Assembly (NCBI GenBank): GCA_903866275.1
Contig: CAIPMU010000014.1
Location: 1-64,000, forward strand
DNA length: 64,000 nucleotides
Source of the DNA: Vampirovibrio chlorellavorus
Lineage (GTDB): Bacteria; Cyanobacteriota; Vampirovibrionia; Vampirovibrionales; Vampirovibrionaceae
Reading direction: 5' to 3'
How positions within the stretch are numbered: position 1 is the first letter of the stretch; every line of letters begins with the position of its first letter. A program made the position numbers and the translations under genes. This document shows positions 1 to 64,000 of this stretch, in pieces. Below the pieces are notes generated by a model that saw nothing but the letters and a program-made list of their open reading frames with translations, was not told where the DNA came from and ran no database searches.

Positions 1-138
1 CAAGTGGAGCGCGGTTTCGCTTGGCTAGACGGCTTTCGCAGACTGGTGACCCGTTGGGAATATTACCCTGAAATCTACCATGCGTTCCTCTCTGTCGCCA
101 TTATTTGCATCCTACTGCGCTAGTTTTGCAAAGGGTTC
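1..138 (+). mobile_element. 3' end of an IS5-family (DDE) insertion sequence: transposase C-terminus (1-123) plus probable right inverted repeat (~123-138)
   Basis: Frame 1 reads QVERGFAWLDGFRRLVTRWEYYPEIYHAFLSVAIICILLR*, with the VERxFAWL.xFRRL..RWE signature of IS5-type transposases. It is followed by gttttgcaaagggttc, which resembles an IS5-type terminal repeat. Truncated by the window edge. Confidence 0.8.
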
Positions 139-353
139 TAGGGAAAATTCTTTCAAAGTTGGTCCACGTTATAGGATAGAAGATGCCGCTTGATAATCTG
201 CGAAGGCTGTAATTCGAAATAGCAGATCTAAAAGTTCAGGCAAATGAGATGCTGAACTGGGGTGTGCTGGTCGGATTTTAATGTTTATAAAACTAAAAAG
301 ATAACTAAGCGCGTGGCAACACCTTCAGCCGGAACTGCTTCATTAGCCCTCTT

Positions 354-689
354 TTAAAGCTTTTTGGGAACAATTTTCACAAGAGAGGGTATCTCATGGC
401 AATAAACTATCTCATCAAAGGCACAGTAGCCAGCAAACTCGTCTTCTATTAGCAAGACACTGCCAACCCCAAGGACTTGTTGTTGATTGTTCTTACAAAC
501 TAATTGGATTTCTAAAGAGTCGGACAAGTTGCGAGAGGTAGAACTAAGAACCTCTCCCTTAATGGAGACTTCAAACTTTCCATCATACGGATCTGCTGAA
601 GTATCTACTAGAATGCCACATATAGTGATGCCATATGCTTGCTCAATGTTCTGCATACGTTCGTACGGTATGACTTGTTGTTTCAACAT
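354..689 (-). CDS. Hypothetical protein (111 aa)
   Basis: Intact ORF in AT-rich flank, not antisense to any better ORF; no family recognised. Confidence 0.5.
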   Translation of the reverse strand: MLKQQVIPYERMQNIEQAYGITICGILVDTSADPYDGKFEVSIKGEVLSSTSRNLSDSLEIQLVCKNNQQQVLGVGSVLLIEDEFAGYCAFDEIVYCHEIPSLVKIVPKKL

Positions 690-905
690 ATTGCTCCTAG
701 CTGAAGTATTAATGGGAGGAATCGTAGCACAGCGGTAGCTGCTCAGCTAGGTGGAGTGAATCCTATTCCACTAAAGTGGCTATTTGCCATGGCAACTATG
801 GGTAAAAGGGGTTAATGGTGCCTCTCCTCTCTCTTTGTCGTATTATGAGGAACCTTTAATGGTGATATCTATAGTCCCCAAAGCGTTTAACGTGGAGTCC
901 TCATT

Positions 906-2561
906 ATGGCTGGCGCCTCAAATCCTTCCAAGAACAAAACAGCCTCGTTAGGCTTTGAGCAGCAGCTTTGGCTGGCGGCGGATAAGATGCGCGGCCATAT
1001 GGATCCTTCGGAATACAAGCATATTGCCTTAGGGCTGATATTCCTGAAGTATATTTCGGATGCCTTTGAGGAGCAGTACCAGAAGCTGAAAGCCCAAGAA
1101 GACGAGGGCGCAGATCCCGAGCATAAAGACGAATATCAAGCGGATAACGTGTTTTGGGTGCCGAAAGAGGCCCGGTGGCAGTTCATTCTGGATAAAGCCA
1201 AGACCCCTGAAGTAGGTAAACTTCTGGATGAGGCCATGCTGGCCATTGAGCGGGAAAACGTTTCTTTGAAAGGTATTTTACCGAGGGATTACAACCGGCC
1301 TACCTTGGATAAGCAACGCCTGGGCGAGTTAATCGATCTGATTGGCAATATGGGGCTGGGCGATTCTGTCAGCCGCCAAAAAGATTTGCTGGGCCGGGTT
1401 TATGAATACTTTCTTGGGCGCTTTGCGAGTGCCGAAGGTAAGGGCGGCGGAGAGTTCTATACCCCGCCTTCCGTGGTTCAGGTTTTGGTGGAAATGCTGG
1501 AGCCTTACAAAGGCCGCATCTATGACCCCTGTTGTGGTTCGGGTGGTATGTTCGTACAGTCTGAGAAGTTTATTTCGGCGCATGGTGGCGGCCTTGGAGA
1601 TATTTCTATCTACGGACAGGAGAGCAACCCGACCACTTGGCGCTTGTGCAAGATGAACCTTGCCATTCGCGGCATTGATGGGGATATTGGCAAGCAAAAC
1701 GCCGATAGCTTCCACAATAACTTGCATAAAGACTTGGTGGCTGATTTCATTCTGGCCAACCCGCCCTTCAATATTAGCGATTGGGGCGGTCAACACTTGC
1801 GGGATGATATCCGCTGGCAACATGGTACCCCGCCGGTGGGTAATGCCAACATGGCTTGGGTGCAACACATGGTACACCATCTTTCCCCCCGAGGGTTTGC
1901 CGGATTTGTTCTGGCCAATGGTTCTATGAGTTCCAATACCGGTGGAGAAGGTGAGATTCGCAAAAACCTGATTGAATCCAATCTGGTGGATTGCATGGTG
2001 GCTTTGCCTGGACAGTTGTTCTATACCACACAAATCCCGGTTTGCCTTTGGTTTTTGGCAAAAGACCGCAGTAATGGGCTCATCAAGTACCCCTACAATG
2101 GCGATGCCAAGCTGAGGGATCGCCGGGGAGAAATCCTCTTCATTGATGCCCGCAAGCTGGGCTATCTGGAAGACCGAGTACACCGCAACCTGAGCAAGGA
2201 AGACATTTATAAAATTGCTGATGCTTACCACGCTTGGCGAGGCGAGCCACTCAAAGATCCCTACAGACTGGATGAGCAAGGCAATCCTTTTCAAACGGAG
2301 TTCCCGGAAGGCTATCGGGACATTCCCGGCTTTTGCAAAAGTGCTACGTTGGAAGAAGTGCGCCAGCATGGCCATGTACTTACACCCGGCCGCTATGTGG
2401 GAGCAGCAGAGGAAGAAGAGGACAGTGAACCCTTTGCAGAAAAGATGACTCATCTAACGCAAACTTTGAAAGAGCAAATGGCCGAAGGTGCTAAACTAGA
2501 CTTTGAAATTAAAAAACAATTAGCTAAAATAGGGTTTAGCCTGGGCGGGAATCAGACATGA
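906..2561 (+). CDS. hsdM: Type I restriction-modification system methyltransferase subunit HsdM
   Basis: N-terminal HsdM helical domain ([36 protein letters not shown]), [30 protein letters not shown] motif, NPPF catalytic motif. Confidence 0.97.
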
Positions 2562-2983
2562 TTGATATTTCATCTTTAGAAAATGCCATTAAACAATTAG
2601 AAATCAGCCTTTCCTATACTGAATCTGATCTAGCGGAAAAAGATGGAGGCATTGCTTTACAGTTTCGAGCGGCCTCAATTCAAGCTTTTGAATATACTTA
2701 TGAGCTTGCACATAAGATGTTAAAACGCTATTTGGAAGATACAGAGCCTAGCCCGGACTTGATTGAGTCAATGACATTCCAAGAATTGATCCGTACCGGG
2801 GCTGAGCGTGGGCTCTTACTGAACTCTTGGGATATTTGGAAAGCTTATAGAAAAGCAAGAGGGTCGACTAGCCATACCTATAATGAAGATTCAGCAGTCA
2901 GCGTTTTCTCTAACATTCCACAATTCCTTGAGGAAGTTCGTTTTCTTCGTGATCAAATCAATACAAGACAACAAGCCAAATGA
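2558..2983 (+). CDS. HEPN-domain protein, HI0074/nucleotidyltransferase substrate-binding family (predicted HEPN toxin)
   Basis: 141 aa; [12 protein letters not shown]..., [26 protein letters not shown]4HXY motif R-GSTS-H-T-Y ([13 protein letters not shown]). Overlaps hsdM by ATGA. Confidence 0.9.
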
Positions 2984-4578
2984 TCGACTTAAAACCTAAA
3001 GATTTTGAAATCATTGCAGATATTATTAAACGTTATGTGCCGGATAGAAGGGTTGTAGCGTTTGGCTCACGGGTAAAGTGGACAGCGAAAACAGGATCGG
3101 ATTTGGATCTTTGCGTAATTGGCAAACATCCATTATCTTTGCAGGAAATAGCGAGCCTTGAAGAAGCCTTTTCAGAATCTGATTTGCCCATGAAAATAGA
3201 TGTAGTGGATTGGGCAACCATTAGTGAAGAATTTCGGAAAATCATTGAAAAAGATGCCGTTGAAATCCAAAAGCCTGTTGAAAAGTGGCATTCCATCAAG
3301 CTTTCTGATGCTTGCGTGAAAAATGGTGGTATTCAAACCGGCCCATTTGGAAGCCAATTACATCAAAGCGATTATGTGGAAACAGGCACTCCAATTATTA
3401 CGGTTGAGCATTTAGGGGATAATCGAATCACTCGTCAAAATCTCCCTCTTATTACCGATGCTGACCGGGATAGGCTCAAAAAATACTCGTTAAAAGCAGG
3501 TGATATTGTTTTTAGTCGAGTTGGTTCTGTCGATAGAAGGGCCTTAGTAAGAAAAGAAGAAGATGGTTGGCTGTTTTCTGGACGCTGCTTGAGAGTAAGA
3601 CTAGATGAAACTAAAGCTAATCCTGCATTTGTTTCTTTTCAGTTTGGTCTTGAGTCATTTAAAGAGTATATTCGCTCAATCGCAGTTGGGGCAACTATGC
3701 CCAGCTTAAACACCCAAATATTGAGTGACGTGCAAATCATTCTGCCATCTCTTGCTGAACAAAAATCAATAGCCAATATCCTTTCTGCCGTAGACGACAA
3801 AATTGAACTCAACCGGCGGATGAACGAAACGCTGGAAGCCATGGCCAAGGCGCTGTTTAAAAGCTGGTTTGTGGATTTTGACCCCGTTCGTGCCAAAACC
3901 GAAGGCCGCCAGCCGGAAGGTTTGGCTCCTGAAATTGCCGCACTCTTCCCTGATGGGTTTGTAGAGAGCAAGATAGGTCAAATCCCTATAGGTTGGTCAA
4001 TTGCAAAACTCGGCGAAGAATTTAATTTGACCATGGGACAATCACCGCCGGGTGAAACCTATAATGAACTTCAAATTGGCTTACCTTTCTATCAAGGCCG
4101 TACAGATTTTGGATTTCGTTATCCTTCTCCAAGGATATATTGTTCAGCTCCTACCCGCATTGCCGAAACAGGAGATACGTTAATAAGTGTACGCGCCCCC
4201 GTTGGTGATATTAATATGGCTTTTGAAAAGTGTTGCTTAGGACGTGGCGTAGCAAGTGTTAGGCATAAAACAGGTGCAATATCATACACTTACTATTCGC
4301 TTATAAATATTCAATCTTCTTTTAACTCATTTGAAGCTGAGGGAACTGTTTTTGGCTCTATTAACAAGAAAGACTTTGAATGCCTATCATTAATTACGCC
4401 TACAAAATCTTTAATTGATGAGTTTGAAAATATTATCATGCCGATTGATCTCAAAATACGGCTTGCCTCTGAACAAATAACATCACTTATTCAAATCCGG
4501 GACACTCTCCTTCCCAAGCTGATGAGCGGTGAGATTCGCGTTCAGGAGGCAGAGGCCTTGGTGGAGGCTATTGCATGA
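2980..4578 (+). CDS. hsdS: Fusion protein: N-terminal MNT nucleotidyltransferase domain (~100 aa) + type I restriction specificity subunit HsdS with two target-recognition domains
   Basis: N-terminus has GSRVKWTAKTGSDLDL (exact GSX10DXD MNT motif) and a later MKIDVVD. From EKWHSIKLSDAC onward it is HsdS: TGPFGSQLHQSDY, central LNRRMNETLEAMAKALFKSWFVDFDPV, distal LIQIRDTLLPKLMSGEIRV. One uninterrupted 532-aa ORF. Confidence 0.93.
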   Translation: MIDLKPKDFEIIADIIKRYVPDRRVVAFGSRVKWTAKTGSDLDLCVIGKHPLSLQEIASLEEAFSESDLPMKIDVVDWATISEEFRKIIEKDAVEIQKPVEKWHSIKLSDACVKNGGIQTGPFGSQLHQSDYVETGTPIITVEHLGDNRITRQNLPLITDADRDRLKKYSLKAGDIVFSRVGSVDRRALVRKEEDGWLFSGRCLRVRLDETKANPAFVSFQFGLESFKEYIRSIAVGATMPSLNTQILSDVQIILPSLAEQKSIANILSAVDDKIELNRRMNETLEAMAKALFKSWFVDFDPVRAKTEGRQPEGLAPEIAALFPDGFVESKIGQIPIGWSIAKLGEEFNLTMGQSPPGETYNELQIGLPFYQGRTDFGFRYPSPRIYCSAPTRIAETGDTLISVRAPVGDINMAFEKCCLGRGVASVRHKTGAISYTYYSLINIQSSFNSFEAEGTVFGSINKKDFECLSLITPTKSLIDEFENIIMPIDLKIRLASEQITSLIQIRDTLLPKLMSGEIRVQEAEALVEAIA

Positions 4579-5165
4579 GCGTAACAACCCCGCTTTTAAT
4601 TGTGATTGGTGGCCCCAATGGAGCAGGCAAAACCACGGCGGCCATGGCCGTATTGCCTGAAGCGCTTTCCTTGGTTGAGTTTCTGAATGCGGATGAGATT
4701 GCCAAGGGGCTTTCCCCGCTCAATCCCGGTTCGGTTGATATCCAAGCTGGCCGTCTTCTGCTAGAACGAGCGAACCACTTCCTTCAAAAGGGCACGCCCT
4801 TCGGCTTTGAAAGCACCTTGGCGGCATCCACCCCCATTAAGCTAATGAAAGCGGCCAAAGTAAAGGGCTATCAGGTGGTATTACTCTATTTTTGGCTATC
4901 CTCTCCCCAATTGGCCATGGAGCGAGTTCGGGAGAGAGTGAATAAGGGCGGGCATAACATCCCGGAAGCGGTCATTATGCGCCGCTATAACAGGAGTATC
5001 CAGAATTTAACCGCTAACTATATCCCTCTGGCCGATGTTTGGATGGTTTTTGATAACTCGAACGATAATCCTGCCCTGATTGCCGAGGGTGAGCAAGAAT
5101 CGGCAATGATTCACGTTTATAATGATAGTATCTGGCAGCAATTGATGAAAGGAGCCGAAACATGA
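4575..5165 (+). CDS. Zeta-toxin family P-loop kinase
   Basis: Walker A GGPNGAGKTT, FLNADEIAKGLSPLNPGSVDIQAGRLLLERA and GFESTLA zeta-like motifs; ATGA overlap with the fusion ORF. Confidence 0.85.
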   Translation: MSVTTPLLIVIGGPNGAGKTTAAMAVLPEALSLVEFLNADEIAKGLSPLNPGSVDIQAGRLLLERANHFLQKGTPFGFESTLAASTPIKLMKAAKVKGYQVVLLYFWLSSPQLAMERVRERVNKGGHNIPEAVIMRRYNRSIQNLTANYIPLADVWMVFDNSNDNPALIAEGEQESAMIHVYNDSIWQQLMKGAET

Positions 5166-5335
5166 GTCAATCCTCTGGGAACGCTTCTGGAAACGGGCAA
5201 TTCGGTGACATGCGGAAGAAAATCACGCAGGTCGCCACTAAAGCGCTCCGTGATGCTGCTAAATCATCTAAAGCTATCGCTGGTAGCAGTCTTAAGTCTT
5301 CAAAATCCGTTACAAGCAAACGTTCTGGCAAATAA
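5162..5335 (+). CDS. Small Ser/Lys-rich basic protein (57 aa), translationally coupled to the zeta-like ORF
   Basis: Translated by hand: MSQSSGNASGNGQFGDMRKKITQVATKALRDAAKSSKAIAGSSLKSSKSVTSKRSGK*. Starts in an ATGA overlap with the upstream stop. Shorter than any ORF in the supplied track. Confidence 0.65.
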   Translation: MSQSSGNASGNGQFGDMRKKITQVATKALRDAAKSSKAIAGSSLKSSKSVTSKRSGK

Positions 5336-5367
5336 AACGCTCTTGAACCCCAATTGAAAGAAGTCGG

Positions 5368-8300
5368 ATGTCATTTACTGAAAGCGTGGTGGAGGATGCC
5401 AACCTAGCATGGTTGGAAGAGCTTGGCTATGAAGTGGTTTTTGGCCCTTCCATAGCGCCTGAGGAAATGTGGGCCGAGCGGGACAAGTATGAGCAGACCA
5501 TTCTGGTCAATCGGCTGAAACGGGCTTTGGAAACCATTAATCCGGGCATCTCACCGGAGCTGATTGAGGAATGTATTCGCCAACTCAACCGGCTGGAGCT
5601 TCCGAGCCTGATTGAAACTAATCGGGCCTTCTATGACCTGCTGATTAATGGCGTTTCCCTGGAAACCCGGCGGGAAGATGGCACGTTGGGCTTTGTGCCG
5701 GTGCATCTGGTCGACTTTGAAAACCCGGAGAATAACAACTGGCTGGCTGTAAATCAGTTTACAGTAATCCAAGGCCCTAAAAATAGGCGTCCTGATATCG
5801 TTGTTTTCCTCAATGGCTTGCCGGTCGCTGTTATTGAGCTTAAAAACCCCGGAGATGAGAACGCCACAATTAATAAGGCGTTTACACAGCTTCAGAATTA
5901 CAAAAACGATATTTCCTCGCTGTTCCATACCAATGGCCTGCTAGTCATCTCAGATGGGATGGAAGCGCGGGTGGGAACTATCTCTGCTGACTTTGAACGC
6001 TTCATGCCCTGGCGCACCATAGATGGTCAAACCATTGCCTCCAAGGGTATCTCTGAACTGGAAACCCTCATCAAAGGGGTATTCAATCAGCGGGTATTTC
6101 TGGACATGTTGCGCCATTTCAGCGTTTTTGAAGATGACGGCAAGAAAATCATCAAGAAAATCGCAGGCTATCACCAGTATCATGCGGTGAATAAAGCCAT
6201 TGAGCGCACTATTGAAGCCACTCAAGGCGAACATCGGGCCGGTGTCGTTTGGCACACCCAAGGTTCAGGCAAGAGCCTAACCATGGCATTCTATTCTGGC
6301 AAGGTCATTCAGCATCCGGCCATGAAAAACCCCACGTTGGTGATTCTCACGGATCGCAATGATCTCGATGATCAGTTGTTTGGCACGTTTGGCAATTGTC
6401 ATGAGCTGCTGAGACAAAAGCCCACGCAAGCTGATGATCGGGATGATATCCGAAAGTTACTACAAACTGGCTCGGGCGGCGTTATTTTTACCACCATTCA
6501 AAAGTTTTCCTTGCTGGAAGGGGAAAAAGAGTTTCCCAAGCTATCTGAGCGCTCTAATATCGTGGTGATTGCGGATGAAGCACACCGGAGCCAGTACGGC
6601 TTTAAAACCAAAATTGATGCAAAGACCGGCGAAAAGTCAGTAGGCTTTGCCGCTATGATTCGCCAAGCCTTGCCCAATGCCTCTTTCATTGGTTTTACGG
6701 GTACTCCGGTTGCTGGCACCGATAAGAATACTCAGCAGGTCTTTGGGGATTATATTGATATCTATGACATTCAACGGGCTGTTGAGGATGGGGCGACCGT
6801 TCGCATTTACTATGAAAGCCGCCTAGCCAAAATTGAGCTGGATGAGAATGAGAAGCCCAAGCTCGATGAAGACTTTGAGGAAATAACCGAAGGCGAGGAA
6901 GATAGCCGCAAGGAAAAAGAAAAATCCAAGTGGTCTCGCATGGAAGCCTTGGTGGGCGCTGAAAAGCGGGTAGATCTCATTGCTCAGGATATTGTGACCC
7001 ACTTTGAAGACCGCACGGCGGCCATGGCCGGAAAAGGGATGATTGTAGGCATGAGCCGCCGGATTTGTGTGGCCTTGTACGAAGCAATAAAGACACTTCG
7101 GCCTCACTGGCATAGTGATGATGATACCCAAGGGGCCATCAAGGTCATTATGACGGGTTCCTCTTCCGATCATGAGAACTGGCAAAGGCATATACGAAGC
7201 AAAGACCGGCGAGATGCTTTAGCCAAGCGCTTGAAAGACCCTAAAGACCCTTTGAAGCTAGTTATTGTTCGGGATATGTGGCTAACTGGCTTTGATGCCC
7301 CCTGTCTTCATACCATGTATGTGGATAAGCCCATGAAGGGCCATAACCTGATGCAGGCAATTGCACGGGTGAACCGAGTCTTCAAAGACAAGCAAGGTGG
7401 CTTGGTAGTCGATTATATAGGCATTGCCGACCTCCTCAAGAAAGCCTTGATGGAATACACCGAAGGCGACCGCAAAGAAGCGGGCATCCCTATTGAGGAT
7501 GCGATTGCTATCATGCTGGAAAAGCTGGAGCTGGCTCGATATCTCCTCAAAGCTTATGACTATACCAAAGGCTTGGATGGAACACCTTCACAACGTTTGA
7601 CCTCTATCGCAGAAGCCATGGAGCATATTCTCGGGCTGGATGACGGGAAGCAACGGTTTATGCAGATTGTGTTGGAGCTTTCTCACGGCTTTGCTTTGGC
7701 CTCCACTACGGATGAAGCCATAGAAATCCGGGATGTGGTTGGATTCTTCCAGACTATCCGTGCGGCCTTTGCGAAAAGTACCGCTGGAACTGGTAAGACC
7801 ATTGAGCAATTGGATACCGCACTTCAGCAAATTGTTTCTAAAGCCGTATCCTCCACTGAGATTGTGGATATTTTCTCGGCGGCTGGCCTGAAGACCCCGG
7901 ATATTTCTATTCTCTCGGATGAGTTTTTGGCCGAAGTGCAAGGCATGGAGAAAAAGAACCTTGCCTTGGAACTCCTACGAAAGCTTTTGACCGATGCCAT
8001 CAAGACCCGCGCCAAAAAGAACGTAGTGCAGGCCCGCAAGTTTTCTGAGATGCTGGAAAGCGCCATTAAGCGATACTATGCCAAGCAAGTGGAAACCGCT
8101 CAAGTGATTCAAGAGCTGGTGGAGATGGCCAAAGACTTTCAAGCCGCCAGTCGTCGGGGTGATGAATTAGGTCTTCAAGAAGATGAAGCCGCCTTCTATG
8201 AGGCTTTAGAAGTGAATGAGAGTGCTGTTTTGGAGCTGGGCGATGAGATTCTCAAGACCATTGCACGGGAGTTAGTGGCCACTGTGAAACGCACGGCCAC

Positions 8301-8466
8301 AATTGACTGGACAAAAAAGGAAAGCGTCCGGGCAAAGCTTCGGGTCATGGTTAGGCGAATACTGAGGAAGTATAACTATCCCCCTGATAAACAAGAAGCC
8401 GCCACTCAGACGGTTTTAGAGCAAGCTGAAGCTTTGACTGAGGAAGAATTGGGAAGTTACGCGTAG
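5368..8466 (+). CDS. hsdR: Type I restriction endonuclease subunit HsdR
   Basis: 1032 aa; PD-ExK nuclease region [21 protein letters not shown], Walker A THGSGKS-like [15 protein letters not shown]-box [17 protein letters not shown]. Confidence 0.97.
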
Positions 8467-8519
8467 GTCTTTAGTGGGCTACTAGACGACAGCTCTTCAC
8501 CCTATGGCCTTCTTTTAAA

Positions 8520-8537
8520 GAAGGGGCCTGCCCCTTC
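8520..8537. terminator. Hairpin between convergent hsdR and zorD (possible bidirectional terminator)
   Basis: Perfect 8-bp stem GAAGGGGC-CT-GCCCCTTC, preceded by ttcttttaaa and followed by aaagc. Confidence 0.5.
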
Positions 8538-8553
8538 AAAGCTAAGCAGAATT

Positions 8554-11500
8554 TTAAAGTGCCCCTACCGGAGCGTGTAGAGTCTTTAACAATAGAGCTA
8601 AATCTTCCATATTATCCAAACGTTCACTTTCTTTCTGTAGAATATCCTGAAATGTCAGATCAGAACTAGTAAGCATTGCCTGTATTTGATGTTTATCAAT
8701 GATTTTAATGCCAGCATCACTCAGAGAACGTTTTAATCCATTCTCAATTTCTAAAGGCGTAAAAAGGAGCATTTCAATAGATAGGCCAAGATCTGCAAGG
8801 TATCTGTTGCGATAATATGTTAAAGAGATCTTCATCTCTTCGGCAATATCAAGACTAAGCCCTTGATTGGCGGTAAAGGGTTTGCATATAAGTAATTGTG
8901 CCTGTTGGCCTTTATACAGAAGGGCATCTATGCCTCGGCTTGCCATAGTCGGGGGTAAAATTGTATTAAACCCTTGCTTGCCCATCAATGCTGCACAGAA
9001 ACTGGCAAATCGTTGGGAATCCAATTGTATCAAGTCGTTCATAGTGAAGTGCGGCCCACTTTCTGGGGCTACTTCTTTCGAGAAGATACTCATAAGGCTA
9101 CTGGTTACATCTAGTGCTGCAATCGGTGTAAGGATATCGCGTCGTAATTCGGACTTCTGCCTTAAAAGGGCGTCCAATTTTTGTTCGAAAGTTTCCTGGG
9201 TGGGGTCTGGAGCCCTTCCAATCGGATAGTAAACCTTAACTGGTCGTGTTTGCCCGATTCGATAGGCTCTACATGTGGCTTGGTCTTCCGTCGCTGGATT
9301 CCACCAACGCCCATAATGGATCACATGATTAGCTTCTACAATAGTAAGTCCGACTCCTGCCACATCAGGAGAAAGAATCAAAGCGTTAAAGCCAGCAGTC
9401 TCTTCAAATTCACGAATTAATCTAAAGCGATCGGACTCTTCGTCATTAGTACGCTTGTTTCCCTTGGTACTACCATTAATAATAGCAGCCTTAATCCCAA
9501 ATTTATACGCAAGCACTACTTTTAGAATATTCTGCATGGGTAATGAACGTGTAAAGATCAAGACTTTTTCGCCTTTTTCCTTGATGGTTTCCAAATGCTC
9601 ACAAACCACTTGGAGTTTAGGAGAATGGTCAATTAGCTGTTGTGGTGAATAATCAAGATCCATATTCATTAAAAGCAGAGGATGTTCATATAATTTTTTG
9701 AGTTGATGGAGTGCGATTAATGAAGCTCCTAGTTTTTCAGATTGCTGTGCTGTTTTTATAATAGCGGCCTGAAGTTGCCATTGTCTTTCTGAAACAGGGT
9801 AATAAAGACGAATTTCTTCTTTAGTAGGCAATTCATCGCTTCCCAAATAATCTTCTTTGTAGCGATTTAATACAAAAGTCCGATGTAGTTCACCCATGCC
9901 CAAACGATCTTTCAATGCTTGAGCACTGCCAGGTTCATTGTTTATAATTTTCTTTTCATATTGGTGTGCGAATTCTTTGTCAGTCCCTAATAAAGTACCT
10001 GGGCAGACAAAATCCATAATACACCACAGATCCATCAGTCCATTTTCAATGGGGGTGCCACTCATAGCAATCTTAAAACGAGCATTGGATGCTAATCCTT
10101 TCATTGCATGGGTGATAGCAGTTTTTTCATTTTTAAGTTCTTGAGCCTCATCGGCGATCACGATTGACCATTTTATTGTTTCGAAGGAGTGCTGGTAATT
10201 TTTAAGAGTGTCATAATTGGTAATAATGATTCTATTACGTTTTAGTTTCTCTAGATCGAGAACCGTTCTCCCAATTTTATATTCTCGTCCTTTGATAGTG
10301 GGATCTGCAATAAATTGTTTAATGCTTTTACTATTAAGAATGGCAACAGGCGAAAAAATACTGCCATTATTATCAAAGAACTTTTCGATCTCCTTTTTCC
10401 AATTTTCAAGGAGAATTAAAGGGGCAACAATAAGAATAGGTCGGCGAGGATCGTCATCAGAATTACGCTCTAATATATCAGGAAATGATTCTGGAGAGCC
10501 AGATTCGATTAGCCAAGCTAAAAATGTAAGCACTTGAAGCGTTTTACCAAGACCCATGTCATCGGCTAATAACACTCCCGATCGATGGGTTTTAAAGGAG
10601 CCTTGAAGCCAGCTCACGCCTTGTTGCTGATAAGGCTTCAGTTGAAATGGGGTCTCTTTGAATGTTGTTATTAGGTTTTTTGGAGGATGGTATGTTAATT
10701 CAATCGAACGGTGAACACCGAGGGATTCAGAATAAGCAAGAAAATCCTCGGAGTTTTCAGCGATATGGAGGAAGTAGTCTCCGCTTGACTTTTTCGTAGC
10801 AGTCGTTGAAGGTTCCGGCGTGTTTGCGTTTAAGTCTGAGATGTTGTTAGCGGTACGCTCTTTCCATTCGTTAATATTGCGATTCAGTTGGTCACATAAT
10901 CCTTCGGAAATCGGAACAAATAAAGTTTCCTTATTATCACCTTGGATAGGTATAGCAACTAACCCTTTTTTAAGCCCTTCGATTACATCGTAAAGGACAT
11001 TTTCTGCCTTCGCAACTGTATTTAGAGGGATGTTTATGTTGTTCCCACTGGGTGTTAAGGCATCAATATCTATATATAAGTCACTAGATTCATCATTTAG
11101 GAATTTAGGACGGTTTTCATTTTTAAGTCTAGGTATAGGGTGGAATATATAAGGGCCAATATCAATGACTCGATCACCAAAACCGTCCAGATTCTTTGAT
11201 GTATTTTGCAGAATCTCTGTGGCTGAATGATTATAGTGTTCACGCTCTCTTGAAAAAGAGTCCAATGAGATTCTGTCAGTGGCGCAAATTCCTTCAAATG
11301 CGGAAAGGGGATTCAGCATAATCTGATCCTTTGCAGGTCCCGAGATACTGGTTAAGTTTTCTCTCATATGCGTTAATGCGGTCTGAAGCTCTTCATTTAT
11401 AACCAACCTGATGCGTGCACCAGATGATGTCTTGACATCATAAAAAGGTTGGCCTTCAGCATGTTGATAAAAGGCTTGTTTCAGTACTTCCTCTTCTACA

Positions 11501-12198
11501 CCTTCAAACTGAGGAACGCAACTGATACGGCCTTCAGAATCTACTGTTAGGCCAATACTAAATTGCTCAGGGATCAGTGCCGTTTCATTGGCCATTGTTT
11601 TGGTCATGCTCACGGATTCAGGATCGCAAAAGAGCTTGATTTTTGAGAAATGACGAAGATTTTGGCCTTTCCCTTTGCTGGCAGTAGGGAGTTGGTTAAA
11701 TTCGTCAATTGACTCCAGAAGGTTGAAGATATCTTGAGGGAGTATATAAAGCTGTTTGCCAGTTTTCAAAAAACAACCGATCCGGGTTGGAAATACCTGT
11801 TTTGGACCGATAAAAAAAGAATATTCAAACAAAAGATCAGGGCTTGCCAAATGAAGTGTATTTTGAAGGTCTAAAGTAAATGGTGAAAAGCTTGGTAGTA
11901 ATTGAGCAAAGCCAAAATCTTCCCCATGCTCTTCTTCAGGGTTGAGCAAGTGATAGAACTGCTCATTAGTAATCAAAAGTGTTTGATCAGGTGCAATCTC
12001 TGCAATCCCAATAGAAAGAAAGGTAGGTAGCCACCGGAGGAGCTGTTTACCTAGTGGCGTATGAGCTGGGCTCTTTGTGCAGATGTCATCAATGTTTTCA
12101 TAGGAAAAGCCTACTGTTCCTTCAATTTGCAAGCCCTGATCGGTTATATTACAGTAGAGTTCAGAGTTGATTTCGGTTAAAAAAGTTTTCATTGACAT
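8554..12198 (-). CDS. zorD: Zorya type I protein ZorD: SNF2-family helicase with C-terminal Mrr-like/PD-(D/E)xK-like domain
   Basis: LLADDMGLGKTLQVLTF Walker A, IADEAQELKN, MSGTPIENGLMDLW, AYRIGQTRPVKVY. C-terminus has GIDALLYKGQQAQLLICKPF. Fourth gene of a zorABCD array. Confidence 0.92.
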   Translation of the reverse strand: MSMKTFLTEINSELYCNITDQGLQIEGTVGFSYENIDDICTKSPAHTPLGKQLLRWLPTFLSIGIAEIAPDQTLLITNEQFYHLLNPEEEHGEDFGFAQLLPSFSPFTLDLQNTLHLASPDLLFEYSFFIGPKQVFPTRIGCFLKTGKQLYILPQDIFNLLESIDEFNQLPTASKGKGQNLRHFSKIKLFCDPESVSMTKTMANETALIPEQFSIGLTVDSEGRISCVPQFEGVEEEVLKQAFYQHAEGQPFYDVKTSSGARIRLVINEELQTALTHMRENLTSISGPAKDQIMLNPLSAFEGICATDRISLDSFSREREHYNHSATEILQNTSKNLDGFGDRVIDIGPYIFHPIPRLKNENRPKFLNDESSDLYIDIDALTPSGNNINIPLNTVAKAENVLYDVIEGLKKGLVAIPIQGDNKETLFVPISEGLCDQLNRNINEWKERTANNISDLNANTPEPSTTATKKSSGDYFLHIAENSEDFLAYSESLGVHRSIELTYHPPKNLITTFKETPFQLKPYQQQGVSWLQGSFKTHRSGVLLADDMGLGKTLQVLTFLAWLIESGSPESFPDILERNSDDDPRRPILIVAPLILLENWKKEIEKFFDNNGSIFSPVAILNSKSIKQFIADPTIKGREYKIGRTVLDLEKLKRNRIIITNYDTLKNYQHSFETIKWSIVIADEAQELKNEKTAITHAMKGLASNARFKIAMSGTPIENGLMDLWCIMDFVCPGTLLGTDKEFAHQYEKKIINNEPGSAQALKDRLGMGELHRTFVLNRYKEDYLGSDELPTKEEIRLYYPVSERQWQLQAAIIKTAQQSEKLGASLIALHQLKKLYEHPLLLMNMDLDYSPQQLIDHSPKLQVVCEHLETIKEKGEKVLIFTRSLPMQNILKVVLAYKFGIKAAIINGSTKGNKRTNDEESDRFRLIREFEETAGFNALILSPDVAGVGLTIVEANHVIHYGRWWNPATEDQATCRAYRIGQTRPVKVYYPIGRAPDPTQETFEQKLDALLRQKSELRRDILTPIAALDVTSSLMSIFSKEVAPESGPHFTMNDLIQLDSQRFASFCAALMGKQGFNTILPPTMASRGIDALLYKGQQAQLLICKPFTANQGLSLDIAEEMKISLTYYRNRYLADLGLSIEMLLFTPLEIENGLKRSLSDAGIKIIDKHQIQAMLTSSDLTFQDILQKESERLDNMEDLALLLKTLHAPVGAL

Positions 12199-12212
12199 TT
12201 AATTGTAAACCT

Positions 12213-13586
12213 TTATGGTCTTATTCCATGGGCTGCCAGTACATTGGAAAGATTATCCAACCAAATATTTTGGTGATGAGGCACAGACTCTTTTGCCAGA
12301 GTTGGGTTTTTTAAAGAGCGAACATCAAAACTGCCAATTGTTTTTCCATTCTTTCCGGTGTATATAGATTGTGCATTATTTTGGAGTCTTAAAAAAGTAT
12401 CTTTTTCGTAGAGATAAGCACAGCCTACCCGCGAAAAATCTACAATCACATATTTTCCAAAATCAAGAATAAAGGCACTGTTATGGCTGGAATCCTTCTC
12501 AAGGGAGGCGTAATAATAGCCCTCTTTCTTCAGTTCACTTAATTGATATGTATTAGCACTATTATCACTAGGCCCAATGGCAATGGTAGAGCCTTTGATA
12601 CATTTTAAATAACGCAACCAAAAGCGTTTTCGCTTTTGCGTGTCATTTTTAATGATCATATTAAAAAAAAGTTCAATATCGGCTTGAGATAGCCATCCAA
12701 CAAAGGCTTCTCGGGCTCTTGCTTCAATATTCACCCACTTGCCTGGAGAGATTCGTGGGTCCCCATAAGCATTACTCGCTAGAAACCATCGCTGTAGAAA
12801 GCTAATGCCTTGTTCTCTTGCTTCAGCTGGATAGTTATCAACAAGTAATATCAGTTTGCTTAAAGTATCAAATTGTGTGGTTTCAATAAAATTGGAAAAT
12901 AAGTAAGTCCATTCGACAGGGTTAAAAGTATGGGACACTTGGATAATGCGTTTCAATAATTGCCCAACCACTTCATCACGGAGTGCTTCAGCGAATTGAC
13001 TAGTCGCTGAAAAGTAATAACGCTCTGCTGTTATCTCAAGGGTCTCACCCTTATGGATTACCGTAGGAGCTAATTGAGCTGGTCCTTCTTTAGCTAATAG
13101 GAACTCTTGATGCTCCTTCCAGGCTAATAGTTTCCTGTTTCGACCGTTATAGCGTCGTAGAAACCAAGCGAGAAAGTCCCGAATTAGAATATGGTTTTCG
13201 TTCGTTTTCCAAGTCTCATGGAATGCATTTTGAAAAGGCATAAGGATGCTGGGGGTGAAAATAGCCTGTCTGCGCTTTAGTAAACCTCTGATTTCTGGGC
13301 TTCTAATCACGGAAGATTGAGAGCAAAGTATACGGATTTCCCTGCGAGTTAATCGGTCAAAATCATCGGTCTTGATCGCCTCTGTCCATGCCTCTAACGC
13401 TTTTTCTCGCTGTTCTCCGGTGAACATTACCGTTTTAGTAAAGCCTGCTTTTTTTTCAAGATTCCTTTGAAATTTTTCAATCTCAGGACAAGCGAGAGTC
13501 ATTGTGGAGCGTGTTAAAAGATTTGAGAAACTCCTTAAATCCTGAAGTGTTTCAAGTAAAGGGTGCTGGCTTCTCGAATCAGTCAT
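12213..13586 (-). CDS. zorC: Zorya type I protein ZorC (EH-signature domain)
   Basis: 457 aa between ZorB and ZorD. EH-signature-like region FLQRWFLASNAYGDPRISPGKWVNIEARAREAFVGWLSQADIELFFNMI...RKRFWLRYL. Confidence 0.88.
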   Translation of the reverse strand: MTDSRSQHPLLETLQDLRSFSNLLTRSTMTLACPEIEKFQRNLEKKAGFTKTVMFTGEQREKALEAWTEAIKTDDFDRLTRREIRILCSQSSVIRSPEIRGLLKRRQAIFTPSILMPFQNAFHETWKTNENHILIRDFLAWFLRRYNGRNRKLLAWKEHQEFLLAKEGPAQLAPTVIHKGETLEITAERYYFSATSQFAEALRDEVVGQLLKRIIQVSHTFNPVEWTYLFSNFIETTQFDTLSKLILLVDNYPAEAREQGISFLQRWFLASNAYGDPRISPGKWVNIEARAREAFVGWLSQADIELFFNMIIKNDTQKRKRFWLRYLKCIKGSTIAIGPSDNSANTYQLSELKKEGYYYASLEKDSSHNSAFILDFGKYVIVDFSRVGCAYLYEKDTFLRLQNNAQSIYTGKNGKTIGSFDVRSLKNPTLAKESVPHHQNIWLDNLSNVLAAHGIRP

Positions 13587-13588
13587 TT

Positions 13589-14263
13589 TTATTCCACCGA
13601 TTGCTCGACAGCTTTCATTTGCTGTCTTTGTTCAACCGATTTTACCCGAATTTTGAATTCCACTCGACGGCTGGCGTCTTGGTTCTCTTTTTTATTTGTA
13701 TAAACGAGGTCGCGCTCTCCTCGGCCATTAGTAGAGGCAACATTGAGCAAGCAATCTCGCTCCTGTTTTAGCAAGTTAGTGTTATTTAGGGTGTACTTCA
13801 TGACTGCAAATGACCGATTTTGAGACAGCGAGAGGTTGTTTTCATCAGTGTCGCGAGAATCCGTAAAACCTTGAATGAAGACGGATTCCACATCTTTCTT
13901 ATATTCGGGGCTGCAAATAATGCCGGTTAAGCGTGGGCCAAGCCATTTTAAAAAATCTTGTCCGGTGGGCTTTATTTGGTCAGCTCCAGTATCGAAAGAT
14001 AAATGCTTATCTCTAACTCGCACAGTGCAAGAAAGTGGATCTTTTTTCTCGTCATATTCACATTCGATATTTTTAACTTTAAGTCCGGCATCAATTTTGT
14101 TTTTTAGAGCAAGTAATCTATTGTGGCTGCCTCGTTGTGTATCTTCGAAGTTCTGGTTCATATAACAGACAAGAAGCAAAATAAAAATTACTGCTAGAGA
14201 GGTCATCAAGTCAGTCATAGAGTGTGATAGTGGATCACCGGAATGCCGCTGTTTATTTTGCAT
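13589..14263 (-). CDS. zorB: Zorya protein ZorB (MotB/OmpA-like peptidoglycan-binding subunit)
   Basis: Single N-terminal TM with conserved Asp (SMTDLMTSLAVIFILLLVCYM) and an OmpA/MotB-like C-terminus (FIQGFTDSRDTDENNLSLSQNRSFAVMKYTL..ASTNGRGERDLVY..RRVEFKI). Confidence 0.92.
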   Translation of the reverse strand: MQNKQRHSGDPLSHSMTDLMTSLAVIFILLLVCYMNQNFEDTQRGSHNRLLALKNKIDAGLKVKNIECEYDEKKDPLSCTVRVRDKHLSFDTGADQIKPTGQDFLKWLGPRLTGIICSPEYKKDVESVFIQGFTDSRDTDENNLSLSQNRSFAVMKYTLNNTNLLKQERDCLLNVASTNGRGERDLVYTNKKENQDASRRVEFKIRVKSVEQRQQMKAVEQSVE

Positions 14264-16322
14264 GAGTTACAAGCTTTTTCTCTAACATGTCAGTCAGACT
14301 CGACAATTGATCGTCAAGGGTCTCCACCGTTCCTCCGAGCATATTTAAGGAGCCTTTTAAGTGAGCATCAAGATCGGTTGTATATGTCTGAATGCCAGCA
14401 TGAGTGGTATTGCTGTAGTCTTGAAGAGCTTTTTGAATTTGCGATAAAACGTTTCCTAGTGAGCTATCGAGTGTCTCATAGACTCTCCGCTGATTGACTT
14501 GGAGGTTTTCCAGGTCCTGAAGTAAGGTTGAGAATTGCGAGGTAATTGAAACCACTCGGTCCATGTTGTCTTTGAGATGCTGCCTACCATTGTCGGCCTC
14601 TTTAGATACAGCGCTGAGGTTATTAGTACTGGTCTCTAACTGAGAAATACTGCCTTGAAGTTGCCTGAAGAGGTTACTATTGCCTGCCAGAGCTTGATCA
14701 AATGATCCGGTAGACGCTTCCAGCTTTTGGCCCGCTATGCTCAGGCTGTCAGCTAAGGAGATTTGCTTATTTAAAATCTCTTCTAACGAGTTTCTGGATT
14801 TGGCCAACCATTCTTCATTCTGAGAATTTAATGCTTGATGATGCGCCGAAAGATGATTGGTTTGGGACTCTGTAGTTGTTTGTATTTGTTGTAAGAGGAT
14901 TTCAATGCTACTGGATAAGCCTTCTTGCTGGGTATTCGCAGAGCCTTCAATTTTTTGCACCAATTGCGCAACGGTATCAGATAAAGCTTGTGTCTGACTC
15001 AGTAGTTGCTCTTTCTGGTGATTATTAGAATCGCTAAAAGCACCAGTCATCTCCTGCATCCGCTCTTCCATTTGTGCACTCCATTGCGAGGTTTGTAGGA
15101 GTACGTTTTGAATGTTTTGTTGAAAGGCGTCCATAGAATCAGATGAAGATCCCGCCAATCGATCCATAATATGCCCCATCGCATCTTGTAATTCATTAGC
15201 ATGAGTACTCGATTGCTGACGTTGTTGATTTAGCGTATCTTCGAGCTGTTTGAACAGATTGCCCATGTAGTCGTCTAAAAGTTGATTTTTTGCATCTAAG
15301 CCTGCCAAAAATGTAGAGGCTTTGCTGAGAGATTCCGCTAAGCCTTGGATTTCTGAGTTTGCAGCGCCTGTCATTGATTGTCTAAACTCGTCCATGACTT
15401 CTTTCATGGTTGCTCCAAAGGACTCAGCTAATGTATCAGACTTTTGCTGTCTCAATGCTTCAGTAGTCTTATTTAGGTCTTCTATGGCTCTGATCATCTT
15501 ACCAATTTCAGGTGTTATATTCTGAGTAACACTTTCCGTAAGTTTTTCAGCAACAGTAAGACCAAACTCCTCTAATGGTTCTGTTTGTCGTTCTAGCTGG
15601 GTTAGCGATTCTGAAAGTAGCTTTTCTGAGGTAATGCGGGGAAAAATTTGATTCAAAGTATGCTGCACTGTATATAAATGTCGATTAAGACCGTTTAGGC
15701 AGACTGTTTCAGCTCCTGTAAATAGTAATGCGCCTAGTAGACCTACAATGGAAGAAGAAAATTTACCCGATAAACTGTTAATTAGGATATCAATTCCTTC
15801 AACCTTGCCGCCAGTCATGACATTCAAATGTGCCAGCCCTAGGAGCAGTGCGCAAAAAGTCCCCAATAACCCAAGTCCTGTCAAAATAGCTGGAATACTA
15901 GAAAGCCACCCAGGAATAGAATGATAGATGGTCTCTGGGGTGAAAAATGCTTCGGCCTGAAGTGTGTTGTGGAAGAAATAAGCATTCTTTCTTTTTAGCT
16001 TGATGATGGTTTCTTGCATCTCACTCCAAGAATACTTAAGAGAAGGTTTAGAAAGTAAGAATTCTCCAATAGCCTCATATTGTTCATCTGTGAGTACTTG
16101 CTCTTGGATCTGAGCATTTAAATCTTCAAGAAATCTTTTGGCACTGGTGAGCTGATGCTGTGTATCTACCCATGTTTTTACAAGTTGATAAAAGGAATAT
16201 ACAAAAATAATAATAGCTATAAATGAGATCGCTGTGGAAATAATTGGAATCTCAATACCCAGCCATGTAGATGCATAGGGCGTTGGCTTGGCGAAGGCAG
16301 ATAGCCAATTGTGAGCTTGCAT
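14253..16322 (-). CDS. zorA: Zorya protein ZorA (MotA/TolQ/ExbB-like channel with long coiled-coil tail)
   Basis: N-terminal TM region, SIPAILTGLGLLGTFCALLLGL and FSSSIVGLLGALLFTGAETV MotA/ExbB-type segments, ~450-aa Gln/Ser-rich coiled-coil C-terminus. Overlaps zorB. Confidence 0.92.
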   Translation of the reverse strand: MQAHNWLSAFAKPTPYASTWLGIEIPIISTAISFIAIIIFVYSFYQLVKTWVDTQHQLTSAKRFLEDLNAQIQEQVLTDEQYEAIGEFLLSKPSLKYSWSEMQETIIKLKRKNAYFFHNTLQAEAFFTPETIYHSIPGWLSSIPAILTGLGLLGTFCALLLGLAHLNVMTGGKVEGIDILINSLSGKFSSSIVGLLGALLFTGAETVCLNGLNRHLYTVQHTLNQIFPRITSEKLLSESLTQLERQTEPLEEFGLTVAEKLTESVTQNITPEIGKMIRAIEDLNKTTEALRQQKSDTLAESFGATMKEVMDEFRQSMTGAANSEIQGLAESLSKASTFLAGLDAKNQLLDDYMGNLFKQLEDTLNQQRQQSSTHANELQDAMGHIMDRLAGSSSDSMDAFQQNIQNVLLQTSQWSAQMEERMQEMTGAFSDSNNHQKEQLLSQTQALSDTVAQLVQKIEGSANTQQEGLSSSIEILLQQIQTTTESQTNHLSAHHQALNSQNEEWLAKSRNSLEEILNKQISLADSLSIAGQKLEASTGSFDQALAGNSNLFRQLQGSISQLETSTNNLSAVSKEADNGRQHLKDNMDRVVSITSQFSTLLQDLENLQVNQRRVYETLDSSLGNVLSQIQKALQDYSNTTHAGIQTYTTDLDAHLKGSLNMLGGTVETLDDQLSSLTDMLEKKLVTHAK

Positions 16323-16940
16323 TTATAGTTCCTTTGAAATTGTGTATAAAGAGTGGGGATGGGGAAGGCGGGAAGTCTTTGGAGATTACATGCGAATTGA
16401 TTGATTTTATAATAAATTGATTGTTTTAAACTGAATTTATTATAACTTAACCAAGCCCAATATAGTAAACATGTAACTATATGTTATAGGTAAAGCTCAG
16501 GCTCGCTAAGGATTGCTGATTTATATGGGCAATGATCAAAATAAAAGGTCCCTATATTGTTATAAGGTTCATAAAAGGTTGTTAATAGTTGATAGGGATT
16601 GCCCTTCCCCTCTGGTAGGACTATCCATAATTGGAATTACTGGTGGTTTAAGGGAAGAAAACGCCACAAGTGAACAGTTTATTATTATGTGATCAGGTCT
16701 ATCCAAGTGCCCGTTAATGGTTTTTCATGGCACATTAAATGGAATATGCCAGTAGTTTTCTACAAGAGGTTTTAAAATTTCATATCAAAATAAGAGCCAA
16801 TATGAAAAATCCAAAATGGTAAGTGAGTTAGGATTTTTTAGGGGTGGGGGGTCTTTCTGTACCTTGTTCAAAGAGTATCCAACCCATGCTCCTCAGCCCT
16901 TAATTGCAATGTCAAATCTCCAAATATAAACAATCCTGAA

Positions 16941-16970
16941 AAAAGTTTTGCAGGAACTTGCAAAACTTTT
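16941..16970. other. 12-bp perfect-stem inverted repeat in the AT-rich intergenic region upstream of zorA
   Basis: AAAAGTTTTGCA-GGAACT-TGCAAAACTTTT. Confidence 0.6.
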
Positions 16971-17487
16971 CAAGAGCGTATACTAGCCCTTGGTGATAAG
17001 AGCCATACTTTTGCATTTTTAAGCTGACTTATCTCTAATTCTTCCAACTGTCTAGAATTAGTGCTGAGGAGAATGAACAGAAACATAAGCCCAGAGGCCT
17101 CTGGAAGGCTTGTGAAGAGACGAAATTTCATTTTAGGCGTAATAGTATCTGGCTTGAAAATTAAAAGGCCAGCCAAAAGGAATTTTTTTGGAAATCGCCT
17201 TAATGACTGACCTTTATGGGCCGAGTATTCCTTTGTGTTTTTATAGGGGTAAGTATTTCTATTTTAGATAGACTGCTGCGATCAGTGTTGTCGATAGACA
17301 ACGCAAACCGTTAGTTTGTTTGCTCTTTATATTTGGTGTTCTTATATTGATCTCTTTATGTCTAAAGAATCTTAAGCAAGGCTAAAAAAATGAGGGTAGT
17401 GGGATGTGAATTTTTGGCCCTGTTCTTAAAATTCTTTAGTGAGTCTGTCACAACATGACCCAGGCTTCTATGAAGGAGTTGTCCAGT

Positions 17488-18186
17488 CTAGTTTGGGGTG
17501 CTTTTCTTCTTTGGACGGTATCGCTTAATACCCATATTCATACTGATAAGGGCTTGGTTTATACTTTCAATACTGACTTTGTAAACTGTGCCATTGTAGG
17601 TATCTCTGGTCTGCAAGATGCCGTAATCGCACAAGCGTTTCAGTGCTTTATTGATCGTGGGTTCAGAAAGGCCAATACCTCCAGTCACATTGGGTATTCC
17701 TTTAGTAAAGTGTGTTTTACGTATTCTCTCTTGAGACTTACCCCACCCATAGGTTCTATCAACGATGAACTCAAGAACAATGCGTTCGTTAGGTTTCAGA
17801 AGAGGGTATAAAAATCGAGAGAAATATTTTCGGATCATGCATTCACAGATCTTGCTTTTAAGATCGTGGGTTTCATTGCCCCATCTTGGTTGCCGTGACT
17901 TTTTGTCGAAGCTCACAAACTGAAATTTATTACCCGGCAGAGAACGAATGCCAATACCGTAATGGGTGCATTCTGCATCCTCAGAAAATGGGGCTTCTTC
18001 ATCGCTGAGGTCATCATACTCTTCATAGTCGTATTCATCATCAGTATCAAAGGATTCTTCCAAACTTTCAGATATGATTCGCAGTTTTTCTTGATAAGGC
18101 TCAGGATCAGCCAGGATCATGTTCAGCTGTTCTTCGGTGCAGAGTTTTCTCAGTGCGTTTTTCATGGCAGGTGTAATAGGGATCAT
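17488..18186 (-). CDS. Winged-helix replication-initiator-like protein (phage RepO N-terminal-like) with acidic N-terminal region
   Basis: VLEFIVDRTYGWGKSQERIRKTHFTKGIPNVTGGIGLSEPTINKALKRLCDYGIL resembles phage replication protein O wHTH domains. Acidic stretch DTDDEYDYEEYDDLSDEE. Confidence 0.6.
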   Translation of the reverse strand: MIPITPAMKNALRKLCTEEQLNMILADPEPYQEKLRIISESLEESFDTDDEYDYEEYDDLSDEEAPFSEDAECTHYGIGIRSLPGNKFQFVSFDKKSRQPRWGNETHDLKSKICECMIRKYFSRFLYPLLKPNERIVLEFIVDRTYGWGKSQERIRKTHFTKGIPNVTGGIGLSEPTINKALKRLCDYGILQTRDTYNGTVYKVSIESINQALISMNMGIKRYRPKKKSTPN

Positions 18187-18200
18187 TTTCTTAATTCCTT

Positions 18201-18449
18201 TTAGTAATCTATGTCTAAAATGTTGAGGAACGCTTGGACATTAATCATTCTCTTTCGAAGTCTGTGCTTGCCCGGCTCAAGAGGAAAGATGGATGAGTGG
18301 TCTGAACAGAGAAGATGAGCGATCATGTCCTCTAGCTCTCGGCTTGTGGGTGTTTCGAAGTATTCTGGCCATTCCGAGGGATAGATAAAACATGGGATAT
18401 GTTGGCCACTTTTTTCATGAAAAAATAAACTAGAGTTTTCACTAGTCAT
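18201..18449 (-). CDS. Small hypothetical protein (82 aa)
   Basis: ORF in a compact same-strand module between the rep-like gene and the excisionase-like gene. Confidence 0.5.
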   Translation of the reverse strand: MTSENSSLFFHEKSGQHIPCFIYPSEWPEYFETPTSRELEDMIAHLLCSDHSSIFPLEPGKHRLRKRMINVQAFLNILDIDY

Positions 18450-18530
18450 GAGGTTCTCCTTGCCCGTGGGCTTTGTTATTGGCGATTACGGTATTGAAAA
18501 TGGATCTGAAAGGGAAGGGTATCTTGGGTT

Positions 18531-18770
18531 CTAACTGATCTTTCCCACTTGATCTGCCCACGCAAAAAATGCTTTTTCGTCAATCAGTACGCGACGGCCA
18601 ATGCGCCGAATGACTTTTTTAAACCCATTTGTTTCTGCAAAAAATATGAGGTGCCGCAAGCCACTTACGGTGGGCCATGGATGAGGCCATTGGGTAACGG
18701 GAATCAGTCGGGTGTTACTTTCCGGTGTCATTTGATATCCTCTCTTGTTGTGAATTAACCTTAACAACAA
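18531..18770 (-). CDS. Excisionase/AlpA-like DNA-binding protein (79 aa)
   Basis: PVTQWPHPWPTVSGLRHLIFFAETNGFKKVIRRIGRRVLIDEKAFFAWADQ resembles an excisionase-type wHTH (R.GrrvLID...F..W). Adjacent to an integrase module. Confidence 0.6.
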   Translation of the reverse strand: MLLRLIHNKRGYQMTPESNTRLIPVTQWPHPWPTVSGLRHLIFFAETNGFKKVIRRIGRRVLIDEKAFFAWADQVGKIS

Positions 18771-18797
18771 TAATGGTAATCTAATATTGCAAATAAA

Positions 18798-18834
18798 AAT
18801 AGGTAGTTTATTAGCACCTAATAAACTACCTATT
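18798..18834 (-). terminator. Rho-independent terminator downstream of the integrase operon
   Basis: 17-bp perfect stem AATAGGTAGTTTATTAG-CAC-CTAATAAACTACCTATT, followed on the minus strand by TTTTATTT. Confidence 0.8.
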
Positions 18835-18848
18835 CTTGGGTTGTCTGT

Positions 18849-19415
18849 TTAAAGGCCTTTTAGCCTCATGTCATGCATTAAGTAGGGAGTATCTTTTCCA
18901 TTCAAGACGTTATTGCATGCTCTTTGGTAGTCGTCATCGCAATGTATTTTTTGACGCCAATCTTCAGTATTCTCTAAGTGCTTAAAAGGTGATTCATTAT
19001 ATTCTTTCCTTAAGCGTCCAGGCCATTGATCACAATGACCTTCAACGTTAGCTATAGTTAGCTTTGTGTCCTCAGCGACTTGTTTACAAGCTTTAATTTT
19101 CGAAAGCTCATATTTTTCCATGAGATAAACAACCATTCTTGCAACATCAAAGAAGATTTGTACTCGACCTGGCGTTCTTTGATGGGACTGGGTAAGTACA
19201 CTAATATCATTGTGTTTATCCAGCTTAATGGCTTTGTGGGAAAAATAAAGTAGAAATTCTTCAGGTATCATAGGAGAAGGCTCGACATAACGTGCTATTC
19301 GGCTGAAAATGAATTTAATGGCTTCTGGATCTCCATCATTTGCTCTAATACTTATTTCTTTAATTTCTGAGAAGCTGAGTATTTTATCCGGTTGGGGAAG
19401 GCCGCTATATGTCAT
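18849..19415 (-). CDS. Hypothetical protein (188 aa), overlapping the integrase stop
   Basis: Intact ORF, 4-bp overlap with the integrase gene; no family recognised. Confidence 0.6.
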   Translation of the reverse strand: MTYSGLPQPDKILSFSEIKEISIRANDGDPEAIKFIFSRIARYVEPSPMIPEEFLLYFSHKAIKLDKHNDISVLTQSHQRTPGRVQIFFDVARMVVYLMEKYELSKIKACKQVAEDTKLTIANVEGHCDQWPGRLRKEYNESPFKHLENTEDWRQKIHCDDDYQRACNNVLNGKDTPYLMHDMRLKGL

Positions 19416-20557
19416 GGATGCTTTTCCTTTTTGTATTCAAATTGTCGGGCATTCATTTTCTCCAAGACACTAACTGTATGCTGCTCACCAAGGTGGGCGT
19501 ACCGTTTTACCATTTGTAACTGCTTATGGCCAAGAACATCAGCTATTTCAAGTAGAGTGGCTCCCTCCATAGCAAGGTAACTAGCAGCTGTGTGGCGGAG
19601 ATCGTGAAAGCGAAAGTCTTCGATTTTGGCATCTTTGACCGCTTTTTCCCAATGTTTCCTTATCTCCATTGGCTTCTGGCCATCTTGACGAGGGAATAGA
19701 TAGGGTGTGTCGGTTCGTCTATTGCTTCTGAGTTGTTGAAGCTCTTCCCAGCCATGGCCAACAATGGGAATGGAGCGCCTTTCCCCATTCTTTGTTTTCT
19801 CAAGCCGGATCATTCGTTGTTGAAGGTCGATATTATCCCACTTCAGGTTTAAAAGTTCGCTCCAACGCGCTCCAGTTGATAAGGCAAGCACGACAAGCGG
19901 GTATAGAAAAGGGTGGATATCCTTTTTTTGGCATTGTGTGAGAAGGTCTTGTCTTTCCTCATTGGTCAGGAATCGGACTCGGCCTCTTGGCTCGATGGGC
20001 TTTCTCACTTTCAGCACAGGGTTTTCATCCATCCAGGCCCATTCTTTAACAGCATAGGAGACGGCGACCGACAAAGAACTGAGGTATCGTACCACTGTGG
20101 CAGGGCTTCTCAGCTTTTCCTTGGTTTTTGCTTTTTCAGATTTCTCCGTGAGGAGTTTATCTCGATACTCGGCTATTAAGGTTGGTCGAAGGTCATAGAG
20201 CTTGTAATATCCAAGATTTGCTTTCCACCACTCCAAGTGAAGCTTAATGTCGGCTTTTCCGGTACTTCTTTGGGGTAGAACATCAGAAATATAACGCTCT
20301 ATAAGGTCAGAGACGGTCTTTTTCTTTGACTGGCTTGTGCCGGAATGCTTGCCCTCCCGCATGGCTGCTTCTGTTTTCTGCATCCAGAGCTTGGCATCGG
20401 TCTTGCGTTCAAAGGTAGCAGTGGCAGGAGGATGACCTTTAATGCGAACTTCTACCGTATAGCGGGTTTGCCCAGCACTGTTTTTGCGTTCCTTAATGCG
20501 AGCCATTATGCATCTATCCTCTTGAGTCGTGTCCCATTCTTGTCCCATTTGTCCCAC
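19412..20557 (-). CDS. Tyrosine recombinase/phage-type integrase
   Basis: LSTGARWSELLNLKW, FRFHDLRHTAASYLAMEGATLLEIADVLGHKQLQMVKRYAHL: R...H-x-x-R...H...Y catalytic residues. Adjacent to a tRNA fragment. Confidence 0.96.
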   Translation of the reverse strand: MGQMGQEWDTTQEDRCIMARIKERKNSAGQTRYTVEVRIKGHPPATATFERKTDAKLWMQKTEAAMREGKHSGTSQSKKKTVSDLIERYISDVLPQRSTGKADIKLHLEWWKANLGYYKLYDLRPTLIAEYRDKLLTEKSEKAKTKEKLRSPATVVRYLSSLSVAVSYAVKEWAWMDENPVLKVRKPIEPRGRVRFLTNEERQDLLTQCQKKDIHPFLYPLVVLALSTGARWSELLNLKWDNIDLQQRMIRLEKTKNGERRSIPIVGHGWEELQQLRSNRRTDTPYLFPRQDGQKPMEIRKHWEKAVKDAKIEDFRFHDLRHTAASYLAMEGATLLEIADVLGHKQLQMVKRYAHLGEQHTVSVLEKMNARQFEYKKEKHP

Positions 20558-20661
20558 AAAAATGAGGATAAGTCACGAGCCTCTTGGATATGTATAATGG
20601 CTAAAAGCTTTGCTGGTTCTTATCCTTAAATATCCTTCTGTTTCCTGCTGAGTCTATTATT

Positions 20662-20711
20662 ACAGATTCGTAAACTGTAGGTCGCCGGTTCGATTCCGGC
20701 CATCGGCTCCA
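20662..20711 (+). tRNA. 3'-partial tRNA-Thr(CGT) fragment (anticodon arm to CCA): putative att site, not a complete tRNA
   Basis: acagaTTCGTAAactgt aggtc GCCGG-TTCGATT-CCGGC catcggc T CCA. No 5' half (GCCGATG...) upstream. Confidence 0.85.
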
Positions 20712-20721
20712 GTATTTTGAA

Positions 20722-20756
20722 AGGTTTCAGCGATTCAGCTGGAACCTCATTTTTTA
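20722..20756 (+). terminator. Rho-independent terminator after the tRNA-Thr fragment
   Basis: AGGTTTCAGC-GATTCA-GCTGGAACCT followed by CATTTTTTATT. Confidence 0.75.
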
Positions 20757-20824
20757 TTAAGTATATAAGTGGTTTAGCAAGTTGGTTGATATACTTCAAA
20801 TCGATTTAGCATAGAGAGAGTGCT

Positions 20825-21799
20825 TTGCCAGTGTTAACTATTTGTCCCATTTCGGGAGATCAAACGAATGAAAAATCGACAGATGGGGATTATAGGGATA
20901 TAGCCTGTCCAAGTTGCGGTGAGTATAAGATTTCTGGCTCCTTAGCGGTATCCTTGCCAATGGACAGCAACATTAACACACGGGAGCGGGCGATTCTTAG
21001 CCATTACATCAGGCAGAAAAATGAAGCAAAGGAACACCCCTTTTTCAGGGGAAATTTAATTGACCGGATTATTCAAGAGCACGCACTTCCTGAACTGCCA
21101 GAGCAAATTGATAATTTGGTTCTTTATTTAGGACGAAATACTAATATTGGACAAACTGCGCCTTTTCATATTTCTGCATTGAAAGCGGTGGCTGGAGCTT
21201 TAGATGATAGGAATATATCATTTGTTTGTAGTTGTCTTTTTGAGCAAAACTATTTAGTAACAGGCCATAAGCATCTAATTTTCACTAATGGTCAGGCAGC
21301 TTTAGGTCTTCATATGAAAGGTTGGCAGAGGTACTATGAATTGGAGAAAGGTAAGGTTGACCATCGCTTAGCCTTTATGGCGATGCCTTTCAGGAATGAC
21401 CGATTGGATGAAATTTATTTGAAATGGTTTAAACCTGCTTGTAGAGCGGTAGGGTTTGAGCTTCGGCGAGTCGATGAAAGACCAGAAGCAGGAATTATCA
21501 ATAACAAAATGTTGGTTGATATTCGTAAATCCCGTTTTGTTATTGCAGAACTCACAACAGAAAATAGAGGGGTATATTGGGAGGCAGGTTTTGCTGAAGG
21601 AATGAATAGGCCAGTTATTTATACTTGTGATGAGGAGTATAAGAAGAATAACCCTCTCCACTTTGATATACAGCAGCATCATACTGTATTTTGGGAAGAT
21701 ACTAATATGTTAGATGCTGCTAAAAGGCTGGTCGTTACTATACAGGCAACAATTCCTGAAGCGAAGTCGATAGATGTCGATGAAATAGTCTGGGATTAG
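20825..21799 (+). CDS. TIR-like / nucleoside 2-deoxyribosyltransferase-like domain protein with N-terminal CPxCG motif (putative defence effector)
   Basis: RLAFMAMPFRNDRLDEIYLKWFKPACRAVGFELRRVDERPEAGIINNKMLVDIRKSRFVIAELTTENRGVYWEAGFAEGMNRPVIYTC: AMPF start, D-xx-I..R-FV-IAELT, YWEAGFA pattern of NDT/TIR-like folds. N-terminal CPSCGEYKISG. Confidence 0.65.
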   Translation: MPVLTICPISGDQTNEKSTDGDYRDIACPSCGEYKISGSLAVSLPMDSNINTRERAILSHYIRQKNEAKEHPFFRGNLIDRIIQEHALPELPEQIDNLVLYLGRNTNIGQTAPFHISALKAVAGALDDRNISFVCSCLFEQNYLVTGHKHLIFTNGQAALGLHMKGWQRYYELEKGKVDHRLAFMAMPFRNDRLDEIYLKWFKPACRAVGFELRRVDERPEAGIINNKMLVDIRKSRFVIAELTTENRGVYWEAGFAEGMNRPVIYTCDEEYKKNNPLHFDIQQHHTVFWEDTNMLDAAKRLVVTIQATIPEAKSIDVDEIVWD

Positions 21800-21822
21800 T
21801 AAGTTTGACTATCTGCGTATGC

Positions 21823-23415
21823 CTAGCTGGTTACCCGATAAGCCGCAGCCTGCCCGGATTTAACACATTCATTGAGGGCGATGCCGTGGAGGTGGTTGCC
21901 GCAGAGATGAATGCGGGGGTGCTGGCTGGCTAGTGCATTTTCGGCGGTGGCGATGCGGGCTTTATGGCCAAAGGTATACTGGGGGATGGCTTTTTCGTAC
22001 TTCAGGATCTTGCAGAAGGTGGGTTGTAAAGCCTGCGGGGCGTTGAACAGATGTTGTAATTCTTCAAGCACCAGTTGCTGAATGGCTTCGGGGGGCTGGT
22101 TGAAAATCTCGGGGTGGTGGGCACCGCCTGCAAAGCAACTGAGCAATACTTGCCCACTCGGGGCGCGCTCCGGGAATAAGCTGCTGGCCCAGATGACGCC
22201 CAGCAAGGGGCGTTTTTCCCGCTGGGGAATCAGGCAGCCAAAGCCGTCCAGCGGATGGGGCAGGGCCGTCTGGGGCAAGCCCACATGTGTCACGGTCAGG
22301 CTGTTGTAGGGAATCTCGCCCAGTGCCTGACTGGCGACAGGGCACAAGGCGGCCAGTAATGGGCTGGCCACATGGGCGGGGGTGGCCAGAATCACGTGGG
22401 ACGCGCAAAATGTTTCGCCCGTTTGCGTGGTAATGGTGTAGCCGGGCGTGTTTGCACTGGGGGCTATGGGTTCTTTGCCGGTCGACTCTTTATCTGCAAG
22501 ATCGTCTGTCGTGGGTGGTTTGGTTTGGGGCGGGTAGTCCAGTGGGGTGGCGCTGATGGCACTCACGGTGCGGCCGTATAAAATTTGTTCTGCCGGAATG
22601 GCCATGGCCAGCGCCTGAGGCAATGCCCCTAAGCCTTGCGCGAAGCTGAGGAGTGTCATGGGGGGGCGCGTGGGTTGACCGCTTTCTCGTCGGGCTTGAT
22701 GGGCTTTTTTCTGGGCTTGTCTGGCCCCTTGGAGTAGACTGCCACCGGCTTGCTCCCACTCCCACAGTTTGGGGAATACCGCAGGTAAGCTCAATTTGGT
22801 GACATCTCCCGCATAAATGCCACTGATGAATGGATCCACCAGATGATTCAACACCTCTTTGCCCAGCCGCTGCGAGACAAAGTCTGCCACGCTGATGTCC
22901 TCAGTCTGTGTGCGGGGTTGAAAGGGCTCCAGCAAGACACGCAACTTGCCCGCCAGCGATAACACCGGCGTAGTGAGTGCCTCCGGCGGTTTTCCTGGCA
23001 ACGCGGTCAGTTGTCCGTGTAGATAGAGATACCTTTTATTGGCCTTGGGGCTGGCGGGTTGTGGGCTTAATTCTAGCTGGTGCGCCAATTCTAGCAATTC
23101 TTTGGCCGTGCTGGGGAAGGTATTCGGCCCGGCCTCCATCTGGAAGCAGCCTTCTTCCGTGCTTCCCTCCCGAATGCTTTGAATCAGTCCGCCCGGCGTC
23201 TGCCCCGCTTCCACTACCAGTACCTTCCGCCCGGCCTGATGCAGCGTGTAAGCTGCCGTCAAACCGCTAATCCCTGCCCCGATGACAATGGCGTCCCATT
23301 GCGGGGGACTGGCGTTATTGGGTGTCTGGGTGTCTTCTGGGTTGGGCATGGGTGGTGCGCTTATCTTCAACGATTGAGGGGAGCATAAACCTTCGCGGGC
23401 TGGCCTTCGGGCCAT
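21823..23415 (-). CDS. hemG: Protoporphyrinogen oxidase (HemG/HemY type)
   Basis: FAD GxGxxG (VIGAGISGLTAAYTLHQAGRKVLVVEAG) and C-terminal LCGNHLHGIALNECVKSG; adjacent to hemH. Confidence 0.88.
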   Translation of the reverse strand: MARRPAREGLCSPQSLKISAPPMPNPEDTQTPNNASPPQWDAIVIGAGISGLTAAYTLHQAGRKVLVVEAGQTPGGLIQSIREGSTEEGCFQMEAGPNTFPSTAKELLELAHQLELSPQPASPKANKRYLYLHGQLTALPGKPPEALTTPVLSLAGKLRVLLEPFQPRTQTEDISVADFVSQRLGKEVLNHLVDPFISGIYAGDVTKLSLPAVFPKLWEWEQAGGSLLQGARQAQKKAHQARRESGQPTRPPMTLLSFAQGLGALPQALAMAIPAEQILYGRTVSAISATPLDYPPQTKPPTTDDLADKESTGKEPIAPSANTPGYTITTQTGETFCASHVILATPAHVASPLLAALCPVASQALGEIPYNSLTVTHVGLPQTALPHPLDGFGCLIPQREKRPLLGVIWASSLFPERAPSGQVLLSCFAGGAHHPEIFNQPPEAIQQLVLEELQHLFNAPQALQPTFCKILKYEKAIPQYTFGHKARIATAENALASQHPRIHLCGNHLHGIALNECVKSGQAAAYRVTS

Positions 23416-23456
23416 GGCCGACCGTGGGGTTTAGCTATTGGTATGGCGCGGGGCTG

Positions 23457-24509
23457 CTATTGGGCCGAAGCGCTCAACAGCTCTGGGAAGCTGGGAAATA
23501 GTGCCGTGTTGGGCTGCATTTTTTCCAGCGCCGTCACCGTGAGATCGGCCAGGGAGCGGATGAACGTGGGGTGCATATTCAGCGACGGGGCCCGGTAGCA
23601 ATGCTCAATCCCCAGCTCATGGGCCAGTGTGATGTACTCATTGTCGATCTCGACCAGTGTCTCCACGTGATCCGACACAAAGCTGATGGCCACCAGCAGC
23701 AGGTTATCTTGCCGAATGCCCGAGTAGTAATGCAAAATCCCGTCCACCGAAGGGCCGAGCCAGGCCTTGCGTCCCACTTTGCTCTGAAAAGACAGCTCCC
23801 ACGGGTTCTTGGGGAAGTATTTCTCCGCGATGGCCTTGGCGCACTCGTAAATTTGCTCCGGGTAGGGGTCTTGGGTGCGTTTCACGTGCTCTACCGGCAA
23901 GCTGTGCGCGCTGAATACAATCTGCACGTCCTCTTGCGGGCAAGTCCACGGGTTTTCCGCCAGCCCTCGGGCAATCATCTCGCCCATCGCTTGCAGGTAA
24001 ACTGGGTTGTCCGCGTACGGGGGCACCACCGCCATGCTGTTGAACTGCACGTTCTTTTCGGCCATCACCCGCTTCAGCTCATTCAGGCTGCTCCCTGTGG
24101 AGGTATAGGAGAAGTGCGGGTACAGCGGCATGACCACTACCCGTTCAATGCCGTCTTGCACCATCTGATGCAGCGCTTCGGCGGTAAATGGCTTCCAGTA
24201 GCGCATGGCGATATACACGCCTGCAATCTCGTGGCCGCGCTGGGCCAGTTCCGTTTTCAGCAGCTCGCCCTGTGCTTGGGTGAACTTGAGAATGGGGGAG
24301 GCCCCGCCCATCATCTTGTAGTTTTCCTGGGCCTCATGCTCGCGGTTGCTGGCGATATAGTAGGCCAGCGGCTTCTGAAACAGCCAGGAGAGGGGCAGGC
24401 GAATAATGTCCGGGTCGGAGAACAGGTTGTAAAGGAAGGGTTTGACGCTTTCCAGGCAATCCGGCCCACCCAGGTTTAAAAATAAAATGCCGGTTTTGGG
24501 AGAACTCAT
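23457..24509 (-). CDS. hemH: Ferrochelatase
   Basis: GILFLNLGGPD, VVMPLYPHFSYTSTGSS, VFSAHSLPV, LSFQSKVGRKAWLGPS. Confidence 0.97.
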   Translation of the reverse strand: MSSPKTGILFLNLGGPDCLESVKPFLYNLFSDPDIIRLPLSWLFQKPLAYYIASNREHEAQENYKMMGGASPILKFTQAQGELLKTELAQRGHEIAGVYIAMRYWKPFTAEALHQMVQDGIERVVVMPLYPHFSYTSTGSSLNELKRVMAEKNVQFNSMAVVPPYADNPVYLQAMGEMIARGLAENPWTCPQEDVQIVFSAHSLPVEHVKRTQDPYPEQIYECAKAIAEKYFPKNPWELSFQSKVGRKAWLGPSVDGILHYYSGIRQDNLLLVAISFVSDHVETLVEIDNEYITLAHELGIEHCYRAPSLNMHPTFIRSLADLTVTALEKMQPNTALFPSFPELLSASAQ

Positions 24510-24592
24510 CTGGGGTGCGCTCCTTACGGGGGTTAAGGGAAGGGAAAATCCGCACTGATTAGATTGAAAAAGTGAAAATTAGATGTGTGGAT

Positions 24593-25993
24593 TTAAACGG
24601 TTTTGGAGAACGTGGGCTTGGTGGTGCTCATCTGCGGCAGATAGGCATCAAACGGCATGGCCACGTTGCGGCTGAACAGTCGGCCCAGCGGGGTCACTTG
24701 TAAACCGGTGGCGGAGAGAATGACCAGCCCATCTTCAATCATGCCGGTCAACTGCGCCAGTGAATCTGCGAAATGTGAGTTGAAGTCGATGCCGAACTGC
24801 TGGTTCAACTGGGCGAAATCCAGTTGGCCCTGACAGAGGATGTTCATAATCACCCGCTGGCGCAGGCGATCTTCCTCGCTGAGGATGTATCCCCGCATGG
24901 TGGGCAGCTGGCCCGCGTCAATGGCCTCATAATACTGCGGTAGCTTGCGCTGGTTCTGGGCAAACTGCCCCTGAAACCCGCTGATGGCGCTGACCCCAAA
25001 GCCATACAGATCGCTGGGCAAGACCTTGCCTTGTTGAACCGTATACCCCATAAAGTTGCGGTGCAGATTGCCGTTTTTCAGGGCCTGGCTTAACTCATCA
25101 TGCGGACGGGCAAAGTGATCCATGCCAATGTACAGATAACCGGCATCAGTCAGCAGATCCAGCGCGGTTTGCAGGATGCGGAACTTGGTCTCGGTTTCGG
25201 GCATGGCCGCTTCCGGGATTTGATTCTGGTGTGGGCTGAGCCACGGCACATGCGCGTAGCTGTAGAGGGCAATGCGATCCGGGTTGAGCGCGATGACTTC
25301 GTTGACCGTCTGGGTGAAGCTCTCCACCGTTTGATAAGGCAGCCCGTAGATCAGATCGAAGTTCAGGCCTTCAAAGCCCAGGTCGCGAATCTGTTCCACC
25401 ATGCGGGTGGTCATATCCAGCGGCTGCACCCGGTGAATGGTCTCTTGTACTAAGGGGTTAAAATCCTGCACGCCCAAGCTGATGCGGTTAAAGCCCAAAT
25501 CCTTGAGAAGCGAGATTTGCCCACGGGTGGTCACGCGGGGATCCACTTCGATGGCCACTTCGGCCTCGGGGGCCAACTTGAAAAATTTCGTCTGGTACTC
25601 AAACAGCCGGGTCATCTGTTCTTCGCTGAGGTAGGTGGGTGTGCCACCGCCCCAATGGAACTGCACCACAGGGCGCCGGGTATCGACCAGATCGGCCACT
25701 TGCTCAATTTCCCGGAAGAGATAGCCCAGATACTTTTCCGCGTGCTCCCGTTGCTGGGTGATCACCACGTTACAGCCGCAAAATAGGCACCGTTGCTCGC
25801 AAAAGGGCAGGTGCGCGTACAGCGAGAGCGGATGGGGGTTGGGGTTCGCTCGGTCGTTGGTTTCTCGAATGGTGCGCTCGTGCGTGGGCGCATCATAGCT
25901 GTCCTGCCAGATGGGCGCGGTGGGGTAGCTGGTATACCGGGGGCCAGCGGTGTTGTACTTGTGCAGCAAGGTTTGGGTGGCAGATGCTTCCAT
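24593..25993 (-). CDS. hemN: Oxygen-independent coproporphyrinogen III oxidase (radical SAM)
   Basis: GPRYTSYPTAP, YAHLPFCEQRCLFCGCN, HWGGGTPTYL, FDLIYGLPYQT. Confidence 0.97.
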   Translation of the reverse strand: MEASATQTLLHKYNTAGPRYTSYPTAPIWQDSYDAPTHERTIRETNDRANPNPHPLSLYAHLPFCEQRCLFCGCNVVITQQREHAEKYLGYLFREIEQVADLVDTRRPVVQFHWGGGTPTYLSEEQMTRLFEYQTKFFKLAPEAEVAIEVDPRVTTRGQISLLKDLGFNRISLGVQDFNPLVQETIHRVQPLDMTTRMVEQIRDLGFEGLNFDLIYGLPYQTVESFTQTVNEVIALNPDRIALYSYAHVPWLSPHQNQIPEAAMPETETKFRILQTALDLLTDAGYLYIGMDHFARPHDELSQALKNGNLHRNFMGYTVQQGKVLPSDLYGFGVSAISGFQGQFAQNQRKLPQYYEAIDAGQLPTMRGYILSEEDRLRQRVIMNILCQGQLDFAQLNQQFGIDFNSHFADSLAQLTGMIEDGLVILSATGLQVTPLGRLFSRNVAMPFDAYLPQMSTTKPTFSKTV

Positions 25994-26047
25994 GTCGGGA
26001 AAGCCTTCCGGTGGTTGGGTTGAGGGAAATTGGTGGGTGTCTGAAGT

Positions 26048-27199
26048 TTAGTGCGTTGCTGGGGTGAGTGCGCTTTCTTTTACCAGATTGACCAGCAGGC
26101 GAACGTTTTCGACGGGCGTGGGGGGCAAAATGCCGTGTCCCAGGTTGAAAATATACCCCTGATTGCCACCTTCGGCCAGCAGCGATTGCACCATAGGCTT
26201 CAAAGTTTCGGGTTTCAAAAAGAGCGCGGTGGGCTCTAAATTGCCTTGCAGGGCAAAGCGTGAGCCCAAAATTTGGCGGGCATCGGAAAGGGTGGTGAGC
26301 GTGTCCACGCTGATCACATCCGGGTTGGCTTTGGCCATGAGGGGCAACAAGCCCCGGCTGTTGTTCACATACAGGATGGCGGGGGCTTTGTCCCGGTGCA
26401 GGGCTTCCATAATGCGCTGATGGTAGGGCATTATGAATTGCCGGTACTCTTTTTCGTTGAGGATGCCGCCCCAGGTGTCAAAGAGTTGCACCACTTGCGC
26501 GCCCGCTTCAATCTGGGCGTTCAGGTACAAAATCACGGTTTGGGTGAGTTTTTCCAGCAGGCGATGCAGTACGTCGGGTTGCTCGTACATCATGCCTTTA
26601 ATCTTGGCGAAGTTCTTGCTGCCGCCGCCTTCCACCATATAAGTGGCCAGTGTCCAGGGGGCTCCGGCAAAGCCAACCAGCGCGGTCTCCGGCGAGCTGG
26701 ACAGTTCGCGGCGCAGCTTGCGCAGTAGTTCCATCACAAAACCCGTTTTTTCCATGGGGTCGGGAATGATCAGCCGGTCCACATCCGCCGCGCTCTGAAT
26801 GGTGCGGGGGAAGGTGGGGCCGCCATCGCCAAAGGTCACGGGTAGACCCATCGCTTCCGGCGGAATCAGAATATCGCAGAACATAATCACGGCATCCATG
26901 CCAAAGGCGTGGAAGGGTTGCAGGCTCACTTCAGCGGCGAGATCCGGGTTTTTGCACAGATCCAGAAAGCTCACTTTTTCCCGCACGGCGCGATATTCGG
27001 GCATATACCGGCCAGCCTGACGCATCAGCCATACGGGCGGGCGATCCAGGACTTCCTGACGACAGGCGCGAACCAGACGGGGAGAGGAGTGATCAGTGCT
27101 CACGGGCAATTTCCTTTGCATTGGCGGGTAGGGGAGGGAGTGGGTGATTTCGCAAGCCTGAGCGCTTGCGCTGGCGGCCGTTGGGCCAGTGGGAGTCAC
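26048..27199 (-). CDS. hemE: Uroporphyrinogen decarboxylase (true start may be downstream of the listed one)
   Basis: PPVWLMRQAGRYMPEYR, DAVIMFCDILIPPEAMG, GFAGAPWTLATYMVEGGGS, FNLGHGILPPTPVENVRLLV. Confidence 0.97.
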   Translation of the reverse strand: MTPTGPTAASASAQACEITHSLPYPPMQRKLPVSTDHSSPRLVRACRQEVLDRPPVWLMRQAGRYMPEYRAVREKVSFLDLCKNPDLAAEVSLQPFHAFGMDAVIMFCDILIPPEAMGLPVTFGDGGPTFPRTIQSAADVDRLIIPDPMEKTGFVMELLRKLRRELSSSPETALVGFAGAPWTLATYMVEGGGSKNFAKIKGMMYEQPDVLHRLLEKLTQTVILYLNAQIEAGAQVVQLFDTWGGILNEKEYRQFIMPYHQRIMEALHRDKAPAILYVNNSRGLLPLMAKANPDVISVDTLTTLSDARQILGSRFALQGNLEPTALFLKPETLKPMVQSLLAEGGNQGYIFNLGHGILPPTPVENVRLLVNLVKESALTPATH

Positions 27200-27399
27200 T
27201 GGTCATCATACCGCAAAGTCGGGCGAATACAAAAACTTGAACCCAAAAAACAAAAGTGGGTTTGGCTTTTGGAGGTGTAATTTTTATGAGTGCGAAATAG
27301 GCAAACTCTGGCCGTGACTTGTTTTGATATTACCGGGATAGTATATTGGAGCCGTCTAACGCGCTGTGTTTATTCTCCCGATTCTGTTTCGTCACCTTG

Positions 27400-27469
27400 T
27401 TTGATGCTCCGGGTTTGATGCTCCGGGTTTGATGCCCTGGGTTTTATGATCCAGGTTTTATGATCTGGG
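27400..27469. repeat. 14-bp tandem repeat, five degenerate copies
   Basis: tttgatgctccggg | tttgatgctccggg | tttgatgccctggg | ttttatgatccagg | ttttatgatctggg. Confidence 0.85.
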
Positions 27470-27551
27470 CAACACTCAACAGTCGGTTCTGTTCGTCATT
27501 TGCCTGCCCCTAAAATCTATTAAAGTTAAGACCTATTAGATTGAGATCCAC

Positions 27552-28469
27552 TTGATGTCACCCTCTGCGGCTTCCTCGGAACCTTCCTCCGGGCTTTCTA
27601 CCCACCAGGCCAACCAGATGTACTGGTTGACTGGCATGGCGCCGATGGCCACCAATCTCGTCACGCCGCTGATGGTGTTCTGGCGCATGCGCTCCATGCC
27701 CAAACCCCTGATGGTGAAATATAACCAGCAGGTCAACGAGGTGGGCCGTCAGTTTATTGGGGGCAGTATTGGCCTGCTATCCTATTTTGGCGGCGGGGAG
27801 CTGACCCGTGGCCTGCTGAAGGCGTTGGGGTGGCATAAGACACCCGACTCCAAAAACGAGTCCAATCAGCAGGTGGGCATGATGCTGGGCGGCACTGTGA
27901 TGAACTTTCTGGGCTTTGCCATTGTGCGCCCCCTTATTAGTACCCCGATTATCTGTAAATTCCTGAAAAAAGAGGGGCAACAGCAAGCCTTGACGGCTGC
28001 TCAGGTGGATCAGTTGATGCAGGCCGTGCATGGCAAAGGTAATTCGATGGTGGATGCGTCGCAGCGGCTGTCGTTTTTGGAAACCGAGATGCGCAAGCTG
28101 GATCAGGATGCCACTCAGCCGCAAAAAGTGGATGGTTTTCCCATTCGCAATATGCAGCGCTGGATTGATACCCATCTGTTTGATACTGCGAGTAAGACGG
28201 CTAAGCCCTTATTGGGTAAAACCGCTGCAGTGGCGACGGTGGCCCTGAGTATTTGGTTTGCTGGTTTGTCTTCTTCGTTGTATCTGCTCAATCGGGCGTT
28301 GGGCAAGTCCAAGTCCATTGAGGCCAATTCGGCCCCCTTGCCGGTGCTCCAAAAGCCGCTGCCCTTGATGATGCCCTCTTACTCGCCGCTATTTTCCAGA
28401 ATGGCTTCAGTCCCGCCGCTTCCTGCGACGGGTTCGACTGCTGCCAATTTATACCCGTATGGATTTTGA
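27552..28469 (+). CDS. Hypothetical membrane-associated protein (305 aa; start could be the ATG at 27555)
   Basis: Intact ORF with several hydrophobic Gly-rich segments; no family recognised. Confidence 0.6.
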   Translation: MMSPSAASSEPSSGLSTHQANQMYWLTGMAPMATNLVTPLMVFWRMRSMPKPLMVKYNQQVNEVGRQFIGGSIGLLSYFGGGELTRGLLKALGWHKTPDSKNESNQQVGMMLGGTVMNFLGFAIVRPLISTPIICKFLKKEGQQQALTAAQVDQLMQAVHGKGNSMVDASQRLSFLETEMRKLDQDATQPQKVDGFPIRNMQRWIDTHLFDTASKTAKPLLGKTAAVATVALSIWFAGLSSSLYLLNRALGKSKSIEANSAPLPVLQKPLPLMMPSYSPLFSRMASVPPLPATGSTAANLYPYGF

Positions 28470-28607
28470 TGCGTTAGGGTTTGCTTCATTTTGAGCGGGA
28501 TGCGGAATAAAGCCTGAGGGCCATAGGCATAGGGAATTAGCAGTATTCGAAGCCTCATAGAATATCCCGCCCCGCATGGAGCAGAGGGGAATGCGATTGG
28601 CTAGGGC

Positions 28608-30092
28608 TTATCCCAGTTCGGCCATGGCCGGCAGTGGCTCGCTTGTCTCTGTTGAAGGCGATGCTTCGAGGGCTTCTTGCTTGATTTTACTATGGGCGCG
28701 TTGACGAGAAAGGGCGTAGCCGATGGCGTAACCCAGTCCGCTTAAGGCGGTGCCGAGCAACGTGGAATAGGGCCAGCCCGGCCAGTGCAGCACATTGGGC
28801 ATTAGTCCGTTTTGGGTCAGGGCGCTGAGGATCACGCTGAGGCTACCCAGGCTCATGGCCAGGATGCCGCTGAGTCGGCCCGGCCGCTTGAGGTAGAGCA
28901 TGCCCACCACCGGGAAAAACATGCTACAGGCGTAAATATCCGCCGAAATCCACAAAATGCGGATGAGATCCTGAAAATAGAGGGCGATGGCCATGGCCGG
29001 AATCACAATCAAGGCAGTGGTGATGCGGCCGACCCAGATCAGTTCTGTATTCGGGGCTTGCGGGCGAAAGAAGCCTTGATACAGATCCCGCGTGATGGTC
29101 AGGCTGCCCACATTCATGGAGGAATCCATGGTGGAGGTCACAGCAGCCAGAAAGCCCAACAGCACCAGCCCGCTTAAAAACTGTTGCGGCATTTTTAGCG
29201 CCAGCGCCACCAGCACCGCATCATGCTTGCCAATCAGTTGGGTACTCAGGAGCCCGATGCCGATAATGAGCGAGAACAGGAAAATCATGATCAGCGTGGC
29301 TTGCCAGCCTGCCCGAAAGGCCAGGTCCGGGCTGCGAGTAGAAGACATGCGCTGCCACATCTCCGGGGCAATGCTCCAGGCCAGTACAAAGGTGAGGGTT
29401 AAGAAGAGATTCTTCTGCCAGCCATCGCTCAAATCCCAGAAACGCGGGGGCTGGTGACTCAGAAAATGCTGCCATGACGCCGAATCGGGCACGGCATGGG
29501 TGGCCGTGAACCAGAATAAAATGGAAAAGCCCAGCACTATCAGCACCACTTGGGCGATATCGGTGACCACTACGGTAAAATAGCCGCCCCACATGGCGTA
29601 ACTGACCACCACGGCGGTACTAATCAGCGTCGACCAGAAAATATCCAGCCCAAAGACCAGGTGGAAAAACTTGCCCGCCATCACCATTTGCGAGCCCAAC
29701 AGCACAATCACCGAAGTCAGGATGATCAGCGAGAGCAGCATACGCCCGAGCCGCCCGTAGTGAGCTTCCACGGCTTCGGGTTGAGACATGTGATCCTGCT
29801 GGGCTACGCGTTTGGCCATAAACAGGGTGATCATCATAAACGAAAGCACCGAGGGGATCACGATTTGCCACGCCCCGCTGACTCCATGATCGTGAAAGGC
29901 GTTGATCGATCCCATGGTGGAAGCCGCCCCAAACCAGGAGGCCACAAAGGTGAGGGCCACTGGGAAAGCGCCCAGTCGCCTGCCCGCCAAAAAGAACTCC
30001 TTGAGCGTGTGGGCGCGGCTGGCAAACACACGGGCCACCACTAAAATGGCCACAAAGTAGGCAACCAGAAAAACAATGGGTAACGTGATCAT
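28608..30092 (-). CDS. Sodium:solute symporter family protein
   Basis: 494 aa, about 13 TM segments; FFLAGRRLGAFPVALTFVASWFGAASTMGS and TSTMDSSMNVGSLTITRDLYQ SSS motifs. Confidence 0.9.
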   Translation of the reverse strand: MITLPIVFLVAYFVAILVVARVFASRAHTLKEFFLAGRRLGAFPVALTFVASWFGAASTMGSINAFHDHGVSGAWQIVIPSVLSFMMITLFMAKRVAQQDHMSQPEAVEAHYGRLGRMLLSLIILTSVIVLLGSQMVMAGKFFHLVFGLDIFWSTLISTAVVVSYAMWGGYFTVVVTDIAQVVLIVLGFSILFWFTATHAVPDSASWQHFLSHQPPRFWDLSDGWQKNLFLTLTFVLAWSIAPEMWQRMSSTRSPDLAFRAGWQATLIMIFLFSLIIGIGLLSTQLIGKHDAVLVALALKMPQQFLSGLVLLGFLAAVTSTMDSSMNVGSLTITRDLYQGFFRPQAPNTELIWVGRITTALIVIPAMAIALYFQDLIRILWISADIYACSMFFPVVGMLYLKRPGRLSGILAMSLGSLSVILSALTQNGLMPNVLHWPGWPYSTLLGTALSGLGYAIGYALSRQRAHSKIKQEALEASPSTETSEPLPAMAELG

Positions 30093-30150
30093 GGTGGGAA
30101 AAAAACCGCGCGAACTTGGGGATTGCGTAACGAAAGAACGGAGGGGCGCG

Positions 30151-30840
30151 CTAAACGGGGCCTAGGTTTAAAGGGATATCCAGGCGCAGAAGGCAGTTTT
30201 TAAAATCGTCCGGCAGCTTTTGGGCGCATTCAGCGGGGCTAGCATAGCGGGGTAGTTTGCCTACCAGACGCACCTGATGCTGAACCAGTGCTGCCTCTAA
30301 TGCCGTGGGCAATGGCTCCCGGTCGTAGCGGTTTAAAATCAGCGCGGGCGTGTGCAGGGTTTCGGCTTCATGGGGCGGTTGCCAGTCGGCCAATTCGTCG
30401 GGGGTGAGCAAAATCAGCGAGCGCAGATGTTCAACCGGCAGGCATTGGCGAATCAGGGTGTGGTGGCCGTCGATGATGATGTATTTATAGTTCTCAATCA
30501 GGCGGTTCAGGCCGTAGCGCAGCTTGGCCATGGCGCTGTCCGGCAAGGTTTGGGGCAGGTCGCCTACGCTGATGAGTTCGTTGTCCTCGCCCACGGGCAC
30601 GGCCAAATCGTGAAAGGCCCAGTCCACGGCCTCGCGGATGGTTGTGCCTTCGGACGGCTTCGAAAAAAGCGCACCCAGGGTCAATTCGGGGGGCTCCGGG
30701 GCCAGATCGTGGGTCAGTTTTTGATCGGGGGAAGCATCAATAAACAGCACCGAGGCGCGGGCCAACTCTTCGCTGAACAGCGTAGCGAGCGTGGTTTTTC
30801 CGGAACCGGCTGGGCCGGTCAGTTCAATAATGGCCTGCAT
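30151..30840 (-). CDS. P-loop ATPase (ParA/CooC-like or adenylylate-kinase-like NTPase)
   Basis: Walker A ELTGPAGSGKTTLATLF, VLFIDASPDQKLTHDL, YKYIIIDGHHTLIRQCLP. Confidence 0.7.
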   Translation of the reverse strand: MQAIIELTGPAGSGKTTLATLFSEELARASVLFIDASPDQKLTHDLAPEPPELTLGALFSKPSEGTTIREAVDWAFHDLAVPVGEDNELISVGDLPQTLPDSAMAKLRYGLNRLIENYKYIIIDGHHTLIRQCLPVEHLRSLILLTPDELADWQPPHEAETLHTPALILNRYDREPLPTALEAALVQHQVRLVGKLPRYASPAECAQKLPDDFKNCLLRLDIPLNLGPV

Positions 30841-30929
30841 GGGGATGGGGTGGTCACTCTCTCAACAAGGGTGCTGAAAAACAGAAGTTTTAAAACACGC
30901 ATACTTAAAACGAATTGATTAAACGAACT

Positions 30930-31304
30930 TTAGTGGCTCAGCTTGAGGGCTTGGCTCAAGGCGGTTTCCAGGGTCTGGATTTTACTTTCCAGCACTTTGA
31001 CCTTTTCCACAGCCTCTTCGCGAGATACATCCTGACGTTCCAGCTCCCGGCTGGTTTTTTGGTAGGCTTGCCCCAAGCTGAGCAAGCGCACCCACATCAT
31101 CAGCAGCATGGCCCCGCCCAGCATCAGGCTGGCTAAACCCATCAGGCTGCCCAGCGAGATCGATTGCTCTGTCCATGAGAACCACTGCACCGAGACGCCG
31201 GTGTGCCAGTTCTGCACTATCAAGGCCACCGTGGCGGCCAGTAACAGGACGGCCAGCAGGCTTAACAACAAGCGTTGAACTTTGTGCGATGGATACATGG
31301 ACAT
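30930..31304 (-). CDS. LapA-domain (DUF1049) membrane protein
   Basis: Two TM segments around NWHTGVSVQWFSWTEQSISLGSLMGLASLMLGGAMLLM, then a coiled coil. Confidence 0.65.
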   Translation of the reverse strand: MSMYPSHKVQRLLLSLLAVLLLAATVALIVQNWHTGVSVQWFSWTEQSISLGSLMGLASLMLGGAMLLMMWVRLLSLGQAYQKTSRELERQDVSREEAVEKVKVLESKIQTLETALSQALKLSH

Positions 31305-31431
31305 GCGATTCCGCCTTCGAGGGTTCGGGGCAGGGTGCTCAGGCCGTCTTCGATGGGGTTCTCAATTGAATTAATAGAACCCCGAAGATCTTGCCGCATT
31401 ATTTTCCCCTAAAGCGGGTTGGGTTTCAACT

Positions 31432-32409
31432 TTATTGTAAAGTTGAAAGTTCGCTCAGCCATTGCCACACGCGGCTGATTTCAGGATCTTCCGGAATTTC
31501 AAAGGTGACACGCTCTTCACTGATCGGATGGATAAAGCTCAGCCGGAAGGCTTGCAGCAATTGCCCCTGCGTTTTGAGTTTCAAAATCTTTTCCACCCCG
31601 CTGCCATAGAGGGGGTCGCCCAGCAGGGGATGGCCAATGTGGGCCATGTGTACCCGGATTTGATGGGTTCTCCCGGTTTCCAGGCTGAGGTCCATCAGGG
31701 CAAACTTGTTGGCGATGCGGTCTTGAACAGCCCAGTGGGTGACGGCCACTCGGCCATCGGGTACGACCGCCATTTTGTCCCGGTTTTTGGGGTTGCGACC
31801 GATAGGGGCATTGACTGTGCCGGTGTCTTGCAGGAATTGTCCTTGCACAATGGCCCGGTAATTGCGGCGGGCGGTTTTGTCTTTTAGTTGCGCGGAGAGA
31901 TGAAAGTGTGCCGCATCGGTTTTGGCCACCATTAGCAGGCCAGAGGTTTCCCGGTCGAGTCGATGCACGATGCCGGGGCGAATCATGCCATTAATGCCGG
32001 ATAAACTATTGCCGCAGTGGGCCAGCAGGGCATTCACCAGCGTTCCTTCACGCTCCCGGCCGGTGGGGTGGGTGAGCATGCCGCTGGGTTTGTTCACCAC
32101 CAGCAGGGCTGTATCCTCGTACACCACGTCTAGCGGTATGGCTTGGGGTTGCAAGGGAATCGGCTGCGCCTCGGGGATATGTACCTGAATGCGATCGCCT
32201 TCTTTCAGTTTGGTGGCGGCTTTGGTTTCGGCTTTATCATTGAGCTGAACCTGCGCGCTTTTAATCAACCCTTGCAGGCGCTCCCGAGACAAGGCGAATT
32301 CCTCCAGCGTGGTGGCCAGATACTTATCCAGCCGCTCGCCCTGTTCGTCTTCAGTCACCAGCAGGTGATGAACGGCTTCGGTTAGGTTTGGAGGGTGGTT
32401 CATGGTCAA
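31432..32409 (-). CDS. rluD: RluA-family pseudouridine synthase (RluD-like)
   Basis: S4-like N-terminus, HRLDRETSGLLMVAKTDAAH, ETGRTHQIRVHMAHIGHPLLGDPLYG. Confidence 0.93.
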   Translation of the reverse strand: MTMNHPPNLTEAVHHLLVTEDEQGERLDKYLATTLEEFALSRERLQGLIKSAQVQLNDKAETKAATKLKEGDRIQVHIPEAQPIPLQPQAIPLDVVYEDTALLVVNKPSGMLTHPTGREREGTLVNALLAHCGNSLSGINGMIRPGIVHRLDRETSGLLMVAKTDAAHFHLSAQLKDKTARRNYRAIVQGQFLQDTGTVNAPIGRNPKNRDKMAVVPDGRVAVTHWAVQDRIANKFALMDLSLETGRTHQIRVHMAHIGHPLLGDPLYGSGVEKILKLKTQGQLLQAFRLSFIHPISEERVTFEIPEDPEISRVWQWLSELSTLQ

Positions 32410-32413
32410 GGAA

Positions 32414-32929
32414 TCACGGGGTGGGTTGGTCGGTGGTGGTGGTGGGCTGTCTCAGATACAGCACTACGAGCCAGAAGACGCCAATAAAAATCAGGCTGTC
32501 GGCCACGTTAAACACGGGGTAATGAATCGCCACCACGTCGAAGAAATCCGTGACCCGTCCTAATAGCAATCGATCCAGCAAGTTCCCTAGTGCACCACCC
32601 AGAATCAGGCCCATGGCGGTGACTTCACCCTTGAAGAAGTAGGGCTTGCGGAGCCCATAGATCAATAAAATCAGAAACAGCAGGCTGGTGAACCCGGCCA
32701 GAAGGGCGGGTTGGCTTTTGAACAGGCTGAAGGCGGCCCCGGTATTAAAACTGAGTGAGAGCTGAAAAACATTGGGAATAACCGGCAGGGGATGGGCGAC
32801 GTCCAGTTGGGTTTTGGCCAGCCATTTAGTGCCCTGATCCAGCAGGGTGCCAAATAGCATTAAGCTGATGAGCGTCCAGTGACGGCGTTGAGAGGACATA
32901 GGGGAACTTTCGGATCTGGGGTGGGACAT
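32414..32929 (-). CDS. lspA: Lipoprotein signal peptidase II
   Basis: LDQGTKWLAK, FNTGAAFSLF, GALGNLLDRLLLGRVTDFFDV, FNVADSLIFIGV. Confidence 0.96.
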   Translation of the reverse strand: MSHPRSESSPMSSQRRHWTLISLMLFGTLLDQGTKWLAKTQLDVAHPLPVIPNVFQLSLSFNTGAAFSLFKSQPALLAGFTSLLFLILLIYGLRKPYFFKGEVTAMGLILGGALGNLLDRLLLGRVTDFFDVVAIHYPVFNVADSLIFIGVFWLVVLYLRQPTTTTDQPTP

Positions 32930-32989
32930 GCAGAGGACGTTAAACCGGGCCCCGTCGGGGGCATCAGTTATGATCGCATCGGGACTAGT

Positions 32990-34033
32990 TTAGTCTTGTC
33001 CCGGCGGGTTGTCCATATCGGGCTGATTGACGTCGCCGCCATCCCCATCGTCCGGGTTGGGGGATTTTTGGGCATCGATTTTAATCTTGCCGTCTACGGA
33101 ATTGTTGACCACTTTCTCGGTTTTATCGGCCTGGAAGGTGCTTTTGGGAATGACGTTCACCCGCTTGACGACCGTCATAATGCCCTTGAGGTTGATGGTG
33201 GGCCGCTCCTGATCGTCCTGCCCGATTTCGGTGAAACCCACGGTGGCAGTGATCACTTCGTTGTTGTTGGTGTTATTGGCCTTGAAAATGCGTTCCAGAT
33301 CGGTTTTGTCCGAGGATAAGGTACGAAATTTGTCCTTGCTGGCGTGTTGCGGGTAGATGAGGGGTTCTTGAGACAAGGTGGCAAAGGCAATACTCCCGGC
33401 CGGTACGCCGACTTTGACCTTCGCGGTGTAGGAGTCTCCGGCAAAGACTTGTTCCGGGCTTTCCACATCAATGTTCACGCTGTCGAAGGGACCATAAATA
33501 ATGGTGGCCTTCTCATACAGGGTGGCGTCGCTGAGGATTTCCCATGCCTTGCCGACCTTGTGCAGGTACAACATACCCCGAGAGCGGCTTTTCATGGCGC
33601 CGGGCTTGTTGCTCACCACCGGGTCCAGTTTGCCCGTGGCGCTGGCGGTATCGATGCTTTCCACGGTGGCCCAGTTGCCACTGGTGCGAATTTCCAGGAT
33701 CTGGCTATCGTAATGAATGTCCGGGAACATTTGCCAGGTGTCCTGGATCAGACCGCGCACATCCTTCAGGCTCAGGCTGTCGCCGCTGGTAAAGCTGGGT
33801 GCGTAATGCTTGAGCACGCCATCAATATCATGTTTATTGGAGGCGTTGATTAAATCCTGTAGCACTGCCTGAACGGCTTGCACCGCTGCCGCGTCCTGAT
33901 TGTCGATTTTGGGCAGTGCCAGATGGCTAGCGGCAGAAGGTAGCACTTTGCCCGCCGCCATTGCGGACAAGGGCAAAGTCAGGCTGGAGGCCATCAAGGC
34001 CGTCAGACAGAGGGTAAAGACGATTTTGCGCAT
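32990..34033 (-). CDS. Secreted NTF2/SnoaL-like domain protein
   Basis: Signal peptide, then DLINASNKHDIDGVLKHYAPSFTSGDSLSLKDVRGLIQDTWQMFPDIHY (SnoaL-like); Asp/Pro-rich C-terminal tail. Confidence 0.6.
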   Translation of the reverse strand: MRKIVFTLCLTALMASSLTLPLSAMAAGKVLPSAASHLALPKIDNQDAAAVQAVQAVLQDLINASNKHDIDGVLKHYAPSFTSGDSLSLKDVRGLIQDTWQMFPDIHYDSQILEIRTSGNWATVESIDTASATGKLDPVVSNKPGAMKSRSRGMLYLHKVGKAWEILSDATLYEKATIIYGPFDSVNIDVESPEQVFAGDSYTAKVKVGVPAGSIAFATLSQEPLIYPQHASKDKFRTLSSDKTDLERIFKANNTNNNEVITATVGFTEIGQDDQERPTINLKGIMTVVKRVNVIPKSTFQADKTEKVVNNSVDGKIKIDAQKSPNPDDGDGGDVNQPDMDNPPGQD

Positions 34034-34188
34034 AATTCACTCAATTCGAAAGCTAACGAAGGTCACCCTATTGTACCCGAAGATGAATGCGCTGCATCTT
34101 TCAGTTCTGTTGAACCTGATCGGAGGGGAAGATGGGTTCTGTTGATGAATCGGTGAACAGGTTTGGGTTTCCAGTTTTTTGAGTTTTT

Positions 34189-35157
34189 TTACTTGATGTA
34201 ATCCAGCAGGCTGACAGATAGCAGGCGGCCTGTTACAGCCAGGGACGCCTGAAAGGCGTTCTGTTGCTGGTTTAAATTGGCCACGGTTTTGGGCATGTCA
34301 ATATCCTGAATGGCCGCGTACTGCTGGGTCAGTACCGACTTGCGATCGGCGATGCGGCTTTGGGTCAGATTCAGTCGGTTGGCGATGGCGCCGACGTTGG
34401 ATTGCTGAGCCAGTACCGTATTCAAGCCGGTGCCCAATTCATCCAGTCGGGCGCGGATTTCGCTGAGCTGAATGGGATCGCCACTGGCCTGCAAGTCCTG
34501 TTTGAGATTGATCAGGGTCTGGAATAAGCCGTGCGAGCTGGCGCTGAAGCTGCCGGGCAACGGTGGACCTGCTGCCGTCACCTGAACCTGTCCCAGTAGT
34601 GTGTCGCCGTTGATGTTGACAGGGACTTGCGTGTTGGGCGAGATCTCCGTGGAGCGTTGCCAGGTTTCCGTGGTGGGCGTGCCGTTGTAGGTAATGTCGT
34701 CGCCCGTTCTTACAAAGGGCGGGCTGTCGGTTTTGAAGCCGCCGAAAATGTACTTGCCGCTGATGTCCGTATTACCCAGTTGCACCATCTGATTAATGAT
34801 CTGGTCCATTTCCAGCGCGATAGAATTGCGACCGTCCTGATTGTTGGTAAAGTTGGCCGCCTGGGTGGTCAATTCCTGGGCGCGCTGGATTAAGTTGGTC
34901 ATATTGCTGAGTACGGTATCGGTGGTGCTGGTTTCGGAAACTGCATCACTGATGTTGCTGGCGTAGCGGTCATCGGCGCGAATGGTGTTGGAGACATCCA
35001 GCAGCCGGGTCAAGCCCACAGGATCATCGGAGGGTTTGTTGATGTTTTGCTGGGACGCCATTTTCTTTTGCAAATCAGACAGCGACATCATGTTCTGGCT
35101 GAGGTAGTAGATGGATTGTTGGCTCAGTGAACCGGATGTGACACGGTTAATGCCCAT
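34189..35157 (-). CDS. flgL: Flagellar hook-associated protein 3 FlgL
   Basis: Flagellin-like N-terminus MGINRVTSGSLSQQSIYYLSQNMMSLSDLQKKMASQQNINKPSDDPVG; downstream of flgK. Confidence 0.93.
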   Translation of the reverse strand: MGINRVTSGSLSQQSIYYLSQNMMSLSDLQKKMASQQNINKPSDDPVGLTRLLDVSNTIRADDRYASNISDAVSETSTTDTVLSNMTNLIQRAQELTTQAANFTNNQDGRNSIALEMDQIINQMVQLGNTDISGKYIFGGFKTDSPPFVRTGDDITYNGTPTTETWQRSTEISPNTQVPVNINGDTLLGQVQVTAAGPPLPGSFSASSHGLFQTLINLKQDLQASGDPIQLSEIRARLDELGTGLNTVLAQQSNVGAIANRLNLTQSRIADRKSVLTQQYAAIQDIDMPKTVANLNQQQNAFQASLAVTGRLLSVSLLDYIK

Positions 35158-35204
35158 AACGGCTTACTCCTTGTTTTTGGTCGGGATACTTTCAAACGCT
35201 GGAA

Positions 35205-36734
35205 TTAATTAACCATGTTGATGATGGTTTGCATGACTTCATCGAAAGCTTTCATGGTTTTGGAGGTGGCCTCAAAGGCTCGCTGGTAGCGCATTAGGTC
35301 AATGGTTTCTTCATCCACATTGACCCCGGAGACCGATTGCCGGTTAGCATCAATGGACTGGAGCTGGTTATTTTGCGCGGTGGTGCTGTTCTGGTAGCTT
35401 TGGGTGTCGATCCCCAATTTGGAAATTGCGCCGTTGAAATAATCGGTGACGTTGGTGCCCAGTGCTCCAAAGTTTTGGGCTTTGATTTGCGCCATTTGCA
35501 ATGCGTTTCGACCGTCACCCACACCTGCAAAGCCGGTGCCGCTGGTGGCGTCATCAATGGCGGCAGCCACCTGGGTCGGGTCGGCAATAATGGCTGAGTT
35601 GACCGTCCAGTGGAAAATATTCAGTGCTTGTCCGGGGTTGAGGGTGGGATCGTTGATAAACAGAGCCGCCGGGCCTAAGTTCCCGTTTTGATCCCGGCCG
35701 CCGGTTTGCAGGGTGTTGAGCTGGGTGACAATGGTATCCAGCAGGGTGTCCAGTTTGCCGATCATACCGCGCGCAGTGGTCAGGGTGGGGTCGTTGCCCC
35801 CCATATCAATAATGCCTTTGATAATCCCGCTGCTAATTTCGGTACCCGCCCCATCGTTCAGCACAGCGCCGCCGTTGACGGTTTGTACCAGTGCCGGGAC
35901 ATCATCCGGTAGGGGCGCTGCGCCCAAATTTTGTACGACTTGCAGGCTATCTACCTGATTGACGCTGCGAATCATGGTTTCGCCGCCAATGCTGATGTCA
36001 ATCTGGCCACTGTCGTAATTGGTCACTTGAATGTCTACCAGCTTGGACAGGTCATCCAGCAGCTTGTCCCGTTGATCCAGCAAGTCGTTGGGCTGGGCCC
36101 CGGAGGCTTTGACGCTGACGATGTTCTGGTTCAGGTTGGCGATGGTGGCCAGTTTCTGGTTGACATCATTGACGTTAATGGCCAGCTGGCTGGTGGCAAA
36201 GCTAGCCGGGACCAGCGGATCCCCCACCAGATTCTTACGGAGATCGGAGAGTTGCAGGGCTTGCTGTTGAAAGATATTGGTCAGATCAACTGCCTGTTGT
36301 AGAAAACTGGCCCGTGTGGCAGCGGTTTCCGGGTGCAGGCTCATGGCTTGCGCGGAATCGAAAAAGTTTTGCATGGCCGTGTTAATGCCACTGTTCGAGG
36401 GCTCGTTGATGATGCCCTGCAATTGTTGTAGTGCGCTTTGGGTCATGTTGTTCATGCCCAGTTTGCCGTTGGAAAGCCGATATTGCGCATCCAGAAACTG
36501 ATCCCGGCTACGGGTGATCTGTTGGACAACGGGACCCTGGCCAATTTGCCCCCTTGAGATTTGGCTGAGATTGGGTTTGTTGTAGGCGTCCGCCATACTG
36601 AGATCGATTCTTTGGCGGCTATAGCCCGGGGTGTTCACATTGCTGATGTTCTGGTTGATCACGCTCATGGCGTTTTGCGCGGCCATGAGGCCACGGTGCG
36701 CGTTAAAGTAGTTGAAAAAGCCGGGGGTAATCAT
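35205..36734 (-). CDS. flgK: Flagellar hook-associated protein 1 FlgK
   Basis: LMAAQNAMSVINQNISNVNTPGYSRQRIDL and C-terminal GVNVDEETIDLMRYQRAFEATSKTMKAFDEVMQTIINMVN. Confidence 0.96.
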   Translation of the reverse strand: MITPGFFNYFNAHRGLMAAQNAMSVINQNISNVNTPGYSRQRIDLSMADAYNKPNLSQISRGQIGQGPVVQQITRSRDQFLDAQYRLSNGKLGMNNMTQSALQQLQGIINEPSNSGINTAMQNFFDSAQAMSLHPETAATRASFLQQAVDLTNIFQQQALQLSDLRKNLVGDPLVPASFATSQLAINVNDVNQKLATIANLNQNIVSVKASGAQPNDLLDQRDKLLDDLSKLVDIQVTNYDSGQIDISIGGETMIRSVNQVDSLQVVQNLGAAPLPDDVPALVQTVNGGAVLNDGAGTEISSGIIKGIIDMGGNDPTLTTARGMIGKLDTLLDTIVTQLNTLQTGGRDQNGNLGPAALFINDPTLNPGQALNIFHWTVNSAIIADPTQVAAAIDDATSGTGFAGVGDGRNALQMAQIKAQNFGALGTNVTDYFNGAISKLGIDTQSYQNSTTAQNNQLQSIDANRQSVSGVNVDEETIDLMRYQRAFEATSKTMKAFDEVMQTIINMVN

Positions 36735-36884
36735 CGATATAACCTCTCTGGAGGGTCAATTTGGCCTGATGAGCCGGTTAATTCGTTTTGATGCAATTTC
36801 TCTGGATGAATTGAATCAGTGATGAACTGGAAAGCGGATGAACGGGAATAAGAAATCACTGGGATCGAAATTTGTTTTGAAGGC

Positions 36885-37430
36885 TTATGCGGAATGGTTA
36901 ACCGTCGATTGAAGGGCTGCGGGTGTGCTTTGGCCTTTGTGCTTGCCACCGGCCTTATTGCCTTGGGCGGTGTAACTGGCGGCTTCGGGGGTGAGTACGT
37001 TGGCAATCAGCTCCACGGTGTCCTGAATCCATTGCAGGGATAAATTCAGCAAGTCCTGGGTATCCTGATTCTGTTGCCGGGCATCCAGGGCGGCTCGCAT
37101 CAACTGATCCCGGCTGCGGGAAAATTCGGAGGCCGCTTTGGGCTCCAGGGTTTCAATCAGTTGGCTCAGGGTGTGATTGGGGTGTCCCAGTGCCGCCATC
37201 AGGGTCATCCGCTTTTGTTCGGTTTGGGCGGCCTTGCGGCTGATGGCCATCAGTTCCTGATCAATGCGGCCCAGCAGCTTGGGTTTGCCCGCGATTAAAA
37301 TGTCCTGCTTTTCCCGTAGTTTTTGCACCACGGCTTCATATTGGGCGGTTTCTTCATCCAGCGTGTTCAGCAGGCTCACCAACTGATGGGTGGCCGGGCT
37401 GGTATTTTGAGAATGAAATGCATCGTTCAT
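36885..37430 (-). CDS. flgN: FlgN-like flagellar chaperone
   Basis: Helical 181-aa protein directly upstream of flgK: LVSLLNTLDEETAQYEAVVQKLREKQDILIAGKPKLLGRIDQELMAI. Confidence 0.7.
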   Translation of the reverse strand: MNDAFHSQNTSPATHQLVSLLNTLDEETAQYEAVVQKLREKQDILIAGKPKLLGRIDQELMAISRKAAQTEQKRMTLMAALGHPNHTLSQLIETLEPKAASEFSRSRDQLMRAALDARQQNQDTQDLLNLSLQWIQDTVELIANVLTPEAASYTAQGNKAGGKHKGQSTPAALQSTVNHSA

Positions 37431-37444
37431 TGTTGCTCTCCTTC

Positions 37445-37780
37445 CTAAACCCGATAATCAGCCAGCAGGCTGTCGCCTTGCACGTATGCCCGGCGAATGT
37501 CCTGTTCGCTCACCCCCAGAAAGCCCGCTTTGGCGGCGATATTCTGAATGTCCTGCACCTTGCGGCTCCATTGGGGAGAGTTGCTGGGCAGGGTGGGCGA
37601 TTGGCTGTTCAGGGATAAATTTTCCAGCACCGGTTGGGTGTTGGGCGTTTGGGGTGCGCTGGGTGCTTCGGGTGCAATCAGCTCCACCTGGGGGGCTTGG
37701 GCCTTGCTGGCGCGACGGGCCTCCCAGGCCTGTTGCGCTTTGAGTGTTTGAATGGCGGATGCGCCAGGGGTAATTTGCAT
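37445..37780 (-). CDS. Small flagellar-operon protein, possibly FlgM-like
   Basis: Located between flgJ and flgN; disordered N-terminus, C-terminal VQDIQNIAAKAGFLGVSEQDIRRAYVQGDSLLADYRV. FlgM assignment is positional only. Confidence 0.45.
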   Translation of the reverse strand: MQITPGASAIQTLKAQQAWEARRASKAQAPQVELIAPEAPSAPQTPNTQPVLENLSLNSQSPTLPSNSPQWSRKVQDIQNIAAKAGFLGVSEQDIRRAYVQGDSLLADYRV

Positions 37781-38220
37781 TAGAGTTCCACCTCACCTGT
37801 TTTCCTTGAACCACTAGAACCGTTGCTATTGATTGGCGTTGGCGAATTCATCGTGCCAGCGCCTGCCTGGGGTTTGATTTGACCGGCCATTTGTCGGTAA
37901 ATGGCGTCTGCTAGACCAAAGCCGCTACCACCGAGGCGGTTGGTCATGGACTTGGAGATTTCTTCGTTCAGCATGCTGCGGAAGTACTGTTCGCTGCTGC
38001 CGCCGCTGAGGATGCTGTTTTCCCGGTCCACGGTCTTGTCCATGGCTTCCAGCATCTGCTGTACAAAAATGGCTTCAAAATCCTTGGCGGCTTGTTTGAG
38101 TTTTTTTTCATCGTGAGACCCTGCTTGCGTTTGCAGCCCACTCAATTTGGACGCCTGCGCCTGGCCGGAACCCGGTAAGGCGGTAAGCGAGAGGCTAGTG
38201 CTGTTCATCAGAGGGTCCAT
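37780..38220 (-). CDS. flgJ: FlgJ-type rod-binding protein (no muramidase domain)
   Basis: KKLKQAAKDFEAIFVQQMLEAMDKTVDRENSILSGGSSEQYFRSMLNEEISKSM. Confidence 0.88.
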   Translation of the reverse strand: MDPLMNSTSLSLTALPGSGQAQASKLSGLQTQAGSHDEKKLKQAAKDFEAIFVQQMLEAMDKTVDRENSILSGGSSEQYFRSMLNEEISKSMTNRLGGSGFGLADAIYRQMAGQIKPQAGAGTMNSPTPINSNGSSGSRKTGEVEL

Positions 38221-38250
38221 GGGTAAGCGTTCCTTTTGCGTGCTTGATGT

Positions 38251-39471
38251 TTAGATGATCTCTAACGTGGCTTCCAGGCTACCGGCGGCTTTCAGCGCCT
38301 GCAACACGGAGATTAAATCACTGGGGGTAACACCCAGGGCGTTCAGGGCCGCCACTAAGTCCTGTAAGGTGGCGTTGGGTCCAAGCTGTACCAGGCTGCC
38401 CTGCCCTTTTTCAATGGAGATCTGGCTGTTGCTGACGCCCACGGCTTGCCCACCGGTGGTGGCGCTATTGGGTTGAGACACACTGTTGGTGGTTGCTACG
38501 CTGACGGTAATGCCGCCGTGGGCTACGGCAGCAGGCAGCAGCTTTACGTTGTTGCCAATCACAATGGTGCCGGTGCGCTCGTTGACCACCACCTTGGCGA
38601 TCTCTTCGGTGGCGTCCACGGTCACGTTTTCCACTTTGGCCAGAAATGACACCCGGTTATCAATGTACTGATCCGGGAAAAGCACCCGAATGGTGCTGCC
38701 GTCGATGGCGCGGGCCGGGCCCACGCTGCGGCTCAGGGCTTCAGCAACCCGGCTGGCCAGCGTGTAATCGGTGCGGTTTAGCACCAGATCCATCCCGCTC
38801 TCATCGCCGATTTCGGTGTGAATTTCACGCTCCATAATGGCTCCGCCGGGAATGCGGGCCGAGGTGGTAATGCCGGTGCGCTTGGAAGAACCGCCCGCAT
38901 CCACCGAGGTAGACCCTGTGGATAGCGGCCCTTGGGCCAGCGCCACGATTTCGCCGTTGGGAGCGCGCAGTTCGGTATTGATCAAAACGCCGCCTTCCAG
39001 GCTCCCCGCATCTGCCATTGAGGACACGATTACATCCAGCGGGTCGCCTTCCTTGGCAAAGGGTGGCACCAACGCAGTCACAATGACGGCGGCCGCGTTG
39101 GTGGGACGAATGTCGTTGTCGTTGATCAGACGGCCGTTAAAGTTGGTAATCAGGTTGGCCGTGGTGGTTTGGGTTGATTTGCTCTTGTCACCGGTTTTGG
39201 CCAGACCGACCACCAGTCCGTAGCCCACCAGCTGGTTGTTCCGGACGCCTTTCACATGGGTGATGTCCTTAATGCGCAGTCGGGCGGCCTCTACCGTGGT
39301 GTTCGCCATGCTGAACGCGCCCAGCAGTCCAATCAGGCCAAGGGCGATGGTGCTTTTCAGAGTCTGAGCTGCGGTGTTCATACAGGGGAACCTCATGTCT
39401 CCGCTGGAACCAACGGGTTGGGTGAATACCGGGTTAGTTAAAGAACTGGTAGATCTTGTTGGCGATGCCAT
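38251..39471 (-). CDS. flgI: Flagellar P-ring protein FlgI
   Basis: RIKDITHVKGVRNNQLVGYGLVVGLAKTGD, typical FlgI C-terminus. Confidence 0.96.
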   Translation of the reverse strand: MASPTRSTSSLTNPVFTQPVGSSGDMRFPCMNTAAQTLKSTIALGLIGLLGAFSMANTTVEAARLRIKDITHVKGVRNNQLVGYGLVVGLAKTGDKSKSTQTTTANLITNFNGRLINDNDIRPTNAAAVIVTALVPPFAKEGDPLDVIVSSMADAGSLEGGVLINTELRAPNGEIVALAQGPLSTGSTSVDAGGSSKRTGITTSARIPGGAIMEREIHTEIGDESGMDLVLNRTDYTLASRVAEALSRSVGPARAIDGSTIRVLFPDQYIDNRVSFLAKVENVTVDATEEIAKVVVNERTGTIVIGNNVKLLPAAVAHGGITVSVATTNSVSQPNSATTGGQAVGVSNSQISIEKGQGSLVQLGPNATLQDLVAALNALGVTPSDLISVLQALKAAGSLEATLEII

Positions 39472-40195
39472 CGGTTTGTTGACGGCTAATCACGCCCTTG
39501 CCTGCCTGTAACATCTGGAAGTTGGCCACCAGCTTGGAGGAGATCTGGTTGTTGCGATCCAGATAGTAGGGTTTCACGATGCCGGTGACCATCAGGTTGC
39601 CGCGCTCCTTGTTGGCTTGCACGGTTTTCTGGCCCTGCACCACCAAATCACCGTTGGGCAGTACCTGAACCACCTGACAGGTGATGTTGTCGGTAATGGT
39701 GGTGGTGCGGGTGCTTTCTGCCTTGCTGGATAGGGTGTTGCTGTTGTCCAGCCCGTTAAAGTTGGGCGCGCTGAGGGTGTTTTTAATGGCGCCAGCGCCC
39801 ACCTTGCCCAGCATAAAGCCCATCATGTTGTTAAACAGGCTGCTGCCGTTCTGGGTGATGGCCTGGGTGCGGGTGACTTTCAGTTCGGCGTTGGTCACGT
39901 CGCTGGTCACTTCGTTGACGGTGATGGTGACTAAATCGCCCACTTCGCGGGAAATCGGGGGGGTGAACAAAGAGCGGGGCTTCAGGGGTTCCTGGCTGTT
40001 ATATTTGGCCGTGACCCGAAACAGGGATTCCGCTTGCGCTGCGGGGATGGTTTCCAGCAGCAGAAACGACAACAGCAGAACAGCCGCCGCAGTCGCCACG
40101 GGGCGGGTCTGCCGGGGTTTAGATTGTTGCGTTGCTGGTTTCATTGGATTCTCCCTGATGCTTGGTTTTGCCTGATGGGGTTCACATACTCTCAC
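39434..40195 (-). CDS. flgH: Flagellar L-ring protein FlgH
   Basis: GDLVTITVNEVTSDVTNAELKVTR, NGDLVVQGQKTVQANKERGNLMVTGIVKPYYLDRNNQISS. Confidence 0.94.
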   Translation of the reverse strand: MRVCEPHQAKPSIRENPMKPATQQSKPRQTRPVATAAAVLLLSFLLLETIPAAQAESLFRVTAKYNSQEPLKPRSLFTPPISREVGDLVTITVNEVTSDVTNAELKVTRTQAITQNGSSLFNNMMGFMLGKVGAGAIKNTLSAPNFNGLDNSNTLSSKAESTRTTTITDNITCQVVQVLPNGDLVVQGQKTVQANKERGNLMVTGIVKPYYLDRNNQISSKLVANFQMLQAGKGVISRQQTDGIANKIYQFFN

Positions 40196-40213
40196 TGGAT
40201 TTTGATTTTTTGC

Positions 40214-40984
40214 TTAAATTTCTACGAGCACCCGGTTTTTATCGATGACTTTGGCGCTGTAGTACTTTTGCTGATAAATGGACTGGCGCACCCGGATGGT
40301 CTCACCGATGCGCCCGTTGGCCATGGCGACGCCCGGCACGGTTAAGGTCATGCCGTTGTTGCTGTTGATTAAAATGCGGACTTCGGCGTTGTAAGTCACA
40401 TCCGGCGGAATCACGATTTTGCGGTTGTCCAGCACTTCGCCGGGTTGCAGGTTGATGCGGGCCACGTAGTCGCCCAGTTTGGTTTCCTCTCCCACCGCGT
40501 AGCGGTAAATGTAGCTCACGTCCTTGGTTTGCAGCACAAAGTCGGATAAGCGCAGCGGCTGTTGGGCCATCACTGCGTTTTTGGCGACCCAAACGGGCTT
40601 TTGTACCGTGATGTGTACCGGCACGCCCAAGTCCCGGCGGGTGCCCTGAGGGCTTTCCAGATGGACCCGGACAATGGTGCGTTCCGAGTACATGTCGCCC
40701 AGATTGCTTTCGGTGCTGATTTTGATGGCGTGGGCATCGGTATCCTGCGGGAAGCTGAGCGAGGTGGATGGGATGCTCATTACTTCCACACTCACGAATG
40801 GCTGATCCGCCGGGTTGATTTGGGTTTGCAGCTTTTCTTGTACATGCGCCACCACCTGTTGCTGAATCCGGGTGGCGGAGAGTTCGACCGCAGGGCTGGA
40901 CGATGTCCATCCGGTGACACACGCCAAAACACCTGCCAGCAGCAGGGGGAGGGTTTTTGCGGTGTTGTAACGGATGGTGTTCAT
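40214..40984 (-). CDS. flgA: Flagella basal body P-ring formation protein FlgA
   Basis: SAF-like C-terminus GDYVARINLQPGEVLDNRKIVIPP...GRIGETIRVRQSIYQQKYYSAKVIDKNRVLVEI; lies between flgG and flgH. Confidence 0.9.
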   Translation of the reverse strand: MNTIRYNTAKTLPLLLAGVLACVTGWTSSSPAVELSATRIQQQVVAHVQEKLQTQINPADQPFVSVEVMSIPSTSLSFPQDTDAHAIKISTESNLGDMYSERTIVRVHLESPQGTRRDLGVPVHITVQKPVWVAKNAVMAQQPLRLSDFVLQTKDVSYIYRYAVGEETKLGDYVARINLQPGEVLDNRKIVIPPDVTYNAEVRILINSNNGMTLTVPGVAMANGRIGETIRVRQSIYQQKYYSAKVIDKNRVLVEI

Positions 40985-41008
40985 AGAAACCTTTCTGATT
41001 CAGACTGC

Positions 41009-41800
41009 TTAGACGGTGTTATTGGCGGTTTTCAGGATCTCGTCGGAGGCCTGAATGACTTTGGAATTGGCTTCAAAGGCGCGCTGGGCACTGATCAGGT
41101 TGATCAGCTCTTCCACGATTTGGACGTTGGAGCCTTCCAGAAAGCCTTGGGTGATGGTGGTCTTGGCAAAATCGCCCTGACCGGCTGAACCCACAATGGC
41201 CGCCCCGGATGCGGGTGTGACCTGAAACATGTTGCGGCCAATGCTCTCCATCCCGGCGGGATTCGAGAAACGGGCCAACTGGAGCTGACCGACCTGGTTC
41301 AGGTTGCTGGAACCGGATTGACGCACCGAGACTGAGCCGTTGAGGCCAATCACGATCTCCACGGCATCGCTGGGCACGGTGATGTTGGGTTGCACCGGGT
41401 AGCCGTCGGAGGTGACCAGTGTGCCGTTGGCGTCGCGCTTGAAGCTGCCGTCGCGGGTGTAACCAATATCACCGCTGTCGGTCTGCACCTGAAAGAAGCC
41501 ATCGCCCTGAATGGCCAAGTCCAGAGAGTTGCCGGTCTGCTGAATAGAGCCGGGGAGGAAAATACGTTGGGTGGCGGCCACTTTGACGCCCAAACCGACC
41601 TGCGTACCGATGGGATCGGTGGTGCCTTGGGGGCCCAGTGCGCCAGGCGAGGAGTAGGTTTGGCTCAACAGATCCTGAAATTCGGCGCGAGCTTTTTTGT
41701 ACCCCGTGGTGTTCACGTTGGAGACGTTGTTGGCGATGACGTCGATGTTGAACTGCTGGCTCTGTGAACCTGTGGCGGCGGTGTAAAGGGCTCTGAGCAT
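41009..41800 (-). CDS. flgG: Flagellar distal rod protein FlgG
   Basis: MLRALYTAATGSQSQQFNIDVIANNVSNVNTTGYKKARAEFQDLLSQTY and C-terminal NVQIVEELINLISAQRAFEANSKVIQASDEILKTANN. Confidence 0.95.
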   Translation of the reverse strand: MLRALYTAATGSQSQQFNIDVIANNVSNVNTTGYKKARAEFQDLLSQTYSSPGALGPQGTTDPIGTQVGLGVKVAATQRIFLPGSIQQTGNSLDLAIQGDGFFQVQTDSGDIGYTRDGSFKRDANGTLVTSDGYPVQPNITVPSDAVEIVIGLNGSVSVRQSGSSNLNQVGQLQLARFSNPAGMESIGRNMFQVTPASGAAIVGSAGQGDFAKTTITQGFLEGSNVQIVEELINLISAQRAFEANSKVIQASDEILKTANNTV

Positions 41801-41870
41801 GTGGGCCTCCGATTGCGGGGTTTTTGAAATGTTTTAAAAATGGATCAACTGATTGTGTGGATTTCTGAAT

Positions 41871-42629
41871 CTATCTGTAGCGCCCGACTTCGTTGACGGT
41901 CTTTCCCAGGGCGTCGTTGTGCATGTGAATGTTCTTTTGCAGGGCCTCATACAGGCGCATACCCTGAATGTTATTGACCAGTTCGCTGATGGGGTTTACG
42001 TTGGATTGCTCCAGAGCGCCCTGTTGAATGACAGATTTTGGGGGATCGGTCGATACTACGCTGGCTGAAGTGGCCTGATACAGGTTGTCGCTGAGTTTTT
42101 GCAGGGTTTGCTTGTCCTGAAATTCGACGAGGCCAATTTGGTTGACATTTTGTCCTTTCGCTGAAATGGTGCCGTTCTCGCTGATGGTAAAAGGGCCATC
42201 GGCCATATTGAGTTGAATATTGCCGGATTGTCCCTGTACAAATTCCCCGCCGGGCGTGACCAGATAGCCGTTACTATCCATCGTGAAATTGCCAGCGCGG
42301 GTATAGAGCGATGTACCGTCGGCGGTTTTAACATGGAAAAAACCGTTGCCGTGAATGGCCAGATCCAGCGGGTTACCGGTCTGTTGAATGCCACCGGGGG
42401 CAAAATTGACATAGCTGCCATAGATCTGGCTGCCGTTAACCAGACTGCCGATGGCGGTTTTTTCGTTGTTTTCCACCTTGTTCAGCATCATCTCCGGAAA
42501 GGTCTGGTAGCTGAGGCGGTTGGCTTTAAAGCCCACGGTGTTCACGTTGGCCAGGTTATTGGCCAAGGTATCAATGGCGGTGTTGGTGGTCAACATGCCA
42601 GCCGCTGCGGTGTAAATGCCCTTCAGCAT
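41871..42629 (-). CDS. flgF: Flagellar hook-basal body protein FlgF/FlgG family
   Basis: MLKGIYTAAAGMLTTNTAIDTLANNLANVNTVGFKANRLSYQTF; directly upstream of flgG. Confidence 0.88.
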   Translation of the reverse strand: MLKGIYTAAAGMLTTNTAIDTLANNLANVNTVGFKANRLSYQTFPEMMLNKVENNEKTAIGSLVNGSQIYGSYVNFAPGGIQQTGNPLDLAIHGNGFFHVKTADGTSLYTRAGNFTMDSNGYLVTPGGEFVQGQSGNIQLNMADGPFTISENGTISAKGQNVNQIGLVEFQDKQTLQKLSDNLYQATSASVVSTDPPKSVIQQGALEQSNVNPISELVNNIQGMRLYEALQKNIHMHNDALGKTVNEVGRYR

Positions 42630-42635
42630 CGGGGG

Positions 42636-43205
42636 TTAGCTCCCATCGGCGTTTTGGTACGCCTTGTAAGACTGCATGACTTTTTGCACATAGTTCGTGG
42701 TCTCTGCATAGGGGGGAATGCCGTTATAGCGATCCACCGCGCCGGGGCCGGCATTGTAGGCGGCCAAGGCCTTGGGCACGGACTGATGGTATTTTTCTAG
42801 CAGGCCTTTCACGTATTTGGCCCCACCGGCAATGTTCTGGGCGGGATCAAAACTGTTGTGCACGCCCAGGCCTGCGGCGGTGCCGGGCATTAGTTGCATC
42901 AGGCCTTGTGCGCCTACCGAGGAAACCGCCTTGGGGTTAAAGTTGGATTCATTTTTGATAATGGCCTTAATCAGGCTGGCGTCCACGCCCTGGGTGTTGG
43001 CCTGATTGTCGATCAGATCATCGAGTTCGCCGGGCACTGGGGGGGCACCGTTACTGCTCCCTTGCGTGTTGGAGAGTGCCTGATTCAACGCGTTATCGAA
43101 GCGGTTTGCTTCCGGGCCGCCCTGAGGCAGGGGTGCTGTCGGCTCAAAGCGATCACGGATTTCCGCGATACGATCCAGCGTCGATTGCAAACTCTCAAGG
43201 GTCAC
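42636..43205 (-). CDS. Lytic transglycosylase (SLT domain), probably flagellum-associated
   Basis: GVDASLIKAIIKNESNFNPKAVSSVGAQGLMQLMPGTAAGLGV...NIAGGAKYVKGLLEKY...ALAAYNAGPGAVDRYNGIPPYAETTNYVQKV. Confidence 0.93.
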   Translation of the reverse strand: MTLESLQSTLDRIAEIRDRFEPTAPLPQGGPEANRFDNALNQALSNTQGSSNGAPPVPGELDDLIDNQANTQGVDASLIKAIIKNESNFNPKAVSSVGAQGLMQLMPGTAAGLGVHNSFDPAQNIAGGAKYVKGLLEKYHQSVPKALAAYNAGPGAVDRYNGIPPYAETTNYVQKVMQSYKAYQNADGS

Positions 43206-43635
43206 AATAACTACCTACATCTCTTTATCAGTGTTGATTAAACGGTGATGAACCTTTGCCTGATGAGGACCGGGGTGGGTTCCGGGATTGCCGGGAGAAG
43301 GCGCTAACGCAAATCATGTTATGGTCAGGGCTTTCCTTATTCAGGGTATCGGGTTACTCAGCCCTTTTCATCCGCCAGCTACAGGAATGATTGGGGTCGA
43401 GTCCTCTATCTCTGGTATTTTTCCCGTGGCGGTTCCTCCAGAAACTTGACCATGAGGTTGATCTTCCGGTGGTGCGTTTATCGGCCAACTGGTGGAGGAA
43501 GGCGGTGCATGTTGGCTGACAGGGGTGCACGGCGGGGGTTGCGAAATCGGGTGCGTTGGGTGGTCAAGAGGCTGAATTTTCGATAAAGTAGAGGAGAGAG
43601 GTGGATATTGCAGAGCAACAGCACCCCTTGCAATC

Positions 43636-44169
43636 ATGACCCTAACCCCGGAAAGGATGTCTTTTAAGATGAGTGGCCCCGTAGAACCCAGTGCCTTGCC
43701 TGCCAGTGTTTTGACAGCAACCGTCGAACTCAAAGGCCATCTGATCGACTCCTTGACCCTGTCGAAGGTGGTGGATTTGATTCAGCAGCTGGGCGGAGAC
43801 TATCTGGTCAACGATTTGCGGGTGGGGAATCTGAAAAAAGACATTAGCTTTGCCAATATGACCTTGTGGGCACCCACTGAAGCCGTGATGGCTGAGTTGC
43901 TGGAGGCGATCGCGCCTTACGGGGCCGTGGCCTCCATTGCGCCGGAAAATCCGAAAACAGTGACCTGCACAGCAGCGGGTAGTTTACCCGATGGTGCTTT
44001 TGCCGTAAAGCTGCCTCAGCAGGTGTTCATGGCGGGGGCTTGGCATCCGGTGGCCTCGGGTGGTCTTTGGGCCTTGGTACTCACGGATGGCGCGCCGCGC
44101 ATGGTATCGGTGCGGGACTTGCAGCCGGGTGATATTCTGGTCAGCGGCTCGCAAGGCTTGCAGTGGTAG
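43636..44169 (+). CDS. Stand-alone LOR/SDH bifunctional-enzyme conserved region domain protein
   Basis: VELKGHLIDSLTLSKVVDLIQQLGGDYLVNDLRVGNLKKDISFANMTLWAPTEAVMAELLEAI resembles the LOR/SDH conserved N-terminal domain. No C-terminal dehydrogenase/ornithine cyclodeaminase domain. Confidence 0.75.
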   Translation: MTLTPERMSFKMSGPVEPSALPASVLTATVELKGHLIDSLTLSKVVDLIQQLGGDYLVNDLRVGNLKKDISFANMTLWAPTEAVMAELLEAIAPYGAVASIAPENPKTVTCTAAGSLPDGAFAVKLPQQVFMAGAWHPVASGGLWALVLTDGAPRMVSVRDLQPGDILVSGSQGLQW

Positions 44170-44182
44170 GGGGCGGGTTCTG

Positions 44183-45058
44183 ATGCATTCCATTTCCCCG
44201 AACATTAACTGTCAGTGGACGTCCCCGGTGGGCGTCACGCCGTATTCTGCCAAGGGCAAGCCCACTATTTTAATGTGTCCGCCCACTTACTTTAAAGTCG
44301 AATACGCCATCAATCCCTGGATGGAAGAGGCGACCCCCTGTGATGAAGACTTGGCCAAGCGTCAGTGGGAACAGTTGTATATCGCCATCACCGAGCAGGC
44401 CGGGGCGGATGTGGAACTCATGGAGCCTGTCGAGGGCTTGCCGGATCTGGTATTTACGGCCAACGCGGCGCTGGTGCATCACGATGTGGCCGTGATTGCC
44501 CACTACAAGCATCCGGAACGTCGCCCGGAAGAGCCCCATTGCGCCCGCTGGTTTGAAGAACATGGTTTTAACGTGGTGACCATGCCCGAACACGTCTTTT
44601 TTGAAGGCGCGGGCGATGCGCTCATCTGGCAAGATAGGGTATTCGCCGGGTATAAAACCCGCACGGATATTGCGTCTCATAGTTTGCTGACGGCGGCTAC
44701 GGATCTGCCGGTACTGTCGCTGGAGTTGATCAACCCCCGGTTTTATCATGTGGATGTCTGCCTGTGTCCGCTGGCGGATGGGCACCTGATTTACTCTCCC
44801 GATGCCTTTGACGAGTACGGGCGCGCGGTGATTGAGGCCAACGTGCCTGCCGACAAGCTGATTCCGGTCAGCGCCGAAGAGGCTGCCCGTTTTGCCTGTA
44901 ACGCGGTGAATATCAACGACACCGTGATCTTCAATCAGGGTTCCACCCAGTTGACCGATGACTTGAAAGCGCGTGGCTTTCAGGTGATACCGGTGGATCT
45001 CAGTGAATTCCTGAAGTCCGGCGGCTCTTCCAAGTGCCTCACCTTGCGTCTGGGGTAA
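44183..45058 (+). CDS. Amidinotransferase-fold arginine dihydrolase/DDAH-like enzyme
   Basis: ILMCPPTYFKVEYAINPWME, LPDLVFTANAALV, FFEGAGDALI, FYHVDVCLCPL, C-terminal GGSSKCLTL (catalytic Cys). ATG at 44183 is in frame with the longer listed ORF. Confidence 0.88.
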   Translation: MHSISPNINCQWTSPVGVTPYSAKGKPTILMCPPTYFKVEYAINPWMEEATPCDEDLAKRQWEQLYIAITEQAGADVELMEPVEGLPDLVFTANAALVHHDVAVIAHYKHPERRPEEPHCARWFEEHGFNVVTMPEHVFFEGAGDALIWQDRVFAGYKTRTDIASHSLLTAATDLPVLSLELINPRFYHVDVCLCPLADGHLIYSPDAFDEYGRAVIEANVPADKLIPVSAEEAARFACNAVNINDTVIFNQGSTQLTDDLKARGFQVIPVDLSEFLKSGGSSKCLTLRLG

Positions 45059-45097
45059 TGGTGCGTTTGGGGTAACTGCTTACCGGTTCAGTAAAAC

Positions 45098-45814
45098 TTA
45101 AATGACCCGATGCCCGGTGCTGGTGTCATCCTGAAGCAACTCTTCTGGTGGTTGCGGCGCGTTGGGCGCTCCGGGAGCCTCTGGAGCAAGTGGTGGTGCC
45201 AGTTTGCTGTTGCCTTGGCCGGGGTGCTGCTTGGGAACCGTAATCACCAGCTCGGTTTTGGAGCCCGTTTTCTGGATGGCTTGAGTCACTTTATCGGGTA
45301 ATACGGTCTGAGAGGTCGAAAACGATTGCACAAAGCTGGAGCTAAAGGAGACGCTTTGCTCTCTGCGACCAATCTTGCCAGACACTTCAATATGATGGGG
45401 CGTGACGTTGACTTTCACGTTGCGGGCATCTGCCGGATCGGTCAGGGGAATGCGCAGCACATAGTTGGCGGCGTACTCCTGCACATCCACGCCACTATCG
45501 GGCACATTGCCCGCCAGCGGGTTGGGAATGGGCAGGCCCAGAAAACCCGGCGGTGCTGAGGCGAGTGGATTGGAACCTAACGGGTCAGTGGTGTTTGGCG
45601 TTTCGTTCGGATTTTCATTGGGCGCGTCCAGCGGAATACGTTCGGAAGGGCCGTTTTCGGCAAAGGGGAGCGTGTCCGCTTGTCCCAGCAGGTTATCCAG
45701 TTTTTGGCGGGCTGCCGTCTCTTCGGTATGGTTGCTCAGTCCCAGCAGGGACCAAAGGACCAGTGTTAGCAGGCCCGCAAAGAAGAGGAGTGCCGCTTTA
45801 CGCCGCTTGCTCAT
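45098..45814 (-). CDS. Membrane-anchored Hsp20/alpha-crystallin-like protein
   Basis: N-terminal TM (AALLFFAGLLTLVLWSLLGL), Pro/Asn-rich linker, then DVQEYAANYVLRIPLTDPADARNVKVNVTPHHIEVSGKIGRREQ...VLPDKVTQAIQKTGSKTELVITVPK. Confidence 0.65.
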   Translation of the reverse strand: MSKRRKAALLFFAGLLTLVLWSLLGLSNHTEETAARQKLDNLLGQADTLPFAENGPSERIPLDAPNENPNETPNTTDPLGSNPLASAPPGFLGLPIPNPLAGNVPDSGVDVQEYAANYVLRIPLTDPADARNVKVNVTPHHIEVSGKIGRREQSVSFSSSFVQSFSTSQTVLPDKVTQAIQKTGSKTELVITVPKQHPGQGNSKLAPPLAPEAPGAPNAPQPPEELLQDDTSTGHRVI

Positions 45815-46245
45815 GGCTCAAAATGGAAACCTTCCTGACGATGGCTGGTGCGAATGGTACTGGACACACCGCCGCGCGCAGTGAATTCGCCGGTGACTTC
45901 CATGAAGCGGGGCTGGCAGGCCGCCACGAGATCATCCAGAATTTCGTTGACCACGGCCTCGTAAAAAATGCCCCGGTTGCGGAAGCTGAGGAAGTAGTAT
46001 TTTAGCGACTTTAACTCGATGCAGGTCTTATCAGCCACATAGTCGATTTCGATGGTGCCAAAATCCGGCAAGCCGGTTTTGGGGCAAACCGATGTGAATT
46101 CCTGTACAGAGATGGAAATGGTGTAATTGCGCTGGGGATTCGGGTTATCGAATACGTCCAGTTGAGGTTTTACGCTGTAAATGGAACGGTCTTGTTCCGG
46201 GGTATCGGCCAGGCTGCCTGCGGTGCTCATAAACATCCCTTCCAT
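45811..46245 (-). CDS. queF: NADPH-dependent 7-cyano-7-deazaguanine reductase QueF
   Basis: QEFTSVCPKTGLPDFGTIEIDYVADKTCIELKSLKYYFLSFRNRGIFYE. Confidence 0.95.
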   Translation of the reverse strand: MEGMFMSTAGSLADTPEQDRSIYSVKPQLDVFDNPNPQRNYTISISVQEFTSVCPKTGLPDFGTIEIDYVADKTCIELKSLKYYFLSFRNRGIFYEAVVNEILDDLVAACQPRFMEVTGEFTARGGVSSTIRTSHRQEGFHFEP

Positions 46246-46306
46246 CTTGTCATTTTGTACGACAAGCTATTATACGGAATGCCGGAGGTAAAAACCACCC
46301 CTGATT

Positions 46307-48280
46307 TCAGGTATGGTCTGGATCTTGCTGGGCAAAGTAGCGATCCACCAGGTTATTGATGCTCTGTTTCACAAAGCGTGCCTCATTGAGAATGGTTTCA
46401 TGTCCAAAATGATTGATGGCCTGGGACGGGGTGCGCGGCATGTCCGGGACAACGGGGTTATTCTGGTATGCCGGTATAGAAACCGGTTTGACAGGGTTGG
46501 GTGGTATGGCCTGAGCGGATTCATCAAGCCCATGAGCAGGTTCGACGACTTCCATGACAGGCACTGGTTTTGCGGGCTCGGTCATCAGGGTTTCGGTTTG
46601 AGGCGCTGGTGACGCTGGCTGTTCCTGTGCGGCCTGCGTTAATTCTGGCGCTGATTTGGCACGAGCAATGAAGGCGGCATTCAGGACGTTTTCCGGACTC
46701 ATGACAGGCATACCTGGCAGCCCCTTGGGTTCGATAACTGGCTCAACCACGGATTCAGGGTCCATGGTCAACATTGGATCTTCGTGGGTTTCGACAGCAT
46801 GGGTGAGGGCGCTGGTGTTTGGGGTTTCGTCAGTCGCGGCCTCCTCTGAAAAATCCAGTATGGCCGGGGAGATGTCGGTGCTGGGCTCATAGAAGGGCAA
46901 GGGTGTTTCCAGCATCTCCGAGAAGTTGACTTCAGCCGGATCGGTATCGGAAAAATTATTGGAGGTTTCCCACTCGGTAGCGTCATAGGTTGCGCTGAAG
47001 TCGGTATTCAAGCTGTCATGCAGACTCCCCTCGGTTAGTGCCGACCATGAGTCCTCGGTGGTTTCAGGAATATTTTGCGCGACCTGATCCGCCAGGGCCT
47101 GAAGGTGACTCAGTCCCCCGTCGAATGGGGTCGATTCTGTATCGGTGCTGAGATCTATGCTGGCCATGGGCTGGTCTGGGTCATCGTAGTGGTTTAGATC
47201 ATAAGCAGCGTCGCTGCTGTTCAGGTTGGCCGATTCCGGTATGTACTCCTCGGCGTTGCTCCAGTTATCTTCGTCCCTGAAACCCGATTCGGGGAGGCTC
47301 TCGGCGGGTAGTAAGTCACTGTCGGGTACAGGGCTTGCTGGTGTTTCCTGGGGTTCATCCTGATGGAATCCCTGAAGGGTGCTATCCATCTGCATAGTCC
47401 AGGCACCAGCTCCAGGGTCATCCGTGGGGTCAAACGTCCCAAAATCGCAAAACGCATTCAATTCAGCAGTATCAACGGGTGGTGCTAGTCCTAAATCCCA
47501 ACTGGAAAAAGCATCGGGGCTGCTAACGGTTTCGTCGGCTGCTGTAATATCGGGAGTCAGTGGGGAGATGTCAGCGCTTAGATTGGTTTGTGGCGTTGTT
47601 TCGGGGGTGCTCAATTCGATAGGGGCTGCCTGCATGGCTTCGATGGGAGTCAGGTGATGCTCCGTGGGAGGCATCAGCTCATTGAACCCCTGAGTGAGCA
47701 TCTCGGGAGAGATGGGTTGATGCTCGATTGTGCTGAAATCGTAAGCGGCAGAGGCTTCAGCAGCGGCAGCTGGCATTCCCCAAGAGGACTCTGCTGCTTC
47801 GGTTGATAAGAGGTTGGGTGCATCGATGGCTGGTGTAAGCGCTTCAGTCTGCAGGGATGGTGGGGCCAGGGCTTCGTCTGAGGCCAGTAAGGGCATGGTC
47901 GTGTTGAGCAGATCGAGCTCCGGGGGGATGTTGCTATGGGTGCCCCAGGGCACGGGTGGTTGCGTGTTCTGTGTGGCGGTATCCAGATTAACAGCGCCCA
48001 GGTCAAGGGTGGGTGACAGCCCGGATGTTTCACCAGATAGATTCACGGGTTCAAACAGCATATGGTTTTCTTTGGGGATGGCTGCTGCGGGATCGATCAA
48101 CGGTGCTTCGGCGTGAGGGGCTTCGGTTTCCCGAGCGATGGGGGCGGGTGTGTTAAAGGCAGCCGTGGCATCGTCGTCTGGAGAAGCCAGCATGACCCCA
48201 TCGGGCAGCTCACAGTCCGGGCTTAGGGGTTCAATTTCCAAATCTGCTTCAGATTTTTTTCCAAAAGGCCAGAGTCTCAC
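46307..48280 (-). CDS. Acidic low-complexity protein (657 aa with GTG start at 48280)
   Basis: Long Glu/Asp/Pro/Ser/Thr-rich ORF. GTG at 48280 (MRLWPFGKKSEADLEIEPL) has an AGGAG upstream, so I prefer it to the listed start at 48346. Confidence 0.65.
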   Translation of the reverse strand: MRLWPFGKKSEADLEIEPLSPDCELPDGVMLASPDDDATAAFNTPAPIARETEAPHAEAPLIDPAAAIPKENHMLFEPVNLSGETSGLSPTLDLGAVNLDTATQNTQPPVPWGTHSNIPPELDLLNTTMPLLASDEALAPPSLQTEALTPAIDAPNLLSTEAAESSWGMPAAAAEASAAYDFSTIEHQPISPEMLTQGFNELMPPTEHHLTPIEAMQAAPIELSTPETTPQTNLSADISPLTPDITAADETVSSPDAFSSWDLGLAPPVDTAELNAFCDFGTFDPTDDPGAGAWTMQMDSTLQGFHQDEPQETPASPVPDSDLLPAESLPESGFRDEDNWSNAEEYIPESANLNSSDAAYDLNHYDDPDQPMASIDLSTDTESTPFDGGLSHLQALADQVAQNIPETTEDSWSALTEGSLHDSLNTDFSATYDATEWETSNNFSDTDPAEVNFSEMLETPLPFYEPSTDISPAILDFSEEAATDETPNTSALTHAVETHEDPMLTMDPESVVEPVIEPKGLPGMPVMSPENVLNAAFIARAKSAPELTQAAQEQPASPAPQTETLMTEPAKPVPVMEVVEPAHGLDESAQAIPPNPVKPVSIPAYQNNPVVPDMPRTPSQAINHFGHETILNEARFVKQSINNLVDRYFAQQDPDHT

Positions 48281-48636
48281 GAGGCTGTGTCTCCTATTGA
48301 TTTCCCGCTTTATTCTGTTGTTCGGCAAGTTCAAACATATCTTCAATTTATTTTTGAAACATCCTTCAAAAAGGGCTTAAAAGGACTGCATGGTGCCTGA
48401 TTAGACAACGTGAAGATGTTTACAAACCGTTATTATTGCGGTACAACAGAGTCGATCAGGGGCTGGAGCCTGCCATTTTGCATGTCAAGCGAAAGAAATC
48501 CCGATTCGATAAGCGCGCATCTTTAGTGGATGGGTGGTGTTTATTACAAAGAGCAATAGATACTTGAGGAAGATGATAGTGCTTATGATGGAACAATGGG
48601 TGGCTGGCGGTTGCTGGTCTGTGGAGGGTTAAGTCG

Positions 48637-49962
48637 TTGGGAATCGCGTTTCCAAACTTGAAAAAACCGAATCTGGTCAGCCAGGTGGTGGTCGGGATGT
48701 TGCTGGGGATAGCCATTGGTCATTTTTCGCCGCAATTAGGCATTGAGATTAAGCCCTTGGCCGACATGTTCTTGCGGATGATCAAAATGTTGATTGCGCC
48801 GCTGATTTTTGCCACGCTGGTGATTGGCATTGCTGGGACGGGCAGTCATAAAAATCTTGGGCGTCTGGGGGCTAAAACCCTGATTTATTTTGAGTTGGCG
48901 ACCATTCCGGCCCTGATTATCGGGATGACCGTGGCCAATATCCTGCGTCCGGGGGACGGGGTGAACATGGCTGCGCTCAGCGCCAAAGGGGCCGAGCAGC
49001 TGACGGCGATTACCGGCAATGTGGCCGTGGTTCAGCACCATACGCATTGGGATACGCTGGTCAACATGATCCCCACCAGTGTGGTGGACGCGATGGCCAA
49101 GGGTGAGATTCTGCAGTTGGTGGTCTTTGCTATCTTCTTCTCGCTGGCGATTTTGTCGGCGGGCGAGAAAGCGCGTCCGGTTCTGGGCGTGTTGCAGTCG
49201 CTATCCGAAATCATGTTTGAATTTGTGAACAAGGTGATGGCTTTTGCGCCTTTGGGCGTGATGGCAGCCATTGCCGCCACGGTGGGCACCAATGGACTGA
49301 ATATTTTAGCCGTTTATGCCAAATTGGTGGGTTCTTTGTATCTGGCGTTGGCCATTTTTGTGGTGACGGTGCTGTGTAGCGCTTGCGCTATTGCCCGTAT
49401 CCCCTTTATTAAACTGATGAAAGCCATCAAGGAACCCTTCCTGCTGGCATTCTCTACTGCCAGTAGCGAATCTGCCCTGCCCAAGGCAATGGAAGTGATG
49501 GAGCGCTTTGGGGTGCCCAAGAGTGTGGTGAGTTTTGTCATTCCCACGGGTTACAGTTTCAATCTGGATGGCAGTACGCTCTATATCGCATTGGCGGCTT
49601 TGTTCATCGCCCAAATGGCTCATCATGAGATGTCTTTGGGTGATCAGGCCCTGATGCTGGGGACGTTGATTATTACTACCAAGGGGGTGGCTGCGGTGCC
49701 CAAAGCATCCTTGGTGGTGCTGGCCGCGACTTTGGCCGCGTTTAACCTGCCGATGGAAGGCATTGCGGTGATTCTGGGGATCGATCACTTCCTGGATATG
49801 GGCCGCACGTCGATTAACCTGGTGGGCAACTGTGTGGCATCCGCCGTGGTGGCACGCTGGGAAGGCGTTTTTGATGATCAGAAAATGGCCGTCTATGGCA
49901 CCGAGGATGAGGTGTTTGAGAGTGCCGAGGGGGAGCCTCTGGGTGAGCCGCTGCTCGCCTAG
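48637..49962 (+). CDS. Dicarboxylate/amino acid:cation symporter (DAACS family)
   Basis: FLRMIKMLIAPLIFATLVIGIAG, AFSTASSESALPKAMEVMERFGVPKSVVSFVIPTGYSFNLDGSTLY, GIDHFLDMGRTSINLVGNCVAS. Confidence 0.96.
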   Translation: MGIAFPNLKKPNLVSQVVVGMLLGIAIGHFSPQLGIEIKPLADMFLRMIKMLIAPLIFATLVIGIAGTGSHKNLGRLGAKTLIYFELATIPALIIGMTVANILRPGDGVNMAALSAKGAEQLTAITGNVAVVQHHTHWDTLVNMIPTSVVDAMAKGEILQLVVFAIFFSLAILSAGEKARPVLGVLQSLSEIMFEFVNKVMAFAPLGVMAAIAATVGTNGLNILAVYAKLVGSLYLALAIFVVTVLCSACAIARIPFIKLMKAIKEPFLLAFSTASSESALPKAMEVMERFGVPKSVVSFVIPTGYSFNLDGSTLYIALAALFIAQMAHHEMSLGDQALMLGTLIITTKGVAAVPKASLVVLAATLAAFNLPMEGIAVILGIDHFLDMGRTSINLVGNCVASAVVARWEGVFDDQKMAVYGTEDEVFESAEGEPLGEPLLA

Positions 49963-49981
49963 CACTCGTTCCTGAAAGTTC

Positions 49982-50010
49982 AAAAACGGACACCTCCGGG
50001 TGTCCGTTTT
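49982..50010 (+). terminator. Rho-independent terminator
   Basis: AAAACGGACACC-TCCG-GGTGTCCGTTTT after the symporter stop. Confidence 0.9.
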
Positions 50011-50153
50011 GTATTAGAGCCTGAGCATTGGCGCGACTGGGGCTGCTTCTGATAAACTGAGGCAGGCTGACTTGTGTCTGGCGGTTCTTCCAGCGACAAT
50101 AAATAGAGTCGCCCCTTAAACAGATATATACAGGTATAAAGGAAGCCCAGCCC

Positions 50154-51023
50154 ATGACCCAATCCACAACCTCCCAGATTTTGGACGGTAAGCAAGTATC
50201 CCAACAGGTGGTGGAGGGCCTTAGTCAGGAATTGCAGGCTATTCATGCCAGCGGTGCGGTGATACCCAAGCTGGTGGTGGTTTTGGTGGGCGACGATCCG
50301 GCCAGTCAGGTGTATGTGGGTAAAAAGGCAAAAATGGCCCAAAAAATCGGCATGCTGTCCGAGTTGCTGACCTTTCCCGCTGACTTGAGCCAAGGCGAGT
50401 TGCTCGCAGTGATTCATCGCCTGAATACGGATGCGTCGGTGCATGGTATTCTGGTGCAATTGCCCTTGCCGAAGCATCTGGATACGCTGGCGGTGATTAC
50501 GGCGGTCGATCCGAAAAAGGATGTCGACGGGTTGCACCCTTTGAATCTGGGGTTGCTGTTGACCGGGGATCCGCTGGCTTGCAAGCCATGTACACCGGCT
50601 GGGGTAATCACTTTGCTGAAAGCGTATGATGTTCCTTTGGCCGGTAAACATGCCGTGGTGTTGGGGCGTTCCAACATTGTGGGCAAGCCGATGGGCTTGC
50701 TGTTGCTTCAGGAAAACGCCACGGTGAGCTATTGCCACAGCAAAACCCCGGATTTAGCGGCGTTTACCCGCCAGGCCGATATTCTGGTGGCTGCGGTGGG
50801 GGTGCCCAAGCTGGTGACTGCTGAATTCGTCAAGCCGGGCGCAACCGTGGTGGATGTGGGCATCAACCGGCTGGATGGTAAGCTGGTCGGTGATGTCGAT
50901 TTTGAGAGTGTGGTAGAACAGGCGGGTTATATTACCCCGGTTCCTGGTGGTGTAGGCCCCATGACCATTGCCACTTTAATGGCCAACACGCTGGCCCTCT
51001 ATAAGCGGAGCTTACGCGCCTAG
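50154..51023 (+). CDS. folD: Methylenetetrahydrofolate dehydrogenase/cyclohydrolase
   Basis: [88 protein letters not shown]. Confidence 0.98.
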
Positions 51024-51161
51024 ATTTTTGCTTTCAAAAAGGGCAGATCGATCCGGCTGGAAGGCTATCAGGACGGGCCTCTGAGGACAAAAATGGGGGT
51101 TTGTGCTATAGTGACCCCAACAGAAGGATACTCAACTGGTTTGTATTGAGAGGAGGCCATC

Positions 51162-51758
51162 ATGCCTGTAACCCAAGTAAAGCCCTATGAGGCCAAAACA
51201 TTCAGCCTGCAGCTCGACGGGATTTCCGCCGAACAGCTGGAACAGCACTACAAGCTGTACCAAGGGTATGTGACCAACACGAACGTGTTGAACGATAAAA
51301 TTGCCGAACTGCGCGAAGCGGGCAAAGTGGGCACGCCGGAGTACAACGAACTGCGCCGCCGCTTTGGCTTTGAGTACGACGGGATGCGTCTGCACGAGTA
51401 CTACTTCGACAACCTGATCGCCAATGGCGGGGCTGCCCCCACCAGCGGCAAACTGGCCGAACTGCTGAAAGAAAACTTTGGCAGCGTGGAAGCCTTTGAA
51501 GCGGATTTCCGGGCCACGGGCCTGATGCGCGGCATCGGCTGGGCCATTCTGTATCAGGATCCCAACAATGGCCGTCTGCAAAACTTCTGGATCACGGATC
51601 ATGAATTCGGCCACCCGGCTGGCTTCACCCCGATCCTGGTGATGGACGTGTGGGAACACGCCTACTGCGTGGACTTCAAACCCACCGAGCGCGCCAAATA
51701 CATCGACGCCTTCTTCCGGAACATCAACTGGAAAGCGGTTGAGTCCCGTCTGAAGTAG
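51162..51758 (+). CDS. Superoxide dismutase (Fe/Mn family)
   Basis: EQHYKLYQGYVTNTN, MRLHEYYFDNL, PILVMDVWEHAYCVDF metal ligands (H, H, D, H). Confidence 0.92.
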   Translation: MPVTQVKPYEAKTFSLQLDGISAEQLEQHYKLYQGYVTNTNVLNDKIAELREAGKVGTPEYNELRRRFGFEYDGMRLHEYYFDNLIANGGAAPTSGKLAELLKENFGSVEAFEADFRATGLMRGIGWAILYQDPNNGRLQNFWITDHEFGHPAGFTPILVMDVWEHAYCVDFKPTERAKYIDAFFRNINWKAVESRLK

Positions 51759-51784
51759 ACCCTGTAGGTCATTCAAAAAAATCA

Positions 51785-51819
51785 AAAACGCCCTGATTCC
51801 AATTGAGTCAGGGCGTTTT
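51785..51819 (+). terminator. Rho-independent terminator after superoxide dismutase
   Basis: AAAACGCCCTGA...TCAGGGCGTTTT. Confidence 0.9.
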
Positions 51820-51883
51820 CTTACGTCTGGTTTTACAGCAAGCCTTTAAAGCGTTCCATCAAAAAAAGTTTGCCCTCTCTCCA

Positions 51884-52018
51884 AAAAGAGGCAAAGCCTC
51901 TTTTCCTAAGCAAAAAAGCGCATCTACAACCCACTAGAAAAACGATCTCTGGCGGGGTTTGGGGGGCGCCAGCTGCCCCCCAAATGGAGGGAGTTTGAGG
52001 GAGGCTAGCCTCCCTCAA
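51884..52018. repeat. Cluster of three strong hairpins/palindromes downstream of mlaD
   Basis: AAAAGAGGC-AAA-GCCTCTTTT (51884-51904); TTTGGGGGGC-GCCAGCT-GCCCCCCAAA (51958-51984); perfect 24-bp palindrome TTGAGGGAGGCTAGCCTCCCTCAA (51995-52018). Confidence 0.8.
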
Positions 52019-52034
52019 GTCCACCAGCTACAAA

Positions 52035-53411
52035 TTAAAACAACAGCTTAAACAGCGTAAAATGCCCATTAAACTTACGCGAGAGTTGTTTCAAATTCTG
52101 GGCGCTGGCGCGGGTATCGCTCAGGATGGCTTGAATTTCCTGATTTTTGTTGCCGTCGGTCAGCTGGTTGACGTTGTTCATCACGGCATCCAGTTTGTTC
52201 AGGGAGACATCCAGCTGGGTGACAATATGGCCCATTCTATTTTGCAAATCCTGATCCTGGGCGGTTTTACGCAGGGTGAGCATCAGCTGGGAGGCATTGC
52301 GCGAGGTATCGCGGGTATTCACAATGGTTTCTTTCAGGGCGGGGTCGTTCAAGAGACTTTGCATGGCATCAGAGGACTGGCGCAGGGACACAATGGTTTC
52401 CTGAACTTCCTGCTTGAGCTTGGGATCGCCGATGAGGGCGTTTACGTTTTTGCTGACGGTGGAGACATCCTGCATGAGGTGCTGACTGACGCCCACCAGA
52501 CTGCTCAGGTCTTCGCGGGTACTTTTGAAGAGGAGGTTGGCGTTTTCCATGACTTCACCGGCGCGAGCGGTTAACACTTCGGTGTTTTTAATGGTGCCGT
52601 GCAGGCTATCAATGGTTTCATCGGAAAGAAGCTGGTTGATCTTGTCGTTGGTCAGCTTCAGGGCCACTGCGGACTCCATTTGGATGTCCATAAAGCGCTT
52701 GAAGCGCATGGGGTCTTCCACGGTGTAAACCAGATCGCGATCCGGGGCTTTGGCGACGACGGGTTCGCGAGGGAGAATGCGTAAATAGTATTGCCCAGCC
52801 TGATCCACGGTTAACTCAAACAGGGGATCTTCCGGCATTTCCGCGCCCGGCAGGGTAATCAGGTAAGACAACCGGTAGCGAACCAGATTGTTGTCTTTGG
52901 TTTTTTCCACATGCTTGACACTGCCGACTTGCTTATAGCCGGTTTCATACAGGAACTTGACCGGGATGCCTTCCACGATGGCTTTGGCAGGTTCTTTAAA
53001 GGTGGTTAAGGTTACCTGATGCAGTTGGGGCGGCGTGATTTCCATAAACTGTTCGCCGATGAGGCCCGATTGCTCGATGGAGAGGCGGGAGCCTTTGGGG
53101 ATTTGCAGGTGCAGATCCTTGTTGATGGAAAAGCTGACATCCACATAGTAGTTGTTATCCTTGTACACTGGGGTAATGTCGGTGACAGTGCCGACTCGAA
53201 TCCCCATCATCTGCACGACGGAGCCTTCTCGCATGCCGTTGACGTCGTGGAAGCGTACAGTTTCCTTCGGGCCGTTGGCCACCCCCCAGCCGCGCAGCCA
53301 GATAAATGAGAACACCAGCAAACTGATGCTCAATAGGGTGAGAACCCCCACCTTGACCGTTGCCGTGCGTTGTTTTGCTGCGATGCTCATGAACCGTAAG
53401 CTGTATTCCAT
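52035..53411 (-). CDS. mlaD: MCE-family (MlaD-like) lipid transport protein
   Basis: N-terminal TM; VRFHDVNGMREGSVVQMMGIRVGTVTDI, GSRLSIEQSGLIGEQFMEITPP; coiled-coil tail. Confidence 0.92.
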   Translation of the reverse strand: MEYSLRFMSIAAKQRTATVKVGVLTLLSISLLVFSFIWLRGWGVANGPKETVRFHDVNGMREGSVVQMMGIRVGTVTDITPVYKDNNYYVDVSFSINKDLHLQIPKGSRLSIEQSGLIGEQFMEITPPQLHQVTLTTFKEPAKAIVEGIPVKFLYETGYKQVGSVKHVEKTKDNNLVRYRLSYLITLPGAEMPEDPLFELTVDQAGQYYLRILPREPVVAKAPDRDLVYTVEDPMRFKRFMDIQMESAVALKLTNDKINQLLSDETIDSLHGTIKNTEVLTARAGEVMENANLLFKSTREDLSSLVGVSQHLMQDVSTVSKNVNALIGDPKLKQEVQETIVSLRQSSDAMQSLLNDPALKETIVNTRDTSRNASQLMLTLRKTAQDQDLQNRMGHIVTQLDVSLNKLDAVMNNVNQLTDGNKNQEIQAILSDTRASAQNLKQLSRKFNGHFTLFKLLF

Positions 53412-53500
53412 CCGACGGATAATAGGGTCATTATACCTTTAAACACCGATTGGCGCACGGTATAGCCGGGATGCGCCTGTGCTGTGGCTTTTTTGCCTGT

Positions 53501-54310
53501 TTAATGCTGCTCCAGGGCCATAGGGCCTTTCAGACTGGCGTGTGCAAATTGCTGAGCATAAGCATTATCGGTGCTCATCAGTTCCTTGGGGGTGCCAGTC
53601 CATTGCACTTCGCCCTCGTGAAGCAGAATCACGCGATCGGTGCGGTTGATGGTGGAGAACTGGTGCGTGACCACCACGCTGGCCGCGTTCAACTCATCGC
53701 GGAGCTTGCGAATGTAATCTTCAATCACGGTCGAAGCAATGGGGTCGAGTCCTGCGGTGGGCTCATCGTAGAGAATAATGCGGGGGTTGCTGACAATGGC
53801 GCGGGCAAAGCTGACCCGTTTTTTCATCCCGCCCGAGAGGGAGTTGGGGTACTGGTCTTCGATGCCTTCCAACCCAACCATACGCAGCTTTTCCGCCACA
53901 ATGTCCCGAATTTCAGCCACTGAATACTTTTTGCGACGCTGGGCACCTTGCCCCAAGGCTTTTTCATAGTCGCCGTCCGGGCGTTCCAGCAGGGAGAAAG
54001 CAACGTTCTCCAAAACGGTCAGGGAGTCAAACAGGGCGGAATACTGGAAGACCAGGCTGTAATTGGGATTAGACAAATGAACTTCACCCACATCCGGGGT
54101 TTCCAGCCCGCTGATGATGCGTAAGAGTGTGCTTTTACCGCATCCGCTGACCCCGATAATGCCCAAGGTTTCGTGCGCCTTGACCTCAAAGCTGATGTCC
54201 TTGAGGACGGGGCGGCCCCCAAAGGACTTGCCCACATGCGAGACCTGAATCAGGACTTCGCCGTCGCGGGGGTTCTCATTCTGGACTTCAAACTGTTCTT
54301 CTTCGGTCAT
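53501..54310 (-). CDS. mlaF: MlaF-like ABC transporter ATP-binding protein
   Basis: GVSGCGKSTLLRIISGLETP, SLSGGMKKRVSFARAIVSNPRIILYDEPTAGLDPIAS. Confidence 0.95.
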   Translation of the reverse strand: MTEEEQFEVQNENPRDGEVLIQVSHVGKSFGGRPVLKDISFEVKAHETLGIIGVSGCGKSTLLRIISGLETPDVGEVHLSNPNYSLVFQYSALFDSLTVLENVAFSLLERPDGDYEKALGQGAQRRKKYSVAEIRDIVAEKLRMVGLEGIEDQYPNSLSGGMKKRVSFARAIVSNPRIILYDEPTAGLDPIASTVIEDYIRKLRDELNAASVVVTHQFSTINRTDRVILLHEGEVQWTGTPKELMSTDNAYAQQFAHASLKGPMALEQH

Positions 54311-54311
54311 T

Positions 54312-55148
54312 TTAGCTGCGGGTTCCGTAAATCATATAGGTTAGCACATAGTCCATCAGGGCCATCAGGATGAACGACCAGACCACGGCTCGGGTGGTGG
54401 CCAGACCCACTTCCCGCGAACCTCCCGTGGTGTTTATGCCAATGGTGGTGGACATAATAAAGATGATAAAGCCAAACACCCCGGACTTCAGGAGCATGGC
54501 CACCAGATCCTTGGTTTGGGTCTGTGTCCAGACTGAATCCAGATACTGCCCGTAACTCACCCCGGCCAGCAGATTGCTGACCAGCATGCCGCCCATAATG
54601 CCGGCAAAGGCGGTAATAATGTTCATCAGCGGCAGAGCCACGATCCCGGCCAATACGCGGGGCATGACCAGATAGCGAATCGGGCTGACGTGCAGTACTT
54701 CCAGTGCGCTGACCTGGCTCGTGATTTGCATGGCGCTGAGTTCAGCAGCGTAGGCCGAGCCGGCCATGGCGATCACGGCAAAGGCGGTCATAATCGGGGC
54801 CAATTCCCGGATTAAGGCCATCGATACCAGCGCGCCCACATAATCGCCCGCGCCCTGATTGACCATCTCCTTGGCAATTTGCAGGGAGATGACCATGCCG
54901 GCAAAAATGGTCATAATCAGTGAAATGCCCAGCGTATCAATGCCTACAAAAGCCAGTTGTTGCAAGAAGTGCCTAAAGTTGAACTGTCCGGTGGCGATAA
55001 AGCGAATCACCTGGGCGCTGTACTGTACCGCGCTGCCGATGGTATCCAGTAAAAAACGCCACTCCCATTTCACCGCGGCCAAGGCTTTGCGGGTGTAGGG
55101 AAAGAGCACCATTTTTTCAGGCGGTGGCGTTAATTCTGGTGTGGTCAT
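54312..55148 (-). CDS. mlaE: MlaE-like ABC transporter permease
   Basis: GMVISLQIAKEMVNQGAGDYVGALVSMALIRELAPIMTAFAVIAMAGSAYAAELSAMQITSQVSALEVL. Confidence 0.95.
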   Translation of the reverse strand: MTTPELTPPPEKMVLFPYTRKALAAVKWEWRFLLDTIGSAVQYSAQVIRFIATGQFNFRHFLQQLAFVGIDTLGISLIMTIFAGMVISLQIAKEMVNQGAGDYVGALVSMALIRELAPIMTAFAVIAMAGSAYAAELSAMQITSQVSALEVLHVSPIRYLVMPRVLAGIVALPLMNIITAFAGIMGGMLVSNLLAGVSYGQYLDSVWTQTQTKDLVAMLLKSGVFGFIIFIMSTTIGINTTGGSREVGLATTRAVVWSFILMALMDYVLTYMIYGTRS

Positions 55149-55233
55149 GTATTTATTCTAACCGTTGCGGGCCTGAATCCCCAACACCCGATTCTATGTG
55201 CTTGGGTTGAGGGCACTGTTTCCGGGCTGGGAG

Positions 55234-56196
55234 TTATCCCACCAGCGCTTTTTGCAGGAGTACCAATAAAAAGACGCCGAGGCTGATTTTGCCGTTGATG
55301 TTAAAGAAGGCTTCGTTCACCTTCTCCAGCCGGATGGGCGTTTGCCCGTCGCCTTGAATCAGGCGATGTTCATAGATCAACATCCCGGCGGTCATGGCGA
55401 TGGCTACCCAGAAAAAGCCACTGGTTTGTGGGGACAGCAGCGCAAACAGGATCAGTAGGCCCACAGTCAGCGCATGAAAAATCCGGCTGACGGCCAAGGC
55501 CCGGTTCAGGCCCAAAGCCACGGGGATGCTTTTCAGGCCCGCCTGCTGATCAAAGCCGTAATCCTGACAGGCATAAATAATATCGAAGCCGGCCACCCAA
55601 AAGACGATGGCCCAGCCGAAAATCACCGGCAGCCAGGTGAGTTGCCCGGTGACCGCCAGCCATCCCCCCACTGCCGAAGAACCCAGCGCCACCCCCAGCA
55701 CCAAGTGGGCCAGCGGCGAGAAAAGCTTCATATAGGAATAGATGGTGAGCACCAAAAAAGCCACCGGCAACAATTGGCGACAGATCACGGGCAGCTGAAA
55801 CGTTGCGCCCACCAAGAGCGCCGCCGCAGCCAGAATCAAGGCCCAGGCCTCTCCGGTTTTCACTCGGCCTGCGGGCATGGAGCGGTTTTGCGTGCGTGGG
55901 TTTTTCCCGTCAATGCGGGTATCAATCAGGCGGTTTAGGCCCATCGCGTAAGTGCGCCCACCCACCATGGCCAAGACGATCCATAATACAGTGTGCCATG
56001 CTGGCCACTGGTGCAAGGGCGTGGCCAGCAACATCGCCGATAAGGCGAAGGGCAGCGCAAAAATGGTGTGCTCAAACTTGACCAGTTCGGCGTATTCGGC
56101 AATTCTGGCCCTCAGGCCAGTGGGCACGGGATGGACGTTTGGCGGCGTATAGGTCGACGGGGTGTCAGAAGCGGGTTGGGTCACAGGACTTTCCAA
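55234..56196 (-). CDS. ubiA: UbiA-family prenyltransferase (4-hydroxybenzoate octaprenyltransferase-like)
   Basis: GMNRLIDTRIDGKNPRTQNRSMPAGR, DIIYACQDYGFDQQAGLKSIPVALG. Confidence 0.94.
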   Translation of the reverse strand: MESPVTQPASDTPSTYTPPNVHPVPTGLRARIAEYAELVKFEHTIFALPFALSAMLLATPLHQWPAWHTVLWIVLAMVGGRTYAMGLNRLIDTRIDGKNPRTQNRSMPAGRVKTGEAWALILAAAALLVGATFQLPVICRQLLPVAFLVLTIYSYMKLFSPLAHLVLGVALGSSAVGGWLAVTGQLTWLPVIFGWAIVFWVAGFDIIYACQDYGFDQQAGLKSIPVALGLNRALAVSRIFHALTVGLLILFALLSPQTSGFFWVAIAMTAGMLIYEHRLIQGDGQTPIRLEKVNEAFFNINGKISLGVFLLVLLQKALVG

Positions 56197-56292
56197 TCTG
56201 CCGGGCAGTGCCTGAACGGCAACAGTTATTGTAAAATAGTGACCATATTTTAGGCATAAAGTGCGTTAAGGTGAAAGACGGAGCGTAACGGT

Positions 56293-57465
56293 ATGAACTG
56301 GATGCGTTGGAATGCACAACTGCGTCAGGCGGCCAAACTGCTGGGGTTTTCTTTTTCGGTCTGCCTGTTAAGTCTGTTGATGAGTTGTATGATCCAGTGG
56401 CCCTTAACCCCTCAGGGGCAGCCTGCTAGTGGGCTTCCTGCCGTGCTGGCCGCCGGAGAATTCACTGCCCTGTTGCCTCAAGAGAAGATTAACATCGCCG
56501 TGTATAAGCAAGTCAGTCCGGCGGTGGTCAACATCAGCAGCACCGTGCTGGCCGTGGATGTGTTTTCCAATGTGATCCCCGAAGAGGGTGCGGGTTCAGG
56601 CATCATTCTGACGCCCGACGGGTATATTCTCACCAACGCGCACGTGGTGGCCGACGCTCAGAAGCTGGAAGTCATGCTGCTGAACGGCAAAACTTACAAG
56701 GCCAAGCTCGTTGGTGGTGATGTCAGTCGCGATGTGGCCCTGATCAAGATTGATCCAGGCACCGTGAAACTGCCCACCATCAGCTTGGGCGATTCCTCAC
56801 ACTTGCAGGTGGGGCAGATGGTCTATGCCATCGGCAACCCTTTTGGCCTGAACAGTACCCTCACCACGGGTGTGATTAGCAGTCTGGGCCGGACGTTAAA
56901 GGCACAAAATGGTCGCCTGATGGAAAATATCATCCAGACCGATGCGGCCATTAACCCCGGCAACTCCGGCGGCCCACTCCTTAATAGTGCGGGCCAGCTG
57001 ATTGGTATTAATACAGCTATTTTCAGCCCCTCGGGGAGCAATGCGGGCATTGGCTTTGCCATTCCGGTTAATTCCGCTCGTCGCATCGCGCAAGATCTTA
57101 TTGCCACCGGGCATGTGGTTCGGCCCTATCTGGGGATTGAAATTGGGCTGGAAATTACCCCGCAAATCGCGGAAGCCTTGAGTTTGACCACCCAGCAAGG
57201 GCTGACCATTGCGCGTGTCCTGAAAGGGGCGCCTGCTGAAAAGGCTGGCCTGCATGGGGCCGGTAAAGTGCTGGTCCTCGGTAACCGACAAATCCCCGTG
57301 GGGGGTGATATTATTGTGGCTTATGATGGTCAGCCGGCTACCAGCGCAGAGCGCTTCATGAATTACATCGAATCCAAACGCCCCGGCGATTCAGTGCGCT
57401 TCAGCATCAATCGGAACGGTCAACTCCTGACCATCTCCCTCAAGCTGGAAGAGCGTCCTCGATAG
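56293..57465 (+). CDS. HtrA/Deg-type S1C serine protease with PDZ domain
   Basis: ILTNAHVVADA (His), DVALIKID (Asp), NPGNSGGPLLN (Ser), C-terminal PDZ. Confidence 0.96.
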   Translation: MNWMRWNAQLRQAAKLLGFSFSVCLLSLLMSCMIQWPLTPQGQPASGLPAVLAAGEFTALLPQEKINIAVYKQVSPAVVNISSTVLAVDVFSNVIPEEGAGSGIILTPDGYILTNAHVVADAQKLEVMLLNGKTYKAKLVGGDVSRDVALIKIDPGTVKLPTISLGDSSHLQVGQMVYAIGNPFGLNSTLTTGVISSLGRTLKAQNGRLMENIIQTDAAINPGNSGGPLLNSAGQLIGINTAIFSPSGSNAGIGFAIPVNSARRIAQDLIATGHVVRPYLGIEIGLEITPQIAEALSLTTQQGLTIARVLKGAPAEKAGLHGAGKVLVLGNRQIPVGGDIIVAYDGQPATSAERFMNYIESKRPGDSVRFSINRNGQLLTISLKLEERPR

Positions 57466-57537
57466 TCAGTGTGATTTTAGTTTCCCCGGTTGAATCCCTT
57501 CAGTTTAGTGCCCTCTCAGGAAGGAAACCGCCCGATT

Positions 57538-58257
57538 ATGGCGAAAATCATCGTCGTCGATGACGACCCCTCGATTCAAACCCTGATTCGGGTCAATCTG
57601 GAGATGCAGGGGTATCAGGCACTCACGGCCAACGATGGCGTGGAAGGCTACGCCCTGATTCAGCAGGAAACCCCGGATTTGATCATTCTGGATGTGATGA
57701 TGCCCAATATGGACGGGTATAGCGTTTGCCAGCGGGTGCGCAAAAATCCGGGACTGGAGCATATTCCAGTGCTCATGCTGACCGCCCTGGGCGTGGTGGA
57801 AGACAAGGTCAAGGGCTTTGAAGTGGGCGCGGATGATTATCTGGTGAAGCCCTTTGACCTGTCTGAGCTGCAAGTGCGGGTGCGTGCCCTGTTGCGGCGT
57901 TCTGGCAAGCTGCCCAAGTCGGCGGTCAGTCAGGAGATCCTCTCAGTGGGCGATATTACGCTTATTCCCGAGAATTTAGAGGCCAAGATCAAGCAGCATA
58001 TTGTCAAGCTGACCCCCACCGAGTTTGAAATCCTGAACGCCCTGCTGCAAAACCATCATCAGGCCATCGCTTTGGGCAAGTTGCTGCAAGAGGTGTGGGG
58101 TTATTCCCCCGACGATGACGTGGAAACCATCCGGGTGCACGTGCGTCATCTGCGCGCCAAGCTGGAAAAGGTCTCGGATGGGAAGGTTTACATTGAGACC
58201 ATTTACGGCGGCGGCTATCGGCTGATCCCTGAAGGCATGGTCAAAGACAAGCGCTAG
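57538..58257 (+). CDS. OmpR/PhoB-family response regulator
   Basis: MAKIIVVDDDPSIQTLI receiver, DLIILDVMMPNMDGYSV, winged-helix LTPTEFEILNALLQNH...VHVRHLRAKLEK...TIYGGGYRL. Start at 57538 preferred (after AGGAAGGAAA); listed ORF begins 57490. Confidence 0.94.
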   Translation: MAKIIVVDDDPSIQTLIRVNLEMQGYQALTANDGVEGYALIQQETPDLIILDVMMPNMDGYSVCQRVRKNPGLEHIPVLMLTALGVVEDKVKGFEVGADDYLVKPFDLSELQVRVRALLRRSGKLPKSAVSQEILSVGDITLIPENLEAKIKQHIVKLTPTEFEILNALLQNHHQAIALGKLLQEVWGYSPDDDVETIRVHVRHLRAKLEKVSDGKVYIETIYGGGYRLIPEGMVKDKR

Positions 58258-58581
58258 CAGGCTTGGCATTTGGCGCATTTGGTGTATTCTGATGGCCATG
58301 CCATGATGACCCTGTGTTGGCTTTGCCTGTAGATCTTGCTACCGGGCGACAAGTTGACATTGATTTCTGCTTTGGCTACATTAATCATCCAAGAAAGTGT
58401 ATGCTCACTTCCCTTGCCCCCTCGGAAACAGGATTGCAGAAGCGATAAGCCAAACCCCGCAGGCCAGCGGTCAGGCCCGCCCCCGACAAGCCAGATCCGG
58501 GAACACTTCTCATCTCAATCGATTGATCGTGTGAAATTCCCAGTGCAGATTTAACAAAAAACCGTTTTAGGAGGTTATCCC

Positions 58582-58977
58582 TTGCCAACAATCGCTCAAC
58601 TCGTCCGGAAGGAACGGAAAAAGGCCCAGTACAAAACGAAGTCGCCCGCGCTGGCTTCCAACCCGCAAAAACGTGGCGTTTGCACCCGTGTGTACACCAC
58701 GACCCCTAAAAAGCCGAACTCCGCGTTGCGCAAAGTGGCTCGTGTTCGCTTGACCAATGGCTTTGAAGTCACTTCTTACATTCCGGGCGTTGGCCACAAC
58801 CTGCAAGAGCACTCTGTGGTGTTGATTCGTGGCGGTCGGGTTAAGGATTTGCCCGGTGTGCGTTACCACATCATCCGTGGCACCCTGGACGCTGCTGGCG
58901 TGAAAGATCGCAAGCAAAGCCGCAGCAAGTATGGCGCCAAGAAAAATCAGCCTGCTGCTACGGGCAAAAAGAAATAA
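58582..58977 (+). CDS. rpsL: 30S ribosomal protein S12 (TTG start)
   Basis: [56 protein letters not shown] preceded by aggaggt. Confidence 0.98.
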
Positions 58978-59023
58978 ATTTATTGAAGTCATTCAGAAGT
59001 AAGAAGCAAGGAGTTTTTAGTCT

Positions 59024-59494
59024 ATGTCGCGTCGCTCGAAGCCGAAAAAGCGCATTCCGATGCCAGATCCCCTCTTTAGTGATGTGGAAGTTGCCAAATT
59101 CATCAACCGTTTGATGACTCGCGGCAAGAAAAGCGTTGCTGAACGTATTTTTTACGAGGCAGTCGAATTGCTGGAAGGCAAAACCGAAGACAAAGGCATT
59201 GACGTTTTCCGCAAAGCCTTGCGTAAAGCCAAGCCCTTGGTTCGTGTTAAAGCCCGTCGTGTGGGTGGTTCCACGTATCAGGTGCCTATCGAAGTTCGTG
59301 AAGACGAAGGCTTGGCCATTGGGTCTCGCTGGCTGATTGAATACGCCCGCAAGCGTAAAGGCCGTTCCATGACCGACAAATTGGCGGCGGAATTGCTGGA
59401 TACCTACCGGGGCGCTGGTACGACCGTGAAGAAACGGGAAGACACGCACAAAATGGCGGAAGCCAACAAGGCATTTGCCCACTACCGCTTCTAA
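59024..59494 (+). CDS. rpsG: 30S ribosomal protein S7
   Basis: MSRRSKPKKRIPMPDPLFSD, INRLMTRGKKSVAERIFYEA, GGSTYQVPIEV. Confidence 0.98.
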   Translation: MSRRSKPKKRIPMPDPLFSDVEVAKFINRLMTRGKKSVAERIFYEAVELLEGKTEDKGIDVFRKALRKAKPLVRVKARRVGGSTYQVPIEVREDEGLAIGSRWLIEYARKRKGRSMTDKLAAELLDTYRGAGTTVKKREDTHKMAEANKAFAHYRF

Positions 59495-59613
59495 TTGAAT
59501 TCACTGAGTGACACTTGTCCCCGGGACAGGTGTCATTTGGCTTTTACCCATACTCTCCTCAAGCATTTTGATTCATTACAGCTCTATTTACAGCGACAAA
59601 CGAGGTTTACACC

Positions 59614-61713
59614 GTGGCCAGAAAGACCCCACTCGAGAAGATCCGCAACATCGGTATCGCCGCGCACATTGATGCCGGTAAAACCACTGCCACCGAGCGG
59701 ATTTTGTACTTCACCGGCAAAATTCACAAACTGGGCGAAGTTCATGAAGGAACCGCCGTAACCGATTGGATGGAACAAGAGCGCGAGCGCGGCATCACCA
59801 TCACTTCGGCTGCTATTACCTCCTACTGGAAAGATTACCAGATCAACATCATTGACACCCCAGGCCACGTGGACTTCACCATCGAAGTAGAACGCTCCTT
59901 GCGCGTACTGGACGGTGTGGTTGCTGTGTTCTGCGCGGTGGGCGGCGTTCAATCGCAATCCGAAACCGTGTGGCGTCAAGCCGATCGATATCAGGTTCCT
60001 CGTATGGTTTTCGTGAACAAGATGGATCGTACCGGCTCCAACTTCTACCGCGTGGTGGAGCAAATTCGCACCCGTTTGGGCGCCAACGCGCACCCCATTC
60101 AAATGCCCATCGGCGATGAAGAAGATCAAATCCGCGGGATTATCGATCTCTTGACCGAGCGCGCTTACATCTTCAAAAACGATGTCGGTACCGATATCGA
60201 AGAAACCGATATCCCCGCTGATTACGCTGAAAAAGCGGCTGCAGCCCGCGAGAGCCTCGTTGAAGGCATCGTGGAAACCGATGATGCCTTGATGGAAAAA
60301 TACTTCGGCGGTGAAGCCCTCTCTGTGGCTGAGCTGAAAGCCGCTTTGCGCAAAGCGGTCTGCGATGTAAAAATCGTGCCCGTGACCTGCGGTACGGCCT
60401 TCAAAAACAAAGGGATGCAGTTGTTGCTGGATAACGTTATCGACTTCCTGCCTTCTCCCTTGGAAGTTCCCAGTATTCAAGGTCGCAATATTGATGGCAC
60501 CGATACCGAGCGCAAGAGCGATGACAACGAGCCTTTCGCCGCGTTAGCGTTCAAAATCATGACCGACCCTTATGTGGGCCGTCTGACCTTCTGCCGCGTA
60601 TACAGCGGTGTGTTGAACGCCGGTAGCTATGTGTTGAACGCTACCAAAGGCAAAAAAGAACGCATCAGCCGCTTGCTGCAAATGGAAGCCGATGACCGCA
60701 AAGAGATCGATGAAGTTCGCGCCGGTGATATTTTCGCCGTGGTGGGCTTGAAAGATACCACCACCGGGGACACCCTGTGTGCGGAAAACTCGCCGGTTAT
60801 TTTGGAATCGATCCACATTCCCGATCCTGTAATCGAAGTGGCTATCGAACCCAAAACCAAAGCGGACCAAGAAAAACTGTCCAACTCCATGTCCAAATTG
60901 GCCGAAGAAGATCCCACCTTCCGGGTGCGGGTCGACCAGGAGACGGGTCAAACCGTTATCGCCGGGATGGGCGAGTTGCACTTGGAAATCATCGTGGATC
61001 GTCTGCTTCGTGAATTTAAAGTCGAAGCCAACGTGGGTAAACCCCAGGTTGCGTATCGAGAAACCATCACCAAAACGGTGGAAGCCGAAGGCAAATACGT
61101 CCGCCAGTCCGGTGGTCGGGGTCAATACGGTCACGTATGGATCCGCCTGGAGCCCCTGGAGCGCGGCAGCGGTTTCGTGTTCGAGAACAAAATTGTGGGC
61201 GGCACGGTACCCAAAGAATACGTGGGCCCCGCTTCCAAAGGGATCGAAGAAGCCCTGCAAGGCGGGATCATCGCCGGTTACGAGTTGATCGATGTGAAAG
61301 CCACCCTGTTTGATGGTAGCTACCACGATGTTGACTCCAACGAGATGGCCTTTAAAATCGCTGGCTCGATGGCTGCCAAAGCCGGGGTGCCTAAAGCGGG
61401 TCCTCAGTTGCTGGAGCCTGTCATGAAAGTTGAAATCGAAGTGCCGGATGACTTTATGGGTGATGTAATCGGTGACCTTTCCAGCCGTCGTGGCCGGATT
61501 GAAGGGATGGAGCCCATCGCCAACACTGGTATCCAGAAAATCCGCTCGATGGTGCCTTTGGCCGAGATGTTCGGTTACGCCACCGATATTCGCAGCAAGA
61601 CTCAAGGTCGCGGTACCTTCAGCATGGAGTTCGCTCACTACGAACCGATGCCGAACAACATCGCCGAAACCTTGATCGCCAAACACAGAGGCCAAGCGGC
61701 AGCGACTACCTAG
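59614..61713 (+). CDS. fusA: Elongation factor G (GTG start)
   Basis: [43 protein letters not shown], full-length 699 aa. Confidence 0.98.
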
Positions 61714-61735
61714 AGTCGATTCAAAACTACTTCAA

Positions 61736-61767
61736 AAAAGCGCCAGCTCAATCGAGTTGGCGCTTTT
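61736..61767 (+). terminator. Rho-independent terminator after fusA
   Basis: AAAAGCGCCAGCTC-AATC-GAGTTGGCGCTTTT. Confidence 0.9.
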
Positions 61768-61922
61768 GTCATGTCGGCTTTTTGCCGAAATCCAGTATCA
61801 CCCAGGCTAAGCGCGGATTGCACAAAGTTTATCTTGTACAGCTTGTTCAAAACCAGAGTCTAAATACTGGCACGCATGCCGCATGAGCACCAGGTGAATG
61901 ATGTTTGGTTGTAACGGGCTTG

Positions 61923-63206
61923 TTAGTTTGAGGCGCCTTGGGTCTGACGAGTAGTGGTTTGATACATCTCGGGCATAAATTCGGCCAAAGTACGGCAGTG
62001 AATAACATCATTTTCCACGGTCAAAATCAGCGTATTGGAAGAGCCCCGACGGCGAGCGATCCGCCCAAGGCTGGTAAGTGGGGGTAAATTAGGGTCATCG
62101 CCGACATAGGCTAAGGCTTGCACGCTGGGAGGTTTCAGCCAGGTATTCAGATTTTGTCGCATGGCTCGAAAAAACCAAGCCCCTTCCAGCAGATCCGGTA
62201 GGGATTTTTTGAGGGCCCAGCGGGATTGAAACCCATCGGCCACTGCGCGTAAATCCGGCGCTTCAAACCAGCGGGTGGACCATTCAAAACGTTCCTGGCT
62301 GTGTAAAGAGCCATCGGGCTCCATGCGCGCGCATACCCCGGTTTTCATGCCTGATTCTTTGGCGCCATGCTGATTTTGCTGGTAAGCGGTTTGTGCTTCT
62401 TTAATCATCTTCCGCATGACGGCATGCGTGAGCTTGCTTGCCCCTGGATTGCGTTCGATCCGTCTGAGCACCGGTTGTGCACGGTGACTAATCTGCAGGG
62501 GCAGTTGATCGACCGGCTCATACGTGCTCATGCGTACGGGCTCGCTGCGGCCAATGTGTAAGGGGAGCATGTCTTTTACTGTCCGAATTCGGAGAAGATT
62601 GGTTCTCTTGTCAGGATCCTGCTCCAGGCTAACCACTTTAGTTTCGGGCGAACAAAAGCGGCTATTCATCCAGTCCTGACAATCGGCACAGGGGACGGGT
62701 TTTTCGCCATCGGGGGCTGCATTTACCAAAAAGATGGTTTTTACTCGCGGCGGCTGAGGCACTAGGCTGACCGGCTGGTCGGTAAATTGGGCTACATTCT
62801 GATTGAAAGCTTGCGTCATCGCGACTCGAAGATCGCAGAGAGAGGTCTGGCGACTAGCTTCGATGTTGGCGCCAATAGCCATGACCCCGTTTTCCAGCTC
62901 AACGGCGGCCCCGTAGTGCCGATGCGAAAAGTTGGGAAACAAGCGCTGAGCGGTGCGTGCGTGCGCGAGCGTTTTCATGAGTTGCGGGAGGTAATTTCTG
63001 CCGCTTTGGATGGAACCCCCTTTAATGCTCAGGGAGTTCATCGTGAATTCCAGCTGAACCAGATCTTCATCGGATGATTCCCGAATCGGCGGGAGGTTAG
63101 AGCGATAGGTACGCCTTGGATCAACGCGGCGGGAGTTTGGCGATGTCTGTAAGGGTGTTGAGGCAGTGTTTCCGCCGAACGTGAACAAGCTGGGTTGTAA
63201 GCGCAT
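61923..63206 (-). CDS. Cytidine-deaminase-fold protein with altered active-site motif and unknown C-terminal region
   Basis: HARTAQRLFPNFSHRHYGAAVELENGVMAIGANIEASRQTSLCDLRVAMTQAF...KTIFLVNAAPDGEKPVPCADCQDWMN aligns to CDA motifs (VGAA.., N-IE-AS, C-x-x-R, PCxxC). Confidence 0.7.
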   Translation of the reverse strand: MRLQPSLFTFGGNTASTPLQTSPNSRRVDPRRTYRSNLPPIRESSDEDLVQLEFTMNSLSIKGGSIQSGRNYLPQLMKTLAHARTAQRLFPNFSHRHYGAAVELENGVMAIGANIEASRQTSLCDLRVAMTQAFNQNVAQFTDQPVSLVPQPPRVKTIFLVNAAPDGEKPVPCADCQDWMNSRFCSPETKVVSLEQDPDKRTNLLRIRTVKDMLPLHIGRSEPVRMSTYEPVDQLPLQISHRAQPVLRRIERNPGASKLTHAVMRKMIKEAQTAYQQNQHGAKESGMKTGVCARMEPDGSLHSQERFEWSTRWFEAPDLRAVADGFQSRWALKKSLPDLLEGAWFFRAMRQNLNTWLKPPSVQALAYVGDDPNLPPLTSLGRIARRRGSSNTLILTVENDVIHCRTLAEFMPEMYQTTTRQTQGASN

Positions 63207-63343
63207 GGTATATCCCGTTCAAAATTTGTTTTACAATTGAGCTTACCATAAGGGTAGAGTCCGCCCTACCTTATCCGTATACCTTTGGTTGAGCGTGTTT
63301 ACATGAAATCGGCCCCCGGGCCGTAGAGCAGTTGGAAGGTCTT

Positions 63344-64000
63344 GTGAAAAAAGCCGATCTCTTAATGATCCCGGGCCCGACGCCCTTGCCGGAAGCCGTT
63401 CGCGAGGTGCTTAGCCGCCCTGCCATTGGCCATCGCAGCGCTGAATTTAAAGAGGTGCTCAAACGGGTATTTCCCAATCTGCGCTGGATTTTTCAGTGCA
63501 AGAATCAGGTTTTCCTTTACACTGCCAGTGGTACTGGTGCGATGGAAGCGGCACTCTCTAACACGCATAACGCGGAAGACCGGATTCTGGTGTTGGTGAA
63601 TGGTGTGTTTAGCCAGCGTTGGGTGGAAATTGCCAAAACCTTGGGAATCACGGTAGAAAGTCTGGATGTGCCGCCGGGTGAGGCACATACGCCGGGCATG
63701 TTGCGGGAATATTTGCAGGCCAATGTGGGCACCCGGTATAAATCGGTGATGATGACCCACAGCGAGACATCAACCGGGGTGCTCAGCCCCATTCATGAGC
63801 TGACCGCCGTTTGCCGGGAAACACATCCGGAGACGCTGGTGATTGCTGACACCATTACCAGTCTGGGCGCGGCCCATTTTGATTTGGAAAGCTGGGATGT
63901 GGATATTGCCGTCTCTGGTAGTCAGAAGGGCTTTATGTTGCCGCCGGGCTTGTCCTTTTTGGCCTTGAGCGATCGTGCCTGGCAAGCGCATCAGCAGTGT
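63344..64000 (+). CDS. Class V aminotransferase (alanine-glyoxylate/serine-type), truncated by window end
   Basis: GTG start; KADLLMIPGPTPLPEAVREVLSRPAIGHRSAEF, YTASGTGAMEAALSN, VMMTHSETSTGVLSPI, DTITSLGAAHFDLESWDVDIAVSGSQKGFMLPPGL (PLP-Lys). No stop before the window edge. Confidence 0.93.
   Translation, partial: MKKADLLMIPGPTPLPEAVREVLSRPAIGHRSAEFKEVLKRVFPNLRWIFQCKNQVFLYTASGTGAMEAALSNTHNAEDRILVLVNGVFSQRWVEIAKTLGITVESLDVPPGEAHTPGMLREYLQANVGTRYKSVMMTHSETSTGVLSPIHELTAVCRETHPETLVIADTITSLGAAHFDLESWDVDIAVSGSQKGFMLPPGLSFLALSDRAWQAHQQC

Follow-up and report, generated by a model that had tools for sequence, protein, structure and literature searches.

An intact gene set of type I Zorya, zorABCD, an established antiviral system of bacteria, and a type I restriction-modification (R-M) operon are assigned, with high confidence, to a single island that carries an integrase, measures about 21.5 kb and occupies tRNA-Thr(CGT) in a host of the genus Vampirovibrio. 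In the window, i.e. the whole stretch of 64,000 nucleotides that was analysed, the genes zorA, zorB, zorC and zorD occupy positions 8554-16322 of the minus strand, all intact and in the canonical order. The initial annotation had proposed a complete type I Zorya at this place and named as sequence tests a PADLOC search, the HMM placement of the 457-aa protein, a comparison of the ZorA tail length and the state of the ZorA/ZorB channel residues; all of them came out in its favour, and the segment is, by sequence, a complete type I Zorya, with an arrangement of genes far above the chance expectation. This copy is a solid and ordinary addition to the known type, and its chief oddity is the nuclease domain of ZorD, which is probably dead.

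Gene content and family placement of the operon

The genes zorA (14253..16322, 689 aa, a MotA/ExbB-like motor subunit), zorB (13589..14263, 224 aa), zorC (12213..13586, 457 aa) and zorD (8554..12198, 1214 aa), all on the minus strand, are free of internal stops and packed tightly as a single operon, with an 11-bp overlap of zorB and zorA, a 2-bp gap between zorC and zorB and a 14-bp gap between zorD and zorC. Each of the four proteins was placed in its family by profile HMMs, the top PADLOC matches being ZorA1 (8.2e-40), ZorB1 (6.4e-42), ZorC1 (9.2e-19) and ZorD1 (6.4e-194). The NCBIfam equivalog cut-offs for ZorA1, ZorB1, ZorC and ZorD were reached by none of the four proteins and, therefore, this Zorya has diverged from that of the proteobacterial type. 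The scan of the four Zor and the flanking proteins for ZorE or ZorF/ZorG in place of ZorC/ZorD gave no HNH, DUF3348 or DUF2894 match; types II and III were rejected, with ZorC and ZorD occupying the operon instead.

The 457-aa protein, assigned at first to the EH-signature/ZorC family, belongs there both by HMM (EH_Signature domain at residues 58-444, Pfam PF15611 at 117.7 bits with a cut-off of 27.5, besides ZorC1) and by the predicted fold (AlphaFold pLDDT 83; best PDB fold match to ZorC 8r68, E=2.4e-7). The search of genome contigs with ZorC only gave no confirmed relative, while the ZorB alignment did recover relatives. Three more genomes of the class, V. chlorellavorus NCIMB 11383, Vampirovibrio DET50b and REEB446, have the same zorABCD order, with ZorB 41-56% identical over the three, and the order also occurs in further named genomes. 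The E. coli type I Zorya (ZorAB 8qyd/8qyk, ZorD 8qy7, ZorC 8r68) is alike in the gene set and order, in the equivalents of its channel residues T147/S184/D26, in the SNF2 core and in the ZorC fold.

The C-terminal domain of ZorD

ZorD is an SNF2 protein, as had been proposed: its N-terminal region is followed by the SNF2 ATPase at residues 523-1026, with the motifs DDMGLGKT, DEAQ and WWNP, a Pfam SNF2-rel_dom score of 158.4 bits and E. coli ZorD (8qy7, 2e-87) as the best PDB match. Residues 1049-1214 (8557..9054, minus strand) form a Mrr-like domain of the restriction-endonuclease (REase) fold, modelled by AlphaFold with a pLDDT of 91 and matching 1y88 and other REase-fold enzymes. The initial annotation had missed this degenerate domain. 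The fold is present and the catalytic motif E...D...(Q/E)xK is incomplete: in the alignment with eight relatives, all of which have the four residues, the island ZorD keeps D1091 and K1106 and has lost the other two, with A1065 in place of E and I1104 in place of Q/E. With the Pfam Mrr_cat model (PF04471), whose cut-off is 21 bits, the domain falls short at 15.1 bits, as against 34-62 bits in seven relatives. The domain is, accordingly to these residues, probably catalytically dead. A sequencing error is unlikely to account for the degenerate motif: no Gln or Glu codon can be reached by a single change from ATA, the codon of I1104.

Type I Zorya is not defined by the Mrr-like domain, which is found on some ZorD proteins only. 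In V. chlorellavorus and REEB446 the C-terminal domain of ZorD has kept both FE and the D...QxK motif, unlike the island protein; E. coli ZorD, of 1080 aa, stops about 15 residues past the aligned SNF2 part, and the DET50b ZorD is also devoid of the domain that is degenerate here. The two lost catalytic residues and the Mrr_cat score may also be taken as signs of a decaying Zorya, whose nuclease-like domain has been inactivated, whose protection has been lost and which is being shed; however, the four ORFs are intact, tightly packed and free of stops, the SNF2 motifs and the channel residues are retained, as is the fold that the degenerate domain adopts, and E. coli and DET50b ZorD do without the domain, which is, therefore, not required, so that the motif loss need not kill the system. 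Such a decay is considered very unlikely.

The R-M operon, the mobile island and their relation to Zorya

The neighbouring operon, described previously as a plain HsdMSR, is of another composition, hsdM - HEPN - (MNT::hsdS) - zeta-like kinase - hsdR. All of its genes are on the plus strand: hsdM for the type I methyltransferase (906..2561; Pfam N6_Mtase at 357 bits, HsdM_N), the HI0074-like HEPN gene (2558..2983; Pfam PF08780 at 101 bits, NCBIfam TIGR01987 above the cut-off), the MNT::hsdS fusion of a nucleotidyltransferase (MNT) with the specificity subunit (2980..4578; Pfam Polbeta at residues 12-94, Methylase_S), the gene of a zeta-toxin-like AAA_33 kinase (4575..5165; Pfam Zeta_toxin at 43.7 bits) and hsdR for the type I restriction subunit (5368..8466; PADLOC REase_I at 1190 bits, NCBIfam hsdR at 643 bits). 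HsdM, HsdS and HsdR all score above the Pfam cut-offs, which makes the system a type I R-M, with the HsdS bearing an additional N-terminal MNT domain. The HEPN and MNT proteins are defined by the motifs Rx4-6HxY and GSx10DxD, respectively. Both motifs are present in the adjacent proteins, as RGSTSHTY (R-x4-H-x-Y) and GSRVKWTAKTGSDLD, the HEPN motif having been described as Rx4-6H (PMC3710099). By these motifs the pair is of the HepT/MntA-like toxin-antitoxin kind, with the putative roles of toxin and antitoxin. The MNT-HsdS fusion was at first taken as unique, and this was dropped, the same fusion being carried by Zymomonas pZMOB01.

One joint suggestion, tentative and rather unlikely, is that the dead and folded REase-like domain of ZorD is kept for binding of DNA or a partner, which would make the nuclease domain an exchangeable and dispensable accessory of type I Zorya, and that the HEPN toxin with its HsdS-fused MNT antitoxin would act as a booby trap fired by the disablement of the R-M complex.

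The island that holds the R-M and Zorya genes is of low GC, 0.41-0.47 versus 0.55 in the chromosome. Its attR (20667..20714, plus strand) is an exact direct repeat, 48 bp long, of the tRNA-Thr(CGT) 3' part, and attL lies within the intact tRNA-Thr gene, which this genome carries on contig C7; in the comparison of the occupied and empty sites, that of V. chlorellavorus was empty. The minus strand encodes the tyrosine recombinase, the integrase of the island (19412..20557; Pfam Phage_integrase at 112.6 bits, phrog_1 at 241 bits), and a winged-helix protein of the mobile element resembling the phage replication protein O (17488..18186; Phage_rep_O at 7e-6, slightly below the cut-off; phrog_678). 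An IS5-like insertion sequence end is at the contig end (1..141, plus strand), and contig C7 ends in the identical sequence. The assembly junction falls inside the island, and the join C7-C14, which spans the contig break at the IS, relies on this shared 141-bp end, which recurs at the start of C15.

The Zorya and R-M operons were said to lie tail-to-tail about 87 bp apart, and the unstranded gap between the converging stops (8467..8553; hsdR stop at 8466, zorD end at 8554) is exactly 87 bp by the coordinates. The scan of this gap for an intrinsic terminator found none, the RNA folding being no better than that of shuffles. The claim of one defence island stands because of the att-bounded tRNA-Thr element; the spacing of the stops, from which it had been drawn, is not a valid ground. 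That the two modules make one coupled defence unit, for example with R-M fragments feeding ZorD, would agree with their closeness inside a single att-bounded element and with the type III-like R-M pair that lies at a distance of about 4 kb from the REEB446 Zorya. However, the latter R-M is of a different type, the GC and GC3 differ between the R-M and Zorya modules, suggesting separate origins, and no hsd genes were found when 14 further type I Zorya loci were searched over up to 10 kb on either side; in V. chlorellavorus an integrase adjoins zorD, with no hsd genes in the searched flanks. Functional coupling is, therefore, unsupported, its conservation was rejected (0/14), nothing pointing to the Zorya/R-M synergy was found, and the coupled unit is scarcely probable; most likely, R-M and Zorya act as independent layers.

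The ZorAB motor, its proposed action and significance

ZorA is MotA-like and long-tailed, as first described, with transmembrane (TM) segments at about 23-52, 145-163 and 191-209 by hydropathy and a cytoplasmic tail of 461 aa at about 229-689; the ZorA1 match spans residues 27-676, NCBIfam NF033915 scores 101.9 bits (cut-off 100), and the PDB sequence matches are 8vvn (9e-15) and 8qyk (2e-10). The proposed TM Asp and OmpA-like domain of ZorB are found as D18 in its one TM helix (15-33) and as the peptidoglycan-binding domain at 90-199 (Pfam OmpA at 43.3 bits, above the cut-off), with the PDB matches 8vvi, 8qyd_F and 8vvn_B. ZorA T155 and S191, the residues of the Ser/Thr ring that faces the essential ZorB Asp, align with T147 and S184 of E. 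coli ZorA, and ZorB D18 aligns with D26, the E. coli residues being taken from the PDB sequence alignments and from the known mutants. No loss of these channel residues was seen: T155 and S191 are invariant in four Vampirovibrionia copies, the ZorB motif SMTDLMTSLAV is invariant in 4 relatives, and ZorB T134, L146, R150 and RR199-200 are conserved. The ZorA of the Shewanella sp. ANA-3 type I Zorya (8vvn), the best PDB match, has a tail of about 460 aa (237-696), as here, and T-S at the place of S190-S191 (PMC11890865).

The homology of ZorAB to MotAB and the Nitrospira pairs devoid of ZorC/D, examples of a motor pair that occurs by itself, could suggest a housekeeping Mot/Tol/Exb-type motor placed by chance beside an SNF2 gene, but this is ruled out, with a negligible residual probability, by the presence of ZorC (EH_Signature) and ZorD in this operon, where successive ORFs overlap or almost touch, and by the ZorA1/ZorB1 best matches, besides the long, Zorya-specific ZorA tail and the location on a mobile island.

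By analogy with the studied homologues (PMC11890865; review PMC12904381), five ZorA and two ZorB would form an inner-membrane ion-driven motor of Zorya. An injecting phage would perturb the envelope, so that the ZorB domain grips the peptidoglycan, the ion flow at D18/T155/S191 rotates ZorA with its tail, and the tail may signal to ZorC and ZorD to act on the incoming DNA. The proton drive of the island ZorAB is assumed; in the Shewanella type I motor structure Na+ is bound (PMC11890865), and the driving ion here may differ from H+. Since the Mrr-like domain is probably dead, damage to the DNA would have to be done by the SNF2/N-terminal part of ZorD, as it necessarily is in E. coli ZorD, which is without the domain.

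The C-terminus of ZorD, absent, intact or degenerate among the related systems, makes it testable whether the Mrr-like domain damages DNA or is an accessory, and the island shows Zorya travelling on a tRNA-targeting element. The literature search gave no mention of Zorya together with Vampirovibrio, a genus known to prey on algae, and a complete type I Zorya is now firmly placed in Vampirovibrionia.

The zorABCD operon and its motor

The four zor genes are nearly contiguous open reading frames without internal stops, all on the minus strand and exactly where the initial annotation had placed them: zorA (14253-16322; PADLOC ZorA1, 8e-40), zorB (13589-14263; PADLOC ZorB1, 6e-42, and Pfam OmpA), zorC (12213-13586; PADLOC ZorC1, 9e-19, and Pfam EH_Signature, 117.7 bits with a cut-off of 27.5) and zorD (8554-12198; PADLOC ZorD1, 6e-194, and Pfam SNF2-rel_dom, 158.4 bits). 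By anatomy and family membership, the operon is a real and complete type I Zorya. ZorA also matches the subfamily-level NCBIfam model NF033915 (101.9 bits, threshold 100), and the copy is divergent, since none of the four proteins reaches the NCBIfam equivalog cut-offs. The placement of the 457-aa protein, on which the initial annotation had made its reading depend, holds in both the EH_Signature match and the fold: the ZorC model, built from 14 homologues (mean pLDDT 83), has as its sole PDB match below E=0.001 the ZorC structure 8r68 (2.4e-7, probability 1.00).

The best PDB matches of ZorA are the ZorA chains of Shewanella 8vvn and E. coli 8qyk and 8qyd. No loss of channel residues, the other outcome that would have counted against the system, was found: in alignment with the solved structures, ZorA T155 and S191, unchanged across four Vampirovibrionia copies, correspond to E. 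coli T147 and S184, and D18 in the single TM helix of ZorB corresponds to E. coli D26, within a string SMTDLMTSLAV invariant among the Vampirovibrionia copies compared. The residue preceding S191 differs, being S190 here, Thr in Shewanella and Gly in E. coli. By hydropathy, ZorA has TM segments at about 23-52, 145-163 and 191-209, and its tail is free of them. The tail spans residues ~229 to 689, as compared with 236-696, unresolved in the structure, in Shewanella. Defence is reported to require the ZorB Asp, the ZorA tail and peptidoglycan binding (PMC11890865); the OmpA-like domain of ZorB retains T134, L146, R150 and RR199-200, the first three of which would correspond, by spacing, to Serratia T187, L199 and R203 (PMC11890865). 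Motor assembly, signalling and defence may be expected of this copy. Its description as proton-driven is not established, because Na+ has been reported for the Shewanella type I motor (PMC11890865).

The C-terminal domain of ZorD

ZorD matches E. coli ZorD 8qy7 best (2e-87), with the motifs DDMGLGKT, DEAQ, SGTPIEN, WWNP and EDQATCRA all intact. Past the SNF2 part E. coli ZorD soon ends, whereas the present protein runs on for ~190 residues. The tails of eight aligned relatives (Vampirovibrio, other Cyanobacteriota, Nitrospirota and Acidobacteriota-type genomes) bear FE...D...(Q/E)xK, and all seven relatives scanned pass the Pfam Mrr_cat cut-off (34-62 bits). The present copy scores 15.1, below the cut-off of 21, and has lost the motif, A1065 replacing E and I1104 replacing Q/E, with D1091 and K1106 retained; the ZorD of locus L040 deviates as well. 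The domain model (pLDDT 91) matches restriction-endonuclease-fold proteins, 1y88 being the top one, and the best reading is that of a folded nuclease domain that is probably inactive. E. coli ZorD and the ZorD of Vampirovibrio DET50b (1087 aa) lack the Mrr-like domain, which is therefore not defining for type I Zorya.

The restriction-modification operon and the island in tRNA-Thr(CGT)

The convergent type I R-M operon has the order hsdM, HEPN gene, MNT-hsdS fusion, zeta-toxin-like kinase and hsdR, whose end at 8466 agrees with the 87-bp gap to zorD noted initially. The HEPN protein and the MNT (nucleotidyltransferase)-HsdS fusion (2558-4578), with motifs intact in both, have a GC3 of 0.32-0.34 versus 0.54-0.55 in hsdM, the kinase and hsdR, a difference that suggests a swapped cassette. 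The same pair, at 43% identity, is borne by the Zymomonas mobilis plasmid pZMOB01; no description of the fusion was found in the literature. Upstream of hsdM lies a 111-aa ORF (354-689) with zero matches in Pfam and PHROG. The single defence island proposed for R-M and Zorya stands as general defence-island clustering, but not as a conserved unit, we conclude, for at 14 further type I Zorya loci the flanking sequence that was available holds no hsd genes; in REEB446 a type III-like R-M pair lies close to Zorya.

A tyrosine recombinase (19412-20557) adjoins attR (20667-20714), which repeats 48 bp from the 3' portion of tRNA-Thr(CGT), and the identical 48 bp are held by an intact tRNA-Thr gene next to an ldpA-like gene on another contig of the genome (C7:907-982). 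The genome belongs to the same genus as V. chlorellavorus NCIMB 11383. In V. chlorellavorus (L111) the intact tRNA-Thr lies between an ldpA-like gene and a homologue of the ORF at 20825-21799, and this locus is the empty site of the island. That ORF, just outside attR, encodes a protein of 324 aa whose C-terminus weakly resembles nucleoside deoxyribosyltransferases; it too is low in GC and, given the same place of its homologue, predates the island. The end of C7 and positions 1-141 share 141 identical bases of an IS5-like element, at which the assembly has therefore split the island; contig C15 carries them too. The boundaries are observed except for this one contig join, and a direct join would give ~21.5 kb. 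Against a chromosomal GC of 0.55, R-M has 0.47, and Zorya and the mobile genes each have 0.41.

Related loci and distribution

ZorB-like genes were also seen at 33 Nitrospira-type loci (L058, L060-L073, L075-L086, L088-L090, L092, L095, L100), nearly all adjoining a ZorA-like gene, mostly of ~400-450 aa with a short tail. They adjoin convergent rsmA (ksgA) and pdxA, also larC where the contig extends, with neither ZorC nor ZorD in the flanks; apparently these pairs are a conserved chromosomal motor without effectors. Besides its zorABCD, DET50b retains a broken zorB/zorC-like remnant (L019 13626-14253), suggesting a decayed second Zorya; the adjoining ORF (L019 12228-13193), possibly a transposase, begins with exactly the same sequence as the ORF at L017 17352-18317 of the same genome. 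Among 240 genomes of the class, 8 encode EH_Signature proteins (7 above the cut-off), and zorABCD occurs in four among those examined, a patchy spread that fits horizontal transfer.
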